Positions 1-64,000 of a DNA stretch of 64,000 bases are shown in pieces (position 1 is the first letter of the stretch; each line of letters starts with the position of its first letter). Below the pieces are notes generated by a model. The model saw nothing but the letters and a program-made list of their open reading frames with translations. It ran no database searches and was not told the DNA's origin. Source of the stretch: an endosymbiont of Galathealinum brachiosum (GTDB lineage Bacteria; Pseudomonadota; Gammaproteobacteria; SZUA-229); NCBI GenBank assembly GCA_003349885.1, contig QFXC01000013.1:372001-436000 (forward strand), written 5' to 3'. Made by a program: the position numbers and the translations under genes.

Positions 1-245
1 CAGCTGAATATTACATAAAACGTAAAGCCTGGTTAGCCGCAGCCAAGCGCGGTCAATACGTACTGGAAAACTACCCGACAACCCCAGCCAGCCGTAAGGG
101 TCTGGCCATTATGGTGCAGTCTTATAAAGAACTAGGGTTAAATGACCTGTCAGCTGATGCACAATCTGTTCTGGATGCAAACCCGATTGTGACCGAAAAT
201 CTGGCGGATAATACAAATACAGAGCTGGAAGCACCTGAGAAGTAA
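1..245 (+). CDS. bamD: BamD, C-terminal fragment (outer membrane assembly lipoprotein)
   Basis: The reading frame enters from the left edge and stops at TAA 243-245, so only the last 80 codons are present. BamD is the essential TPR lipoprotein of the BAM complex that inserts beta-barrel proteins into the outer membrane. The visible part matches the final TPR helices of the family: a YYIKRKAWLAA helix, then a VLENYPTTPAS turn, then a helix around AIMVQSYKELGL. The tail is short and acidic. The N-terminal signal peptide and lipobox lie outside the window. The identification rests on this C-terminal pattern and on nadE and pil genes nearby. Confidence 0.85.
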   Translation, partial: AEYYIKRKAWLAAAKRGQYVLENYPTTPASRKGLAIMVQSYKELGLNDLSADAQSVLDANPIVTENLADNTNTELEAPEK

Positions 246-271
246 ACTTGAAAGGCATAAGTCACTGCTCA

Positions 272-391
272 GGCACATAACCATCGGGGACTGAGCATCT
301 TTCCCGCTCTGTCCCCTGTTGTGATACCATCAAGAGCTTTACAGAGTCAGTTTACTACCACTGTCAACGCATAGTGGTATGCGTTAAAGGG
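272..391 (+). repeat. Dispersed repeat, copy 1 (3'-truncated)
   Basis: Begins GGCACATAACCATCGGGG, followed by a hairpin (GGGGACTGAGC / GCTCTGTCCCC, one mismatch) and the family core GATACCATCAAGAG. The 3' terminal repeat CCCCGATGG is missing. Close to copies at 872, 19553 and 41689. It directly follows bamD, so its hairpin may also act as a transcript end. Confidence 0.8.
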
Positions 392-435
392 CACTTTCAC
401 TCTACTCCCAAAACTATAAATATTATTATTTTTAA

Positions 436-774
436 TTAAGCCTTCTTCACATGTTTGGATTTAAGCTTTAATCCGCCTAGCCCTGAAATTTTACAGTCAA
501 TATCATGATCTGCATTCTCAGCAGGATCAATCAAGCGAATATTTTTAACCTTAGTACCCACCTTAACCACGGATGAAGAACCCTTTATTTTTAAATCTTT
601 TGCGACAATAACCGAGTCGCCACTATTTAGAATATGTCCGTTCATATCACGCACTAAAGACTCATCAAGCGATTCATCTTTAGGCCACTCATGTCCGCAT
701 GATGGACAAACAAACATGTCTCCATCTTCATAGGTATATTCAGAAGCACATTCAGGGCATTTAGGTAAAGGCAT
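436..774 (-). CDS. yjdM: YjdM/PhnA family zinc-ribbon protein
   Basis: A 112-residue protein with an N-terminal four-cysteine zinc ribbon (CPEC near residue 6, CPSCGHEW near residue 23) and a small C-terminal barrel with [16 protein letters not shown], the hallmark of the PhnA/YjdM family. The length is as usual. Despite the old name, the E. coli homologue is not needed for phosphonate use and its cellular role is unclear. The gene stands alone on the minus strand. It is bracketed by two copies of a dispersed repeat (272-391 and 872-1025), which suggests that the cassette may have moved or been inserted. The start ATG is the only reasonable one. Confidence 0.9.
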
Positions 775-871
775 AAGATTAGACAGTCTTGAAATAAGTT
801 ACGCTATTGTAATAGTTAACTACGTTAAAATAAAACCAATTGGAATTTTACTCTGCCCACAATATTATTTT

Positions 872-1025
872 CCATCGGGGAAAGAGCATCTTTCCCGCTC
901 TGTCCCCTGTTGTGATGCCATCAAGAGGTTTACGGAGTCGGCTTACTACACTGACAGGGCATAGTTGTATGGGTTAAGGGGACGGAGCGCACAAAGCAGC
1001 GTTCCATCCCCGATGGCTATGTACC
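872..1025 (+). repeat. Dispersed repeat, copy 2 (full length)
   Basis: Complete copy bounded by CCATCGGGG (872-880) and CCCCGATGG (1008-1016). The right end read in reverse, GGTACATAGCCATCGGGG, extends the match to the left ends of copies 1, 3 and 4. It holds a 5' hairpin, the core GATGCCATCAAGAG and a second hairpin in the 3' third (GGGGACGGAGCGC against GCGTTCCATCCCC, with G-U pairs). It has no coding capacity. It occupies most of the yjdM-nadE gap, just 3' of nadE. Confidence 0.85.
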
Positions 1026-1066
1026 TTAGCAGGGTAATTAAACCCGACCGGAAAAATTGACTAAAC

Positions 1067-2689
1067 CTAACCTCTCCGATAACCCGACGTAATCGGATAT
1101 CGTCTATCCCTCCCAAACGCTCTTTGTGTAATCCTTACCCCCGGTGGTGCCTGCCTTCGTTTATACTCGTTGATTTGCACCATTCTTAATATTTTATCCA
1201 CAGTCTGTTGCTCATAACCCGCATCAATAATCTGTTGTCTGGGTTTATCTTCTTCAACGCTCATTCTTAAAATGGCATCCAGTATGGCGTAATCTGGCAG
1301 ACTATCCTGATCTTCCTGATCTTCTCTTAATTCAGCTGAAGGAGGCCTGTCTAAAACCCGTTGCGGGATAACCTGTTTAACTGAATTTCGATAATCACAC
1401 AGCGCATACACCAGTAGTTTTTCAACATCTTTAAGCGGCGCAAAACCACCTGCCATATCACCATATAAAGTGCAGTAACCCACCGCCATTTCACTTTTAT
1501 TACCTGTGGTCAGCACCATTCGACCCAGCTTGTTAGACAATGCCATTAATATCACACCCCGACAACGGGCCTGAATATTCTCTTCTGTCGTATCCACTTC
1601 AGTATTAGCAAATTCATCTTTCAATGTTTCAAGAAAAACCTGAAATGTGGGCTCAATTGAAATCACCTTATAATCCACACTCATTATGTCGGCCTGAGCA
1701 GCTGCATCATCCAGACTCATTTGTGCTGTGTAACGAGATGGCATCATCACCGCATGCACCTGATCACTACCCAGCGCATCAACCGCTACTGCCAGTGTTA
1801 ATGCTGAATCAACACCTCCGGACAACCCAATAACCACACCATTAAATCCATTACCCTTTACATAATCTCGAACTGACGTAACCAGCGCTTTATAGATATT
1901 AGACAAATCACTTTCTGGTTGATGAAACGGTGTGTTTACAGCGGTTACCGATTGATCTTCATGCAACTGATAATGCAATAAGGCCGGTTCAAAATCGGGC
2001 CCTCGGCCCACTAGTTCAGACTGGGCATTCATCACTAAAGAGTCACCATCAAACACCAGCTCATCCTGTCCACCAACCAGATTCAGGTAAAACATAGGTA
2101 AAGCAGCCTGTTTTTGACGATGACGTAACATATCCAGACGTTGTTGATGTTTATTTCGGTGATAGGGAGATGCATTTAGTATAACAATCGCCTGTGCGCC
2201 GGCATCTTTAGCTTTTTGAACCGGTTCATCAAACCAGGCATCTTCACAGATAATAATGCCTATTTTCTGCTGTTTGATTTCAATTAACAGCGGTTCCTTA
2301 CCCGACTGGAAATAACGTTTTTCATCAAAAACAGCATAATTTGGCAGGCTATATTTGTGATACTCACCCGTCACCTTACCTTCAGAGCAAACAACAGCGG
2401 CATTAAATAACTCATGCTGATGTAATCGCGGTGCACCAAAAACAACGATTAAACCAGCTGTATTAATCGCAATTTCATTGATTGCAGCTTCAATTTGATT
2501 AATAAACCCCTGACGCATAAGAAGGTCTTCAGGTGGATATCCACTCAGCGCCAGCTCGGGAAAAATAACAATATCGGCACCTGCCTGTTTTGCCAGATGC
2601 GATTGGGATATGATTTTCCGGGCATTCGCTTTAATATCACCTACCAGAAATTGTTCCTGAATCAGGCATAGTTGTACGGCTTCAGTCAT
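1067..2689 (-). CDS. nadE: Glutamine-dependent NAD(+) synthetase
   Basis: Converts deamido-NAD to NAD using ATP and glutamine. The 540 residues hold two domains. The N-terminal nitrilase-type glutaminase (about 1-250) shows its Glu-Lys-Cys triad: FPELALSGYPPEDL near residue 43, the Lys region KYSLPNYAVFDEKRYF, and the nucleophile in IIICEDAW near 149. The C-terminal ammonia-dependent synthetase (about 265-540) carries the PP-loop SGGVDS and TTGNKSE. This is the long two-domain form, not the single-domain E. coli type. It is divergent from the PP0621-pilS pair, with 66 bp between start codons. Confidence 0.96.
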   Translation of the reverse strand: MTEAVQLCLIQEQFLVGDIKANARKIISQSHLAKQAGADIVIFPELALSGYPPEDLLMRQGFINQIEAAINEIAINTAGLIVVFGAPRLHQHELFNAAVVCSEGKVTGEYHKYSLPNYAVFDEKRYFQSGKEPLLIEIKQQKIGIIICEDAWFDEPVQKAKDAGAQAIVILNASPYHRNKHQQRLDMLRHRQKQAALPMFYLNLVGGQDELVFDGDSLVMNAQSELVGRGPDFEPALLHYQLHEDQSVTAVNTPFHQPESDLSNIYKALVTSVRDYVKGNGFNGVVIGLSGGVDSALTLAVAVDALGSDQVHAVMMPSRYTAQMSLDDAAAQADIMSVDYKVISIEPTFQVFLETLKDEFANTEVDTTEENIQARCRGVILMALSNKLGRMVLTTGNKSEMAVGYCTLYGDMAGGFAPLKDVEKLLVYALCDYRNSVKQVIPQRVLDRPPSAELREDQEDQDSLPDYAILDAILRMSVEEDKPRQQIIDAGYEQQTVDKILRMVQINEYKRRQAPPGVRITQRAFGRDRRYPITSGYRRG

Positions 2690-2755
2690 AGTGTGTGTTA
2701 GTTTAGAATAGTTTCAATTACTTAATTTTATCAGAGATAAGGGCTGTTACCGAAA

Positions 2756-2986
2756 ATGTTTAAAAGTGTTTTAATTATTATTTTTGTTATTGTCATGCTT
2801 TTTGTTATACGCACCGTATTACAACGTCTAAAACAACCTGCCACTAAAGCTAAGTCACTCAATACTCAGGACACTGTCAAATGCCTGCAGTGTAATACTT
2901 ACATACCCCGTAACGATGCTATTGTTAAAGGTGACACGGCTTTTTGCAGCACACAACATCTTGAAGACTGGAACCAGAACCATTGA
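2756..2986 (+). CDS. PP0621-family small membrane protein
   Basis: A 76-residue protein with one N-terminal transmembrane helix (about 2-22, very Val/Ile/Phe-rich). A short linker leads to a small Cys motif: CLQC near residue 43 and a later Cys in AFCSTQHLEDW. This layout matches the PP0621 family of proteobacteria, often encoded just upstream of pilS. The function is unknown; a metal-binding knuckle facing the cytoplasm is plausible from the Cys spacing. Its stop codon overlaps the TTG start of pilS (TTGA), so the two are probably translationally coupled. Confidence 0.75.
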   Translation: MFKSVLIIIFVIVMLFVIRTVLQRLKQPATKAKSLNTQDTVKCLQCNTYIPRNDAIVKGDTAFCSTQHLEDWNQNH

Positions 2987-4629
2987 GTTACGACACTAAC
3001 AGCCCTGATTACTCCACCATGACTAATCAAGGCGATGAAATTACCTGGCGAGCGCTGAAGCAACTTAACTTATACCGTTTAGTTCTGGCAACCGGATTAC
3101 TGGCAGCGTTTAATAACAGCGAGTGGATGATTTTTCTTGGTAGCCAGAGTCCAGAGGCTTTCGTATTTACAGCTTCTATTATGCTTATTGGCGGCCTGCT
3201 TTATGTGGTAACCGGTTTAAGAGGTCGCCCCAATTTTGAAACACAGATAGTTATTACAAATGCCAGTGATATTCTGTTAATTACTCTGTTATCGCATTTC
3301 AGTGGTGGTTTAAGCAGCTCTTTAAGCGTTTTATTAATCATCAATGTCACAGCTACAGGCACATTCTTACGTGATCGTGATTCTTTTTTATTCGCTGCTT
3401 TGGCTTCCATTGCGGTACTCAGCGAACAAACCTACAGTATGGCGCAGGGTATCAGTAACGCAGCCGAATACACCCGTGCCGGTTTGTTAGGCCTTGTATT
3501 CTTTGGCACAAGTTTTCTTGCATCTATATTATCTAAACGCGCCCGTGAATCTGAAAAACTAGCTATAGAGCGCGAAGCGGACATTATAAGTCTGGAAATT
3601 TTAAATGAAGATATTATTCAAAACATGCGAACAGGTATTATCGTAGTAGATATTGACGGACATATTCGTTTGGCCAATAGCTCAGCCGAAGCCTTACTAG
3701 GAAACATTTCTTTACAGGACAACCCTTTACTGGAAAACATTCTACCCGCTTTAGACGCGCGTTTTCTTCAATGGCAGGAACAACCCTATACTCATCACAA
3801 AGCAATTCGTCAGGAGCACGGATTACCGGATATTCAGCCCGGGTTTCGTAAGTTACAACGTACAGAACATGAAACAACGGATGACGATAGCGGAGGAACG
3901 AGTGATACATTAATTTTTCTGGAAGATGCAACCCAGCTAAACCAGCGTTTTCAACAAATTAAACTTGCTTCGTTAGGCAGGTTAACAGCAAGCATTGCCC
4001 ACGAAATACGCAACCCCTTAAGTGCGATTAATCATGCTGCGCAACTACTAGATGAAGGAAACCTAAGCCCTGGCGATAAAAAATTATCCTCCATAATAAC
4101 TACACAAGTGCAACGATTAGACAAAGTGATAGAAAATGTATTACAACTATCGCGTCAACAACAGGGCAATATAGAAACTATAGAATTAAAACGATGGCTG
4201 CAGTATTTTTGTGATGATTTTTTGCAAACTAACAAACTAGGTAAAGACCAGTTACAGCTCGATATATTATTAGATGAAGTCATCATTTTATTTGATTCCA
4301 GTCACCTTACTCAAGTAATGTGCAACTTATGCACGAATGCTATCGTACATAATGACAAAGCACTTGAAAAAATTAAAATTATTATTAGATGTGGTCACGA
4401 TAAAAAATATGATCAACCATTTATCGAAATCATTGACAACGGTCCTGAAATCCCTAAAAAAATAGTTCAACAAATTTTTGATCCCTTTTTTACTACAAGC
4501 ACAAAAGGTACAGGTCTGGGTTTATATATCACCAAGGAAATGATCGAAAGCAATAGAGGTAAAATAATCTATACTAAATCAGGCGATGGCGAAAATTGCT
4601 TTAAATTATTATTTATTAGCAGAAAATAA
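2983..4629 (+). CDS. pilS: PilS, type IV pilus sensor histidine kinase
   Basis: Membrane kinase that phosphorylates PilR to control pilin transcription. Several hydrophobic helices fill about residues 25-190. A PAS-like segment follows (about 205-325), then HisKA with SIAHEIRNPLSA (His near 340), then HATPase with DNGPEIP and KGTGLGLYI (about 485-520). The 548-residue length is typical. The start is TTG overlapping the upstream stop; an in-frame ATG at 3019 is an alternative. Unusually, pilR does not follow: a degenerate IS element begins 70 bp downstream and pilA lies beyond it. The kinase frame itself looks intact to its end. Confidence 0.93.
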   Translation: MSYDTNSPDYSTMTNQGDEITWRALKQLNLYRLVLATGLLAAFNNSEWMIFLGSQSPEAFVFTASIMLIGGLLYVVTGLRGRPNFETQIVITNASDILLITLLSHFSGGLSSSLSVLLIINVTATGTFLRDRDSFLFAALASIAVLSEQTYSMAQGISNAAEYTRAGLLGLVFFGTSFLASILSKRARESEKLAIEREADIISLEILNEDIIQNMRTGIIVVDIDGHIRLANSSAEALLGNISLQDNPLLENILPALDARFLQWQEQPYTHHKAIRQEHGLPDIQPGFRKLQRTEHETTDDDSGGTSDTLIFLEDATQLNQRFQQIKLASLGRLTASIAHEIRNPLSAINHAAQLLDEGNLSPGDKKLSSIITTQVQRLDKVIENVLQLSRQQQGNIETIELKRWLQYFCDDFLQTNKLGKDQLQLDILLDEVIILFDSSHLTQVMCNLCTNAIVHNDKALEKIKIIIRCGHDKKYDQPFIEIIDNGPEIPKKIVQQIFDPFFTTSTKGTGLGLYITKEMIESNRGKIIYTKSGDGENCFKLLFISRK

Positions 4630-4730
4630 GCTGCAAACAACGCACCTAATACTCACCTGACATTCGGTTTCAATTACTGAATAATAAGTAAATATTAACT
4701 GTCCCGTCCTGAAATACGTTGACGGTTAAA

Positions 4731-5403
4731 TTAAGCCAGCTGCATTTCGCAGTTGGCTTTTTTATGCACTTCATCTGGTGTTTTCATATCCAGACTCAAG
4801 TGCCGCCTAAATCGATTATAAGCTTCAATGGATTCTTTCACCAATTCTTTTAAATCATCGAACGTTTTACATCTATAAATTAAAAATTCCTGTTTTAATA
4901 TCCCGTTAATGTGCTCAGCCGGTGCATTCTGGTAGCAATCATATCCGTCTGTCATTGAAGGCGTGATTTTATATTTATGCAGGGCATCCTGATATAAAAC
5001 TGAACAATATTGTGATCCTCTATCAGAGTGATGCAGCAACGGCAATTGACTTTTTCTGTTACTTGCCGCTTGATCAAGTGCTTTAACCACATCACTGGCT
5101 TTCATTCCATGGTTCAACTCATGCCCCATTGTTTTGCGTGATAACGCATCTGTCACAAGAGATAAATAATGTACATCTTCATCACTTTCAACATAGGTAA
5201 TATCACTGAACGAAGACCTGTTCCGGTCGTTTTATATTAAGACCCTTAAATAAGTTAGGGTGTTTTTTCATCCAGTGTTTGCTGTAGGTTGTCTTGGTGT
5301 AACTACGTCTGTGCCTTATTAATAGCTTTCCCTCGCGCAAATAATCAAACAAACCATCACGGCCTATTTTAATGCCGAGATCCTCTAGCTTGGGTTTAAG
5401 CAA
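4731..5403 (-). pseudogene. IS3-family transposase OrfB, frameshifted
   Basis: The upstream piece (5203-5403) carries the IS3 helix-turn-helix region with LGIKIGRDGLFDYLREGKLL and ends at VFVQ-stop. One frame over, the protein resumes as SDITYVESDEDVHYLSLV and runs through an rve integrase core (HHSDRGSQY; NAPAEHINGILKQEF) to 4731. A single extra base near 5205 explains the break. Family-like residues also continue upstream towards 5560 in another frame. DDE residues remain recognisable, but no intact transposase can be made. Confidence 0.85.
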
Positions 5404-5563
5404 AAAATATAATTTCCTTGTTCCAAGGTGAGGCAGGTATCACCGTATATCAAGTACGAGAGCTTTGATTGGCTCCCATTTTTTTTACGTTGTTGATCAC
5501 GCTGATGTTGTTGATAAACAGCTTGTCTGGATATCCCGAAGAGACGACATGAAGCCGCCAGGC

Positions 5564-5957
5564 TTACACTCTCTTTTTGCTGGAGGCTCCTAGCGCTTCG
5601 GGTAAAAGCTTTTTTCGAATGGCGCCTCCAATTTGTTCATCGATGATATCAACCATTTCATTAAGAACTAGATTGCGTAACCGCTCATCGTCAAGCTCGC
5701 TCTCTAGCCGTTTAATTTGTTGAGGTGGGGTTTCTTTTGAAGGGTTCATGGACAACTCACTGGGTTTTAGACCAGTCTAATTTACCATGTTTACGCAACC
5801 AGACTAAAACAGTGCTTCTGCCTTGAATACCATAGGTGGACTATGCTTGTTTATACGTTAATTCACCCGACTCAATGCGTTCTATAATGCCCAATTTAAA
5901 GCCCGGGCTATAATCTTGTTGAGTACGTTTACGTGCTATAGGGTTATTCTTTTTCAT
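5564..5957 (-). pseudogene. IS3-family OrfA remnant
   Basis: From ATG 5957 the frame reads MKKNNPIARKRTQQDYSPGF and then KLGIIERIESGELTYKQA before an in-frame TAG. It continues as STYGIQGRSTVLVWLRKHGK, a typical IS3 OrfA helix-turn-helix. A frame change then leads into the leucine-zipper half (5564-5755, IKRLESELDDERLRNLVLN). One stop and at least one frameshift make it a pseudogene. Confidence 0.8.
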
Positions 5958-6008
5958 CAATAAGTCCTCAGAGTGACAACTTATCTCAGGACGGGACATA
6001 GGCAAATA

Positions 6009-6036
6009 AAAAGCCCCGCTTTACAGCGGGGCTTTT
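6009..6036 (-). terminator. Rho-independent terminator of pilA
   Basis: Perfect stem AAAAGCCCCGCT / AGCGGGGCTTTT with a 4-base loop, 25 bp downstream of the pilA stop, with a T-rich tail on the minus strand. Confidence 0.85.
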
Positions 6037-6060
6037 CAAACTAAACTAACTAGCTAAGTT

Positions 6061-6495
6061 TTAAAGCCCAGCACCGTCAACACATTGAGGTGTCGTTGCA
6101 CCACCTGACATACTTACCGCTACATAAGAGATCTCACCGCTAGTATCTGCAACAGTCGCTGTAACTCGGCAAGCACCTTCACTGTAAATGATATCACCGC
6201 CTACACCTATAACTCCAGTGAAGTCAGCCGCAGCTATCGCCGTCACCTCAGCCGCCGCCGCAGCATCTGTAACCAAACCTGCACAGCCTACACCCGTTAC
6301 AACACAAACCTGTCCTTTCTGTGCCCAACCAATCGCACCTTTCATAGCTGCACCACCGTGAGCACCACCGATGTAGTCCTGATACGCTGGTACTGCTACC
6401 GCTGCCAGAATACCGATGATCGCAACAACGATCATTAATTCGATTAGTGTGAAACCCTTTTGGGCTGTTGCCTTGATAGACTGTAAATTTTTCAT
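6061..6495 (-). CDS. pilA: PilA, type IVa major pilin
   Basis: Structural subunit of type IV pili, processed and N-methylated by PilD. The 144-residue precursor has a short basic leader ending KG before the class III site [18 protein letters not shown] (residues 15-32), then a hydrophobic alpha1 helix and a small Ala/Gly-rich head. Two Cys pairs can form disulphides: VCVVTGVGC near 68-75 and GAC...PQC towards the C-terminus, the usual D-loop. RBS AGAGG precedes the ATG. It is transcribed away from pilR from a sigma-54 promoter about 110 bp upstream and ends in a strong terminator. Its position between pilS and pilR is unusual. Confidence 0.96.
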
Positions 6496-6603
6496 GTTGC
6501 CTGCCTCTTTAAGTTTGATCAGAAATTTTACAAGTAAGCCGCTTATTCGCTTAACTTCACCTGTAGAAACTGTATAGCTTTCGTTTTAGCTTGTATGTAG
6601 TGT

Positions 6604-6620
6604 TGCAGAGCATGTGCCAA
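6604..6620 (-). promoter_or_regulatory. Sigma-54 promoter of pilA
   Basis: On the minus strand TTGGCACATGCTCTGCA matches the -24/-12 consensus (TGGCAC-N5-TTGCA) with GG and GC exactly 10 bp apart. The start site would be near 6593, giving an about 98-nt leader before pilA. PilR, encoded next door, is the sigma-54 activator known to drive pilA. Confidence 0.85.
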
Positions 6621-6714
6621 CTCTGTTAAAACAACCTGAAAATATTTTAATTATCAATAGAATCAATAGGATAAGACTTTATATTCGTAATTTTAATATT
6701 ATTTAAAACTATTC

Positions 6715-6778
6715 AAACTGTGACAATTTTGTAGAAAACCTACCATTTTGTCACTTTGTAACAAACATAATTGTCATA
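6715..6778. promoter_or_regulatory. Candidate PilR enhancer sites
   Basis: Clustered TGTCA-type words (CTGTGACA, TTTGTCAC, AATTGTCAT) lie about 95-160 bp upstream of the sigma-54 promoter. Pseudomonas PilR binds repeated (C/G)TGTC boxes at a similar distance. These could serve pilA, pilR or both, because the region is shared by the divergent genes. This is inferred from sequence only. Confidence 0.45.
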
Positions 6779-6837
6779 TTCAATATTATTCTGTTTGTTA
6801 ATTGCTTAGCAAAGGCTAGAATAATGAAAAACTCTTT

Positions 6838-8232
6838 GTGGAAGTAATAGAAACATTGAAATCAACCGTTACCCCATCAAAAGCACTCATTGTTGACGAT
6901 GAACCTGATATCTGCGAATTAGCTGAAATAACGCTTAATCGTATGAACATTGATACTCGCTCGGCCAATGACCTGCAAACAGCCAGGCACCTACTTGAGA
7001 CTGAAAAGTTTGATATCTGCATTACTGATATGAACTTGCCTGATGGTAATGGTATTGAACTGGTTGAACATGTACAAAGTGTTTATCCTGATTTACCCAT
7101 CGCTGTGATCACGGCATATGGCAGCATGGACTCTGCAGTTCGTGCTCTCAAAGCAGGTGCTTTTGATTTTGTATCTAAACCAATAGACTTGCATATATTT
7201 CGCAGCCTTATCAATTCCGCAATAAAACTAACCCGAAGACCAGACAGCGACACAAAATTTCTACCGCCTGACAATGAAGCAAGATTATTAGGCCACTCAA
7301 AATCCATGAATGAGCTCAGAAACAAAATATCCCGACTAGCTCGTAGTCAGGCCCCTGTATTTATACATGGGGAGTCAGGTAGCGGCAAAGAAGTCGCTGC
7401 GCGTTTAATTCACCAGAAAAGCGCACGTGCAGACAAACCTTTTATTGCGGTTAACTGTGGCGCTATACCCGCTGAATTAATGGAAAGTGAATTTTTTGGT
7501 CACAAAAAAGGCAGCTTCACCGGTGCTTCATCAGATAAAGAAGGCTTATTTAAAGCAGCCGACAAAGGCACTCTCTTTCTAGATGAAATTGCTGATTTAC
7601 CCCTTCAGATGCAGGTAAAGCTACTACGCTCCATACAGGAAAAATCGATTCGCCCTGTTGGTGAACACACAGAACAGACCGTCGATGTTCGAATTCTCAG
7701 TGCCAGCCATAAAAATCTGATGCAACTGGTTGAACAAAATGAATTTAGAGAAGACCTGTTTTATCGTATTAATGTTATTGATCTTGAAATCCCCCCACTT
7801 AGAGAGAGACAGGAAGATATAGCTGAACTGGCTAATTATCTATTAGTGCGTATTTCACTTAAATCAGAAATCAATAACTTAAATCTGGCTGAAGATGCAC
7901 TTACTTCTCTCTGCCAATATCACTTCCCAGGCAATGTCCGTGAATTGGAAAATATTTTAGAACGCTCTATCGCGCTTACAGATAGTAATCAAATTGATGC
8001 GAGTAACCTTCAATTTCCACAAACGAAAAGTATCGTTGAAACAGAAGATGTGACTCCTTCCAGCCAAACGACTAACGGTAATCATAATAATTTACATCTT
8101 GTAGATCAGGAAATAGCGACCATCAAACAGGCTCTGGAGAAATCACGTTGGAACAAAACAGCCGCTGCGTTATTGCTAGGCCTGACCCCAAGACAATTAA
8201 GCTATAGAATTAAAAAGTTAAATATAAAATAA
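6838..8232 (+). CDS. pilR: PilR, sigma-54-dependent response regulator
   Basis: NtrC-type activator of pilA. Domains in order: receiver (about 16-130, LIVDDEP acidic pair, phospho-acceptor Asp near 64 in TDMNLPDG); AAA+ ATPase (about 150-385) with Walker A GESGSGKE near 178, the sigma-54 contact loop GSFTGA near 225 and the arginine-finger region; and a Fis-type HTH at the C-terminus (KTAAALLLGLTPRQLSYRIK). GTG start; the upstream ATG at 6824 is in another frame and stops after seven codons. The loop reads GSFTGA rather than GAFTGA, a tolerated variant. It is separated from pilS by pilA and an IS remnant. Confidence 0.94.
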   Translation: MEVIETLKSTVTPSKALIVDDEPDICELAEITLNRMNIDTRSANDLQTARHLLETEKFDICITDMNLPDGNGIELVEHVQSVYPDLPIAVITAYGSMDSAVRALKAGAFDFVSKPIDLHIFRSLINSAIKLTRRPDSDTKFLPPDNEARLLGHSKSMNELRNKISRLARSQAPVFIHGESGSGKEVAARLIHQKSARADKPFIAVNCGAIPAELMESEFFGHKKGSFTGASSDKEGLFKAADKGTLFLDEIADLPLQMQVKLLRSIQEKSIRPVGEHTEQTVDVRILSASHKNLMQLVEQNEFREDLFYRINVIDLEIPPLRERQEDIAELANYLLVRISLKSEINNLNLAEDALTSLCQYHFPGNVRELENILERSIALTDSNQIDASNLQFPQTKSIVETEDVTPSSQTTNGNHNNLHLVDQEIATIKQALEKSRWNKTAAALLLGLTPRQLSYRIKKLNIK

Positions 8233-8447
8233 ATCCTTAGTCCTGTTTTTTATACCCGCAACAACTAAATTAAAATACCGCTATATAAGAATACAATTAA
8301 ATAAAAAACCACAAACACTAATCTAATGCTTTTTATTTTTCTTCAAGCCTGTTTTAAATACATCCATGATGAAACATGCACATTTGTTAAACACTCTACA
8401 GATTCATCAACATATTAAAATGGTTTATAAATTAGCTAGCTAAATAC

Positions 8448-8477
8448 TTGATTTCAACTACAATTCTCTTGTATAAA
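8448..8477 (+). promoter_or_regulatory. Possible sigma-70 promoter for pilBCD
   Basis: TTGATT (8448-8453), 18 bp, then TATAAA (8472-8477), about 40 bp upstream of pilB. The 273-bp pilR-pilB gap holds nothing else recognisable. Confidence 0.4.
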
Positions 8478-8517
8478 CGTATACTCTTAACATTAATAAT
8501 TATTATTGAGCTCAAAT

Positions 8518-10224
8518 ATGGCACCAGACCAAAAACTCAGTGGATTGACCCGTAGACTGGTGTTAGATGGACTTTTAGAAGAAAAGCAGGCTTTAGAAGC
8601 GCAAACCGAGGCTAAGAAAGAAAAACTCAATCTTAGCCAGTATCTGGTATCAAAAAAACTCATTGCCGCAAATAAACTCGCAACCATCGCATCTAATGAA
8701 TTCGGAATTCCTCTACTCGACCTGGATAGCCTTGATGCTGAATCAATACCCAATGGCCTTGTTAATGAAGATTTAATTAAAAAACATCAGGTTCTTCCTC
8801 TTTATAAACGTGGGAACCGTCTCTACGTTGCAACCTCTGAACCCACTAATTTGCTCGGTATCGATGAAATTAAATTTCAGACCGGTATTAATACCGAAGC
8901 GATTCTTGTAGAAGCTGACAAGCTAACTAAAATTATAGAAAAAAGTCTGGAAGCCAAAGACGACGGCATGAACGAATTGCTGGACGATGATCTGGATGAT
9001 CTGGACTTTGAAGATACTGAAACTACTGCCTCTGAAGACGATTCTTCATCTGAAGCAGATGATACCCCGGTTGTTCGTTTTGTTAATAAAGTACTACTGG
9101 ATGCAATCAAAAAAGGGGCTTCAGATATACATTTTGAACCTTATGAAAAACGCTATCGCGTACGCCTCAGAATTGATGGTGTTCTGCGTGAAGTTGCTTC
9201 GCCTCCGAATGCAATGGGCGGACGATTATCTGCACGTATAAAAGTTATGTCTCGCATGGATACTGCTGAACGACGTATACCGCAAGATGGTCGTATAAAA
9301 ATGCGTATTTCCAAAAATAAAGCTATCGATTTTCGTGTAAACACCTGTCCCACTTTGTTCGGTGAAAAAATTGTTTTGCGTATATTAGATGCATCAGCAG
9401 CCAAACTGGGTATCGATATGCTGGGTTATGAACCAGCGCAAAAAGAACTTTACATGGAAGCACTGGCAAACCCTTACGGTATGATTCTGGTTACCGGCCC
9501 AACTGGTAGTGGTAAGACGGTTTCTCTATATACCGGTCTGAATATCCTGAATACAGAAGATAGAAATATTTCTACTGCGGAAGACCCGGTAGAAATAAAT
9601 CTCGAAGGTATCAACCAGGTTAATATGAACCCGAAAGTCGGCCTTGATTTTAACTCAACATTACGTGCTTTTCTTCGACAGGACCCGGACATCATTATGG
9701 TGGGTGAAATACGCGACCTTGAGACAGCGAGCATCGCAATCAAAGCCGCACAAACCGGTCACATGGTTATGTCCACACTGCATACTAATGATGCACCGCA
9801 GACATTATCTCGTCTCATTAACATGGGTGTTCCTCCCTTTAATATAGCATCTGCGGTTAACCTGATTATTGCCCAACGTCTTGCACGACGTTTATGCGAA
9901 AACTGTAAAACTGAAGAAAATATACCTAAAGAAGCTCTGGTAGAAGAAGGCTTCCCTCAGGAAGATATAGATAAAGGCATAAAATTATACAAAGCTGTTG
10001 GTTGTGAGCAGTGTGATAAAGGATTTAAAGGGCGAGTAGGTATTTATCAGGTAATGAAAATTTCAGAAGAAATGGGCCGAATTATTATGCGTGAAGGTAA
10101 TGCTTTAGAGCTTGCCGATCAGGCCCAGAAAGAAGGCATTCCAGACCTACGACAATCCGCAATAGTAAAAGCCATGAGTGGTGTAACCAGTCTGGAAGAA
10201 ATTAACCGCGTGACCAAGGATTAA
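8518..10224 (+). CDS. pilB: PilB, type IV pilus extension ATPase
   Basis: Cytoplasmic hexameric motor that drives pilus assembly. The N-terminal MshEN/GSPII_E domain (about 1-150) precedes an acidic linker (ELLDDDLDDLDFEDTE). The ATPase core has Walker A GPTGSGKT (about 327-334), Asp/His boxes and Walker B IIMVGEIRD. A zinc site follows: CENC (460/463) and CEQC (496/499). Length 568, as usual. I place the start at ATG 8518 because GAG sits 7 bp upstream; a TTG 12 bp earlier is in frame but lacks a ribosome site. pilC starts 2 bp after its stop. Confidence 0.95.
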   Translation: MAPDQKLSGLTRRLVLDGLLEEKQALEAQTEAKKEKLNLSQYLVSKKLIAANKLATIASNEFGIPLLDLDSLDAESIPNGLVNEDLIKKHQVLPLYKRGNRLYVATSEPTNLLGIDEIKFQTGINTEAILVEADKLTKIIEKSLEAKDDGMNELLDDDLDDLDFEDTETTASEDDSSSEADDTPVVRFVNKVLLDAIKKGASDIHFEPYEKRYRVRLRIDGVLREVASPPNAMGGRLSARIKVMSRMDTAERRIPQDGRIKMRISKNKAIDFRVNTCPTLFGEKIVLRILDASAAKLGIDMLGYEPAQKELYMEALANPYGMILVTGPTGSGKTVSLYTGLNILNTEDRNISTAEDPVEINLEGINQVNMNPKVGLDFNSTLRAFLRQDPDIIMVGEIRDLETASIAIKAAQTGHMVMSTLHTNDAPQTLSRLINMGVPPFNIASAVNLIIAQRLARRLCENCKTEENIPKEALVEEGFPQEDIDKGIKLYKAVGCEQCDKGFKGRVGIYQVMKISEEMGRIIMREGNALELADQAQKEGIPDLRQSAIVKAMSGVTSLEEINRVTKD

Positions 10225-10226
10225 AA

Positions 10227-11459
10227 ATGGCACAGAAAAATAAAAAAATTGAGAAGAGTTCTTTTCTTTGGGAAGGAAAAAACAAAGAAGGCAGGGTCAT
10301 GAAAGGTGAAATCCATGCCCATAGTATTGCTCTGGTAAAAGCTGAGCTTAGAAAACAGGGAATACTCCCAAAAAAGGTTAAGAAAAAATCTTCCAGTTTA
10401 TTTAAGTCTAAGGGCAAAAAAATTACACCTGCTGATATTTCTATATTCAGTCGTCAAATGGCGACAATGATGAAAGCTGGCGTACCATTAGTTCAATCAT
10501 TCGATATAACCGCCGGCGGCCACTCCAATAAAAACATGTCCGATTTGATTTATGCAATTAAAGCAGACGTTGAAGCCGGTGGCTCATTTGCAGAAGCCAT
10601 CTCAAAACACCCTTTACAATTTGACGATCTATTTGTCAATCTTGTAGCCGCAGGTGAACAATCTGGTGCACTGGAAACTCTGCTTGAAAAAATTGCGACT
10701 TATAAAGAGAAAACTGAAGCATTAAAAGCCAAAATTAAAAAAGCATTAGTTTACCCAGTCTCTGTACTGATTGTTGCTTTTATCGTTTCCGCAATACTGC
10801 TTATATTTGTGGTGCCTATCTTTGCTGATTTGTTTTCAGGTTTCGGTGCTGATTTACCTGCATTTACTTTGTTTGTTGTAGGTATTTCAGATTTCATGGT
10901 CGCATACTGGTGGATAGTTTTTGGCATTATAGCCGGTTCCATTTTTAGTATAAAAAACCTATTCCGACGCTCTAAAAAATTCCGGAACACTTTAGATAGA
11001 GCCTATCTAAAGTTACCCGTAGTTGGTAATTTAGTATTAACCTCATCAGTCGCCCGGTTTTCACGTACGCTGTCTACCATGTTCGCTGCTGGTGTACCAC
11101 TGGTTGAGGCTCTAGATTCGGTAGCAGGTGCATCGGGTAATAATGAATATGTAAAAGCCATTTTAACAATGAGAGATGACTTGGCCAGTGGCCTGCAATT
11201 ACAAAGCAGCCTACAGGCTTTTCCTGAACTATTCCCTAATCTTGTTGTACAAATGGTATCCATTGGTGAGGAATCAGGTGCACTAGATGAAATGTTAGGT
11301 AAGGTCGCTGACTTTTATGAAGCAGAAGTCGACAATGCGGTTGACTCACTTACAAGCTTGATGGAACCATTAATTATGTCCTTCCTTGCCGTTGTCATTG
11401 GTGGTCTGGTTATTGCTATGTACCTGCCAATATTCAAAATGGGTCAGGTTGTTGGTTAA
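10227..11459 (+). CDS. pilC: PilC, type IV pilus inner membrane platform protein
   Basis: Inner membrane platform that couples PilB motor action to pilin insertion. Two GspF domains repeat: the first around residues 70-190 (FSRQMATMMKAGVPLVQSFD), the second around 270-395 (FSRTLSTMFAAGVPLVEALD). Three transmembrane helices lie near 170-195, 220-240 and at the C-terminus. Each half carries the family signature G(E/Q)xSGALxE (AAGEQSGALETLL, SIGEESGALDEML). Length 410 is standard. Tightly packed between pilB and pilD. Confidence 0.96.
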   Translation: MAQKNKKIEKSSFLWEGKNKEGRVMKGEIHAHSIALVKAELRKQGILPKKVKKKSSSLFKSKGKKITPADISIFSRQMATMMKAGVPLVQSFDITAGGHSNKNMSDLIYAIKADVEAGGSFAEAISKHPLQFDDLFVNLVAAGEQSGALETLLEKIATYKEKTEALKAKIKKALVYPVSVLIVAFIVSAILLIFVVPIFADLFSGFGADLPAFTLFVVGISDFMVAYWWIVFGIIAGSIFSIKNLFRRSKKFRNTLDRAYLKLPVVGNLVLTSSVARFSRTLSTMFAAGVPLVEALDSVAGASGNNEYVKAILTMRDDLASGLQLQSSLQAFPELFPNLVVQMVSIGEESGALDEMLGKVADFYEAEVDNAVDSLTSLMEPLIMSFLAVVIGGLVIAMYLPIFKMGQVVG

Positions 11460-12336
11460 TTTTATACAAAACACCCTGATTGAGTTTCAAAATAATCCAT
11501 GGTTGTTTTTTACAACGGTTACTTTAATTAGTTTGAGTGTTGGAAGTTTTTTAAACGTTGTTATCTATCGCCTGCCCGTTATGATGCAAAACGAATGGCG
11601 CACAGACTGCAAAAACTTTCTGGAACTAGAGCCCGATAAAAAAACACCAGAAATTTTTAATTTATCCAAACCGGATTCAAGTTGCCCTAATTGCGGACAT
11701 AAAATTCGTGCCTGGGAAAATATTCCTGTGATTAGTTATATGGTTTTAGGTGGTAAATGCTCATCATGTAAAACACATATTTCAATTCAGTATCCTGTTA
11801 TTGAAATAGTAACCGCATTATTGTCTGTGCTTATTGCAATTAAATTTGGCGTTAGTGGTGAAACATTTTTTGGTTTAATTTTTACCTGGGCATTAGTTTC
11901 TCTCACTGTGATTGATGCTAAAACCCAGTTATTACCAGATGATATTACGCTACCTCTACTCTGGCTCGGTATTTTAGTAAATACCTCCGGACTTTATACA
12001 GATCTTGAATCATCAGTATTTGGCGCAATAGCGGGTTACCTTATACTCTGGTCTATTTATAAATTATTTAAATTAGTTACCGGTAAAGAAGGCATGGGAT
12101 ACGGTGATTTTAAATTACTTGCCGCCCTGGGCGCATGGATGGGTTGGGTAATGCTGCCGCAGATAATTTTACTTTCATCACTTGTTGGTGCTGTAATAGG
12201 TATATCTATGATTATGATACGTAAACATGATAAAGGTGTACCAATTCCCTTCGGACCTTATCTTGCTATTGCTGGCTGGATTGCATTTGTCTGGGGTGCA
12301 GAAATAAATCAGTTATGGCTTAATATTCAGGCATGA
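11452..12336 (+). CDS. pilD: PilD, prepilin peptidase and N-methyltransferase
   Basis: Bifunctional membrane enzyme that cleaves the pilin leader and methylates the new N-terminal Phe. The cytoplasmic zinc loop has two CxxC pairs (CPNCGHKIRAWENIPVIS; CSSCK). The catalytic aspartates lie in DAKTQLLPDD and GYGDFKLLAALGAWMG. About eight transmembrane helices. The open frame reaches back into pilC; I choose TTG 11452, overlapping the last codons of pilC, giving 294 residues beginning VNFIQNTL. No ATG is available near the expected N-terminus, so the exact start is uncertain. The stop overlaps coaE. Confidence 0.93.
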   Translation: MVNFIQNTLIEFQNNPWLFFTTVTLISLSVGSFLNVVIYRLPVMMQNEWRTDCKNFLELEPDKKTPEIFNLSKPDSSCPNCGHKIRAWENIPVISYMVLGGKCSSCKTHISIQYPVIEIVTALLSVLIAIKFGVSGETFFGLIFTWALVSLTVIDAKTQLLPDDITLPLLWLGILVNTSGLYTDLESSVFGAIAGYLILWSIYKLFKLVTGKEGMGYGDFKLLAALGAWMGWVMLPQIILLSSLVGAVIGISMIMIRKHDKGVPIPFGPYLAIAGWIAFVWGAEINQLWLNIQA

Positions 12337-12932
12337 TTAAAATTGCCTTAACCGGCGGTATAGGTTGTGGAAAAAGTACTGTCTGTGAACTATTTTCACA
12401 ACACGCCATTCCTGTTATTGATACCGATATCATTGCACGCGAGCTGGTTAAACCAGGCGAAGATACTTTAATTGAAATAATTGATTATTTTGGATCAGAA
12501 ATATTATTACCTGACAGATCACTCGACAGAAAAGCATTAGCCGGTAAAGTTTTTAATAACTTAAAAAGCAAAAAAGCTCTGGAATCAATACTCCACCCTA
12601 AAATTAGAAAAGCGACACAATCACAGATAAATAGCTTAAATACCTGTTATGTCATTATTGCTATCCCCTTATTAGTTGAAACTAAACAACTGTCTGACTA
12701 TGACTATGTACTTGTAGTTGACTGTAGTGAAGAGCAACAAATAGAACGAACAATCTACCGCGATCATAGAACCTTAGATGAAGTACAATCGATTATAAAC
12801 TCACAGGTTTCGCGAGAAGAACGAAACTCGGTTGCAGATGATATTATTGATAACTCTGGAGACAGAAAATCACTTGTCACACGCATTGATCAGCTCCATG
12901 CTAAATATATGAATTTTTGCAAATCAGCTTAA
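12333..12932 (+). CDS. coaE: Dephospho-CoA kinase
   Basis: Last step of coenzyme A synthesis: phosphorylates the ribose 3'-OH of dephospho-CoA. 199 residues with P-loop GGIGCGKST at residues 8-16, the DTDIIARELV substrate region and the LID segment RTIYRDHRTLDE. ATGA overlap with pilD. The order pilBCD-coaE-zapD is standard in gammaproteobacteria; yacG, often next, is not present here. Confidence 0.96.
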   Translation: MIKIALTGGIGCGKSTVCELFSQHAIPVIDTDIIARELVKPGEDTLIEIIDYFGSEILLPDRSLDRKALAGKVFNNLKSKKALESILHPKIRKATQSQINSLNTCYVIIAIPLLVETKQLSDYDYVLVVDCSEEQQIERTIYRDHRTLDEVQSIINSQVSREERNSVADDIIDNSGDRKSLVTRIDQLHAKYMNFCKSA

Positions 12933-13117
12933 TCTGCGCCCTTAACAGCGAAGCACATAACCTTGTTTATTAGAAATATACTTCAATATAGATAAATAAC
13001 CAAATTCTATGACATACCTTCAATACACCAGTTTGTTTCACACAACTATAGTTAAGGGCTTATGTTAAGACCTGTTTTATGTCAGAATGGCGTATTAGCA
13101 CTTAACTCCCTACAAAC

Positions 13118-13888
13118 ATGTCTGAGCAACTCATCTTTGAGCAACCCCTGAACGAACACATTCGTACATTTTTACGTCTGGAACATTTATTTAATCAGTT
13201 TCATCAACATGTTGATCATCAATCTGACTGGGATACACATAGCGCTGTAAAAGCTATTCTCGATATACTGAGCATGCTAGGACGTGGCGACATCAAACGT
13301 GAAACAATCAAGGAGCTCGAACGCCAGAACGTCAACTTACAGTCATTTGTTGAAATACCCGGCATTAACCACGACAAATTAACTAAAATCATCCATGATC
13401 AGAAAAAATGTTTGCAGGAATTGCATGCTATTGGCGGTATTGTTGGTCATGAGTTGCAACAACATGAATTACTAAATGCCATTAGACAACGATTAAGCAT
13501 GCCTGGTGGATTATGTGAATTTGACCTACCTGTCTATGCTCATTGGCTAAATCAACCTTTTGAAAAGCGCACTGAGATCTTAAACCAGTGGTTTGCTCCA
13601 TTCAAAACATTAAATACAGCTATTGATTTAATTTTACAGGTTATCAGGGACAGCACTGATGCAATAGATGAATCAGCAGAAGACGGCTTTTATCAAAAAA
13701 ACCTTGATGCTAATTTAACCTGTCTAATGATAAGAGTAATACTGCCTGATGATACAACAGTATTTCCCGAAATTAGCGCGGGGAAACACCGATTCACTAT
13801 TCGTTTTTTGAAGGCAGGAAATTTAGCAAATAGACCTGAACAGGATAAAAGCAATATAGATTTTAAATTAGCCTGTTGTATTTTATAA
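13118..13888 (+). CDS. zapD: ZapD, FtsZ-associated division protein
   Basis: Cytoplasmic protein that cross-links FtsZ filaments in the Z ring. The 256-residue frame matches the ZapD/DUF1342 family. It begins FEQPLNEHIRTFLRLEHLF, followed by an alpha-helical half and a beta-rich half that includes the conserved CEFDLPVYAHWL region near residue 130. It sits 185 bp after coaE, probably with its own promoter in that gap. No downstream operon partner: the next gene is on the other strand. Confidence 0.93.
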   Translation: MSEQLIFEQPLNEHIRTFLRLEHLFNQFHQHVDHQSDWDTHSAVKAILDILSMLGRGDIKRETIKELERQNVNLQSFVEIPGINHDKLTKIIHDQKKCLQELHAIGGIVGHELQQHELLNAIRQRLSMPGGLCEFDLPVYAHWLNQPFEKRTEILNQWFAPFKTLNTAIDLILQVIRDSTDAIDESAEDGFYQKNLDANLTCLMIRVILPDDTTVFPEISAGKHRFTIRFLKAGNLANRPEQDKSNIDFKLACCIL

Positions 13889-13942
13889 AACGTCTTTCAC
13901 GGTTATTTATAAATTCTACACAACTAATTAAATTCAGTTACA

Positions 13943-14389
13943 TTATTCAGATTGTGAAAATTTATACTGAGTAATAACAGATTTATTATCAAACATCATT
14001 TTTACATTTAAAATCCAGTCATTTCTGCCTAATGTGCATACAGGTAAAATAACTTTAGCCTGCCAGTCAGTTTTATTTTTAACCAGACTATGCTTGTTAT
14101 AGCCCATATCCATCCCCTCCATATCAAAAGCCAATTCAATAAAGTCCGGCTGTAATCCATTTATTTTTACCAACACTAAAAATGGCGAAAGGGCTGAGGG
14201 CACACCATTAAACTGAAGATTATAATGGATATCATTTTTATCCATTATACAAATCTGTTTTGTCGGGTCACAATATGAAATATGAGTAATTTCACTTGTA
14301 TCTATTTTTTTAATATTAGCCTGTCCCAACCATTGACCCGCAAAATACGTAAGCACAATAACCATAACAAAAAGAAAAATCGTTTTCAT
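13943..14389 (-). CDS. Membrane-anchored hypothetical protein
   Basis: 148 residues. One N-terminal signal-like or anchor helix (about 3-19, IFLFVMVIVLTYFAGQW) leads to a probably periplasmic domain. That domain contains YCDPTKQICIM, an acidic Met/Gly/Asp stretch (FDMEGMDMGYN) and a later LPVCTLGRNDW. The pattern loosely resembles small beta-sandwich FixH/YtkA-like proteins, but I cannot assign a family with confidence. It lies 3 bp downstream of the Nudix-ThiE fusion and probably shares its transcript. Confidence 0.7.
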   Translation of the reverse strand: MKTIFLFVMVIVLTYFAGQWLGQANIKKIDTSEITHISYCDPTKQICIMDKNDIHYNLQFNGVPSALSPFLVLVKINGLQPDFIELAFDMEGMDMGYNKHSLVKNKTDWQAKVILPVCTLGRNDWILNVKMMFDNKSVITQYKFSQSE

Positions 14390-14392
14390 TTC

Positions 14393-15334
14393 CTATGATT
14401 TCCAGAAACTTGAAATTGCAGCGACACCTTGTGCACCTGAAGATTTTGCATCACATATATCAGACTCTGCCATCCCACCTAAAGCGTAAACTGGTACTTC
14501 AACATTTGACGATATTTGAGCAAATTTCTCCCAGCCTATACCTTCAACACCGGGGTGACTTTTCGTTTCTCTTACTGGTGACAATAATATAATATCAGCT
14601 TCAAGTTGTTTTGCTTTTTCAATTTCCTGCTCTGTATGGCAGGATACTGAAAGTAATGACTCTTTATCAATAGGGCGCTGCTGAATTGAATGCAGCATTT
14701 GACTACTTAAGTGCAATCCATTTGCATTAGTATCTAAAAAAACATCTAACGTTGTATTTAATAACAGTATTGCACCATGCAATTCACATAATAAAGTAGA
14801 CATTTTTACAAGGTGTTTATATTCAGTCACAGATGTATTTTTACATCTTAACTGAACCAGTGATATACCACTTTTAAGACTATTCTCTAATTTTAATTTG
14901 AAATCTTCAGTATTTTCAAAAGACCCTGTAATCATATATCTCTCAGGTAATTTTAATGTCTGAATTATTTCACGATTTGCAGTAGGAAATTCTTTTGCAT
15001 TTAAATCAGAAATCAACCGCCACTTGAGCTGCTGACCTTCAGCACCCTGTGGTTCCCCTGAATAAGATTCAACTTTCCATATATCTAGTAGAACTTTTTT
15101 ATCAGGATACTGATATGTGATTTTTTTAAACGATGAAGCTTTATCAATAGAAATACCAAGTTCCTCATCTATTTCACGCTTTAGAGCATCTAACGCAGAC
15201 TCACCGTCTTCAAGTTTACCTCCAGGAAATTCCCAAAGTCCTCCCTGATGCACACCTGCTGGTCTAAGTGAAATCAACACCTGATTTTTTTGATTGATAA
15301 TTATTGCGACTGCAACATGGATTAAAGCAGACAT
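14393..15334 (-). CDS. Nudix hydrolase fused to a ThiE/TenI-like domain
   Basis: The N-terminal half (about 1-130) is MutT-like with a full Nudix box starting GGKLEDGES (residues 38-60, REIDEELG core) and FPGG before it. MutT removes 8-oxo-dGTP from the nucleotide pool. The C-terminal half (about 130-313) has the fold signature of thiamine-phosphate synthase: SLVQLRCK, NGLHLSS, VSCHTEQE, LSPVRETKSHPG, YALGGM. The magnesium/pyrophosphate motif normally reading NDRxDLA is here NTTLDVF, so TMP synthase activity is doubtful. This fusion is common in gammaproteobacteria near argJ-secA. The head domain is secure as a Nudix hydrolase; the tail's role is open. Confidence 0.9.
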   Translation of the reverse strand: MSALIHVAVAIIINQKNQVLISLRPAGVHQGGLWEFPGGKLEDGESALDALKREIDEELGISIDKASSFKKITYQYPDKKVLLDIWKVESYSGEPQGAEGQQLKWRLISDLNAKEFPTANREIIQTLKLPERYMITGSFENTEDFKLKLENSLKSGISLVQLRCKNTSVTEYKHLVKMSTLLCELHGAILLLNTTLDVFLDTNANGLHLSSQMLHSIQQRPIDKESLLSVSCHTEQEIEKAKQLEADIILLSPVRETKSHPGVEGIGWEKFAQISSNVEVPVYALGGMAESDICDAKSSGAQGVAAISSFWKS

Positions 15335-15366
15335 GTCTACCTCATATACTCTATTTTATTAAGCGC

Positions 15367-16581
15367 TTAACTACGATACTCAGAATTTATTTTTACATAA
15401 TCATAAGACAAATCACTGGTCCAGACACAGGCAGATTGATCACCCGTTTGCAGCTCTATACGAATTGTAATTTCCTGTTGATTCATAACCTGTTGCCCCT
15501 GCTCTTCTGTATAAGCCACATCTCGCCCACCATTAGAAACGATACAAATATCACCCAGGAATATTTTAATTTTATCTATATCAAAATCAACACCAGCACG
15601 GCCGACAGCAGCAAGAATGCGCCCCCAGTTCGGGTCACTGGCAAACAGAGCCGTTTTAACAAGTGGGGAATGGGCAACAGTGTATGCAACCTGACGCGCA
15701 TCGGATATTGAACTTGCAGAATTAACCTGTAAGGCAACAAATTTTGTTGCCCCTTCAGCATCACGAATAATGGCCTGAGCAAGATACAGGCAGACCTCAC
15801 TAATGACATTTAATAATGCTTTGTAATCATCATTAACCTGAGTAATAACATCATTTCCAGCATGACCTGTTGCCATCAAAACACAGGCATCATTCGTTGA
15901 TGTATCACTATCGACCGTAATCGAATTAAAAGAGATGTTAACCGCAGAAGTTAAACACTGTTGTAACAGGTCTTTATTAATCACCGCATCTGTAGCGATG
16001 TAAGCTAACATAGTAGCCATATTTGGCTGTATCATGCCTGCACCTTTTGAAAGACCGGTAACAGTTACTGTTTTGCCCTGTAATGTTATCTGACGTGAAA
16101 TACCTTTTAATTTAGTATCTGTTGTCATTATGCCACGGCCCGCATTAAGCCAGTTATTCTCAACTAACTTCTCATGCAACACAGGTAAGGCAGTTTCTAT
16201 TTTATTAACAGGTAAGTTCTCACCTATAACTCCCGTTGAAAAAGGTAAAACCTCATCAGGTTCACACCCAGCCTGTTGTGCAACCAGAGCACAGCTTTCA
16301 AACGCATCCTGCATACCCTGCTCACCGGTACCAGCATTTGCATTACCTGAGTTTACTAATAAATAACGCGGTGTTTTTGATTGCATATTTTTTTTTGCAA
16401 CACTAACAGGTGCTGCACAGAATTTATTCTGAGTAAAAACAGCTGCACATTGACTATTATCTGCTAGCTCTATTAAAACAAGATCATCCGACTGATTTTT
16501 TTTAATACCTGCAGCGACTGTTGCCAGCCTGATACCTTTAACAGGTAAAAGCGAATCTGGTTCAACTAAATTTACAGCCAT
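15367..16581 (-). CDS. argJ: ArgJ, ornithine/glutamate N-acetyltransferase
   Basis: Transfers acetyl from N-acetylornithine to glutamate (and often from acetyl-CoA) in the cyclic arginine pathway. 404 residues. The self-cleavage site that makes alpha and beta chains is visible in KGAGMIQPNMATMLAYIATD; cleavage falls before the Thr of MATML, which becomes the nucleophile. The upstream TTDT motif and C-terminal NSEYRS also fit the family. RBS AAGG precedes the ATG. It lies 18 bp downstream of secA on the same strand. Confidence 0.95.
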   Translation of the reverse strand: MAVNLVEPDSLLPVKGIRLATVAAGIKKNQSDDLVLIELADNSQCAAVFTQNKFCAAPVSVAKKNMQSKTPRYLLVNSGNANAGTGEQGMQDAFESCALVAQQAGCEPDEVLPFSTGVIGENLPVNKIETALPVLHEKLVENNWLNAGRGIMTTDTKLKGISRQITLQGKTVTVTGLSKGAGMIQPNMATMLAYIATDAVINKDLLQQCLTSAVNISFNSITVDSDTSTNDACVLMATGHAGNDVITQVNDDYKALLNVISEVCLYLAQAIIRDAEGATKFVALQVNSASSISDARQVAYTVAHSPLVKTALFASDPNWGRILAAVGRAGVDFDIDKIKIFLGDICIVSNGGRDVAYTEEQGQQVMNQQEITIRIELQTGDQSACVWTSDLSYDYVKINSEYRS

Positions 16582-16599
16582 ATTTTAATTACCTTTCGC

Positions 16600-19323
16600 T
16601 TAACTTAACTTACCGTGGCATTGTTTGAATTTTTTACCTGAACCACAATAACACGGATCATTTCGGCCAATTTTCTTATCATTTCTTACAAAAGGTTTTT
16701 GTCCTGGTTGCTGCTTTTCTGCATCAGACCTTTCTTCATCTGTTGCCATTGACGCATCAGCATGCTCATAACTCATATCCATTGGCATATGCTGTTGACG
16801 TTCCAGTTCATCGATTTCTTCCTGAGAACGAATTTCAACTCTGGCTAACGTTGACATTACTTCCTGTTTTATTTGCTCCAGCATTTCAGTAAACATTTCA
16901 AACGATTCACGCTTGTATTCCTGCTTTGGATTTTTTTGTGCCATCGCGCGTAAATTTATACTCTGACGTAAATAATCCATTGCCGCCAGATGCTCTTTCC
17001 AGTGCGAGTCCAGTACCTGTAATAGAATATATTTCTCAAATCGGCGTAACTCATCGGCACCAATAGCTGTTTCTTTTTCTTTATAAATATTCTTCAGCTC
17101 TGTATCAACTTTTTCCGCCAAAGTATATTCATTCAGCTGATCATCATCATCAAGCCATTGCTGAATACTTAATACTCTTCCTGTTTCATCTTCCAGCGTT
17201 TTAACAAGCCCTTCAATATCCCACTGCTCTTCAAGCGTTCCTGCAGGCACATAATTTGATACCAGTGTATTAATCACATCAGCACGGATAGATTCGATAA
17301 TGTCATTCAAATCATCTTCAGCCATCATTTCATTACGTTGCTGATACACAACCTTACGTTGATCATTCGCAACATCATCATATTCAAGTAACTGTTTTCG
17401 AATATCGAAGTTATGCCCTTCAACTTTACGTTGTGCATTTTCTATCGCTCTGGATACCCACGGATGCTCAATCGCCTCTCCTTCTTCCATACCCAGTTTT
17501 TTCATTAAACCAGACATTTTATCTGATGCAAATATTCGCATCAGATCATCCTGTAATGAAAGATAAAATCGAGTAGATCCGGCATCACCTTGACGACCTG
17601 AGCGACCTCGTAATTGATTATCGATACGACGCGACTCATGGCGCTCACTACCGATAACATGAAGACCACCCGCAGTTAACACAGCTTCATGCCTTTCCTG
17701 CCATTGCTCAGTAAATTTTTCTTTTTCTGAATCTGAAATTTCACCTTTTTCAGCTAATTCAACATCAAGGTTTCCGCCTAGAACAATATCTGTGCCACGA
17801 CCAGCCATATTTGTTGCAATGGTTACTGCACCAGGAACACCTGCTTCGGCAATAATACCAGCTTCTCGTTCGTGCTGTTTTGCATTCAATACATTGTGTT
17901 TTACTTTTAATCGGGTTAACAGTTCAGAAAGGTGTTCTGACGCTTCTATAGACGCAGTACCAACCAGGACAGGTTGCTTGCGTTCAATACAGTCTTTTAC
18001 ATCTTCAGCGATTGCATTAAATTTTTCTTCAACAGTAAGAAAAATAAGATCGCCATTATCAACTCTGGCAACATCAAGATTAGTGGGTATAACCATCACT
18101 TCCAGGTTATAAATGGACTGAAATTCAAATGCTTCCGTATCTGCTGTACCAGTCATACCGGCTAATTTATTATATAAACGGAAATAGTTCTGAAACGTGA
18201 TACCGGCTAATGTTTGATTTTCATTTTCAATATTTACGCCTTCTTTCGCCTCAATTGCCTGATGTAAGCCATCTGACCAGCGACGACCTTCCATTGTACG
18301 CCCCGTAAACTCATCAACAATAACAATTTTTCCATCACTAACAATGTAACTTACGTCTTTTTGAAATAAAACATTTGCTCGTATTGATGCCGTTAAATAA
18401 TGAATGAGATTAATATTCGTCGCACTATAAAGGCTGTCATTATCATCTAGAATGCCTTCTCTAATAAGTAACTCTTCAACTTTTTCATGGCCTTGTTCTG
18501 TGATTGCTACCGATTTATTTTTTTCGTCAACCGTATAATCACCCGTAGGTTCTTCTTCTTTTGTTTCGCCCTCTTCACCTTGTTCTAATTCTTTAATTAA
18601 CCCATTAAATTTCACATAAAGTTCAGAGTTATCATTAGTTGGTCCGGAAATAATTAGCGGCGTTCTCGCTTCATCAATTAAAATCGAATCAACTTCATCG
18701 ACAACAGCAAAATTTAATTCACGCTGAACTTTTTCTTCAACACTAAATGCCATGTTATCGCGCAGATAATCAAAGCCAAATTCATTATTGGTTCCATAAG
18801 TAATATCAGATTCATAAGCCTGTTTTTTAGCTAACGGCTCCATACCGGATATAACAACTCCGGTGCTCAAACCTAAAAAGGCATAAAGCTTACCCATCCA
18901 GCCTGCATCACGTTGTGCCAGATAATCGTTTACAGTAATAACATGTACACCCTTAGAAGACAGGGCATTTAAATAGGTAGCAAGCGTTGCAACCAGCGTT
19001 TTACCTTCACCTGTACGCATCTCGGCAATATTGCCATTATGAAGAACGATGCCACCGATCATTTGCACGTCGAAGTGGCGCATACCCAGCACACGTTTAC
19101 TTGCTTCTCTTACGGTAGCGAATGCTTCTGGTAACAGGTCATCAAGTGATTCACCCTGATTAAATCTCTCACGGTATTCAACTGTTTTAGCCCCTAGCTG
19201 CTCATCGCTTAAGCCTTCATTATCAGACTCATAATTATTAATTTTATTTACGACTTTGCGATATTTTTTTACCTGACGATCATTGCGGCTGCCAAAGATC
19301 TTTCGCATTAGGGTGGATGCCAT
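16600..19323 (-). CDS. secA: SecA, preprotein translocase motor ATPase
   Basis: Drives protein export through SecYEG. The 907 residues show all family parts: N-terminal KIFGSRNDR; nucleotide-binding domain with MRTGEGKT (Walker A near 102) and [17 protein letters not shown]; peptide cross-linking domain; second helicase half with [15 protein letters not shown] and [11 protein letters not shown]; scaffold and wing; and the C-terminal zinc SecB/lipid-binding tail [22 protein letters not shown] lies 7 bp before the ATG. No secM-like leader is evident upstream; that gap contains a dispersed repeat copy instead. Confidence 0.98.
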
Positions 19324-19552
19324 TGTGAATCCTTATAACTACATGTTTTGCTTAAAAAGAGAGGCTGTATTATGCCTTAGAAAGCCCTGTGGCTTAAGGG
19401 TAAGAGTGCAAATAATTGAATTTAATCGGATTTATTTGATGTTTTACCGAGATGAGGCGCAAATAGAATATGTTAGCAACAATCATTAACTGCTTTTAAC
19501 CAGCAGTAGAATTTTTTCAATTTAATTGACTGGTTGTTTTTCGCCCTGTTAA

Positions 19553-19672
19553 GACACATATCCATCGGGGATGGAACGCATTTTTGGCGATCCGCCCCCT
19601 TACCGATGCCATCAAGAGTTTTACGGCGCCAGGAATTCACACCGTCAGTACCTGGTGGTGCGGATTAAGGTA
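19553..19672 (+). repeat. Dispersed repeat, copy 3 (divergent, 3'-truncated)
   Basis: Starts GACACATATCCATCGGGG, then GGGGATGGAACGC...GCGATCCGCCCCC as the 5' hairpin and the core GATGCCATCAAGAG plus TTTACGG. The right terminal repeat is absent. It occupies the 366-bp secA-M23 peptidase intergenic region, ending 17 bp from the peptidase stop. The remainder of that gap shows nothing I recognise. Confidence 0.75.
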
Positions 19673-19689
19673 ATAACTAAATTTTGACT

Positions 19690-20592
19690 CTATTTTCTTT
19701 GAACAAATTTCTGTGGGTTAATCTGACGACCATTCTTTATCACTTCAAAATGCACATGAGGCCCTGTAGATCTGCCTGTTGAGCCCATGAGAGATATTAC
19801 CTGACCCTTTTTAACCGTATCACCTACTGATACAAGATTGGTTTTATTATGACCATATCGCGTGATATAACCATTACCATGATTGATTTCTACTAAATTC
19901 CCATAACCATAACGTTTACTGGACCAGGTAATCACTCCGCCTGCAACAGCTAACACATCAGATCCTGATTTAGCCGCGAAATCCATACCTTTATGAAATT
20001 GAAGCTTGCCTGAAAAAGGGTTTGTACGCGTACCATAATAAGACGAAATCCAGCCTCGCTTAATGGGGCGACCAGCAGGAAATACTTCTTCCTGCATGTT
20101 ACTGCTAATTAGAATATTTTCTAAAACACGCAACTGCTGCTCTCGATCCTCTAACTCTGAAATGACAGCATCTATTTCACTACCAAAATCCATTTCCTGT
20201 AATCCCGGCTCATCCGGTCCACCTAACCCTGGATTATCTTCAAAATTAAATTCACCTCTATCAAGCTTTGCAATGGTGACAAGTTTTTGACCTAATGCGT
20301 TAAGACGCATGGCATGAGCCTGAATTTCACCTAATCTTGCTGCCAGAGCATCAATATCAGCTCGAGCATTAAAGCGAGTCTGATTAATCAATTGCCTCTG
20401 CAGTTTAATTTCCTGCTGAATTGAGCTAACACTGGAAGATGATGCCTGAGATTGACCAACCCAGTAGCCCATCATGCCTAGCGCCCCTGAAAATAACACC
20501 GCAAATACTGACAGCATCATGAATTGCACAGGACTGCCGATTTGTACACGACAGGGTCGACCTCTAAATTTACTTAATAATATTATATCCAT
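19690..20592 (-). CDS. M23 (LytM-type) peptidase, membrane anchored
   Basis: 300 residues with one N-terminal transmembrane segment (about 25-48), a coiled-coil-rich periplasmic linker (about 50-160) and a C-terminal LytM domain. Metal and catalytic residues are intact: HKGMDFAA, GYGNLVEINHGNG, YGHN and GPHVHFEV. It may cleave peptidoglycan cross-links or act at the envelope during division. The family member found between secA and dciA in pseudomonads has the same layout. Its direction is opposite to dciA. Confidence 0.92.
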   Translation of the reverse strand: MDIILLSKFRGRPCRVQIGSPVQFMMLSVFAVLFSGALGMMGYWVGQSQASSSSVSSIQQEIKLQRQLINQTRFNARADIDALAARLGEIQAHAMRLNALGQKLVTIAKLDRGEFNFEDNPGLGGPDEPGLQEMDFGSEIDAVISELEDREQQLRVLENILISSNMQEEVFPAGRPIKRGWISSYYGTRTNPFSGKLQFHKGMDFAAKSGSDVLAVAGGVITWSSKRYGYGNLVEINHGNGYITRYGHNKTNLVSVGDTVKKGQVISLMGSTGRSTGPHVHFEVIKNGRQINPQKFVQRK

Positions 20593-20762
20593 GCACGAAA
20601 ACTTTAATGTAATGTATAACCTTAAGAATACCCTATAAGCTATAATAGCCCAAATTCGATCAAAACTTAAAATATTTAACTCGAACAGGTGATTTTGACA
20701 TAAAATGACTAAACCACAAGTAATTGATCACTTTTATACAACAACTTTGAACAACGGTTAAA

Positions 20763-21179
20763 ATGGACAACATTTCAGAAAAACTCAACCTGAGATTTAT
20801 AAAAAAAGCGCTAGAACTTAAGCGCCTTAACCATGCCGTAAAGATTTCATTACCCGTAGACTGCCATGATCACATGGAAGTTGCTGATGTAAGAAGCAAT
20901 CAACTCATTATATTAACAGACTCTCCTGTCTGGCAGACACGATTACGTATGTATAGCCAAACGATATTAGAAGCCCTGCATCAGCACGCGGGAGTGAAAT
21001 TAACACGAGTAACGTTAAAACTCATTCCGCCTAAACGTATTGTAAAAGAGAAATCACCGGTTTTTCGCACATTAAGCGAAGATAACGCTAACCTTATAGA
21101 GCAAACCGCAAACTGCATTTCTGACCCTGCATTACAGGCTGCTCTGCTACAACTCTCTCGTAAAACAAAAAAGCCCTGA
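20763..21179 (+). CDS. dciA: DciA, DnaB helicase operator (DUF721)
   Basis: 138-residue protein of the DUF721/DciA family, the ancestral bacterial replicative-helicase loading factor in genomes lacking phage-type DnaC. The KH-like N-terminal domain is visible around residues 30-100 (LILTDSPVWQTRLRMYSQ, the family hallmark), followed by a variable basic tail. Position between M23 peptidase and lpxC is conserved in gammaproteobacteria. Its stop codon lies inside the stem of a strong bidirectional terminator. Confidence 0.9.
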   Translation: MDNISEKLNLRFIKKALELKRLNHAVKISLPVDCHDHMEVADVRSNQLIILTDSPVWQTRLRMYSQTILEALHQHAGVKLTRVTLKLIPPKRIVKEKSPVFRTLSEDNANLIEQTANCISDPALQAALLQLSRKTKKP

Positions 21180-21198
21180 ATTAGTTCAGGGCTTTTTT
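21167..21198. terminator. Bidirectional terminator between dciA and lpxC
   Basis: Perfect inverted repeat AAAAAAGCCCTGAA / TTCAGGGCTTTTTT with a 4-base loop. A/T runs on both sides allow it to end both the convergent dciA and lpxC transcripts. The dciA stop is inside the left arm. Confidence 0.9.
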
Positions 21199-21236
21199 GT
21201 TTTTAATAATTAAATACTATAAATTAAGAATAGGCA

Positions 21237-22148
21237 TTAAGCCTGTACTGGTTTTGAATATGAAATCGGAGATATCGACTCTTCATCTTCAAAGGTAACT
21301 TCTTCCCATGCTTCTGGTGTTGCTATTAATGTTTTTAACAATGCGTTATTTAGCGCATGACCTGAACGATAACCAGAATAAGCACCAATCAAACTATGAC
21401 CCAATAGATAAAGATCACCAATTGCATCTAATATTTTGTGTTTTACGAATTCATCCTGATAACGCAAACCATCTTCATTCAGTACACGAAACTCATCCAC
21501 ACCGATTGCATTATCTAAACTTGCGCCTAATGCCAGGTTACTTTCACGTAATTTTTCAAAATCACTCATAAATCCAAAAGTTCGCGCACGACTGACTTCT
21601 TTTACAAATGAAGTTGATGAGAAATCTATTTCAGCCTGTTGAGGTGCTCCATTAAAAACAGGGTGATCGAAATCTATAGTAAAACCTACTTTAAAGCCTT
21701 CAAATGGTTCAAATTTCGCCCATTTGTCTTCTTCTTCGACTAAAATTGTATTCTTGATTCTAATAAAACGCTTAGCGGCCTGCTGCTCTACTATACCTGC
21801 TGACTGCAGTAAAAACACAAATGGACCTGAACTACCATCCATAATAGGCACTTCATCTGCACTCACATCAACATACGCATTATCAATACCTAAACCTGCC
21901 ATTGCTGAAAGCAGATGCTCTACTGTTGATACTTTTGCGCCATTTTCACCAATTGTTGTTGATAACTTGGTATCACATACATTTTCTGCTTTTGCATGAA
22001 TATCTACAGGCTGATCAAGATCTACACGTCTAAATACAATGCCTGTGTCTGGCGATGCCGGACGTAAAGTTAGATATACCTTATTACCTGTGTGCAAACC
22101 AACGCCGGTTGCACGGATAACATTTTTGATGGTGCGTTGACAAATCAA
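21237..22148 (-). CDS. lpxC: LpxC, UDP-3-O-acyl-GlcNAc deacetylase
   Basis: Committed, zinc-dependent step of lipid A synthesis. 303 residues; N-terminal [18 protein letters not shown] is diagnostic. Zinc ligands appear in [12 protein letters not shown] (His near 79) and HKILDAIGD (His and Asp near 237-241). The general acid His lies in [10 protein letters not shown]. The start is TTG with AGGA 8 bp upstream. The acidic C-terminal tail after residue 285 is where FtsH/LapB-type control acts in E. coli, but this tail is not similar enough to predict it. It follows ftsZ after 226 bp of mostly featureless AT-rich DNA. Confidence 0.97.
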
Positions 22149-22374
22149 GTCAATATTCCTTAATAATGGCCATTATTCATGGCGATATTGCCCACTGGAC
22201 AAATTTGCACGAATTATACATGCTTTTGTCACAATTTGAACATAATTAAATGTTAATAAAAGAATATTATAGGCAAGTTTACTAACAAAACATTAAACTT
22301 GCGCACAGTTTTTAGATATTACCTTAGCTTGATAATATCTTACCTGAGCAATTTATACCTTTTATTGAGCACTT

Positions 22375-23511
22375 TTAATCAGCCTGACGTCGCAAAAATG
22401 CAGGAATATCCAGCATTTCATCATCCAGTGAGCCAGACAAACCATCACCCACAGCTTTTTTACGCTGAATTGTAGGTTTATCATAATCCCCATAATCAAC
22501 ATCACCGGTGGTAGTTCGCTTCACAATCTTCATAGGGTCTTTACTCATACCAGCAGGCGCCTGACCTAAACCAGTTGCAACAACCGTTACTCGTAACTGA
22601 TCTTCTAATTCAGGGTCTATAGCTGTACCCATTACAACGATGGCCTCATCTGATGCAAATGAACTTATTATTGCACCGATATCTTCAAACTCACCCAAAG
22701 TTAAGTTAGTACCAGTTACATTAACAAGAATACCTCGTGCACCCGAAATATTTACATCTTCTAATAATGGACTAGCAACCGCAGCTTCAGCAGCTTCTGC
22801 CGCACGACTCTCACCACAAGCAATACCTGATCCCATCATACCCATGCCATTTTGTGACATTACTGTACGTACATCCGCGAAATCCACATTGATCACACCA
22901 GGGTGTGTAATTAACTCAGTAATACCCTGAACCGCATTATGCAAAACATCGTTTGCACCGTTAAATGCATTCATTAAATCAAACTCACGCCCATAAACAC
23001 TTAATAATTTATCATTGGGAATAGTTATTAATGAATCAACATGCTGACTTAGTTCCTGTATGCCCTGCTGCGCAATCTTCATTCGATTAGCGCCTTCAAA
23101 CACAAATGGTTTTGTTACTACACCAACACAAAGTATGCCCATGTCTCTGGCAATTTGAGCTACAACTGGAGCTGCACCGGTACCGGTTCCACCACCCATA
23201 CCAGCAGTAACAAAAATCATGTCGGCACCCATAATAATTTCCTGGATACGCTCACGATCTTCTAAAGCTGCCTGACGACCAACATCCGGGTTAGCACCGG
23301 CACCAAGACCTTTAGTTATATTGGTACCAATCTGTAACGATGTGGCTCCACTGATTTTAGTCAGTGCCTGTGCATCTGTATTTGCACAAATAAAATCCAC
23401 GCCCTCTATACCTGTGGACATCATGTGCGTTACAGCATTACCACCGCCACCACCAACGCCTACTACTTTTATGACAGCGTCTTGAGCAACTGAATCCATC
23501 AATTCAAACAT
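22375..23511 (-). CDS. ftsZ: FtsZ, tubulin-like division GTPase
   Basis: Forms the Z ring. 378 residues from the chosen ATG, which has AGGAG 7 bp upstream; an in-frame ATG 15 bp earlier overlaps that ribosome site and is rejected. The GTP-binding signature [13 protein letters not shown] is near residue 104, with the T7 loop [11 protein letters not shown]. The conserved C-terminal peptide [11 protein letters not shown] is the docking site for FtsA, ZipA and ZapD; zapD is also encoded in this window. Last gene of the dcw cluster, 108 bp after ftsA. Confidence 0.98.
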
Positions 23512-23619
23512 GTGTGATCTCCTCATTTGTATTATTATTCAAACAAAAATTAATTGTCTGAGATTTAATTTTAAAATTTTGTTGTACCCCGTACTTCAAA
23601 GGGCATTTTATTTTCGGTT

Positions 23620-24855
23620 TTAAAAGTTCCCCTGGAACCAGTTTTTCATTCGTCCCCATACGCCTTTCATGCCCCCTTCTGTTGAGAAATATTGAGTACC
23701 GCTACTTTGATGTTGCTCACCAAATAACAACAGGCCTACACCCGTTGCATGGATTGGATTTGAAACCACATCAGCTAAACCACTAACATACTGTGGCGAT
23801 CCGAGTCGTACTGGCATGTGGAATATTTCTTCCGCCAAATCCACAACACCTTCCATTTTTGAACTGCCGCCAGTCATAACAATACCCGCAGCAATAATAT
23901 CTTCAAATCCGCTTTTTCTTAACTCAGCCTGCACCAGACTAAGTAATTCATCATAACGAGGCTCAACCACTTCGGCTAAAGTCTGGCGTGATAATTTACG
24001 TGCTGGTCTGTCACCCACACTGGGCACTTCAATGGTTTCATCCGCATTAGCCAACTGGCGTAAAGCGCATGCATATTTAATTTTTATTTCATCTGCATAT
24101 TTAGTCGGTGTACGTAAAGCAACAGCAATATCATTTGTTACCTGATCACCTGCTATTGGTATCACTGCAGTATGTTTTATTGCGCCTTCTGAAAACACAG
24201 CAATATCCGTTGTACCACCGCCGATATCAACCAGACAAACACCTAACTCTTTTTCATCTTCTGTTAATACAGAATAACTGGAAGCAAGTTGCTCTAAAAT
24301 AATATCGTCAACTTCAAGCCCGCATCGCCTTACACATTTAATAATATTTTGAGCCGCACCAACCGCACCTGTCACAAGATGCACTTTAGCTTCTAAGCGA
24401 ACACCAGACATACCAATAGGTTCACGTATACCTTCCTGCTCATCTATAATAAATTCCTGTGGAAGAATATGAAGAATGCGCTGATCTGCAGGAATAGCGA
24501 CGGCTCTCGCTGCATCAATAACACGATCTAAATCCATCTCACTTACTTCACGATCTTTTATCGCAACAATACCGTGAGAATTTATACTTTTTATATGGCT
24601 ACCAGCTATACCAGCGTAAACCGAGTTGATTTGACAACCAGCCATTAATTCAGCTTCTTCAACCGCTCGTTGAATAGATTGCACTGTAGATTCGATATTA
24701 ACTACAACACCTTTCTTCAAACCTCTAGACGGATGCGAACCCAGACCTATAATCTCAACATCACCTTCAGGTGTTATTTCGCCTACTATTGCAACGACCT
24801 TAGAAGTACCAATATCCAGCCCAACAATTAAATTTTTATCTGTTTTTTTTGTCAT
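23620..24855 (-). CDS. ftsA: FtsA, actin-like Z-ring membrane tether
   Basis: Tethers FtsZ to the membrane and recruits later division proteins. 411 residues. The actin-fold phosphate loops are VGLDIGTSKV near the N-terminus and VDIGGGTTDIAVF near 207, with the adenosine motif GIVMTGGSSKMEG. The C-terminal amphipathic membrane-targeting helix is visible as GVWGRMKNWFQGNF. RBS AGGA precedes the ATG. It starts 5 bp after ftsQ. Confidence 0.98.
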   Translation of the reverse strand: MTKKTDKNLIVGLDIGTSKVVAIVGEITPEGDVEIIGLGSHPSRGLKKGVVVNIESTVQSIQRAVEEAELMAGCQINSVYAGIAGSHIKSINSHGIVAIKDREVSEMDLDRVIDAARAVAIPADQRILHILPQEFIIDEQEGIREPIGMSGVRLEAKVHLVTGAVGAAQNIIKCVRRCGLEVDDIILEQLASSYSVLTEDEKELGVCLVDIGGGTTDIAVFSEGAIKHTAVIPIAGDQVTNDIAVALRTPTKYADEIKIKYACALRQLANADETIEVPSVGDRPARKLSRQTLAEVVEPRYDELLSLVQAELRKSGFEDIIAAGIVMTGGSSKMEGVVDLAEEIFHMPVRLGSPQYVSGLADVVSNPIHATGVGLLLFGEQHQSSGTQYFSTEGGMKGVWGRMKNWFQGNF

Positions 24856-24860
24856 TATTC

Positions 24861-25679
24861 CTATGCCTCTTTCCAGGCTACTGAAAAGCCGTTGGTATAC
24901 CGCATATCTATATGTTTAATTTTACGTTTTTGTGTTTCCAGCGTTTCTTTATAAACTGAAACAAAACGATTTAATCGCTCATGCATTTGTTTACGCCCCA
25001 ATCTTAATTCCATTCCAGTTGTCATTCTTAATGTCCAGGATCTTCGTGCATTCATTTCTATTTTTTCTATATACAAACCTGTTTCTAATAACCAGGCCTG
25101 CATTCGCGCAAGCTCCTGCAACATTAACTTGTGCTGCCCCTGAGGCCCTGATAAATGTGGCAATTTAACAGTCGGTTTATTTGCAGGCTCAAACAACTCA
25201 CCCTTAGCACTGACAACTCCATTATCACCCCATAATACAACCGGCTTTTTCTCAATAACTCTAACCAGTAGCTTGTCTGGCCATTGACGTCTTACCGAAA
25301 CATCTTCTACCCAGGGCAAATCCACTAATGCATTTCTTACCTCTGGTAAATCAACATTGAAAAACCCACCATTTACAACAGGTATCGCTTTATCCTGCAA
25401 TTTCCCTTTATCAAGAAAATCAAATTCACCTTCAATCTTTACTGACTGTATGGGTAACATTTGATCTAGATTGATTTTGTTATGCACAATCAATACAAGT
25501 AACAAAGCAGCCATAGCTGAAAGAAACTTCGGCTTCCATATAAAAACAATAAACTCTTTTAAACGATTCGTGATTTTACCAATATCACGTTTTTTTATTA
25601 TTTCACCTCTAACGGCCTGACGTTTATTTAATTTGTTTTTTTTGTTTTTATTTATACCTACCCTATATTTGTTATCCAT
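24861..25679 (-). CDS. ftsQ: FtsQ, divisome POTRA protein
   Basis: Bitopic membrane protein that links early and late divisome parts with FtsL and FtsB. About 272 residues: a basic cytoplasmic N-terminus (many Lys), one transmembrane helix (about 50-68), a POTRA domain (IQSVKIEGEFDFL, LPWVEDVSVRRQWPDKLLVRV) and a beta domain. I choose ATG 25679, about 10 bp after AAGGG; a GTG 12 bp earlier is in frame but overlaps that site. The start overlaps the ddl stop by 8 bp. Confidence 0.94.
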   Translation of the reverse strand: MDNKYRVGINKNKKNKLNKRQAVRGEIIKKRDIGKITNRLKEFIVFIWKPKFLSAMAALLLVLIVHNKINLDQMLPIQSVKIEGEFDFLDKGKLQDKAIPVVNGGFFNVDLPEVRNALVDLPWVEDVSVRRQWPDKLLVRVIEKKPVVLWGDNGVVSAKGELFEPANKPTVKLPHLSGPQGQHKLMLQELARMQAWLLETGLYIEKIEMNARRSWTLRMTTGMELRLGRKQMHERLNRFVSVYKETLETQKRKIKHIDMRYTNGFSVAWKEA

Positions 25680-26589
25680 GAACTGATGCACCCTTAAGTA
25701 TCTCTAACACCAGATTTTCAAATGTTAATCCCGCCTGTTTTGCTGCCATTGGAACCAGACTATGATCTGTCATTCCAGGAATCATATTTACTTCTATTAA
25801 CCATGGATGTTTATCTTTATCTAACATAAAGTCTACTCGACCCCAGCCTTCTCCCATTACAGCTTTGAATGCTTTAAACATTAATTCGGCTAATTCAGTT
25901 TCAAAACTTTCATCTAGACCGCACGGACAGATATAACGAGTATCATTTGAAACATACTTAGCCTGATAATCATAAAATTCATTATCTGTCTCAAGACGAA
26001 TCATTGGCAAAACCTGCTCACCTAATATTGCAGCAGTATATTCTTCACCCTGTATAAATTTTTCAGCCATAATAACCCCGCCACAATCACATGCTTTTTT
26101 CCATGCGGGTATCATTTCATCATGCGAATTAACTTTACTAATACCAATACTCGAACCCTCTAATACAGGCTTGATCATCAATGGCAAACCTAAAGCGTCT
26201 AACGCTCTATCACAGTCCGATTCATTCTTTAATTCAATAAAGTCTGGGGTAGGCAAACCCATTCCACGCCACAACTGTTTACAACGTGACTTATCCATAG
26301 CCAGAGAAGAACCTAGTACACCAGAACCTGTATAGGGCATTTCCAACACATCTAAAAGCCCCTGAATAACACCATCTTCACCGCCACGTCCATGCAACAC
26401 ATTAAATACATGACTAAAATCACCTTCACGCAATTGCTGACAAATATCACGACCAACATCAATTGCCGTAACTTTAACTCCCTGCTTTTTTAAAGCTTCA
26501 TAGACTGCCTGGCCACTATTTAAAGAAATCTCTCTTTCAGCTGACCAGCCGCCCATAAATACAGCCACATTTTCAAAATTACTCATCAT
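25672..26589 (-). CDS. ddl: D-alanine--D-alanine ligase
   Basis: Makes the D-Ala-D-Ala dipeptide for peptidoglycan precursors. About 305 residues with ATP-grasp motifs: FNVLHGRGGEDG, the substrate Ser in LEGSSIGISK, RVDFMLDK and WLIEVNMIPGMTDHSLVP. The chosen ATG 26589 has GGAG 6 bp upstream and overlaps the murB stop. DdlB-type position inside the dcw cluster between murB and ftsQ. Confidence 0.97.
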   Translation of the reverse strand: MMSNFENVAVFMGGWSAEREISLNSGQAVYEALKKQGVKVTAIDVGRDICQQLREGDFSHVFNVLHGRGGEDGVIQGLLDVLEMPYTGSGVLGSSLAMDKSRCKQLWRGMGLPTPDFIELKNESDCDRALDALGLPLMIKPVLEGSSIGISKVNSHDEMIPAWKKACDCGGVIMAEKFIQGEEYTAAILGEQVLPMIRLETDNEFYDYQAKYVSNDTRYICPCGLDESFETELAELMFKAFKAVMGEGWGRVDFMLDKDKHPWLIEVNMIPGMTDHSLVPMAAKQAGLTFENLVLEILKGASVHG

Positions 26590-27484
26590 CAGCTTCTCCG
26601 ACAATTTTCACTTCTGTTTGTAACTCGACACCCTGGTCTTTTTTTACTGTTTTTTGTACGTGATTTATTAAATTTTCAACATCACTTGCTTTTGCATTAT
26701 TCTCGTTAATAATAAAATTAGCGTGTTTTTCAGATACAACCGCACCACCAATTGAGTAACCTTTCAATCCACACTGCTCAATCAACCTTGCCGCATAATC
26801 ATTTTGTGGATTTTTAAAGACCGAACCACAACTAGGCAGCCCAGTTGGTTGTGTTTTAGCTCTTTTATCCAACAAATCTCTAACTCTTAATGCTGCCTCA
26901 TTTCCATCACCCGATTTAAACTGCAACTCAGCACTAATGAACCATTCATCTTTATGCCCACTTACACTGCGATAATTTATCGCATAATCTTTATTTGTTC
27001 GTGTATAAGTATTTCCCTGTTTATCAATAGTAATAACAGACTTAACAAGAGGCCATGTTTCACCACCAAAAGCACCAGCATTCATAGCTAAAGCCCCCCC
27101 AAACAAACCGGGGATTCCTGCAAAAAACTCACCTCCAATCAGATTATTTCGGTGACATAGTCTCGCCAGCTTCGCGCAGCTTGTTCCCGCTCCTACTCGC
27201 AGACAGTTATCGTCCAAAACTTCAATTTCAGACAAACTTCCTTTTAAAGAAATAACCGTACCTCTGATACCCTTATCCCTAACCAGTAAGTTACTACCAA
27301 GACCCAGAAACATAATATTTTCATCTTCTGGTAACTGATTAATAAAAGCAGCAAGATCATCCATATCTTCAGGCGTGTAAAACTTATCAGCCGCTCCACC
27401 AATTTTCCAGCTGGTGTGTTTAGCCATAGATTCATCAATCAGCAACGTACCTTTGAAATTATGTAAGCTGGAAGCAGCCATCAT
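26579..27484 (-). CDS. murB: MurB, UDP-N-acetylenolpyruvoylglucosamine reductase
   Basis: Flavoenzyme that reduces enolpyruvyl-UDP-GlcNAc to UDP-MurNAc. 301 residues, the type II (short) form. FAD-binding residues appear in HTSWKIGG and LGLGSNLLVRDKG. AGIPGLFGGALAMNAGAFG follows. The catalytic Ser is in PSCGSVFKNP and the late Glu in the C-terminal region. ATGA overlap with murC. Confidence 0.97.
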   Translation of the reverse strand: MMAASSLHNFKGTLLIDESMAKHTSWKIGGAADKFYTPEDMDDLAAFINQLPEDENIMFLGLGSNLLVRDKGIRGTVISLKGSLSEIEVLDDNCLRVGAGTSCAKLARLCHRNNLIGGEFFAGIPGLFGGALAMNAGAFGGETWPLVKSVITIDKQGNTYTRTNKDYAINYRSVSGHKDEWFISAELQFKSGDGNEAALRVRDLLDKRAKTQPTGLPSCGSVFKNPQNDYAARLIEQCGLKGYSIGGAVVSEKHANFIINENNAKASDVENLINHVQKTVKKDQGVELQTEVKIVGEADDE

Positions 27485-28890
27485 TTTGCTAATGCCTCCG
27501 GTAATTTCTCAGCTATTGAACCAATACTTCCTGCCCCTAGAGTAAGCAGTACATCACCTTTATTAATTATATTTATTATCGAGTTATTTAAATCTTTTAA
27601 ATTTTCTACAAAAACCGGATTAACGCGGCCTCTTGCACGAATAGCTGCGCACAGTGCACGTCCATCGGCCCCTGCTATATGCTCTTCACCCGCTGAATAT
27701 ATTTCAGTTACTATTAATGCATCTGCCATAGATAACACATTACTAAAGTCTTCAAATAAATCACGTGTACGCGTGTAACGATGAGGCTGAAAAACAACAA
27801 CAATCCGACGCTCACTCCAAGCATTTTTTGATGCTTCAAGTGTCGCTTTTATTTCAGTTGGGTGATGCCCGTAATCATCTACTAGTAACACATTCCCTTT
27901 AACGGTTTCAATCTCACCATACTGCTGCATTCGTCGACCAATACCATCAAACTCCTGCAATGCTTTTTGCATCTTATCTGTACCTACACCTAACAGGTGA
28001 GCAACTGTAATTGCAGCCAGTGAATTTAATACATTATGTTTACCCGGCATGTTCAATGTTATTTCTGTTACTTCATCAACCTCAGGTAACACAAGATCAT
28101 AATGACATTGCATGCCATTACATTTGATATTTACGGCTTTGACATCCGCCTCTGACTCAATACCATAGGTAACTACAGGTCGTGATATTTTATTCATGAT
28201 CTGTTTGTTTTCTGAATCATCCAGACAGATTATGGCTTTACCGTAAAATGGTAAATGATGTAAAAACTCAACAAATGAATGCTTGTAACGATCAAAATCA
28301 CCATCATGTGTTTCCAGATGATCTGCATCGATATTAGTTACAACGGCCATCATCGGCTGCAACAACAAAAATGAAGCATCACTTTCATCTGCTTCAGCAA
28401 CAAAATATTTGCCTTCACCCAACTTTGCATTTGTTGCAGCACTATTTAATTTACCACCAATCACATATGTTGGATCAAGGCCAGCCTCTATTAACAAACT
28501 CGCAGTTAAACTGGTAGTTGTTGTTTTTCCATGCGTACCCGCAATGGCAATACCATGTCTGAAACGCATAATTTCAGCTAACATTTCAGCACGTCGAATA
28601 ACAGGAATACGGTGTTCTTTTGCTGCCACAACTTCAACATTGTCAGTCGATATTGCTGTTGAAACCACAACCACTTCTACATCTTTTACATTACTGGCTT
28701 TCTGACCAATATATACAGTCGCCCCCTGAGCAAGCAGACGTTCTATAGCTGCATTTTTTTTAACATCTGAACCAGAAACTTTATATCCAAGATTCAATAA
28801 AACTTCTGCTATGCCGCACATACCGACACCACCGATACCAACGAAATGTACTCGCTGTATTTTTCTCATGGGATGGGTTTCAATTAACAT
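27481..28890 (-). CDS. murC: MurC, UDP-MurNAc--L-alanine ligase
   Basis: Adds the first amino acid of the stem peptide. 469 residues with the Rossmann-like HFVGIGGVGMCGIAE, the ATP loop GTHGKTTTT near 120, EADESDASF and the Mur-ligase C-terminal DDYGHHPTEI. The start ATG at 28890 has a near-perfect AGGAGGG that lies inside the end of murG, so the two overlap by 11 bp. This supports the longer N-terminus over the internal ATG at MRKIQR. Confidence 0.98.
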   Translation of the reverse strand: MLIETHPMRKIQRVHFVGIGGVGMCGIAEVLLNLGYKVSGSDVKKNAAIERLLAQGATVYIGQKASNVKDVEVVVVSTAISTDNVEVVAAKEHRIPVIRRAEMLAEIMRFRHGIAIAGTHGKTTTTSLTASLLIEAGLDPTYVIGGKLNSAATNAKLGEGKYFVAEADESDASFLLLQPMMAVVTNIDADHLETHDGDFDRYKHSFVEFLHHLPFYGKAIICLDDSENKQIMNKISRPVVTYGIESEADVKAVNIKCNGMQCHYDLVLPEVDEVTEITLNMPGKHNVLNSLAAITVAHLLGVGTDKMQKALQEFDGIGRRMQQYGEIETVKGNVLLVDDYGHHPTEIKATLEASKNAWSERRIVVVFQPHRYTRTRDLFEDFSNVLSMADALIVTEIYSAGEEHIAGADGRALCAAIRARGRVNPVFVENLKDLNNSIINIINKGDVLLTLGAGSIGSIAEKLPEALAK

Positions 28891-29968
28891 CGTACCCTCC
28901 TGCCATTAAACAAGCTTCAGCAACCAGTTTTGTTGACTCTGGCATTCCAAGTTGTCTTGCTTTATTTGCCATTTCTAAAGTTTTTTCACGATCCATATCT
29001 TTTAAAACATCAACTAAAGTATCAACATTTAAATCATTCTGATTTAATAAAATAGCTGCACCTGCATCGCTTAAATACTTTGCATTGTATGTCTGATGAT
29101 CATCTACTGCATATGGGTAAGGCACCAGAACAGAAGCAACACCCGCTGCAGCTAATTCAGAAACTGTCATTGCACCCGCACGACAAATAACCAGATCAGC
29201 CCATGAATACATTGATTCCATATCATCAATATATTCAAGCACCTCTGCTTTTATTTTTAGATGCGAATAATTTAAGCGTGTCTGATCAAAATTACCCGGA
29301 CCCGCCTGATGTTTAATTTTTAACTCTCGGTCCTGTAATATTTTTGCACATGCCTGAGGTACAATTTCATTTAATCGTGCAGCACCAAGACTGCCTCCAA
29401 ACACAAGAATTCGTAATGCCCCATCACGCTCTTTATTTCTCTGCTGAGGAGACGACAATGATGTTATTGATCTTCTCACAGGGTTACCAACATGAACCGT
29501 TTCAGTTTTAAATCCACCTGGAAATGCTTCCATAACTTTATTTGCTATTCTGGATAACATACGGTTACTCATGCCTGGCACTGCATTTTGTTCATGTATA
29601 AGTAGTGGAGTGCGAGTTACCCATGCCATTAAACCACCGGGTGCTGATACAAAACCGCCCATACCTAAAACAACTGATGGCTTACGTTTATGTAATATTT
29701 TAACCGCCTGATAACAGGCCATAATAATTTTTAGTGGCGCAAGTAATAATGTAAATAATCCTTTGCCACGCAGACCACTCATACCTAACCAGTCAACATC
29801 AATACCTGCCTCTGGAACCAGGCGCGCCTCTATACCTTTCTTTGTCCCCATCCAGACCACTGGAACTCCTCGTTGCTTTAATTCGTCAGCAACTGCAAGC
29901 GCAGGGTATACATGTCCTCCTGTACCACCGGCCATAATCATAACGGGACGCATTAATACATCATTCAT
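28880..29968 (-). CDS. murG: MurG, lipid II-forming GlcNAc transferase
   Basis: Peripheral membrane glycosyltransferase that adds GlcNAc to lipid I. 362 residues. Gly-rich loops GGTGGHVYPALAVA and GMGGFVSAPGG lie in the acceptor half. The UDP-GlcNAc site includes GGSLGAARLNE and CRAGAMTVSELAAAGVASVLVPYP. AGGAGG precedes the ATG; 4-bp overlap with ftsW. Confidence 0.98.
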   Translation of the reverse strand: MNDVLMRPVMIMAGGTGGHVYPALAVADELKQRGVPVVWMGTKKGIEARLVPEAGIDVDWLGMSGLRGKGLFTLLLAPLKIIMACYQAVKILHKRKPSVVLGMGGFVSAPGGLMAWVTRTPLLIHEQNAVPGMSNRMLSRIANKVMEAFPGGFKTETVHVGNPVRRSITSLSSPQQRNKERDGALRILVFGGSLGAARLNEIVPQACAKILQDRELKIKHQAGPGNFDQTRLNYSHLKIKAEVLEYIDDMESMYSWADLVICRAGAMTVSELAAAGVASVLVPYPYAVDDHQTYNAKYLSDAGAAILLNQNDLNVDTLVDVLKDMDREKTLEMANKARQLGMPESTKLVAEACLMAGGYDVN

Positions 29969-31254
29969 GCTGCCTCCTGTATCAGATCACCAATATCTTT
30001 ATTTCTTTTTTTCGTAGAACCTGTTTTAGCTTTACGTTTTTTGCCAGCTGAGGACTTTCTCGCTTTAGCCTGCCCACTTGAACACTCATAAGAAATTCGC
30101 AATAGCAAACCAATAGATGCACTCACAACTATTAGACTACTTCCGCCATAACTCATAAGCGGAAGCGTTAAACCTTTAGTTGGTAGCACCCCCATATTTA
30201 CGCCTATATTAATAAATGCCTGTAACCCCAACCAGATTCCAATACCGTATGACAAATAAGACGCAAACTGATTACCACATGACTCTGCTTTTCTCGCAAT
30301 CATAAAAGCTCTAAACACTAACGCCGTATACAAACTTATAACTAGAACTACACCAATAAGACCCAGCTCCTCAGCTAACACCGCAAATAAAAAGTCAGTA
30401 TGCGCTTCAGGAAGATAAAATAATTTTTGTACACTTGAGCCTAAACCCACACCTGTCCAACCACCCGAACCAATCGCTATAAGTGATTGAGTTAACTGAA
30501 AACCACTATCAAATGGGTCAGCCCACGGGTTCACAAATGCGGTTAGTCTTTGTAAACGATAAGGAGAAGTAATCACAAGCAACGCAGCAGCAGAACCGAA
30601 CAATGTAATCACAGCAACAAACTGTGTAAATCTAACACCCGCTAAAAATGTCATACCTAACACTGTCATCATAATAACAACTGACGCACCGAAATCTGGT
30701 TCAAGCAATAGAAACATACAAACAAGCCCAATCATCATCATAGGTTTTAAAAAACCCCATAAAGTTGAACGAACCTGCTCACCATGTCTCACAAGGTAAC
30801 CGGCTACATAAATCATCAGAAACAGTTTAACTATTTCTGACACCTGTAAATTCAGAATGCCTATAGGTATCCAGCGTGTTGAGCCATTTACTGTTTTTCC
30901 AACACCCGGAATTAATACTAATATCACCATCGCAAAAGATAATGCCAGTAAAATCATTCCAGATTTCTCCCAGTAAACGAGACGTATCTTAAAAATCATA
31001 ATCGCAGCCACCAAACCAAGAGAAGCTGCTATCAACTGACGATATAAATAAAAAAATGGAGTTGATGTTTTACTATCAGCAATACTAATAGAAGCTGAAG
31101 CCACCATCACCAGACCAATAGCTAATATACTAATTACCAGCATAATTAGTACTCCATCCAGACCGTCTAACATGAGCGGTTTCTGCACCATGGGTTTAGC
31201 CGACCCACGTTTCACAATGTTTTGTGTTTGCTGAAACAATAAACCTACATTCAT
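29965..31254 (-). CDS. ftsW: FtsW, SEDS-family septal glycan polymerase
   Basis: Polytopic membrane protein of about ten helices that polymerises lipid II together with FtsI. 429 residues with SEDS hallmarks: ASISIADSKTSTPFFYLYRQ, GLGSSVQKLFYLPEAHTDFLFAVLAEELG (catalytic loop region) and LPLMSYGGSSL. The C-terminal tail is strongly basic (KARKSSAGKKRKAKTGSTKK) and cytoplasmic. Partner ftsI is six genes upstream. Confidence 0.97.
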   Translation of the reverse strand: MNVGLLFQQTQNIVKRGSAKPMVQKPLMLDGLDGVLIMLVISILAIGLVMVASASISIADSKTSTPFFYLYRQLIAASLGLVAAIMIFKIRLVYWEKSGMILLALSFAMVILVLIPGVGKTVNGSTRWIPIGILNLQVSEIVKLFLMIYVAGYLVRHGEQVRSTLWGFLKPMMMIGLVCMFLLLEPDFGASVVIMMTVLGMTFLAGVRFTQFVAVITLFGSAAALLVITSPYRLQRLTAFVNPWADPFDSGFQLTQSLIAIGSGGWTGVGLGSSVQKLFYLPEAHTDFLFAVLAEELGLIGVVLVISLYTALVFRAFMIARKAESCGNQFASYLSYGIGIWLGLQAFINIGVNMGVLPTKGLTLPLMSYGGSSLIVVSASIGLLLRISYECSSGQAKARKSSAGKKRKAKTGSTKKRNKDIGDLIQEAA

Positions 31255-32597
31255 TGCAGATCCTTTATTTCTTTTACAAACATTTCACCACGATGCTCGT
31301 AACTATCAAACATATCAAAACTCGCACATGCAGGTGATAATAAAACAGTATCATCAGGATGAGATAAATCTGCTGCTATATGTACTGCATCTGCCATATC
31401 TTTGGCATAAAAAACAGGCACACAGCCCTGTAAAACATTTTCTATTTGAGGTGCATCTTTACCTATTAATACAACTGTTCTAACATTTTCACACACAGCA
31501 GACCGAAGGGGCATAAAATCTGCATCTTTCGCAATTCCACCTGCAATGAGTATTAATTTATTTTTAACTTGTATTCCCGTAATAGCTGCTAAAGTTGCGC
31601 CTACATTTGTTCCTTTAGAATCATTCACCCATGTCACATGATTTTTTTCAGCTACCCACTGGGTTCTATGCTCCAGACCAGTAAAGCTTTTAAGCGCCAC
31701 CAACATATCCTGCATGGAGATACTTGCTGCCTCACCTAGAGCTAATGCAGCCAAAGCATTAGATAAATTATGTGTTCCAGAAATTTTTAATGACTTCTCA
31801 GGAACTAACTGATGACCGCCCTTACATAACCAGATTTCACCATTAAACTCACGCAAGCCAAAATCACCATGCGCAGGCTCATTCAATGTAAAACCAGAAA
31901 TAAAATTTTGCCCTGTCTGCATTTCAGTTACGCGTTTATCATCTCTGTTAACGACAGCAACTTTACACGCGTTGTATACTCGTTTTTTAGTTTCAATATA
32001 CTCATCATAACTTTCATACCTGTCCATATGATCAGGGCTAACATTCAAAACAGCTGCAGCTACAGGTTTCAAACTATGCAAACTTTCCAACTGAAAACTC
32101 GATAATTCAAGAATATATAAATCGGCATTTGTATTAATTATTTCCAGTGCAGGTACGCCTATATTTCCACCGACAACAGCATTTATACCTGCGCTACGCG
32201 CCATCTCACCGAGCAAACTTATTACGGTGCTTTTACCATTCGAACCTGTCACGGCTATTACCGGTGCACTCACCTGCTGCGCAAAAAGCTCTATATCACC
32301 AACTACATCTACACCCTGTGTAATTGCATGCTGTATAACCGGTTCTTTTAATGTCACACCCGGGCTTACAACTATTTGCGTTGCTCCCATAAATACGGCT
32401 TCATCAAATTCACCCAGATACACACTCACATCTGGAAATTCATTTTCTAGTTCATTTAGGCCAGGCGGGTTATTTCTACTATCAATAACCACAATGTTTT
32501 TCTGCTGTTTATGTAAAAAGCGCACAACAGAAAGCCCCGTCACACCTAAGCCGACGACCAGAATATATTCTGAATTTTGACTATCATCTGTGACCAT
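31251..32597 (-). CDS. murD: MurD, UDP-MurNAc-L-Ala--D-Glu ligase
   Basis: Adds D-glutamate. 448 residues from ATG 32597, which puts 13 residues before the N-terminal VVGLGVTGLSVVRFL motif, as in homologues. An ATG at 32654 adds 19 residues and has AAAGGG very close to it, so the start is not settled. ATP loop AVTGSNGKSTV, LELSSFQLE, NVSPDHMDRY, HRTQWVAEKNHVTWVNDSKGTN and LLSPACASFDMF identify MurD. 4-bp overlap with ftsW. Confidence 0.96.
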   Translation of the reverse strand: MVTDDSQNSEYILVVGLGVTGLSVVRFLHKQQKNIVVIDSRNNPPGLNELENEFPDVSVYLGEFDEAVFMGATQIVVSPGVTLKEPVIQHAITQGVDVVGDIELFAQQVSAPVIAVTGSNGKSTVISLLGEMARSAGINAVVGGNIGVPALEIINTNADLYILELSSFQLESLHSLKPVAAAVLNVSPDHMDRYESYDEYIETKKRVYNACKVAVVNRDDKRVTEMQTGQNFISGFTLNEPAHGDFGLREFNGEIWLCKGGHQLVPEKSLKISGTHNLSNALAALALGEAASISMQDMLVALKSFTGLEHRTQWVAEKNHVTWVNDSKGTNVGATLAAITGIQVKNKLILIAGGIAKDADFMPLRSAVCENVRTVVLIGKDAPQIENVLQGCVPVFYAKDMADAVHIAADLSHPDDTVLLSPACASFDMFDSYEHRGEMFVKEIKDLQ

Positions 32598-32698
32598 AGC
32601 TGTTACCAATGCTGCTACTGAAATACTCGACAATGTATCTGCAGTTACGCCCATAAACCCTTTAAACCCCAGCCCTTAACTTGAGCCCTGTGTTTACC

Positions 32699-33781
32699 CT
32701 ATCTAACTTTTAATGAAGCCAGACCAATAAGTACTAATACAACCGTTATTATCCAGAACCGCACAATTACTCTGGGTTCCGGCCACCCTTTTAATTCAAA
32801 ATGATGATGTAGTGGCGCCATTCTAAAAATACGTCTTCCTGTTAATTTAAACGATGCAACCTGCAAAATAACTGATACTGTTTCCATCACAAAAACGCCA
32901 CCCATAATTAATAACACCAGCTCCTGCCTAACCAGAACAGCGACAACACCTAACGCCGCACCTAGCGCTAACGCGCCCACATCCCCCATAAACACCTGAG
33001 CGGGATATGTGTTAAACCATAAAAAACCTAAACCTGCACCAACTAATGCTCCACAAAATACAACCAGCTCACCAACACCACTGACATATGGAATACTTAA
33101 ATAATTAGCAAAATTTATATTTCCGGTTAAATAGGCAAACACACCTAACGCACCAGCCACCATAACGGTGGGCAAAATTGCCAGGCCATCAAGACCATCT
33201 GTTAAATTAACTGAATTACTGGTACCCACAATAACCAGATAAGCTAGAACAACAAATCCCATGCCCAGTGGTATCATCGCGTCCTTCATAAACGGAATGA
33301 TTAATGTTGTTTCTATGGGCTGCTGAGCTGTCTGATAAATATAAATTGCTGCACCCAAACCAAATACCGTTTGCCATATGTATTTAGCTTTTGCAGACAA
33401 ACCTTGACTGCATCCACCCTTTAATTTTTTAAAATCATCAATAAAACCAATACCACCAAACAACAAAGTCACAACGAGTGCGACAACAACCTGTCTATTA
33501 TTTAAATCCATCCACAAAATCGTACTGATTGCTACCGCAACCAAAATCAACGCACCACCCATCGTGGGAGTACCAGCCTTAGATAAATGTGCTTGCGGAC
33601 CATCATCACGAATATTCTGACCGATTTTATACATTGTTAATTTACGAATCATTGAGGGGCCAATAATCAATGAAATACTCAATGCGGTTAACGTGCCTAA
33701 AATTGCACGCAAGGTTAGATAACGAAAAACATTAAACCCACTATGATATTGAGTTAAATAATCAGCAAGCCAGAGCAGCAT
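32699..33781 (-). CDS. mraY: MraY, lipid I synthase
   Basis: Integral membrane transferase that joins phospho-MurNAc-pentapeptide to undecaprenyl phosphate. 360 residues and about ten helices. Catalytic aspartates are visible in [11 protein letters not shown] and [10 protein letters not shown], with [11 protein letters not shown] and the terminal [13 protein letters not shown] loop. Start ATG shares its A with the murF stop (TGATG). Confidence 0.98.
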
Positions 33782-35121
33782 CAGGTCGACCCCTTTATTA
33801 ATAAATCCACTATTTGCTCCATATGCATAAATCTCGAACCTTTTACTAATATTCCCAGCTCTTCTGTCTGGTGTTTTTGTATAAATGAAACAAGTTCATC
33901 TTTACTATTAAAATTTTCTGCATTATCACCAAATGCATCAACTGCATGACGACTAGCCTCTCCAACCGTTAGCAAACGCGTCACACCAGCAGTACGTGCT
34001 TTTAAACCCGCATCAAAATGAATTCTTCTTTCGTCATCACCCAGCTCACCCATATCTCCCAGAACAAGCCAATGTTTTCCAGGCAGCTCACATAACACCT
34101 CAATACCCGCAGATAATGAAGCAGGATTTGCGTTATACGTATCATCAATTACCGTTAGTGTTTTACCGACCCTGTGAAAGTTCAAACGACCTTTTACTGC
34201 TGAAAATTCATTTAGTGCCTGAGTTATAAATTCATGCTTAATATCTAACGCTTTAGCAACTGTAATCGCTGCTAGTGCATTCATTGCATTATGTAATCCA
34301 TATACCTTCAAACTTATATTTAACTCTTTACCACTCAGCTGAACACTTAAATTTCCACCTGTCCCTGTTTGCTGCCATTCACCATACACTTCTGCAGTTT
34401 TATCCTGCATTGAGAAGCCCATGATTTTTTTATTTACTGACAATTCACGCCAGTAATCAGCAAAGCCATCATCACAGTTAATAATTGCAATACCATCATC
34501 AGCTAACCCTTGATATATTTCACCTTTTGCCTGTGCTACGCCTTTTAAAGAACCAAAACCTTCAAGGTGTGCCTGACCCGCATTATTAATTAACGCCACA
34601 TCGGGTTGTGTTATTGACGTTAAGTTTGAGATTTCGCCAAGGTGATTAGCACCCATTTCTATCACAGCAAAATCTTCCTGTTCCATGCGCAACAAAGTGA
34701 GTGGCAACCCAATATCATTATTAAAATTACCCCGAGTTGCCAAAACCTCACCCTGTTTCGCTACTATGGCAGACACCATTTCTTTTACAGTGGTTTTTCC
34801 ATTACTTCCCGTAATTGCTACAACTTTGCCACCGAATGATTGTCGCCAGGCTGCCGCCAGCCCCCCTAAAGCTTTTCTTGTATCTTCAACTTTTATAACT
34901 GGTAAACTCGTTTCTACATCTTTATGAACAATTGCAGCGACTGCTCCAGCTTGCTGCGCCTGCACAATATAATCATGCCCGTCAAACAACTCACCATGCA
35001 GTGCAATATATAAATCACCTGCCTGCAAACTCCGCGTATCTGTAGATACTGAAGAAAAATTAACATTCTCGCCGGTCATAATCCCGTTAAGTATTTTTGT
35101 CGCCCGCTCAAGTGCCATCAT
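33781..35121 (-). CDS. murF: MurF, D-Ala-D-Ala adding ligase
   Basis: Adds D-Ala-D-Ala to the UDP-MurNAc-tripeptide. 446 residues with ATP loop [38 protein letters not shown] and the C-terminal [10 protein letters not shown] and LGDMGELG motifs. 4-bp ATGA overlap with murE, so translation is probably coupled. Confidence 0.97.
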
Positions 35122-36647
35122 TGATGCACCCCTAACGTTAACAATGCGATTTTTCTATCACTAAAAGCTATTTTTTCATTTCCTATAACCTGATATAACT
35201 CATGACCTTTACCCGCTATCAAAACAAGATCATCACTCGTAGCCATTTCAATCGCATGCTGTATAGCTTTTTCCCTGTCCAGCTCAACAATAAGCTTCAA
35301 TTCATTAATTATGCCCTGCTTGATATCGTCAATTATTTTTTCAGGACTTTCTGTACGCGGATTGTCATTTGTTATGATAACCAGATCAGATAATTTCTCT
35401 GCAGCCTGCGCCATAAGAGGTCGCTTACCTGTATCTCTATCTCCTCCACAGCCAAACACGCAAATAACTTTACCCGCCACATGCTTTCGAACATTAATTA
35501 ACGCCTGCGATAAAGCCTCCGGTGTATGAGCATAATCAATTACCACTGATGGTTTATTTTCATTTACAAATAATTCCATCCGACCCGGTACGGTATGCAG
35601 ATTTTCAATATATTTAATTGCATGATTAAAGTTAATACCGTTTTCCAGCAACACACAGAAACAGGCTAACGCATTATAAACGTTAAATTCACCTATTAAT
35701 TTAATACTAACTTGCGAAGCACCCTCCGAGCTTTTCAGCATAAAGCTGATTCCATTCATCTCATTTTGAATACCTGTTGCATAAACATATAACTTGCTTT
35801 GCTTTACTCTTTTTTCATCTAAACCATACAACCAGATAGGATTTATATTTTTTCTTTCTGCATACAACTCAGCACCAAAACTATCATCGATATTTAATAC
35901 CAGCGCCTTCTCATTACTCTCTGTAAAAAGCTTTTTCTTTGCCTGTTTATACGATTCAACATCACCATGATAATCCAGATGATCTCTTGATAAATTTGTT
36001 AAAACGGCAACATCAAAATCAATACCAGCCGATCTTTTTTGATCAAGACCATGAGATGAAACCTCCATTGCAACATGCTCTACGCCACGAAGACAAAAGT
36101 CAGACATCATTTGATGGAGACTAATCACATCCGGCGTCGTATGACTTGACTCCTGCAGATTATTAATCAAACCATTACCTAATGTTCCCACTACCGCAGC
36201 CGAGCCATAAGCCTGATTCATCGCCTGTGCAATAAAATGACTTACAGATGTTTTCCCATCCGTACCGGTAACACCACATACAAAAATTTTCTCAGATGGT
36301 TCACCATAAAACTTACCTGCCATTTCACCCAGCTTATTCTGTAAATCACGCACAGGAACACAAATAGCTCTCGACATCAGCTTTGATAATATTTGCTGAC
36401 AATACTGATCAAATTTCGCATCACATAAAACAGCAACAGCACCCCTGCTTATTGCTGCTTCAGCATAAGCAAGACCATGGTCAAACTGACCCTCAAGTGC
36501 AACAAACACATAACCCTGCTCAACTTTTCTGCTATCCAGAGCCAGACCTTTAACTTCAAGCTCCGGCAAATAGTCAGACACAGACAGTCCACTTAATAGC
36601 TGCTTCAAAGTTATTGCGGAATGATTGTTTTTTAATGCAGCCATCAT
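35118..36647 (-). CDS. murE: MurE, meso-diaminopimelate adding ligase
   Basis: Adds the third residue of the stem peptide. 509 residues. GVTGTDGKTSV is the ATP loop; TTPDVISLHQMM, EVSSHGLDQKR and VIDYAHTPEAL follow. The motif DNPRTESPE marks specificity for meso-diaminopimelate rather than lysine, as expected for a Gram-negative wall. 4-bp overlaps on both sides. Confidence 0.97.
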   Translation of the reverse strand: MMAALKNNHSAITLKQLLSGLSVSDYLPELEVKGLALDSRKVEQGYVFVALEGQFDHGLAYAEAAISRGAVAVLCDAKFDQYCQQILSKLMSRAICVPVRDLQNKLGEMAGKFYGEPSEKIFVCGVTGTDGKTSVSHFIAQAMNQAYGSAAVVGTLGNGLINNLQESSHTTPDVISLHQMMSDFCLRGVEHVAMEVSSHGLDQKRSAGIDFDVAVLTNLSRDHLDYHGDVESYKQAKKKLFTESNEKALVLNIDDSFGAELYAERKNINPIWLYGLDEKRVKQSKLYVYATGIQNEMNGISFMLKSSEGASQVSIKLIGEFNVYNALACFCVLLENGINFNHAIKYIENLHTVPGRMELFVNENKPSVVIDYAHTPEALSQALINVRKHVAGKVICVFGCGGDRDTGKRPLMAQAAEKLSDLVIITNDNPRTESPEKIIDDIKQGIINELKLIVELDREKAIQHAIEMATSDDLVLIAGKGHELYQVIGNEKIAFSDRKIALLTLGVHQ

Positions 36648-38356
36648 GCGCTCTTTCCTTTTTTCTCAAGCGACTCTTTTTGCGCATACTTCAAATCATC
36701 TGGTGGCACATCTAGCAAACGCAATGCACCCGATATAACCCTTGAGAAAACCGGTGCCGCTACCTGCCCACCAAAATATTTACCATTACGAGGCTCATTT
36801 AGCATAACCACCATAACCAGCCTTGGATCAGACGCAGGAGCCATTCCCGCAAAAACAGAAAGGTAACGATCTTTAGCGTAACCACCAGAAATAAACTTAT
36901 GCACTGTTCCTGTTTTTCCTGCCACACGATAATTTGCAATTGAGGCCTTGTTTGCAGTCCCTTCAGGACTAACTACCCTTTCCATCATATGACGAACTTT
37001 TTTAGCCGTTGCCAAACTCATTACCTGCTCGCCTTCAACCTCCTTATCTCTACGCAAAAACGACACAGGATAAATGACCCCGTCTGCTGCAATTGAAGAA
37101 TAAGCTCTGGCCAACTGTAAAGGCGTTACCGACAAACTATACCCAAACGACATGGTTGCACGCTCAAACTCACTTAAATGCCCCGTTCGTAAATTACCAT
37201 TTCTCTCACCTGGAAAACCACTTCCACTATTAATACCAAAGCCCAGTTTCATATACATACCAAGCTGTTGTTCCTGATCAAGCGATAACGCAACTTTACT
37301 TACTCCGACATTGCTTGATTTCAAAATAATCTCTTCCAGATTAATTTTTCCATAATTGCGCATATCTTTTATCGTGCTGCCCTGCACTTTGTAATAACCG
37401 GGTGACGTCTTCACATTATCTTTTGGATGCCATCGCCCTGTTTCAAGTGCCGCCGCAATCGTAAAAGGTTTCATTGTAGAACCAGGCTCAAAAACATCAG
37501 TAACCGATCGATTTCTATAAACACCCGGTTTTAACTGACTTCGGTCATTCGCATTAAAAGACGGCTGATTTACCATTGCTAAAACCTCACCCGTATGAAC
37601 GTCTAAAACCACTGCAGATCCTGCAATGGCTTTATGTTCTTTAACAGCGGACTTTAACGATTGATAAGCCAGATACTGTATTCGCCGATCAATACTCAGC
37701 CTCACCGACTTACCCGGCTCAGCCGTCTTTATCCTTTCCACATCATCTATCACCTGTCCGAGGCGATCACGTATGACTCGCTTTGAACCCGGTTCACCGC
37801 TAAGCCACTCATCATACGCCAGCTCCAGACCTTCCTGACCAATATCATCTACATCTGAAAAACCAATTACATGTGATGTAACTTCTCCTGCCGGATAATA
37901 ACGCTTGTATTCTCGTTGCAAATACACCCCGGGAATACCAAGTGCTTTAATTTTTTCGCCTGTATCAGGTGATACCTGTCTGAGTATATAAACGAATTCT
38001 CTATTTGAATTTTTAACTAATTTATTTCTCAGATGCTGCGCATTAATTTTTAATGTTTTTGCAATTTCAGTTACACGATGCAGATCATTTTTAATTTCTT
38101 TAGGATTAACCCAGACAGAATCCACCGGTGTACTAATCGCTAATGGCTCACCATTTCTGTCATAAATATCACCGCGATGCGCAGATATAGGCACAACTCT
38201 TAAATGTCGCGCATCACCTTGCTGCTGGAAAAAGGCCTGATTAATAACTTGCATATCCAGCGCACGCAAAAACAAACCCACTATCGCTAACGCGAACACA
38301 GATAACACAACAATGCGCCTGAACTGATAATGTGGTTTTTTGTTTTTATTTTTCAT
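36644..38356 (-). CDS. ftsI: FtsI (PBP3), septal transpeptidase
   Basis: Class B penicillin-binding protein that cross-links septal peptidoglycan with FtsW. 570 residues: basic cytoplasmic N-terminus, one transmembrane helix (about 14-32), pedestal domain (HRGDIYDRNGEPLA), then the transpeptidase with SxxK in EPGSTMKPFT, SxN in KSSNVGVSK and KTGTVHKF. The C-terminus is short. ATGA overlap with ftsL. Confidence 0.98.
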   Translation of the reverse strand: MKNKNKKPHYQFRRIVVLSVFALAIVGLFLRALDMQVINQAFFQQQGDARHLRVVPISAHRGDIYDRNGEPLAISTPVDSVWVNPKEIKNDLHRVTEIAKTLKINAQHLRNKLVKNSNREFVYILRQVSPDTGEKIKALGIPGVYLQREYKRYYPAGEVTSHVIGFSDVDDIGQEGLELAYDEWLSGEPGSKRVIRDRLGQVIDDVERIKTAEPGKSVRLSIDRRIQYLAYQSLKSAVKEHKAIAGSAVVLDVHTGEVLAMVNQPSFNANDRSQLKPGVYRNRSVTDVFEPGSTMKPFTIAAALETGRWHPKDNVKTSPGYYKVQGSTIKDMRNYGKINLEEIILKSSNVGVSKVALSLDQEQQLGMYMKLGFGINSGSGFPGERNGNLRTGHLSEFERATMSFGYSLSVTPLQLARAYSSIAADGVIYPVSFLRRDKEVEGEQVMSLATAKKVRHMMERVVSPEGTANKASIANYRVAGKTGTVHKFISGGYAKDRYLSVFAGMAPASDPRLVMVVMLNEPRNGKYFGGQVAAPVFSRVISGALRLLDVPPDDLKYAQKESLEKKGKSA

Positions 38357-38622
38357 TGTTTTATATATAAAATTTCATTTGCCCGAGGCAATGTCATTTG
38401 TAGTTTTTTACGTGCAACTTTCTCAATTCTTCCATGAGATGACCAGGCGCTTTGCTCCAACTGCAACTGCCCCCACTCAACATCCAGCTCATCAATCTGC
38501 TTATGAAGCTTTTGCAAATTAACAAATATCTTTCTTGTTTGGTGTTTACTATAAATTACACCTATTGCAGACCCCATAATCGCCACCACTAATAATGCGA
38601 TTAATATCCACACCACCTTCAC
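38353..38622 (-). CDS. ftsL: FtsL, divisome coiled-coil protein
   Basis: 89-residue bitopic protein with a transmembrane helix (about 4-24) followed by a periplasmic coiled coil (FVNLQKLHKQIDELDVEWGQ) and RVEKVARKKL-like text (RIEKVARKKLQM). Activates FtsWI with FtsQB. Identification relies on size, topology and position between rsmH and ftsI. Confidence 0.93.
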   Translation of the reverse strand: MKVVWILIALLVVAIMGSAIGVIYSKHQTRKIFVNLQKLHKQIDELDVEWGQLQLEQSAWSSHGRIEKVARKKLQMTLPRANEILYIKQ

Positions 38623-39557
38623 TTAACTCTCTCTATTACACGCAAGACTGAACTACGTGAACGAGGATTTTCCTGCACTTCCTTTTTTCCCGGTTTAATA
38701 GCTTTACCAATTAACCTGTATGGCTGCTCTAAATCTTTTGCTAATACCGGGATGTCTTTAGGAATTTGCGGTCCCCGTGACATTTTTCTAAAAAACCTTT
38801 TTACCATTCTGTCTTCTAATGAATGAAAACTAATGACCGCAAGTCGCCCGCCAACAGCCAGAACATTCAAGCTTGCACGCAGCGCATTTTCAAGCACCTC
38901 AAGTTCACGGTTTATATGAATTCTAATTGCCTGAAAACTTTTAGTAGCAGGGTGTTTATTTTTTGGTTTAACAGGAATCGCTGCTTCAATTATATTAGCC
39001 AACTGAACCGTATCATCTATAACCGTTTCTTTTCTTGTTTCAACAATGGCATTTGCAATTCGTCGAGCAAACTTTTCTTCACCGAAATGCATTAACACTG
39101 TAGTCAGATCATACTCTTCCACAGTGGCTAACCATTCTGCTGCTGACTGACCTACATGTGGATTCATGCGCATATCTAACGGCCCCGGCTTTATAAAACT
39201 AAAACCCCTTGTTGCATCATCTAGCTGCGGAGAAGAAACACCTATATCAAGTAAAACCCCGTCAACCCGTTGCGCCATTCCGTGACTCGACACTACTTCT
39301 TCCAGACTTTCAAAGTTATTCCGTACTATTTCAAATCTTAAGTCATCCGCAAATTTAAGCTCCGCCACTTCAATTGCCAACGGATCCTGATCCATTGCCA
39401 GCAACTTTCCCGTCTTTCCTAATTTTTTTAGAATTTCAGCTGAATGCCCACCTCGACCAAATGTCCCGTCAAGATAAAAACCATCCTGTTTTATAGCTAG
39501 CGCCTCGACGGCCTCACTAAGAAGAACCGGTCGGTGCTGGCCGTGTAGTTCTTCCAT
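38619..39557 (-). CDS. rsmH: RsmH, 16S rRNA m4C1402 methyltransferase
   Basis: N4-methylates C1402 in the ribosomal decoding centre. 312 residues. SAM-binding DGTFGRGGHSAEIL near 30, AMDQDPLAIE, LDIGVSSPQLDDATRGFS and GGRLAVISFHSLEDRMVKRFF are diagnostic. RsmI, encoded at 44.1 kb, modifies the same nucleotide (2'-O), so both halves of m4Cm1402 are present in this window. Confidence 0.97.
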   Translation of the reverse strand: MEELHGQHRPVLLSEAVEALAIKQDGFYLDGTFGRGGHSAEILKKLGKTGKLLAMDQDPLAIEVAELKFADDLRFEIVRNNFESLEEVVSSHGMAQRVDGVLLDIGVSSPQLDDATRGFSFIKPGPLDMRMNPHVGQSAAEWLATVEEYDLTTVLMHFGEEKFARRIANAIVETRKETVIDDTVQLANIIEAAIPVKPKNKHPATKSFQAIRIHINRELEVLENALRASLNVLAVGGRLAVISFHSLEDRMVKRFFRKMSRGPQIPKDIPVLAKDLEQPYRLIGKAIKPGKKEVQENPRSRSSVLRVIERVK

Positions 39558-40015
39558 TAGAACGAAAGATTTTCCAAAGCTTCTGGCAAATCACCTTCAT
39601 CATTTTCCGCTTCATCCAGCCATACTTGCTGATTTTCCGTCCAAAGCTGTTCATCCCATATTTCAAACTTATTTCCCTGGCCAATTAAAATGCATTTTTT
39701 ATCTAAGCCAGCATATTCACGCAACAAAGTCGGTAACAAAATACGCCCCTGACTATCCAACTCAGCTTCTGTCGCATGACCAATCAATAACCTCTTCATC
39801 AAACGAGTTCGCTTATTGGTACTGGAAAGAGCAGCAAGTTTAGCCTCTACAACTTCCCATTCATGCAATGGATACACCATCAAACAACGATCTTGATCAA
39901 CTGTAACAATCAATCGCCCACCACAAGACTCCATGATCTTGTCACGGTAACGCGAGGGAATAGCCATTCGGCCCTTTGCATCCAGCGTTAGATTGTTAAT
40001 ACCACGAAAAATCAT
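39557..40015 (-). CDS. mraZ: MraZ, transcriptional regulator of the dcw cluster
   Basis: 152-residue AbrB-fold DNA-binding protein with two tandem swapped-hairpin halves: NLTLDAKGRMAIPSRYRDKI near residue 8 and ATEAELDSQGRILLPTLLREYAGL near 80. It is the first gene of the cluster and represses it in E. coli. Direct ATGTGG repeats that fit an MraZ operator lie 74-109 bp upstream of its start. The C-terminal tail is acidic. Confidence 0.97.
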   Translation of the reverse strand: MIFRGINNLTLDAKGRMAIPSRYRDKIMESCGGRLIVTVDQDRCLMVYPLHEWEVVEAKLAALSSTNKRTRLMKRLLIGHATEAELDSQGRILLPTLLREYAGLDKKCILIGQGNKFEIWDEQLWTENQQVWLDEAENDEGDLPEALENLSF

Positions 40016-40088
40016 TGTTATAGTTTTAGTTCGCCATTTTTATATAAGCCGCCCCACCTGATACTCAGGTAGCCTTGTGTTGAAAAAT

Positions 40089-40124
40089 GCACTTTCACCC
40101 ACATTGATCCACATTTCTCCACAT
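40089..40124 (-). promoter_or_regulatory. MraZ box: decameric direct repeats
   Basis: On the minus strand ATGTGG recurs three times at exact 10-bp spacing (followed by AGAA, ATCA and GTGA), with a fourth degenerate unit AAGTGC. MraZ is known to bind TGG(G)-type direct repeats with helical spacing in front of its own gene, so this is the likely autoregulatory operator of the dcw promoter. Confidence 0.75.
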
Positions 40125-40177
40125 ATCCGAACTATAGGTACCACTACCCACCACTGTCAAGCAAAAACACAGGATAA

Positions 40178-40197
40178 ATAAGGAATTTTTTCCTTAT
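40178..40197. repeat. Small perfect inverted repeat
   Basis: ATAAGGAA, four T, TTCCTTAT: an 8-bp stem in the 415-bp divergent region between mraZ and the rhodanese gene. It could be an operator or a weak hairpin. A second palindrome (CCTGA-N3-TCAGG) lies at 40057-40069 nearer mraZ. The rest of the gap is AT-rich with no other signal I can support. Confidence 0.5.
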
Positions 40198-40430
40198 ATG
40201 ACAACAACTTAGAGCTATTTCACATAATTAACACGGAGACAAACGGAATAAGAAAAGGCAAGTCAACAAGTTGGGCAGATAACTTAATAAACTACTTTAA
40301 GTTACAGTTCTATTTGATTTTTTTTAATGTTTATTTATGACCAAGCAGATAAAAAATATGACCTGTCATTTGTGGCGACTTTAATCTATATAAGGTAAGA
40401 CAACACAACCCAACAAATTAAGAGAAAACT

Positions 40431-41063
40431 ATGCTTAAAAGCACCCTGTACGCACTTTTCACCTCGCTCATACTCAATACAACCGTATTAGCAGAAGATA
40501 AACCCAAAAAAATAATGATAAGCCCCGATATTTACAGCATAGACGTGGAGCACAAAGGACAAATTATTACGATTAAGAGGAATCAAAATCGTGAAAACAT
40601 CATTAGCAAATACTACCAAAAAACACATCGAGGTAAAATACAGGCCATAAACCCGTTTAAACCCCATGCAGTCGAAACAATTGGCACGCTTGAGATGATT
40701 CATTACCTGAAACAAAAAACCGGGGGTGATAACAAATTAAAGATTATAGACTCACGCACAAAAGTATGGGTAAAACGTGGCACCATACCTGGCACAGCCA
40801 ATATCCCATTCACAGAATTTAAAAACGAAGAACGCGCATTAGAAATAATGGAAGACGAACTTGATGTACTCAATACAGGTAGCGCCCTGAATTTTGCGAA
40901 CGCAAAAACCATTGTAATGTATTGCAATGGCATTTGGTGCGGACAGTCACCTGCCGCTATCCGTACATTATTAAAATTTGGCTATCCCGCTGCAAAAATT
41001 AAATACTACCGCGGTGGCATGCAAAACTGGGAATCACTAGGATTAACAATTGTAAAACCATAA
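40431..41063 (+). CDS. Periplasmic rhodanese-domain protein
   Basis: 210 residues: a signal peptide (about 1-21, ending TTVLA before EDK) and one rhodanese domain (about 85-208). The loop reads MYCNGIWCGQSPAAIRTLLK with the expected nucleophile Cys near 165 and a second Cys near 170. IIDSRTKVWVKRGTIPGTAN and YYRGGMQNWESLGL complete the fold. It may carry sulfane sulfur or take part in thiol redox chemistry in the periplasm; the substrate is unknown. It stands alone between the dcw promoter and rnpB, so it is probably an accessory insertion. Confidence 0.88.
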   Translation: MLKSTLYALFTSLILNTTVLAEDKPKKIMISPDIYSIDVEHKGQIITIKRNQNRENIISKYYQKTHRGKIQAINPFKPHAVETIGTLEMIHYLKQKTGGDNKLKIIDSRTKVWVKRGTIPGTANIPFTEFKNEERALEIMEDELDVLNTGSALNFANAKTIVMYCNGIWCGQSPAAIRTLLKFGYPAAKIKYYRGGMQNWESLGLTIVKP

Positions 41064-41120
41064 ATACAAACAGGGTCCTCAGTCAAAGCCAGAGAACAGG
41101 TAAAAACATCGCAGGAGAGC

Positions 41121-41242
41121 GATAGCTCAGATTGCTTCTGACTGACTGCAGGGCAAGGCAAGACGGAAAATGTAAGTTTACAAATGTAAATGTCCATTTT
41201 CCAACGAAGCCATGCGGCCTGTCAGAGGCAAGCTGAGTTATC
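41121..41242. repeat. Long imperfect foldback next to rnpB
   Basis: Two arms of about 58 bp face each other: GATAGCTCAGATTGCTTCTG on the left pairs with the right arm ending CAGAGGCAAGCTGAGTTATC, and near the centre GGAAAATG pairs with CATTTTCC and TGTAAA with TTTACA. The foldback lies 57 bp after the rhodanese stop and 12 bp beyond the mature 3' end of rnpB. It may help end or process either transcript, or be a palindromic mobile remnant. Confidence 0.7.
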
Positions 41243-41253
41243 AGCGGAAACTA

Positions 41254-41622
41254 GGGAAGCTGGCCTATAAGCCGGGTTCTGTACAACCGAAGTTGTGACA
41301 ATCATTCATCTAGGACGCACATCGCTATGCGCCTCAAGCAACCTACCCAGAAGCAGCGCGGGCCACGCCTCAGCTTCTCTATTTGGTCTTGCTCCAGGTG
41401 GGGTTTACCTAGCCGCCACTGTTACCAGTAAACGCGGTGCGCTCTTACCGCACCATTTCACCCTTACCCCAAAATACTAAATTAGCAAATTAAGGCGGTA
41501 TCTTTCTGCTGCACTAGCCGTAGGTTCTTACACCCCCCAGGCGTTACCTGGCACCCTGCCCTTTGGAGCCCGGACTTTCCTCTCTACGATAAAATCATAC
41601 AGCGATTGTCCAGCCAACTTCG
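41254..41622 (-). ncRNA. rnpB: RNase P RNA (bacterial type A)
   Basis: Catalytic RNA that trims tRNA 5' leaders. On the minus strand it starts GAAGTTGGCTGGACAATCGC and shows the conserved blocks GAGGAAAGTCCGGGCTCC, GGGTGCCAGGTAACGCCTGG, AGTGCAGCAGAAAGATACCG, GGTAAGGGTGAAATGGTGCG and GGTAAACCCCACCTGGAGCA. It ends ACAGAACCCGGCTTATAGGC followed by CAGCTTCCC, which pairs with the 5' end to form P1. About 369 nt, normal size. Ends are placed from the P1 helix and the promoter and may be off by a few bases. Location between mraZ and rsmI is as in pseudomonads. Confidence 0.97.
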
Positions 41623-41628
41623 GCGGTG

Positions 41629-41637
41629 ACTATAGCA
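41629..41637 (-). promoter_or_regulatory. Extended -10 promoter of rnpB
   Basis: Minus strand TGCTATAGT, with TATAGT at 41629-41634 placed 7 bp before the predicted RNA 5' end. The -35 is not obvious; the TG of an extended -10 may compensate. Confidence 0.65.
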
Positions 41638-41688
41638 TAAATCAGCGCTAATAATCGTCCGGTTTTGCACTGAATAAAATGTAGTTTA

Positions 41689-41843
41689 GGCACATATCCA
41701 TCGGGGACAGAGCATCTTTCCCGCTCTGTCCCCAGTAGTGATGCCATCAAGAGCACTACGAAGTCGACTATCTACACTGTCATATCTTGCCGGTATCACG
41801 ACAGGAGACAGGGCGCAAAAAAGCAGCTACCTTTCCCCGATGG
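41689..41843 (+). repeat. Dispersed repeat, copy 4 (full length)
   Basis: Left end GGCACATATCCATCGGGG and right end CCCCGATGG (41835-41843). The 5' hairpin is perfect here: GGGGACAGAGC, loop ATCTTTCCC, GCTCTGTCCCC. The core GATGCCATCAAGAG is present. It lies between the rnpB promoter and the first TPR-like gene; no reading frame. Confidence 0.85.
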
Positions 41844-41917
41844 AGAAATATCAAAACAATGCACACTCTCACCAGTTTAATAGCCTGAAAAACATCCGCT
41901 ATTGGCCATAAACACCA

Positions 41918-42391
41918 TCACCGCAACTTTCGCATTCGCTTACCCAATGCAACACTGACTGGATTATTTCTGGAAATAAACGGTATAGGTTTACGTTTAC
42001 GCACACCTAGCTTAACTTTAAGCTTTTGCAGCCCTTCATGATTTTCCGAATAACGCAGTCCGGTACGAATCACATCCAGAGCCGCACTACGATTATTTAA
42101 AATTATTTCAGCTCTTGCCAGATTCATGCAAATATCACCATCAAAGGGGTAAGACCTGACAGCATTACGACAAATTTTTATCGCCTCATGCTTACCATTT
42201 AACAGGCATGAAAAACCATAAAAGGAATGGTATTTAGAAAAAAGCTCATGATCAACCGAAATAGACTGGCATGCACGCTGAAACAATTCAACCGCATCAC
42301 TAAGCGAGCACCGCTCAAGCAATTCAATGCCTTTTATAAAATCTTCATTACACCGATTTAAATCAAGATAAACCGCTTTAATATATGACAC
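41918..42391 (-). CDS. TPR-like protein, tandem paralogue A
   Basis: 157 residues, predicted all-helical with TPR-type text: GIELLERCSLSDAVELFQRA, then DGDICMNLARAEIILNNRSA. It ends in a basic tail RKRKPIPFISRNNPVSVALG shared with two neighbours (42560 and 43187). GTG start with AAGGAGG 5 bp upstream. No signal peptide or membrane segment. I do not know a function; the fold suggests a protein-protein adaptor. It is the most diverged of the three, and each gene has its own ribosome site. Confidence 0.8.
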   Translation of the reverse strand: MSYIKAVYLDLNRCNEDFIKGIELLERCSLSDAVELFQRACQSISVDHELFSKYHSFYGFSCLLNGKHEAIKICRNAVRSYPFDGDICMNLARAEIILNNRSAALDVIRTGLRYSENHEGLQKLKVKLGVRKRKPIPFISRNNPVSVALGKRMRKLR

Positions 42392-42559
42392 AACAACCTC
42401 CTTGTTCCTGCTAACATTATGTTTAATATTACATGCTACTCATCTACTACCTTTTTAAATTTAGTTACACTTAAAAAACACTACCCTGACTAAGACCCGT
42501 ACCCCGGATAACAAGCCAGCCTTGATATTGCTTTATAAATTTCTTAGAGAAAGACTAAT

Positions 42560-43027
42560 CTATTTTCTAAATAGTTTTCCCAGCTTATTATTTAACGCAT
42601 GATTTCTGGGTAAAAAACCAATGGGTGTTTTTTTACGCATATTTATTTTTTTACGCAAATCGCGCATTCCCGGATGCATATAATCCACCTCCATCCCCTG
42701 AAGCAGAACATCAACGGTGCGTTTACGATCATTAAAATGCCATTCTGATTTAGCCAGATTATAAAACACATCACCGTCATACAGCTCATTGCGAGCCACT
42801 TCACGGCAGATAGACAGACCCCCTCTATCACCATTCAATACACGCGTATAACCACAAAATGATGCATATTTATTATAATGCATATCAGTATATGAAGTTT
42901 TTTCATAAGCCATCTCAAAACAATGACACGCCTGAGAAAACATCCCTCTCTTAAGAAATTCAATTCCATTAATAAAATTAGGATTACAAAGGCTATAATC
43001 TTTATATGTGACACTTTCGATACTCAT
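42560..43027 (-). CDS. TPR-like protein, tandem paralogue B
   Basis: 155 residues from ATG 43027 (AAGGA 7 bp upstream; a GTG two codons earlier is in frame). Aligns over its whole length with paralogue C: NKYASFCGYTRVLNGDRGGL, ELYDGDVFYNLAKSEW, HPGMRDLRKK and the tail FLPRNHALNNKLGKLFRK. About 40-45% identity by eye. It is separated from C by a terminator and from A by 168 bp, so it probably has its own promoter. Function unknown. Confidence 0.8.
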   Translation of the reverse strand: MSIESVTYKDYSLCNPNFINGIEFLKRGMFSQACHCFEMAYEKTSYTDMHYNKYASFCGYTRVLNGDRGGLSICREVARNELYDGDVFYNLAKSEWHFNDRKRTVDVLLQGMEVDYMHPGMRDLRKKINMRKKTPIGFLPRNHALNNKLGKLFRK

Positions 43028-43091
43028 ACTCACTTCCTTTTCGAAATTCTTTAAACAAAAAGCTATTCACATTTATTTAAAAATTTTTTTG

Positions 43092-43123
43092 AAAAAAAAA
43101 GCCACAGATGAAACACCTGTGGC
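43092..43123 (-). terminator. Rho-independent terminator after TPR paralogue C
   Basis: Minus strand stem GCCACAG / CTGTGGC with a 9-base loop followed by nine T. It lies between paralogue C and paralogue B, showing that the trio is not a simple single operon. Confidence 0.85.
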
Positions 43124-43186
43124 CAACCACGCTAATACTCTTTACTCTTCGCAAATATATTTTTGCTTTACTTATTTGACCACAAC

Positions 43187-43666
43187 TTAAACTGCTACTG
43201 CATGCCTCATTAACTTACCTAACGCATGATTTAGAGGATGCGTACGAGGTAAAAACGGTAATGGACTACGCTGTCTAATTCCTAACTGCTCTCGCATCTG
43301 ACGTAATCCGGGATGACGGTTATCTACTTGTAAACCTTTTTTAAGTGCAATAATCACAGCCTTACGGTTTTCATAAAACCACTCAGCTCGAGCAAGATTT
43401 AAATACACATCACCATCATGTAATTCACTTTTTGAAGCATGTCGACACATCTCCAGACCCGTCGCATCTCCAGATAAAACACGTGCCAGACCACAATATG
43501 AACCATATTTATTATGGTAAACATCTGCACGACCGACTGACTCATAAGCCTGCTGAAAACGGTTAACAGCTTTTGGCATCGCACGATCTTTGAGGTAACT
43601 AACTCCCTCAACAAACTCATCGCAACATGCACTGAAATCTTCATATACTGCTTGTAGTGGTGCCAT
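43187..43666 (-). CDS. TPR-like protein, tandem paralogue C
   Basis: 159 residues from ATG 43666, which has GGAG 6 bp upstream; an ATG four codons earlier overlaps that site. Conserved positions with A and B: VYEDFSACCDEFVEGVSYLK, NKYGSYCGLARVLSGD, ELHDGDVYLNLARAEW, HPGLRQMREQLGIRQ and the tail FLPRTHPLNHALGKLMR. Helical, soluble and Cys-containing. No catalytic motif is apparent. A role as adaptor or regulator is inference only. Confidence 0.8.
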   Translation of the reverse strand: MAPLQAVYEDFSACCDEFVEGVSYLKDRAMPKAVNRFQQAYESVGRADVYHNKYGSYCGLARVLSGDATGLEMCRHASKSELHDGDVYLNLARAEWFYENRKAVIIALKKGLQVDNRHPGLRQMREQLGIRQRSPLPFLPRTHPLNHALGKLMRHAVAV

Positions 43667-44094
43667 CTTGAACTCCATCTATAAATATCTAAATGTATTT
43701 GATCGATTAATATCTAACTCAAACACGAGTCTATTTAACTTTTTTTTCATTTAGATGCTTCACAGTCCAGTCTTTTATGGCAACTTACTTTAAATTTAGT
43801 TTTATTTTTTGCCTTGGCTGTAAGCCTTGATGAGTTATATTGCACAGGCCATACCCATTTTTATATTTCCATATTAAACAATGAGTTATGAAAAAGCAGT
43901 CATTTATCATTACAGAAAAATGACAATATCTGTAAACTTAATCGACATGGTTTTGTTGTATTTTTGATAGTTTTTTTGATGATTTGATAATTTAAATAAA
44001 TATCAAACACTTAGAGATAACAACAAGTGGCAACTTTACCGACAAAGATGTCATGACACTTTGGTCATTATAGCGTTATTTACTGTTTTTTCAA
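43667..44094. other. AT-rich intergenic region
   Basis: 428 bp between TPR paralogue C and rsmI, very AT-rich with runs of T. It must hold the promoter of paralogue C. I see no RNA gene, repeat copy or reading frame worth calling. Confidence 0.5.
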
Positions 44095-44934
44095 TCACTT
44101 ACCTGATAGTTCAAGCGCTAGCTTATACACCTGATTTTTTTTCATTCCGGTAATTTTTGCAGCCATCTTACTTGCCTGCTTTACCGGTAATTCCTCTAGT
44201 AAAATCTTCAACACCTGCTCCAGCTCAGCAGATTGAGGGCTCATTTGCACTTCGACCCCATCAACAACAAGAACAAACTCCCCTTTTTGCTGATTATTAT
44301 CTGCCTGCAACCACTCAGGTAGTTCACCTAAAGTAGAACTATGCACCGTTTCAAAGAGCTTGGTAATCTCTCTGGCCAGCACCACTTTACGCTCAGCGCC
44401 AAACACCAGCTGCATATCTTTAACCGAGGCCACAATTCGATGACTAGACTCATAAAAAACCAGAGTAGCTGCCTGATGCTCAAATTCCTGATAAAAACTC
44501 TGCCTGGCTCCCTGCTTATGAGGCGGAAAGCCCGCAAACATAAAACGATCTGTCGCAATACCGGATACAGACAACGCTGCAATAGCCGCGCATGCACCGG
44601 GAATCGGGCTAACTTTAATAGACTCCTCATGTGCAGTTTTAACCAGCCGATAACCCGGATCGCTTAATAATGGTGTACCCGCATCAGATATCAACGCTAT
44701 ATTGTCACCCGCTAATAAGCGTTGTATTAATTTAGGCGTCATCTGCTCTTCATTATGATCATGATAAGCCAGCATTGACGAATCTATATTATAATGTTGC
44801 AGTAATATTTTGCTGTGACGGGTATCCTCCGCAGCAATTAGATCAACCTGCTTTAATACAGAAATGGCGCGTTCACCCATATCAGCACGATTGCCTATTG
44901 GGGTAGCGATTACATAAAGTGTGCCCTGATTCAT
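44095..44934 (-). CDS. rsmI: RsmI, 16S rRNA 2'-O-methyltransferase (C1402)
   Basis: 279 residues from the internal ATG at 44934, where the family start MNQGTLYVIATPIGN begins. The open frame continues another 32 codons but runs into the divergent lpoA gene and is unlike homologues. AAEDTRHSKILLQHY, ISDAGTPLLSDPG, PGACAAIAALSVSG, FAGFPPH and FYESSHR are RsmI/tetrapyrrole-methylase motifs. It partners RsmH to make m4Cm1402. Divergent from lpoA with 68 bp between starts. Confidence 0.95.
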   Translation of the reverse strand: MNQGTLYVIATPIGNRADMGERAISVLKQVDLIAAEDTRHSKILLQHYNIDSSMLAYHDHNEEQMTPKLIQRLLAGDNIALISDAGTPLLSDPGYRLVKTAHEESIKVSPIPGACAAIAALSVSGIATDRFMFAGFPPHKQGARQSFYQEFEHQAATLVFYESSHRIVASVKDMQLVFGAERKVVLAREITKLFETVHSSTLGELPEWLQADNNQQKGEFVLVVDGVEVQMSPQSAELEQVLKILLEELPVKQASKMAAKITGMKKNQVYKLALELSGK

Positions 44935-45002
44935 TGACAGTTGGGACTCCAAAACAGATACTCTCGTTTGCCATAATAACATCAGCTGACATACATTAGA
45001 TA

Positions 45003-46907
45003 ATGACTTTATTTTTACGCACAACCACACTACTACTCATCGGCATCAGTCTTTTTGGCTGCACACCAAAAGACAGCATAATTACAGATAAAACACAGGC
45101 ACCTACAGATCTGGTAACCACAGATGACGAAACCCAGCTGGAGCCTACAGAGTCCGCAGGTGAACACATGGAACTGGCTGCTTTATCCACCGGAGTTGAC
45201 CGCAATAAACACTTACTAAAAGCAGCTCAAATACTGGTTCACCAAAAACAGTTTGAACTAGCGGAAAAACAGATATCTGAGATAAATCAGGAATTAACCA
45301 GTAGTGAAGAGCAGGTTGAGTTACAACTACTCACAGCCGAAATAGAGATTAACCGGGGTAATGCACGATATGCACTAAAGTTGTTAAATATAGCCAGAAT
45401 ACTACCTACAGAACAACAAATCAGACTCATGCAACTGCGTGCCAGAGCATTCCTGGATTCTAGTTACCCCCTTGAGTCGGCCAAAACCCGTGTACAGATG
45501 GATAAACTGTTAACGGATCAATTTGATCAGGAGCTAAACCATCAGGCCATCTGGGAGGCACTTTCTTTATTACCAACTACCAGCCTGCAACAAATTAGCA
45601 ATGCACCACTTAATACTGATTTTCTTGGCTGGGTTGAACTGGCTAAAATTGCCAAACGGGGTCAGGTCGACTGGCAATATCTACAGGATGGCATCCACCT
45701 ATGGCGCCAGGAATACCCGGAGCACCCGGCTGCAAAAGTTTTCATTAGAGAACTTGGTAACAAACAAATAGAATTAATTGACCAGCCCAGACATATTGCC
45801 ATATTACTCCCCCTGAACGGCAAATACGCCCAGGTGGCTGGCGCCATTCGCGACGGCATTATGTCTTCTTACTATCAGCACCCGGATAAAACGTTTCAAC
45901 CTAAAATTAGCTTTATTGACACCAGCGACAATCAGGCAGCCATCTGGAATTACTATAAAAAAGCAGCTGATCAGGGAGCAGACTTCATCATTGGCCCGTT
46001 CCTTAAATCCGCTGTCGACATACTTACCCGCGCAGAACAAATGGACATCCCGACACTTACCCTCAACTACGCCAGCACGCAAACCAAAAACAGCCCTAAC
46101 CTGTTTCAGTTTGGCTTGTTACCAGAAGATGAAGCACGCCAGTCTGCAGAGCTCGCTTTTCGTCAGGCACACACTCATGCCGCAGTACTCGTACCTGAAG
46201 GCGCATGGGGTGAACGCCTACGTAACGCATTTCAACAACGCTTTGAAGAGTTAGGCGGTACAGTTATTAGCGCTCAAACCTATACCCCTAATAAAAATGA
46301 TTTTAAGCAACCAATACAAAGCATGTTAAATATCAAACAGAGTTATAGTCGTTATCGCGCCATTCAAAATGTAACGCGAACAAAAATGAAATTTACACCT
46401 TACCGTCGACAGGATGTAGATATGATTTTTATGGCGGCCACACCCAAGGATGCCCGCCAGTTAAAACCCCAGTTCAAGTTTCATTATGCGGGTGAAATTC
46501 CAGTATATGCCACGTCTCATGCATTTACAGGGCAACTTAACAAACAGGCAGATCGTGACATTGATGATCTGAATTTTCTGGATATGCCATGGATCCTGAA
46601 TGCACCGAGCCAGTCAAAACAGTCTCTTATCAAGTACTGGCCAGAACAACAACGCTACACCCGATTTTTTGCACTTGGCGTTGACGCCTATAATTTAATT
46701 CCTTTTCTTGGGCGTCTTCAGGGTAAAACCTATGAGCGCTTCTCCGGTCAGACTGGCAACCTTTACCTTGACCCGTTTAACCGCATACACCGTGAACTAT
46801 TATCCGCTCAGTTTAAACGCGGCATACCTAAACTGATTGACATAAATACACTGCCAGTAAATTTAGTAATTGATGATACCACCCCTATTCAACAGCCGAT
46901 CAATTAA
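45003..46907 (+). CDS. lpoA: LpoA, outer membrane activator of PBP1a
   Basis: 634-residue lipoprotein: signal peptide with lipobox LFGC (Cys at 20). An N-terminal TPR-like helical domain (about 45-250) is followed by a periplasmic-binding-protein-like domain (about 255-625, HIAILLPLNGKYAQVAGAIRDG; ADFIIGPFLKSAVD). It spans the periplasm from the outer membrane to stimulate the PBP1a synthase. Conserved order lpoA-yraN-diaA follows. Confidence 0.94.
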   Translation: MTLFLRTTTLLLIGISLFGCTPKDSIITDKTQAPTDLVTTDDETQLEPTESAGEHMELAALSTGVDRNKHLLKAAQILVHQKQFELAEKQISEINQELTSSEEQVELQLLTAEIEINRGNARYALKLLNIARILPTEQQIRLMQLRARAFLDSSYPLESAKTRVQMDKLLTDQFDQELNHQAIWEALSLLPTTSLQQISNAPLNTDFLGWVELAKIAKRGQVDWQYLQDGIHLWRQEYPEHPAAKVFIRELGNKQIELIDQPRHIAILLPLNGKYAQVAGAIRDGIMSSYYQHPDKTFQPKISFIDTSDNQAAIWNYYKKAADQGADFIIGPFLKSAVDILTRAEQMDIPTLTLNYASTQTKNSPNLFQFGLLPEDEARQSAELAFRQAHTHAAVLVPEGAWGERLRNAFQQRFEELGGTVISAQTYTPNKNDFKQPIQSMLNIKQSYSRYRAIQNVTRTKMKFTPYRRQDVDMIFMAATPKDARQLKPQFKFHYAGEIPVYATSHAFTGQLNKQADRDIDDLNFLDMPWILNAPSQSKQSLIKYWPEQQRYTRFFALGVDAYNLIPFLGRLQGKTYERFSGQTGNLYLDPFNRIHRELLSAQFKRGIPKLIDINTLPVNLVIDDTTPIQQPIN

Positions 46908-47238
46908 AGGTAAGGCTTGCGAAAAGCTTGCCTGTGATTATTTGAAAAAAAATGGTCTAAAATTAATTGATAAGAATTTTCATAGCCGATATGGTGAAAT
47001 AGACCTTATTATGCAACATCAGGATGTGGTGGTTTTCATTGAAGTTCGTTATCGAAAAAATCAGGACTATGGCGGCGCAAAGGCAAGTGTCACTATTACT
47101 AAACAACAAAAAATTCAAAAAACAGCACTCTTTTATATGCAGAAAAAAGGCCGTGAATTAAACGCTCGTTTTGATGTTATCGCAATGACAGGAGAACACA
47201 ACGACCTGTCTATTGAATGGATAAAGAATGCATTTTGA
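46873..47238 (+). CDS. yraN: YraN, UPF0102 endonuclease-fold protein
   Basis: 121 residues of the UPF0102 family. Motifs: GKACEKLACDYLKKNGL, then the nuclease-like core HSRYGEIDLIMQHQDVVVFIEVRYRK and KQQKIQKTALFYM. The Glu-Asp-Glu-x-Arg arrangement is that of PD-(D/E)XK-like nucleases. The function is not firmly known. ATG 46873 is inside the end of lpoA; a TTG one codon earlier is also possible. No strong ribosome site is visible. Confidence 0.92.
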   Translation: MIPPLFNSRSIKGKACEKLACDYLKKNGLKLIDKNFHSRYGEIDLIMQHQDVVVFIEVRYRKNQDYGGAKASVTITKQQKIQKTALFYMQKKGRELNARFDVIAMTGEHNDLSIEWIKNAF

Positions 47239-47284
47239 TTTCACATACACAAAAATAACCTAATAAACATAAACCATATAAAAT

Positions 47285-47872
47285 ATGAACCTTATAGACA
47301 TAATTGAAAAAAACTTCGCAGAAGACATCACAACTAAACAGCGCACGCTAGAAAAATCCCAAAATGCAATCGCTCTGGCCGCGCAACTTATGACGCACGG
47401 TTTATTATCCGGGGGTAAGATATTATCCTGTGGTAATGGCGGCTCCGCAGGCATAGCGCAATTATTCTCTTCAAAAATGTTAAACCGATTTCAAATGGAG
47501 CGCCCAGGGCTTCCAGCAATTGCACTTTCTACGGATACATCTATTCTTACTTCAATTGCAAATGATTATAGCTACGATCAGATTTTTTCAAGGCAGGTTG
47601 CAGCCCTGGGTCAGAATACTGATATTTTATTAATCATTACTACCAGCGGAAATTCTGGAAACATTGTTGCTGCAATTGATACCGCCCATGAACGTCATAT
47701 GAAAATAATCGCATTAACAGGACAGAACGGTGGCGAAGTCAGCGCGCGTTTACAACATGACGATATTGAGATTCGGGTTGACTCAGATTCCCCCATTCGC
47801 ATTCAGGAAACACACCTGCTTATTCTTCACTGCCTGGGTGATCTTGTAGATTCTCAATTAATGGGCGCCTAA
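47285..47872 (+). CDS. diaA: DiaA-like SIS-domain protein
   Basis: 195 residues with a single SIS domain: LSCGNGGSAGIAQLFSSKML, LIITTSGNSGNIV and IQETHLLILHCLGDLVD. DiaA binds DnaA and promotes timely replication start; the related GmhA is sedoheptulose-7-phosphate isomerase. Position after lpoA-yraN and the Asn/Arg-Phe segment LNRFQMERPGLPAIAL favour DiaA. Enzymatic activity cannot be excluded from sequence. Confidence 0.85.
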   Translation: MNLIDIIEKNFAEDITTKQRTLEKSQNAIALAAQLMTHGLLSGGKILSCGNGGSAGIAQLFSSKMLNRFQMERPGLPAIALSTDTSILTSIANDYSYDQIFSRQVAALGQNTDILLIITTSGNSGNIVAAIDTAHERHMKIIALTGQNGGEVSARLQHDDIEIRVDSDSPIRIQETHLLILHCLGDLVDSQLMGA

Positions 47873-47899
47873 CCCAGAGCTTCTCTGGTTAATAAAAAT

Positions 47900-49279
47900 A
47901 TGAGCAAACCTTTTTTAAAGCAATTACAAAAAATACTTCCAACAGAAAGCATTTTAACGGATGCCAGCGAATGCCTGACCTATGGTTATGATAACAGCAG
48001 GCGTCACGCTCAGCCTTTAGCCGTAGTTTTCCCTACAACCGAGGAACATGTTCAACAAATTATTACAATTTGTAACCAGCACAATATTTCTCTGTATGCC
48101 AGAGGTCGCGGAACAGGAACGACAGGAGCAACCGTTCCGGTTAACGGTGGAATAGTTATCTCTTTTGAACATATGAATAAAATTATTCATATGGATGAAA
48201 AAAACCGGAGTATAGATGTTCAACCCGGCGTTACCAATCTGGAAGTACAGCAGTGTGCAGCTAAACACGGCTTATTCTGGGCACCTGACCCAACCAGTGC
48301 AGCCTTCTGTTCTGTTGGTGGAAATTTAGCGTATAACTCTGCCGGACCACGCGCCGTAAAATATGGCACCTGCAGGGAAAATACATTAGGGCTAAGGGCA
48401 GTCACCGGTAATGGCGATATTATACAATGCGGCACACACACAACTAAGGGTGTAGTTGGTTATGACCTGACTCGCCTGCTCATTGGCTCAGAAGGAAATC
48501 TTGCACTTATCACTCAGGCCACATTAAAACTACTCCCCCTACCCACAGCCAAGCACACATTAAAAGCAAGCTATCAAAGCATGGATGCAGCTGCTCGTGC
48601 AGTTTCAAATATAATGGCACAAGCAGTAACTCCCTGCGCTCTGGAGTTTATGGATAAAAATGCTCTGGATATGGTTCGCAGTTATTCAAGCAGCGAACTC
48701 CCCACTAATGCTGGCGCAATGTTAATGATTGAAGTTGATGGTCATGCAGATACGATACAGCGGGAATCAGAAATCATTAAATTAGCTTCTCAGGTAGAAG
48801 GCCACATACAAACTGATATTGCACAGACCAAAGAAGAGGCCCATGCTCTATGGCAAACACGTAAAGCACTTTCTCCTTGCTTACGCAAAATTGCACCCAA
48901 AAAAATCAATGAAGATGTAGTTGTACCCGTTTCAAATATACCTGCTCTCATTAATGCTCTGGATAGGCTAAGCCAGACACACGACATTAAAATCGTTAAT
49001 TTTGGTCATGCAGGTAATGGCAATATTCATGTTAACTTACTGGTTAACCCGGATGATAAAAATGAGATGAAAGCAGCAGAAAACTGTCTGAATGATGTAT
49101 TTGATCTGGCTTTAGAATTAAATGGAAGCCTTTCGGGAGAACATGGAGTTGGACTGGAAAAGCGTAACTTTATTACCAAAGAATTAGGTAAAACTGAAAT
49201 TAAGTTAATGCATCAGATTAAACAGGTGTTTGATAAAAACAATATTTTAAACCCTGGCAAGACATTGCCTGAAATGTGA
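47900..49279 (+). CDS. GlcD-type FAD-binding oxidase (D-lactate/glycolate dehydrogenase family)
   Basis: 459 residues with FAD_binding_4 (about 38-175: ARGRGTGTTGATVP, DPTSAAFCSVGGNLAYNSAG) and the FAD-oxidase C-terminal domain (about 215-455: VNFGHAGNGNIHVNLLV, GSLSGEHGVGLEKRNF). This family oxidises D-2-hydroxy acids such as glycolate or D-lactate and passes electrons to the respiratory chain. No glcE/glcF or lactate-utilisation genes are adjacent, so a stand-alone D-lactate dehydrogenase is the more likely role. It starts 27 bp after diaA. The gene is not part of the usual diaA-dolP-sspB order, suggesting insertion. Confidence 0.88.
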   Translation: MSKPFLKQLQKILPTESILTDASECLTYGYDNSRRHAQPLAVVFPTTEEHVQQIITICNQHNISLYARGRGTGTTGATVPVNGGIVISFEHMNKIIHMDEKNRSIDVQPGVTNLEVQQCAAKHGLFWAPDPTSAAFCSVGGNLAYNSAGPRAVKYGTCRENTLGLRAVTGNGDIIQCGTHTTKGVVGYDLTRLLIGSEGNLALITQATLKLLPLPTAKHTLKASYQSMDAAARAVSNIMAQAVTPCALEFMDKNALDMVRSYSSSELPTNAGAMLMIEVDGHADTIQRESEIIKLASQVEGHIQTDIAQTKEEAHALWQTRKALSPCLRKIAPKKINEDVVVPVSNIPALINALDRLSQTHDIKIVNFGHAGNGNIHVNLLVNPDDKNEMKAAENCLNDVFDLALELNGSLSGEHGVGLEKRNFITKELGKTEIKLMHQIKQVFDKNNILNPGKTLPEM

Positions 49280-49284
49280 TTTTT

Positions 49285-49378
49285 TTGCACCACAAGGCAC
49301 AGAGTTTTTTAAAGTAACAGCATACCTATGTAACAAGCTATATATTTTATCTCTGCATTCTCTGTGCCTCTGTGGCAA
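49285..49378. repeat. CTCTGTG/CACAGAG inverted element, copy 1
   Basis: TTGCACCACAAGGCACAGAG at the left faces CTCTGTGCCTCTGTGGCAA at the right across about 60 bp. It lies 5 bp after the glcD-like stop. Related words occur at 59348-59376 and 60231-60270. Confidence 0.65.
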
Positions 49379-49402
49379 TATTTTCAATATTTAGCTCAAC
49401 AC

Positions 49403-49935
49403 TTAAAATTCATACTGCAAACCCAGCTGCATTGTTAAGTCTGTTTCTAATTGAGGTCCATCTAAATCCTGGTATACAGGTACCCCAACTTCAACACCAA
49501 TCAAAGCAGCTTGAGTTAACTGGTAGTTATAACCTATTAAGGCATCTGCTCTGGTACCCGCTCGCAAATCAGGATCTGCAGTAGGCACTACAGAATTCAT
49601 TAACATCATACTTAAATCAGCATCAGCACCACTAATATTACCCCAGTCTAATAATTTAAGCCTGACAGAAAGTGTACTTTTATCGCCCACACCAAAACTA
49701 TACCAACTATTTAATGCAACGCTGTTTCCTAACTTATAATCACGACCATTATCATCTAGCCTTACAACAATATACGCTCACCTTCAGGGTGCATATGATG
49801 CCCCATAATACCGATAGGCGCATCAGGTACCGCATGATGCTCATGCTCAGCCAGTAAAATACCAGGTGTTACAGATAAACCAAGTATCGCGCCTATACTC
49901 AGCATTTTAATTTTATTTTTTGTCTTATTTAGCAT
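49403..49935 (-). pseudogene. Transporter-like outer membrane protein, internally deleted
   Basis: From ATG 49935 the frame gives a signal peptide (KMLSIGAILGLSVTPGILLA) and APIGIMGHHMHPEGERIL, the start of a family of secreted or outer membrane proteins, then a stop. In another frame the C-terminal part follows almost at once: LDDNGRDYKLGNSVALNSWY through LKLLDWGNISGADADL and GVEVGVPVYQDLDGPQLETD to the terminal QYEF, typical of a beta-barrel end. The middle, probably well over 100 residues, is missing. A deletion plus frameshift is the simplest reading. The family is often annotated as transporter; its function is not established. Confidence 0.75.
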
Positions 49936-50001
49936 TTAAAGTCCGTAAATCATTAAAGTAATGTCTGCGCGAAGCCTAATACTCGATCAGGCAGAACATA
50001 A

Positions 50002-50035
50002 TGCGACACATTGTCGCAGGCGACATATTGTCATA
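50002..50035. promoter_or_regulatory. Twin RegA/PrrA-type palindromes upstream of regB
   Basis: TGCGACACATTGTCGCA (50002-50018) is a perfect 7-3-7 palindrome, immediately followed by a degenerate second copy, GGCGACATATTGTCAT (50019-50034). GCGAC half-sites are 17 bp apart. RegA/PrrA-family regulators recognise GCGNC...GNCGC half-sites, so this is a plausible autoregulatory operator about 100 bp upstream of regB. It also fronts the divergent pseudogene. Confidence 0.7.
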
Positions 50036-50135
50036 TAACCTCAATTTACAAGGATATATACTACTAATTGAAATACAGAGAGTTTAGAATTCTACGGTGC
50101 AAGTGCACAATTAAGGTAACCTGATATTTTCCATT

Positions 50136-51437
50136 ATGATTAAACTTCCACAATTTTATAAACAAAAAAACACTCACGCACACAATCTTTACCGTCTGTT
50201 TATGTTGCGTAATTTTCTTATTATCGCTGCTTTTTTTCTAATTACATATGCATTTTCTAACAACACAACTACGCCAGTATTTTCTATTAGCGTAATTCTT
50301 AGCTCACTTCTTATAATTAATCTGGTCACTGGCTGGTGGTTACATAAAAACAAACCGGTAACTGATAAAACTCTAATTTGGCAACTCATTATTGATGTTG
50401 CCGCGTTTACCGGCGTACTTTACTTTACCGGTGGAGCGAGCAATCCATTCGGCTGGTTTTATCTGGTACCTATTTTTATTGCTGCAACCTTATTGCCCGG
50501 ACGCGCGATATGGCTCATTACGGCTTTGAGTATGACCGGTTACACCATGTTAATGTTTTTCTATGAACCCATCGTAGACACCTCTTCACATGATATGCAT
50601 ATGCAACACAACAGCGGCTTTCATGAGCACATCATTGGCATGTGGTTAGGTTATATGGTCACCGCCCTACTGGTTGCTTATGTGGTTGCCCGCATGGCAA
50701 ACAGCTTAAGGGAACGCGACCATCACCTGGCTCAGGCACGTGAAAATGCATTACGAGACGAGAGACTGGTTGCACTAGGCACACTGGCTGCTGGTACAGC
50801 CCATGAGCTAGGCACGCCCCTGTCAACAATAGCTGTTCTGGTGACAGAACTTCATGATATTTGTGATTCCAGTCAGTCTACTGAATACCTCGCTATCATT
50901 CGTCAACAGGTAGATCGCTGTAAATCTGCCTTAACAACACTGTCTCACTCAGCCGGAGAAGAGCTAATGGGCGGAGGACAGATGTTACCCGTAAATCAGT
51001 ATATTTCAGATATTATCAATCAGTGGCAACAACAGCGACCCTCAACAAAACTAGAACTAAAAAGTGATTTAACAAAAATTAATGCACTTATACTCTCCGA
51101 GCAGACCATGACTCAGGCACTTTTTAATATTCTTAATAATGCAGCAGATGCCTCACCAGAAAAAATTATGCTAGAGATCAAACAGGATGGTAATCAGGTT
51201 TCAATTAAAGTAATGGATAATGGCTCCGGGCTGGACTCAATGATACAGACCCACGCAGGAAAACAGGCCTATTCCAGCAAAGAACAGGGACTAGGCCTGG
51301 GCCTGTTTCTCGCACATGCATCAATTGAACGCCTCGGGGGTGAAATTTTTCTATCCAATCAGGATCAGGGTGGAGCTATTGTCAAAATAATACTGCCCTT
51401 AACAGAGCGAAATTTAGAGATTAATCATGACGAATAA
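50136..51437 (+). CDS. regB: RegB/PrrB-family redox sensor histidine kinase
   Basis: 433 residues with six transmembrane helices (about 25-190). The quinone-linked heptapeptide GGASNPF (99-105) lies in a loop. The H-box AHELGTPLSTIAV (His 223) is typical of RegB/PrrB/ActS. Cys 262 in RQQVDRCKSAL corresponds to the redox-active Cys of Rhodobacter RegB (spacing 39 from the His, 40 there). The HATPase domain ends with QGLGLGLFLAHA. It senses quinone-pool redox state and phosphorylates RegA. Overlaps regA by 11 bp. Confidence 0.93.
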   Translation: MIKLPQFYKQKNTHAHNLYRLFMLRNFLIIAAFFLITYAFSNNTTTPVFSISVILSSLLIINLVTGWWLHKNKPVTDKTLIWQLIIDVAAFTGVLYFTGGASNPFGWFYLVPIFIAATLLPGRAIWLITALSMTGYTMLMFFYEPIVDTSSHDMHMQHNSGFHEHIIGMWLGYMVTALLVAYVVARMANSLRERDHHLAQARENALRDERLVALGTLAAGTAHELGTPLSTIAVLVTELHDICDSSQSTEYLAIIRQQVDRCKSALTTLSHSAGEELMGGGQMLPVNQYISDIINQWQQQRPSTKLELKSDLTKINALILSEQTMTQALFNILNNAADASPEKIMLEIKQDGNQVSIKVMDNGSGLDSMIQTHAGKQAYSSKEQGLGLGLFLAHASIERLGGEIFLSNQDQGGAIVKIILPLTERNLEINHDE

Positions 51438-51978
51438 TAACCATAACGAACCTGTCGATATTTTACTTGTCGATGATGACGAAACATTTTGTATGGTATT
51501 AAATAACGCCATAGAACGCAGGGGTTATACAATAGTTACCGCTACAAACTCTGCTGAAGCATTGAAGTTAGCCAGCATAAATCAACCTGCCTACGCAATT
51601 GTAGATTTACGCATTGGAGACGAGTCAGGACTTGAACTGGTTGAAAATCTGGTTTCAAATAACCCGGATATAAGTATCGTTATGCTTACGGGTTATGCCA
51701 GTATTGCCACGGCCGTACAGGCAATCAAACTGGGCGCCAAACACTATCTGACAAAACCTGCAGATGCGGATGAAATCATTGCCAGTTTCGATAATGAGTT
51801 AGACAATCAGGCGATTAAACCTGCTGAACAACCTCTATCTCCCAAACGACTGGAATGGGAGCACCTGCAAAAAGTATTAATGGATAATGACGGGAATATT
51901 TCAGCAACTGCCAGAGCACTGGGGATGCATAGAAGAACACTACAACGAAAACTGCAGAAACGACCGGTTAAAAAATAG
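51427..51978 (+). CDS. regA: RegA/PrrA-family response regulator
   Basis: 183 residues: receiver domain (LLVDDDETF acidic pair; phospho-Asp near 60 in AIVDLRIGDESG; conserved MLTGYASIATAVQAIKLGA) and a Fis-type HTH (GNISATARALGMHRRTLQRKLQKR) joined by a Pro-containing linker. The HTH region is nearly invariant in this family. Such regulators control respiratory and energy genes; the cytochrome bc1 genes lie 1.3 kb away, but a direct link here is only inferred. Confidence 0.94.
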   Translation: MTNNNHNEPVDILLVDDDETFCMVLNNAIERRGYTIVTATNSAEALKLASINQPAYAIVDLRIGDESGLELVENLVSNNPDISIVMLTGYASIATAVQAIKLGAKHYLTKPADADEIIASFDNELDNQAIKPAEQPLSPKRLEWEHLQKVLMDNDGNISATARALGMHRRTLQRKLQKRPVKK

Positions 51979-52050
51979 CTTTATCTAGTTATCTGTCAAA
52001 GAACGATCTTTCCAGGCTTATAAACGAGTAGAACTATACACAACGATAAA

Positions 52051-52065
52051 ACATATCCATCAGGG
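52051..52065 (+). repeat. Scrap of the dispersed CATCGGGG repeat
   Basis: ACATATCCATCAGGG matches the left end of copies 3 and 4 with one mismatch; no core follows. Probably a deletion remnant, though chance cannot be fully excluded at this length. Confidence 0.4.
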
Positions 52066-52111
52066 CAAAGCAATCGCACGATAACAAACAATAAGCTATT
52101 GCTCTTAGGTA

Positions 52112-52504
52112 TTATTTAACAACCCGTAACGAAGGCTTAGGCTTATCATCTGTAGGACTGGTATCATCAGGAGGTGGCGCAGACCCGGGCTCGTCATTAA
52201 ACATCATGCCCTGTCCATTTTCTCTGGCATATATAGCCAGCACTGCTTCAGTTGGTACTAACAAATTAACAGATTTACCACTAAAACGAGCACTAAAACT
52301 AATCGCATCATCTCCCAGCGTTAGCCCCTCTACCGCCATTGGCGCGATATTCAGAACAATTTTATTGTCCTGAATATGCTGTTGAGGGACATCCACACCC
52401 TGTATCAGTGCATCAACCAGAATATAAGGTGTCACACCGTTATCTACAATCCATTGATACAGCGCTCTTATTAAATAAGATCGGCTGGATGTCATTTTCT
52501 CCAT
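52112..52504 (-). CDS. sspB: SspB, ClpXP specificity-enhancing factor
   Basis: Adaptor that delivers ssrA-tagged proteins to ClpXP. 130 residues: a compact beta-rich substrate-binding domain (about 5-110: SYLIRALYQWIVDNGVTPYI, VLNIAPMAVEGLTLGD, FSARFSGK) and a flexible acidic/Pro linker ending in the ClpX-docking motif PSLRVVK. 25 bp downstream of sspA, as in many gammaproteobacteria. Confidence 0.96.
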   Translation of the reverse strand: MEKMTSSRSYLIRALYQWIVDNGVTPYILVDALIQGVDVPQQHIQDNKIVLNIAPMAVEGLTLGDDAISFSARFSGKSVNLLVPTEAVLAIYARENGQGMMFNDEPGSAPPPDDTSPTDDKPKPSLRVVK

Positions 52505-52529
52505 TTTTCTTTCACTCTAGAAGTCAATT

Positions 52530-53162
52530 TTAGAGATGCATTTCTCTTTCAGTTTCAGTAAGACTTAACTGAAATGCTTCACGCTCAAAAATACGCTGCG
52601 CATAATCGGTTACCGCTTTTGCTTCATCTGGTAACTCAATACCCATAACAGATAAACGCCATAACAAAGGTGCTATGGTTGCATCAACCAGACTATAATC
52701 TTCGCTAAGGAAAAAAGGTAATACCTTAAATAACTCATTCGATGAAATAATACTTTCACGTAACATCTTACGTGCTTTAGCAGCCGTTTTTTCACCTTTA
52801 GTTAAAATATCATGCATCAATGGGAACCAGTCTTTTTCAACTCGATGCAACGCTAAACGTGTTTTTGCACGAGATACTGGATCAACCGGCATTAATGGTG
52901 GATGCGGAAAACGCTCATCTAAATATTCAACAATTACACGTGAATCATAAAGCACTAAATCACGATCAATCAGTGTTGGCACTGTATTGTATGGGTTGAG
53001 TTCAGACAGGTCTTCAGGTGGATTGCTTAAATCAACATCAATAGCTTCAAAAGTAATATCTTTTTCTGCAAGTACAATACGTGCCAGATGACAGTATGGA
53101 CATGATGGAGATGTAAATAGATTCATTACTGATCTACGATTGGCGAGTGCATTAGACGCCAT
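52530..53162 (-). CDS. sspA: SspA, stringent starvation protein A (GST fold)
   Basis: RNA-polymerase-associated GST-like protein. 210 residues: a thioredoxin-like N-terminal domain, NTVPTLIDRDLVLYDSRVI, the surface motif LDERFPHPPLMPVDP that contacts polymerase in homologues, and a helical C-terminal domain. Unlike E. coli SspA, the first loop carries CPYC (residues 21-24), a glutaredoxin-like active site. Whether it is redox active is unknown. Upstream of sspB; next to petC across an inverted heptad array. Confidence 0.94.
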   Translation of the reverse strand: MASNALANRRSVMNLFTSPSCPYCHLARIVLAEKDITFEAIDVDLSNPPEDLSELNPYNTVPTLIDRDLVLYDSRVIVEYLDERFPHPPLMPVDPVSRAKTRLALHRVEKDWFPLMHDILTKGEKTAAKARKMLRESIISSNELFKVLPFFLSEDYSLVDATIAPLLWRLSVMGIELPDEAKAVTDYAQRIFEREAFQLSLTETEREMHL

Positions 53163-53183
53163 AATTTTTAAACCTCGATAAAA

Positions 53184-53288
53184 AAGTCAAAAGTCAAAAG
53201 TCAGAAGTCGCAAGTCACAGGAAAAAGGCAAAAGCAGCAATGCTGCCCCGCTTTTGACTTATGACTTACGACTTACGATTTACGACTA
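53184..53288. repeat. Inverted heptad array, copy 1 (3' of petC)
   Basis: Five 7-bp units of type AAGTCAA (53184-53218) face five units of type ATGACTT/ACGACTT (53254-53288), enclosing a 35-bp centre with palindrome GCAGCAATGCTGC. The array ends 4 bp from the petC stop. Could fold into one large hairpin and may act as terminator between petC and sspA. Confidence 0.85.
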
Positions 53289-53292
53289 TTTT

Positions 53293-54060
53293 TTAGTGAA
53301 CGTCTTTCCAGTATTCTTTCTTCAGCATGTAAGCCACAATTGCGAAGATGAACAGGAAGATTAAAACCTTGATACCAAGACTTCTACGCTCTAGCTGCAT
53401 TGGCTCACCCATGTAAACCATGAAGTTAACCAGATCACCAACATAAGCATCATATTCTTCAACAGACATAGTACCCGCTTGCACTATTTCCATTTTCTCA
53501 AATATATGTTTATCGTTGCCGTCTTCGCCTTTCTCTGTTTTGAAAATAGCTTTCTGCAAACCCTGCTTTTCCCATAACACGTGAGGCATACCAACATCAG
53601 CAAACGCCAGATTATTCATACCGGTAGGACGTGAATCATCCAGATAGAAAGTACGCAGATAGGTGTACAACCAGTCACCACCTTTAGCACGTGCAATTAC
53701 TGTAAGACCAGGAATTTTTGTACCAAAAGCGACACTTGCATAGTCATTGTTCATCGCTATCTTCATTAACTCACCCACTTTGGTTTTTTCGCCATCGGCA
53801 CCACGTGTGTTAATTAATTTTTCAGATACTTCAACATCTGTCCAGCCAAGGTCACGACCAATGCGGTTATAACGCATGTAATCTGCTGCGTGGCAGCTTA
53901 AGCAGTTATCTGCAAAAGCCTGTGCACCACGTTTTAGAGATTCTGTATCCGTTAAGTCACCCGGTGCATGATCTAAATGAACACTGCCACCAGCTGCCAT
54001 AACTAAACCTGAAAGCCCCATAGATATAGACAGTAGGATTACGCTTAGTAAATTTCTCAT
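53293..54060 (-). CDS. petC: Cytochrome c1 (bc1 complex)
   Basis: Haem c subunit that passes electrons from the Rieske protein to soluble cytochrome c. 255 residues: signal peptide (about 1-22), haem site CLSCHAADYMRYNRIG near 52, a downstream Met ligand region around FADVGMPHVLW, and a C-terminal transmembrane anchor (about 229-246) ending KKEYWKDVH. 4-bp overlap with petB. Confidence 0.96.
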   Translation of the reverse strand: MRNLLSVILLSISMGLSGLVMAAGGSVHLDHAPGDLTDTESLKRGAQAFADNCLSCHAADYMRYNRIGRDLGWTDVEVSEKLINTRGADGEKTKVGELMKIAMNNDYASVAFGTKIPGLTVIARAKGGDWLYTYLRTFYLDDSRPTGMNNLAFADVGMPHVLWEKQGLQKAIFKTEKGEDGNDKHIFEKMEIVQAGTMSVEEYDAYVGDLVNFMVYMGEPMQLERRSLGIKVLIFLFIFAIVAYMLKKEYWKDVH

Positions 54061-55271
54061 TTCGTGATCCTCTCTGGTACGGGTTTGGTTTTCTCATTCT
54101 TAGACGTGAAGTACAGGGCAATAAAGAAGCCGAAGTAAAGCACACTGAAGATCTGAGCAAGCAATGTTAATTCAGGCGTTGCAGGCAACATACCTAAACG
54201 ACCTAATGCAATAAATGAAATTACAAATACTGCTAGTAGAATCTTGAAACTAGTACCGCGATAACGAACCGATTTCACTTTACATTGATCAATCCATGGC
54301 AACAGGAACAACACAACAATTGCGCCACCCATAGCAATAACACCCATCAACTTATCTGGAACTGCGCGTAAAATCGCGTAGAACGGAGTGAAGTACCAAA
54401 CCGGTGCAATATGCTCTGGTGTTTTCAATGGATCAGAAGGAATAAAGTTAGCGTGCTCTAATAAGTAACCGCCACCTTCTGGTGCAAAGAACAGAACCAT
54501 ACTGAAGAACATTAAGAATACGATCACACCTACTATATCTTTTACAGAGTAGTAAGGGTGGAATGGAATGCCATCTAAAGGAATGCCATTTTCATCTTTG
54601 TTCTTCTTAATTTCGATACCTTCAGGATTGTTTGAACCCACTTCATGCAATGCAATGATGTGTGCAACAACTAAACCTAAAAGAACAATCGGTAAAGCAA
54701 TAACGTGTAATGCGAAGAAACGATTTAACGTTGCATCGGATATTACGAAGTCACCACGAATCCACAATGTTAATGGCTCACCAATAATAGGTAAGGCACC
54801 AAATAGTGAAATGATTACCTGTGCACCCCAGAAAGACATCTGACCCCAAGGTAGTAGGTAACCCATGAATGCTTCAGCCATCAATGCAAGGTAGATAAAC
54901 ATACCGAAAAGCCATACTAATTCACGAGGTTTCTTAAATGAACCGTACATCAAACCACGGAACATATGTAAGTAAACCACCACGAAGAAGGCCGTTGCAC
55001 CCGTAGAATGGATGTAACGAATCAACCAGCCGTAAGGTACGTCACGCATAATGTATTCGACAGATGCGAATGCCATAGCGCCGTCAGGCTTATAGTGCAT
55101 TGTTAAAAAGATACCGGAAATGATCTGGATAACCAGAACCATTAACGCGAGTGAGCCGAAGAAGTACCAAAAATTGAAGTTCTTTGGTGCATAGTATTCA
55201 GCAAGATGCTCATTCCACATTTTTGTGGCCGGGAAGCGATCATCAACCCAAGTCATTAAACTTTTAAACAT
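54057..55271 (-). CDS. petB: Cytochrome b (bc1 complex)
   Basis: Membrane subunit with the two b haems and both quinone sites. 404 residues and about eight helices. Features: GSLALMVLVIQIISGIFL, the haem His in RYIHSTGATAFF and FALHVIALPIV, the Qo-site GYLLPWGQMSFWGAQV, and the equivalent of PEWY as PVWYFTPFYAILRAVP. The change of E to V in that motif (PEWY to PVWY) is notable and seen in some proteobacteria. Confidence 0.96.
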   Translation of the reverse strand: MFKSLMTWVDDRFPATKMWNEHLAEYYAPKNFNFWYFFGSLALMVLVIQIISGIFLTMHYKPDGAMAFASVEYIMRDVPYGWLIRYIHSTGATAFFVVVYLHMFRGLMYGSFKKPRELVWLFGMFIYLALMAEAFMGYLLPWGQMSFWGAQVIISLFGALPIIGEPLTLWIRGDFVISDATLNRFFALHVIALPIVLLGLVVAHIIALHEVGSNNPEGIEIKKNKDENGIPLDGIPFHPYYSVKDIVGVIVFLMFFSMVLFFAPEGGGYLLEHANFIPSDPLKTPEHIAPVWYFTPFYAILRAVPDKLMGVIAMGGAIVVLFLLPWIDQCKVKSVRYRGTSFKILLAVFVISFIALGRLGMLPATPELTLLAQIFSVLYFGFFIALYFTSKNEKTKPVPERITK

Positions 55272-55867
55272 TATGCCGCTCCTCCATCTTCACCAATCAG
55301 TATGGTGCGATCACTCTTATAGAAGTGAGGTGGTATTTCAAGATTCAGTGGTGCAGGTACACCAGAATAAACACGACCAGCGAGGTCAAATTTAGAACCG
55401 TGACACGGGCAGAAGAAACCGCCTTTCCAGTCAGCGCCACCTAAATCAGCTGCACCCATTTCAGGGCGGTAGGTTGGAGAACAACCAAGGTGAGTACAAA
55501 TACCCACCATTATCGCAATATCAGGTTTTCTAGATCGTGTTGAATTAGTTGCGTATTCAGGCTGCTGATCATTCTCAGAAGCCGGGTCACGTAACTCACC
55601 ATCAAGAGTAGGTAAATCTGTTAAGTTCTGTGCAGTACGTTTGATGATCCAAACTGGCTTACCACGCCATTCAACAGTTAACAATTGACCTTCAACTAAC
55701 TTACTGATATCCACTTCTACAGGCGCACCTGCAGTTTTGGCACGCTCACTAGGAGCCCAGGAAGATAGGAAGGGTACAGCTACAAAACCAGCTCCAACAG
55801 CACCAATTACAGCAGTGGTGTTTGTCAGAAAGCGGCGTTTGGCTAAATCTGCGCCGTCTGTAGTCAT
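55271..55867 (-). CDS. petA: Rieske iron-sulfur protein (bc1 complex)
   Basis: 198 residues: twin-arginine-like N-terminus (KRRFLTNTTAVIGAVGAG) serving as signal-anchor, hinge, and Rieske fold with cluster ligands CTHLGCSP and CPCHGSKFD. GRVYSGVPAPLNLEIPPHFY closes the domain. First gene of petABC; its ATG is followed without gap by petB (1-bp overlap). Confidence 0.97.
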   Translation of the reverse strand: MTTDGADLAKRRFLTNTTAVIGAVGAGFVAVPFLSSWAPSERAKTAGAPVEVDISKLVEGQLLTVEWRGKPVWIIKRTAQNLTDLPTLDGELRDPASENDQQPEYATNSTRSRKPDIAIMVGICTHLGCSPTYRPEMGAADLGGADWKGGFFCPCHGSKFDLAGRVYSGVPAPLNLEIPPHFYKSDRTILIGEDGGAA

Positions 55868-56226
55868 GAGTACCTCTCTTAGACTAATATGATTAAAATT
55901 CTATTTACTGGCGCATCCACATACCTGTTAATCAGGTTTGCTTCATCCAGAAAACATTATTAAATTACACCCCCTTCGAATCATCAAAGCAGGCATGGAA
56001 AATTTGCCGCAGTATCATACTTCATTTCGAGTTTTTATCCAAGGACTAAATATCTTTTCTTATAAATATCAATAAGTTAGCGCAAGAAAATGCACTTTTA
56101 TATACAACGGATAAATTTTGACAGGACGAAAGCGCTCATCAACGAAAATCAACACCACAAAAACACCCGTCTGCAGCCTTTAGCATTAGCAGATAACAGA
56201 ACACAAATTGCAAACAAGTGAAATTT
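55868..56226. other. petABC upstream region with a short palindrome
   Basis: 359 bp between petA and nif3 with no reading frame. It must hold the petA promoter. ACCTGTTAATCAGGT (55923-55937) is a 5-5-5 palindrome about 55 bp before petA and could be an operator. A lone TGCGGC half-site lies near 56010 on the minus strand, too weak to call as RegA. Confidence 0.5.
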
Positions 56227-56988
56227 TTACACTGGATTGAGAATATCTACGAACTCAGTTGAAACTTTAAATTTTTCAGAAAGGTGCTCTGCCAGCGCCT
56301 GAACACCGTATGACTCGGTAGCATGATGCCCTGCTGCGAAATAATGAATATCCAGCTCTTTTGCCAGATGAAACGTCTGCTCTGATACTTCGCCACTGAT
56401 AAAGGCATCCAGCCCCATTGCAGCGGCATCTTCAATATAATGCTGCGCACCACCGGTACACCAGCCAAGCGTTTTAATTGTTTTATTTGATGCATCAGAA
56501 AGATGCAACGGCTTTCGTTTTAACTGCTTTTCAATAAACAGCGCAAACTCAGTTGCACTGACTGCTGATTCTAACTCACCATTCCACAACAAACCTTTAG
56601 ATGGCCCCTGCATAACACAGCCACCAATATTTATATCCAGCTGTTGAGCCAGTGTCGCATTGTTTCCAAATTCCTGGTGCGCATCTAGTGGCAAATGGTA
56701 TGCCAGCAAACTAATTCCATGCTCAAGCAAACGCTGAATACGTTTACGTTTTATCCCTGTAATAACAGCATCTTCATTTTTCCAGAAATAACCGTGATGT
56801 ACGAGCAACACATTTGCCTGCTTTTCAATAGCCGCTTCTATCAGATCCTGACACGCAGTCACACCACAAATAATTCGATTAACTTCACTAAACCCTTCAA
56901 CCTGCAGACCATTTGGGCAATAATCACTGAACTCATTAACCTGTAACAGGTCATTACAATACTCTACAATTGAATTAAGTTGCGCCAT
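56227..56988 (-). CDS. Nif3-like dinuclear metal-centre protein
   Basis: 254 residues of the Nif3/YbgI (GTP cyclohydrolase I type 2-like) family, forming toroidal hexamers with a di-metal site. Metal ligands: VLLVHHGYFWKN (HH near 65), AYHLPLDAHQEFGNN and the C-terminal YFAAGHHATESYG. Role unclear; YbgI is linked to DNA-damage tolerance and cofactor metabolism by weak evidence. ATG 56988 has GGAG 5 bp upstream; the in-frame GTG two codons earlier is less likely. Divergent from the DegS-type gene. Confidence 0.93.
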   Translation of the reverse strand: MAQLNSIVEYCNDLLQVNEFSDYCPNGLQVEGFSEVNRIICGVTACQDLIEAAIEKQANVLLVHHGYFWKNEDAVITGIKRKRIQRLLEHGISLLAYHLPLDAHQEFGNNATLAQQLDINIGGCVMQGPSKGLLWNGELESAVSATEFALFIEKQLKRKPLHLSDASNKTIKTLGWCTGGAQHYIEDAAAMGLDAFISGEVSEQTFHLAKELDIHYFAAGHHATESYGVQALAEHLSEKFKVSTEFVDILNPV

Positions 56989-57043
56989 TCGCACTCCATT
57001 GAGATTAAATCTTTATAAAGATAAACTGGAAAAAGCATTAAAT

Positions 57044-58147
57044 ATGAACAATTCACATTCTACACGTTTTCTTTTTGGCTGGGCTCTTATCGGCCTGTTA
57101 ATTGCCGGTGTCGTTATTGCTTTTTCTACATTAGATTTCAATGTACTTCGACCTATACAGAAAAAAATAATCAGAAGCCATGACAGTTATGCCGATGCGG
57201 TAAATAAAGCAGCCATATCTGTCGTTAGCATCAATGCATACCACCTTGTAAAAGAAGAAAAAAGCTTATTACCAGACAATCAAAATTCAAACAATAATGA
57301 TCAGCCAAAATTTAAAGTAAGACCCAATAAAGGCTCAGGCGTAATCATTAATTCCGCAGGGTATATTGTAACTAATAATCATGTTGTAGGAGGTGCCCAG
57401 AGAATAGAAGTCGTACTCCATAATGGCCGCCGACTGGAAGCCCAAATAATTGGACTAGATCCGGACACTGATCTTGCTGTGATCTCTACACAACTAAAAC
57501 AACTACCTGCTGTTGCCATTGCTGACAGCAACAAAACACGCGTAGGCGACATTGTTCTTGCCATTGGAAACCCATTTGGCATTGGACAAACTGTCACCCA
57601 GGGAATTATCAGTGCAACAGGTCGTGATCGGGTCGGATTAAATACCTATGAAAATTTCATACAAACCGATGCCGCTATTAATAAAGGAAATTCCGGTGGT
57701 GCACTCATAAATACCCGAGGTGAAATACTTGGAATCAATTCGGCCATATACAGTCAGACAGGAAACTATCTGGGTATCAGCTTTGCAATCCCTATCAATC
57801 TCGTTACAGACGTTGTAAAACAAATCATTAATAATGGTGAAGTAATTCGTGGCTGGCTAGGAGTTGAAGGCGTTGATCTGAGCCAGCAAATGTTAGAGCG
57901 CATTGGCTTACCTGATATTCAAGGGGTTTTAATTACCGATGTATTTGATCGTGGCCCTGCGGAAATGAGCGGTTTAAGGGTTGGTGATATAATCACACAT
58001 ATTAATACTCATGTAATTCGAGACACTCGTGACGTATTAAACGCCATTGCTGACGGACATCCAGGAGACAGAATTCAGATTAACGGAATTCGTGAACGAC
58101 AAAGCTTTAGCACCCAGGCGACACTGGAACAAAGACCTAAAGAATAA
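57044..58147 (+). CDS. degS: DegS/AlgW-type periplasmic serine protease
   Basis: Membrane-anchored trypsin-like protease that senses misfolded outer membrane proteins and starts cleavage of the anti-sigma factor RseA/MucA. One N-terminal helix (about 9-27), the protease domain with His in VTNNHVVGG, Asp in DPDTDLAVI and Ser in NKGNSGGALI, and a single PDZ domain (about 275-365). One PDZ separates it from DegP/MucD. I prefer ATG 57044 (367 residues); a TTG at 56999 would add 15 residues. Position next to hisC matches algW in pseudomonads. Confidence 0.93.
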   Translation: MNNSHSTRFLFGWALIGLLIAGVVIAFSTLDFNVLRPIQKKIIRSHDSYADAVNKAAISVVSINAYHLVKEEKSLLPDNQNSNNNDQPKFKVRPNKGSGVIINSAGYIVTNNHVVGGAQRIEVVLHNGRRLEAQIIGLDPDTDLAVISTQLKQLPAVAIADSNKTRVGDIVLAIGNPFGIGQTVTQGIISATGRDRVGLNTYENFIQTDAAINKGNSGGALINTRGEILGINSAIYSQTGNYLGISFAIPINLVTDVVKQIINNGEVIRGWLGVEGVDLSQQMLERIGLPDIQGVLITDVFDRGPAEMSGLRVGDIITHINTHVIRDTRDVLNAIADGHPGDRIQINGIRERQSFSTQATLEQRPKE

Positions 58148-58181
58148 ATTATCGCTATTTATAAAAACATAAAACAAAATC

Positions 58182-58216
58182 AAAACAGCATACTTTAATT
58201 AAAGCATGCTGTTTTT
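58182..58216. terminator. Bidirectional terminator between degS and hisC
   Basis: Near-perfect palindrome: AAAACAGCAT...ATGCTGTTTT with inner CTTTAATTAAAG, flanked by A and T runs on both sides. It serves the convergent degS and hisC transcripts. Confidence 0.8.
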
Positions 58217-58224
58217 AAAAACGC

Positions 58225-59307
58225 TTAAATAATATCTTTAAGCGCTTTAATCAATTCCATATTTTCCTCTGGCTTTCCAACGGTAACTCGTAAACACTGA
58301 GTTAAGACACCACCAGCAGAATGTGAATTTTTAATTAAAATATTTCGCTTTTTCAATTCCTCGAAAATTTCTGAAGCATCACCTTCCAACACCCTCAATA
58401 AAATAAAATTCGCACTACTCGGAAAGACCTTAAACTGAGAAAATTCACTCAACTCATCAAATAACCATTCACGTTGTTCACGAATTGTTGCCGCTTGCTG
58501 CTCAAACACATCAGCATGTTTCAGTGCAAATTCAGCGGAGACCTGCGTAAGAATATTGATATTATATGGCAATCGAATTTTATCAAATTGTGAAATCCAT
58601 TTATCAGGTCCCGCCAACAAACCTAAACGTAAACCCGCAAGCCCCATTTTTGAAACTGTGCGCATGACTAATAAATTATCAAACTCACCTAATCTGGGCA
58701 TAAAACTAGTGCACGCAAAAGGATGATAGGCCTCATCTACTACGACCAAGCCTTCCGCCGCTTTTAATATCTGTACAATTTCATCATCAGCAAATAAATT
58801 TCCCGTCGGATTATTAGGATACGCGAGAAAAATTAACGCGGGCTGATACTTTTTAATCGACTCAAGCATTGCAGGCATATTTAAAGAGAAATCCTCACTT
58901 AAAGGCACACCAACATAATCCAGACCCGTAAAAGTCGCAATCATGTTATACATAACAAAACCCGGTTCAGGAGCAAGGATTTTTCTGCCCGGTTGTGCGA
59001 CGGCCATTGCCATAATTTGAATTAACTCATCAGAGCCATTACCTAAGATTATCGCATTGTCACTTGAATTATTCTGAGGCACCCCCATGTACGACTTGAG
59101 AACAGCAGAAAGCTTGCTTGCTGAAGGGTCAGGGTAACGATTTATTTCTGTGTGCCTGATCAACTCCAGCCATTCATCCATCAATGCCTCCGGCATATGA
59201 TAAGGATTTTCCATCGCGTCCAGTTTTATCATATCTCCTGGATCTGGCACATGATAAGCATTTAACGCTTGAATATCTTTACGAATTAAATCTTTTGATT
59301 TTGCCAT
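58225..59307 (-). CDS. hisC: HisC, histidinol-phosphate aminotransferase
   Basis: PLP-dependent step of histidine synthesis. 360 residues. Motifs: NPYHMPEALMDEWLEL, GNGSDELIQI, AYPNNPTGN, VVDEAYHPF and the PLP lysine in MRTVSKMGLAGLRLG (near 221). In related genomes hisC follows hisD directly; here hsp20 on the other strand and a small gene lie between, so hisC needs its own promoter. Confidence 0.96.
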   Translation of the reverse strand: MAKSKDLIRKDIQALNAYHVPDPGDMIKLDAMENPYHMPEALMDEWLELIRHTEINRYPDPSASKLSAVLKSYMGVPQNNSSDNAIILGNGSDELIQIMAMAVAQPGRKILAPEPGFVMYNMIATFTGLDYVGVPLSEDFSLNMPAMLESIKKYQPALIFLAYPNNPTGNLFADDEIVQILKAAEGLVVVDEAYHPFACTSFMPRLGEFDNLLVMRTVSKMGLAGLRLGLLAGPDKWISQFDKIRLPYNINILTQVSAEFALKHADVFEQQAATIREQREWLFDELSEFSQFKVFPSSANFILLRVLEGDASEIFEELKKRNILIKNSHSAGGVLTQCLRVTVGKPEENMELIKALKDII

Positions 59308-59347
59308 TCTTTTTCTCTATTAAATTCACCTGCAAATAATAGCACAA

Positions 59348-59376
59348 AAACTCTTTGGCGCAGAGATACAGAGAAG
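59348..59376. repeat. CTCTGTG/CACAGAG element, decayed copy
   Basis: ACTCTTTGGCGCAGAGATAC resembles the TTTGGCACAGAGACAC words of the other two copies; no clear facing arm except CTCTGCG at 59398. A remnant at best. Confidence 0.4.
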
Positions 59377-59433
59377 AAGAGATTTTTATTTTTAAAAACT
59401 CTGCGATCATATTTGCATACAATTAAAAATAAA

Positions 59434-59462
59434 CTTGAAAAATATTTTTCTATCTCCATCTA
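59434..59462 (+). promoter_or_regulatory. Sigma-32 heat-shock promoter of hsp20
   Basis: CTTGAAA (59434-59440), 13 bp, then CTCCATCTA (59454-59462), close to the RpoH consensus CTTGAAA-N(11-16)-CCCCATNTA. Start site near 59470, 45 bp before the hsp20 ATG. Confidence 0.8.
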
Positions 59463-59514
59463 TTATTTAAGCCAACAAATCGGCAACATATTTTAAAATT
59501 TACTGGAGAAAGAA

Positions 59515-59952
59515 ATGAGCCTGACACAACATAACCCCTGGAATCTTTTTGATCAACTTCAACATGAATTAAATCGAACTCATTCGCACAGTCATAAACT
59601 TGCTGCCAATGGAGATATTGTAACCAGTGACTGGACTCCTGCCGTTGACATCAAAGAAGAAGATAATCAATTTCTTTTAATTGCAGATATACCAGGTGTT
59701 GATCCAGAAAATATCGATATACATATGGAAAACGGAATACTCACCATAAAAGGCGAAAGAAATTCTGAATTAAAAACTGAACATGATGGATTTAAACGAA
59801 TAGAAAGAAAACACGGTGTTTTTTATCGTCGCTTCACCATGCCTGAAGGCGTTAACCCGGAAGGAATTGATGCAAAAAGTAACAATGGTGTATTAACTGT
59901 ATCAATTCCAAAGCAGGAAGCAGTTAAACCAAGAAAGATAACTGTGAATTAA
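59515..59952 (+). CDS. Hsp20/alpha-crystallin small heat-shock protein
   Basis: 145-residue holdase chaperone. N-terminal arm NPWNLFDQLQHELNR, alpha-crystallin domain (about 40-135: WTPAVDIKEEDNQFLLIADI, GVDPENIDIHMENGILTIKG, FTMPEGVNPEGIDAKSNNGV) and the C-terminal anchoring tail with an I/V-x-I/V-like KITVN end. GGAG 7 bp before the ATG. Own sigma-32 promoter and own terminator. Inserted in the his gene order on the opposite strand. Confidence 0.95.
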   Translation: MSLTQHNPWNLFDQLQHELNRTHSHSHKLAANGDIVTSDWTPAVDIKEEDNQFLLIADIPGVDPENIDIHMENGILTIKGERNSELKTEHDGFKRIERKHGVFYRRFTMPEGVNPEGIDAKSNNGVLTVSIPKQEAVKPRKITVN

Positions 59953-60005
59953 CAACAAAGATTATTTCTACACACTGAAACAAGCGCATCTGTTTAGGCA
60001 TAAAT

Positions 60006-60034
60006 AAAAAGGCCCGAATAATTCGGGCCTTTTT
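60006..60034. terminator. Bidirectional terminator after hsp20
   Basis: AAAAAGGCCCGAAT / ATTCGGGCCTTTTT with a one-base spacer. It ends hsp20 from the left and the small minus-strand gene from the right. Confidence 0.88.
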
Positions 60035-60218
60035 ATTTGGCTTCGGTTTTAAATATTCCGCAGCGCATGCATTTGTATACAGTTACTAACCTTCCCTGCT
60101 TTACATCAAACTGTTTTTCCTGATCAATTTCCCATTTATGAAAATTTCTTTTACACAACATATTTCCTTTATGCTTTTCTGAAGGTTTTGGTTTTTTGAA
60201 TTTTATTACATCGCCCAT
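60033..60218 (-). CDS. Small Cys-containing hypothetical protein
   Basis: 61 residues from ATG 60218 (AAGGG 6 bp upstream). Begins MGDVIKFKKPKPSEKHKG, a basic strand, and has one Cys at MLCKRNFHKW and a pair in YKCMRCGIF, joined by QFDVKQGRLVTVY. This looks like a tiny zinc-ribbon-type domain. Similar short proteins occur in gammaproteobacteria, but I know no function. It lies downstream of hisD on the same strand. Confidence 0.75.
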   Translation of the reverse strand: MGDVIKFKKPKPSEKHKGNMLCKRNFHKWEIDQEKQFDVKQGRLVTVYKCMRCGIFKTEAK

Positions 60219-60230
60219 TTTAAAACCCTT

Positions 60231-60270
60231 TTGCCACAGAGACACAGAGACACAGAGATCTCTGTGGCAA
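60231..60270. repeat. CTCTGTG/CACAGAG inverted element, copy 2
   Basis: TTGCCACAGAGA faces TCTCTGTGGCAA as a perfect 12-bp inverted repeat around ACACAGAG tandem units. It ends 4 bp from the hisD stop. Confidence 0.75.
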
Positions 60271-60274
60271 TGCT

Positions 60275-61591
60275 TTAATCTTTAATACGATATTCAGCAG
60301 AGCGAGCATGCGCAGTTAAACCTTCGCCATGCGCTAATACAGATGCTACTTTAGCCAGTTCAGATGCACCTTCTGCAGAACAATCAATCAAACTGGAACG
60401 CTTCTGAAAATCATATACACCCAATGGTGATGAAAAACGCGCTGTCCGTGATGTCGGTAAAACGTGATTTGGGCCGGCACAATAATCACCTAACGCCTCT
60501 GCGGTATAACGACCAATAAATATGGCACCCGCATGACGAATTTCTTTTGCTCTCTCTCGAGCATTATCTATGGATAGCTCCAGATGCTCTGGCGCAATAT
60601 AATTAGCAACCTTAATTGCTTCATCAATATCCTGCACTTCAATTATTACACCTCGCTCGATGAGAGATTTTTTAATAATTTCAGCACGAGGCATTTCTTT
60701 AATTAATTTTTCAATGCTGGTTTTAACCTGTTCGATATAATCTGCATCCGGGCAAACCAGAATAGACTGCGCATCTTCATCATGTTCTGCCTGAGAAAAC
60801 AAATCCATGGCGATCCAGTCTGCATCTGTTTTTCCATCACACACTACACAGATTTCTGATGGTCCGGCAATCATGTCGATACCCGCCGCACCAAACACCA
60901 TACGCTTAGCTGTTGCGACATAAATATTTCCCGGACCAACAATTTTATCAACCTGCGGAATGGTTTCGGTACCGTAAGCCAGAGCGGCAACAGCCTGTGC
61001 TCCACCGATCGCAAATACACGATCAACGCCGGCAATAGCAGCTGCAGCAAAAACCAGATCATTTACCTCACCATCAGGTGTTGGTACGACCATAATTAAT
61101 TCGGGTACACCGGCAACTTTTGCAGGAATAGCATTCATAAGAACTGACGAAGGATACGCCGCTTTTCCACCAGGCACATAGAGACCGGCTCTATCCATAG
61201 GCGTTACCTGCTGACCTAAAAATGTACCGTCATCTTCTGTGTAATCCCAGGATTCAATTTTCTGATGTTCTGCATAGGCACGCACACGGGCTGCGGCTTT
61301 TTCAAGCGCTTCACGCTGTGCTGATGGAATTTTTTTAAGTGACTCATCTAATCTGGATTTTGGTATTTCCAGTTCAGACATCCCACCAACTGTCATTCGA
61401 TCAAACTTGTTAGTGTATTCAACAACTGCAGTATCACCACGTTTTTTAACGTCATTTAAAATGCCATTAACGGTATTAAAAACCTGCTCATCAGATACAG
61501 ACTCCCATGCTAATGTTTTATCCAGTTGTTGCCAGAAATCAGACTGTGATGACTTTAATTGTGCGATATCAATCATTCCAGACTCACTCAT
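60275..61591 (-). CDS. hisD: HisD, histidinol dehydrogenase
   Basis: Zinc and NAD-dependent last two steps of histidine synthesis. 438 residues. Motifs: [57 protein letters not shown] (Gln/His metal and base region) and [24 protein letters not shown] overlap with hisG; an internal ATG five codons on is possible. Confidence 0.97.
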
Positions 61592-62220
61592 TTGTTCACG
61601 GCCTTTTTCATCTGCTCAACCATTTGCTGAATACGATCATGTTTAACTTTTAATGATGCTTTATTAACGATTAATCGGGAACTTACATCCGCTATGTGAT
61701 CCATCGGTTTTAAGCCGTTAGCCTTAAGTGTATTACCCGTATCGACCACATCAACAATTAAATCAGACAGTCCTACGATTGGACCCAGCTCCATAGATCC
61801 ATATAGCTTAATGACTTCAACCTGCTGGCCCTGTTCAGCAAAATACTGTCGTGCAACATTCACGAATTTTGTTGCTACTCTTAAACGTCCGCCATGCGGT
61901 TTATAATCAACCATGCCCGCTGTCATTAATTTACATTTTGCAATATGCAAATCGACCAGCTCATATAAACCATCACCACCATGCTCCATTAAAACATCTT
62001 TACCTGCTACACCTATGTCTGCTGCCCCATACTGCACATATGTTGGAACATCAGTGGCACGGATAATAACCAGTTTCACATCATCCTGATTAGTATCAAG
62101 AATTAACTTACGGCTTTTTTCCGGGTCATCTTTAGGTGTAATTCCCGCCGCTTCTAGCAACGGTAATGTTTCTTTAAATATTCTGCCTTTCGACAAGGCG
62201 ATGGTTATATTTTTACTCAT
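61588..62220 (-). CDS. hisG: HisG, ATP phosphoribosyltransferase (short form)
   Basis: First committed step of histidine synthesis. 210 residues with [40 protein letters not shown] and the PRPP loop [18 protein letters not shown]. It lacks the C-terminal ACT-like regulatory domain, so it is the short HisG form that needs HisZ. hisZ is not in this window and should be elsewhere in the genome. Confidence 0.96.
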
Positions 62221-62259
62221 GATTATTACGTAACTTAGTTTTCATTAATCTTAAATTCT

Positions 62260-62358
62260 AAGTCGTAAGTCATAGGCTGTAAGTTATTAAGTCAAAAGCA
62301 ACTCCCCGCAGGTGAGTCAACTTTGGACTTATGACTTAAGACTATAAACTTAAGACTA
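62260..62358. repeat. Inverted heptad array, copy 2 (3' of murA)
   Basis: AAGTCGT, AAGTCAT, AGGCTGT, AAGTTAT and AAGTCAA (62260-62295) face TGGACTT, ATGACTT, AAGACTA, TAAACTT and AAGACTA (62324-62358). Same layout as the array after petC, again 4 bp from the stop codon. Confidence 0.8.
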
Positions 62359-62362
62359 TGTT

Positions 62363-63622
<1,260 letters not shown>

Positions 63623-63648
63623 TCAATTTTCTAATTTTAAACCTGAGT

Positions 63649-63951
63649 TCAGGTTGATGTTAACGGCAACTCATGATGGAAGCCATAAGCTTGCGCAATT
63701 TTCATGAGTTGTTCAGGGGCGCTATGATACTTGATTTGAAGACCTTTTTGATCAGCCATTTTCATCCATTCGATCAAAAGTGCCAAAGAAGCGCTATTAA
63801 AACGGCTAATTTGAGATAAATCGACCTCGATCTGGTCATTTTCAACACAATCGAAGTCAATTTCCGGTTTATTTAACAATCGCGACACCGTATCGAAATT
63901 GAGCTGACCGAAGAGTTTAACCTGACTTTTATTCTGTTCGAGTTTAAACAT
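63649..63951 (-). CDS. mlaB: MlaB-like STAS-domain protein
   Basis: 100 residues, single STAS domain: VKLFGQLNFDTVSRLL, IEVDLSQISRFNSASLALLI (the Ser/Asn site region) and a final helix LMKIAQAYGFHHEL. MlaB is the cytoplasmic accessory subunit of the MlaFEDB phospholipid transporter that keeps outer membrane lipid asymmetry. Position immediately upstream of murA supports this; mlaC-mlaD-mlaE-mlaF would be expected just beyond the right edge. Confidence 0.85.
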   Translation of the reverse strand: MFKLEQNKSQVKLFGQLNFDTVSRLLNKPEIDFDCVENDQIEVDLSQISRFNSASLALLIEWMKMADQKGLQIKYHSAPEQLMKIAQAYGFHHELPLTST

Positions 63952-64000
63952 ATGGTTTTCAGACCTTAAATTGGGACAAAACCTAGGCTTTATTCTGCTT

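Follow-up and report, generated by a model that had tools for sequence, protein, structure and literature searches.

Results

Inverted heptad arrays behind petC and murA

We analysed a 64,000-nucleotide stretch of contig QFXC01000013.1 (assembly GCA_003349885.1), hereafter called the window, in which two inverted heptad arrays lie directly behind stop codons. The first is located between petC (53293..54060, minus strand), which encodes cytochrome c1 (PF02167) and has its stop codon at 53293-53295, and a downstream gene for a GST-fold, sspA-like protein (52530..53162, minus strand). The petC-side arm (53256..53288, minus strand) consists of five units, reads (NNGACTT)x5 on the forward strand and has an outer unit TAGTC 4 bp behind the petC stop codon. 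It is separated by a 39-bp hairpin core (53217..53255, minus strand) from the far arm (53184..53216, plus strand), which is (AAGTCNN)x5, inverted relative to the petC-side arm and 21 bp from the sspA-like start. Within the core, 53249-53231 on the minus strand is terminator-like in the petC sense, with an 8-bp stem and a T-rich tail.

The second array follows a gene of the EPSP-synthase family (PF00275) that we call murA (62363..63622, minus strand; stop codon 62363-62365) and precedes hisG (PF01634; 61588..62220, minus strand). Its murA-side arm (62326..62358, minus strand) has five units, some of them degenerate, again with an outer unit TAGTC 4 bp behind the stop codon. This arm faces a far arm of five units with one extra base (62260..62293, plus strand) around a 32-bp core (62294..62325, minus strand), in which our scan found no terminator-like site. 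An Rfam search gave no family at either element; the only match in the window was a bacterial class A RNase P RNA (41252-41621, minus strand).

To examine whether these arrays exceed chance, we searched the 3.77-Mb genome (14 contigs; G000). The paired pattern occurs 12 times per strand against 0 for the reversed control, and GACTTNNGACTT occurs 76 times against 10, which corresponds to about 30 sites. A second heptad variant in this genome, TTAGTCA/GTTAGTC, forms an array on contig C13 (positions 2509-2569 of the fetched locus L137). In a sample of 370 gammaproteobacterial genomes, the strict paired form is confined to this family (2 genomes).

Anatomy of the AAGTC family

In four congeneric genomes (G000, G002, G003 and G004) the unit is AAGTC-D-T, with frequencies of A.91 A.98 G.99 T.98 C.98, then a free position (G.55 A.23 T.19), then T.86. 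In the fetched loci, which were chosen because they hold arrays, 378 AAGTC pairs are 7 bp apart against 0-2 at 5, 6, 8 and 9 bp. Arms have 4-5 units as a rule (five in 40 of 82 arms) but range from 3 to 11, and the outer unit is often TAGTC preceded by A-rich DNA. The core is typically 30-48 bp, often AAAGCGG plus a short GC-rich hairpin whose stem differs from copy to copy (GCGCC/GGCGC, CAGGC/GCCTG, CTCCC/GGGAG). The RNA of ten elements folds far better than shuffled sequences (z -4.9 to -10.3; z -4.9 for both window copies). The free positions of the two arms are not complementary beyond chance (0.489 versus 0.522 +- 0.024) and the arms of one element are not positively correlated in length (r = -0.28), so the arms evolve separately.

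Arms are placed at gene ends

The sequence-only reading had held that both arrays have five units against five, end exactly 4 bp from the stop codon and look like a mobile or processing element that targets gene ends. We performed a stop-distance census in the four congeneric genomes. Of 84 arms whose outer side faces a stop codon, 72 lie between -25 and +12 bp of it (19/22 in G000, 6/7 in G002, 27/31 in G003 and 20/24 in G004). Thirty are at +3..+5, six use the TAG of TAGTC as the stop codon, and twenty end at a TAA inside the array; the 4-bp distance is therefore the modal class and not a law, and five units are typical but not fixed. Random placement of the same elements in their own gaps would put 9.6 of 58 within 12 bp, whereas 48 are found there. 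Orthologous copies are not independent, so the effective number is smaller, but G000 alone shows the effect. Arms facing a start codon show no such focus, and a single TAGTC was not clearly enriched as a general post-stop motif in array-free genes.

We followed twenty-five gene ends into G002, G003, G004 and a further congener, G001 (isolate OB6). Arrays are usually found at the same stop codon with different unit numbers and cores, which supports unit turnover by slippage. G001, which has no hit to the PF05635 family described below, carries only degenerate or altered 7-bp repeats, for example TAGCCAT (AAACCAT)3. At one gene end (locus L141, ilvD-like) an intrinsic terminator is shared by the five species and the heptads sit between stop codon and terminator. 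In other genera the petC gap has a plain hairpin instead.

Heptad arms flank genes of the IVP family

A pattern scan found the same arrays in a 62%-GC viral contig, and a BLAST search with that array hit Nostoc plasmids, whereas a BLAST search of the array against phage records gave no match and Trichormus variabilis plasmid A (1-50 kb) had no arrays. In Nostoc sp. ATCC 53789, AAGTCGC arms flank a gene annotated as a four helix bundle protein; on plasmid pNsp_b of this strain (locus L310), a GACTTGC array of about 38 units (24559-24822) lies on one side of an IVP gene. AAGTC arms likewise flank genes of PF05635 (23S rRNA intervening-sequence protein, IVP/S23) in G000, G003, G004 and the relative G008. 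The copy in G000 (contig C11:737008-737238; loci L135/L322) is degenerate, and a run of N lies inside the GACTT array beside it (L135 3480-3640). The copy in G004 is also degenerate, while G003 has two longer copies without internal stops.

To test the association in general, we collected 49 IVP loci from seven phyla and viral contigs, comprising relatives, viral contigs, and plasmids of Treponema, Bernardetia, Riemerella, Monoglobus, Gemmatirosa, Chlorohelix and cyanobacteria. A period-7 array (at least 16 of 21 matches) lies beside the gene in 36 loci and on both sides in 23, against 9 and 0 of 461 control ORFs. At this threshold 13 of the 49 loci have no period-7 array; period 8 was found in 5 loci (among the period-8 loci are L338, L351 and L358), and other periods in 0-1. 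The two flanks match better inverted than direct in 38 against 7. Heptads differ between loci (AAGTCGT, AAAAGTG, AACGTTC, AATTCGT, CTGTTGG, AAAAGCT and others) and follow IVP similarity (Mantel r 0.27, 0/2000); above 50% identity, half or more of the pairs share at least 6 of 7 bases. This correlation is, however, also expected from joint inheritance without recognition. In 11 of 13 annotated tandem plasmid cases, two of which were judged by eye (one being a period-8 array), the upstream array begins at or over the stop codon of the preceding gene, including cas6, cas10, methylase and helicase genes. In cyanobacterial plasmids (L354, L357, L358 and L360) IVP genes sit between cas genes (cas6/cas4, cas10/cmr3, cas2/cas1), so the apparent CRISPR association of IVP may reflect insertion.

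Heptad type of hairpin copies and occupancy of the murA-hisG gap

If the hairpin copies derive from IVP elements, their heptad should match that of the resident IVP. The relatives G005, G017 and G022 have IVPs with AGTGAA arms, and they have 6, 3 and 2 strict AGTGAA hairpin elements, respectively, and no AAGTC ones. Conversely, G000, G003, G004 and G008, with AAGTC-type IVPs, have AAGTC elements and no AGTGAA ones; G001, G006, G009 and G011 have no AGTGAA ones either. The match is not complete, as G019 has an AGTGAA-type IVP but no strict AGTGAA hairpin copies, and G006, G018 and G023 have AAGTC copies without a PF05635 hit. The AGTGAA copies also sit at stop codons.

The murA-hisG gap was found in three states. 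It is short and empty in G006, G008 and G018, holds the miniature AAGTC element in the window, and holds a complete AGTGAA-armed IVP element in G005, G017, G019 and G022. The complete element was read out in full in G017 and G022, where the arm starts 2-3 bp behind the murA stop codon. Two different IVP types thus used the same stop codon, which is hard to explain without insertion.

Discussion

Interpretation as miniature copies of IVS-like mobile elements

We consider it likely that the two arrays are IVP-less (miniature, non-autonomous) copies of a family of IVS-like mobile elements. Complete and miniature elements mostly start at, or within a few bp of, the upstream stop codon, and in miniature copies a short hairpin core, sometimes a clear terminator, stands in place of the IVP gene. 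The sequence-only reading is supported with respect to the gene-end rule, the symmetry and period kept while units vary, and the mobile element, although mobility is inferred from comparative sites and not observed. Vertical inheritance since the genus ancestor is common, so recent movement is not shown. No target-site duplication or clean junction was seen, but intergenic DNA at orthologous sites is too diverged for duplications to be read; moreover, the analysis relied on MAG assemblies and on ORFs called by length and codon bias.

We infer from the RNA folds and from published RNase III excision of the related rRNA intervening sequence (PMC4990558) that the arms pair in RNA into a long interrupted stem that is cut by RNase III or serves as a 3' end, so that insertion directly after a stop codon would cost the host little. 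We further propose that the IVP protein recognises its heptads in DNA or RNA and helps copies spread, while unit number drifts by replication slippage. IVP proteins resemble Avd of diversity-generating retroelements (PMC10053308), which makes nucleic-acid binding plausible.

Of the alternatives, host-owned transcription terminators whose flanks have grown heptads by replication slippage deserve the most attention, although we regard them as unlikely. In this view the hairpin core is the functional part, and the arms are side products filling the space between stop codon and terminator. In agreement with it, a strong intrinsic terminator is shared by several species including G001 at the L141 and L142 gene ends, where only the heptad number between stop and terminator varies, the petC core contains a terminator-like hairpin, and other genera have a plain hairpin terminator behind petC. 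However, the same heptad recurs at dozens of unlinked sites, which local slippage cannot give, six of seven positions are kept while one is free, arms recur inverted around IVP genes in many phyla, and murA-hisG gaps without arrays exist. Somewhat less likely still, pre-existing heptad arrays of another origin and role could be landing sites into which the IVP gene or its element inserts. Arrays without IVP are indeed far commoner than IVP genes in these genomes, and some genomes have arrays but no IVP. Yet at murA-hisG the AGTGAA arms are found with AGTGAA-type IVPs while the empty gaps in three other genera have no heptads, the heptad type follows IVP identity across genomes, and arms lie within about 100 bp on both sides of the gene.

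We regard two further possibilities as very unlikely. Bidirectional Rho-loading sites would account for the UC that is conserved at 98% with period 7 and for the sense orientation of arms after stops, and inverted arms would give the same site to both directions. But the unit has more G than C, its AAG part need not be conserved for Rho, other IVP arms (AGTGAAA, AATTCGT, AAAAGCT) do not share this feature, and the IVP association stays unexplained. A REP/BIME-like palindrome mobilised by a RAYT (Y1 transposase) would fit dispersed palindromes at gene 3' ends, and RAYT genes occur in the genus: at the orthologue of the L141 5993 locus in G004 and G002 (loci L167 and L185; G004:C2, G002:C66), the gap holds a REP-like hairpin, GTAGGTGCGAATTCATTCGCAC, next to a RAYT-like (Y1_Tnp) gene, a separate mobile family. 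The distribution of PF01797 nevertheless does not track the arrays, as G006 and G008 have arrays and no RAYT, whereas G005, G009, G011 and G012 have RAYT and no AAGTC arrays, and the partner gene found between arms is IVP.

Relation to known systems

Four-helix-bundle IVP proteins are widespread and have solved structures but no known function, and heptanucleotide STRR arrays have been known since 1990 without an origin. Finding the two together in at least seven phyla, with a stop-codon placement rule and matching heptad types, offers both a possible common explanation. We found no report of IVP genes flanked by heptad arrays, although a prior description cannot be excluded because most subscription papers and preprints lay outside our search. 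It is possible, but remains tentative, that stand-alone IVP genes across bacteria define a previously undescribed class of small mobile elements with inverted heptad-array ends that insert at stop codons and leave miniature copies. In this reading cyanobacterial STRRs, Beggiatoaceae TAACTGA repeats and rRNA intervening sequences would be members or relics of the one class, and the IVP protein its heptad-recognising mobility factor. Intervening sequences would then be the rRNA branch of a broad mobile class that reshapes gene 3' ends and also sits inside cas and restriction operons.

Cyanobacterial STRRs are likewise intergenic, hairpin-forming 7-bp repeats, at least one of which is near a gene 3' end and a suspected terminator (PMC2670836), and the AAGTC heptad itself occurs on a Nostoc plasmid around an IVP gene. 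They have not been described as ends of an IVP element, and the stop-codon rule was not reported in the papers that we read. The TAACTGA heptamer repeats of Beggiatoaceae, cyanobacteria and Bacteroidetes also form arrays in intergenic DNA, and the arms of the IVP locus L311 (CAGTTAT) are the same heptamer in reverse complement; a TAACTGA-type inverted heptad pair without IVP is also present on a Nostoc plasmid (L310 48340-48445). TAACTGA arrays were, however, reported mostly just upstream of start codons and as direct, not inverted, sets (PMC4679880). STRRs and TAACTGA repeats look like, and may be, the same kind of repeat as the arrays described here.

REP/BIME elements are also short, palindromic, dispersed and non-autonomous at gene 3' ends, but the elements described here have heptad-array arms, no RAYT link and IVP as the partner gene. 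Some cores resemble intrinsic terminators in having a hairpin plus T-tract in the sense of the upstream gene, but many lack a good T-tract, and the surrounding inverted heptad arms are not part of a terminator. The 23S rRNA intervening sequences with an S23/IVP ORF (Coxiella, Leptospira, Brucella) share the protein family PF05635, a size of a few hundred bp and terminal inverted repeats that can pair in RNA; in Coxiella, 2-3 tandem heptamers with strain-variable number also precede the S23 ORF (PMC4990558). The elements described here differ in that they are located at stop codons of protein genes instead of inside rRNA, in that their arms are long degenerate heptad arrays, and in that many copies per genome lack the ORF, the window copies having only a 32-39 bp core. 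The element appears to work like an rRNA intervening sequence placed behind a stop codon, but it is not an rRNA intervening sequence.
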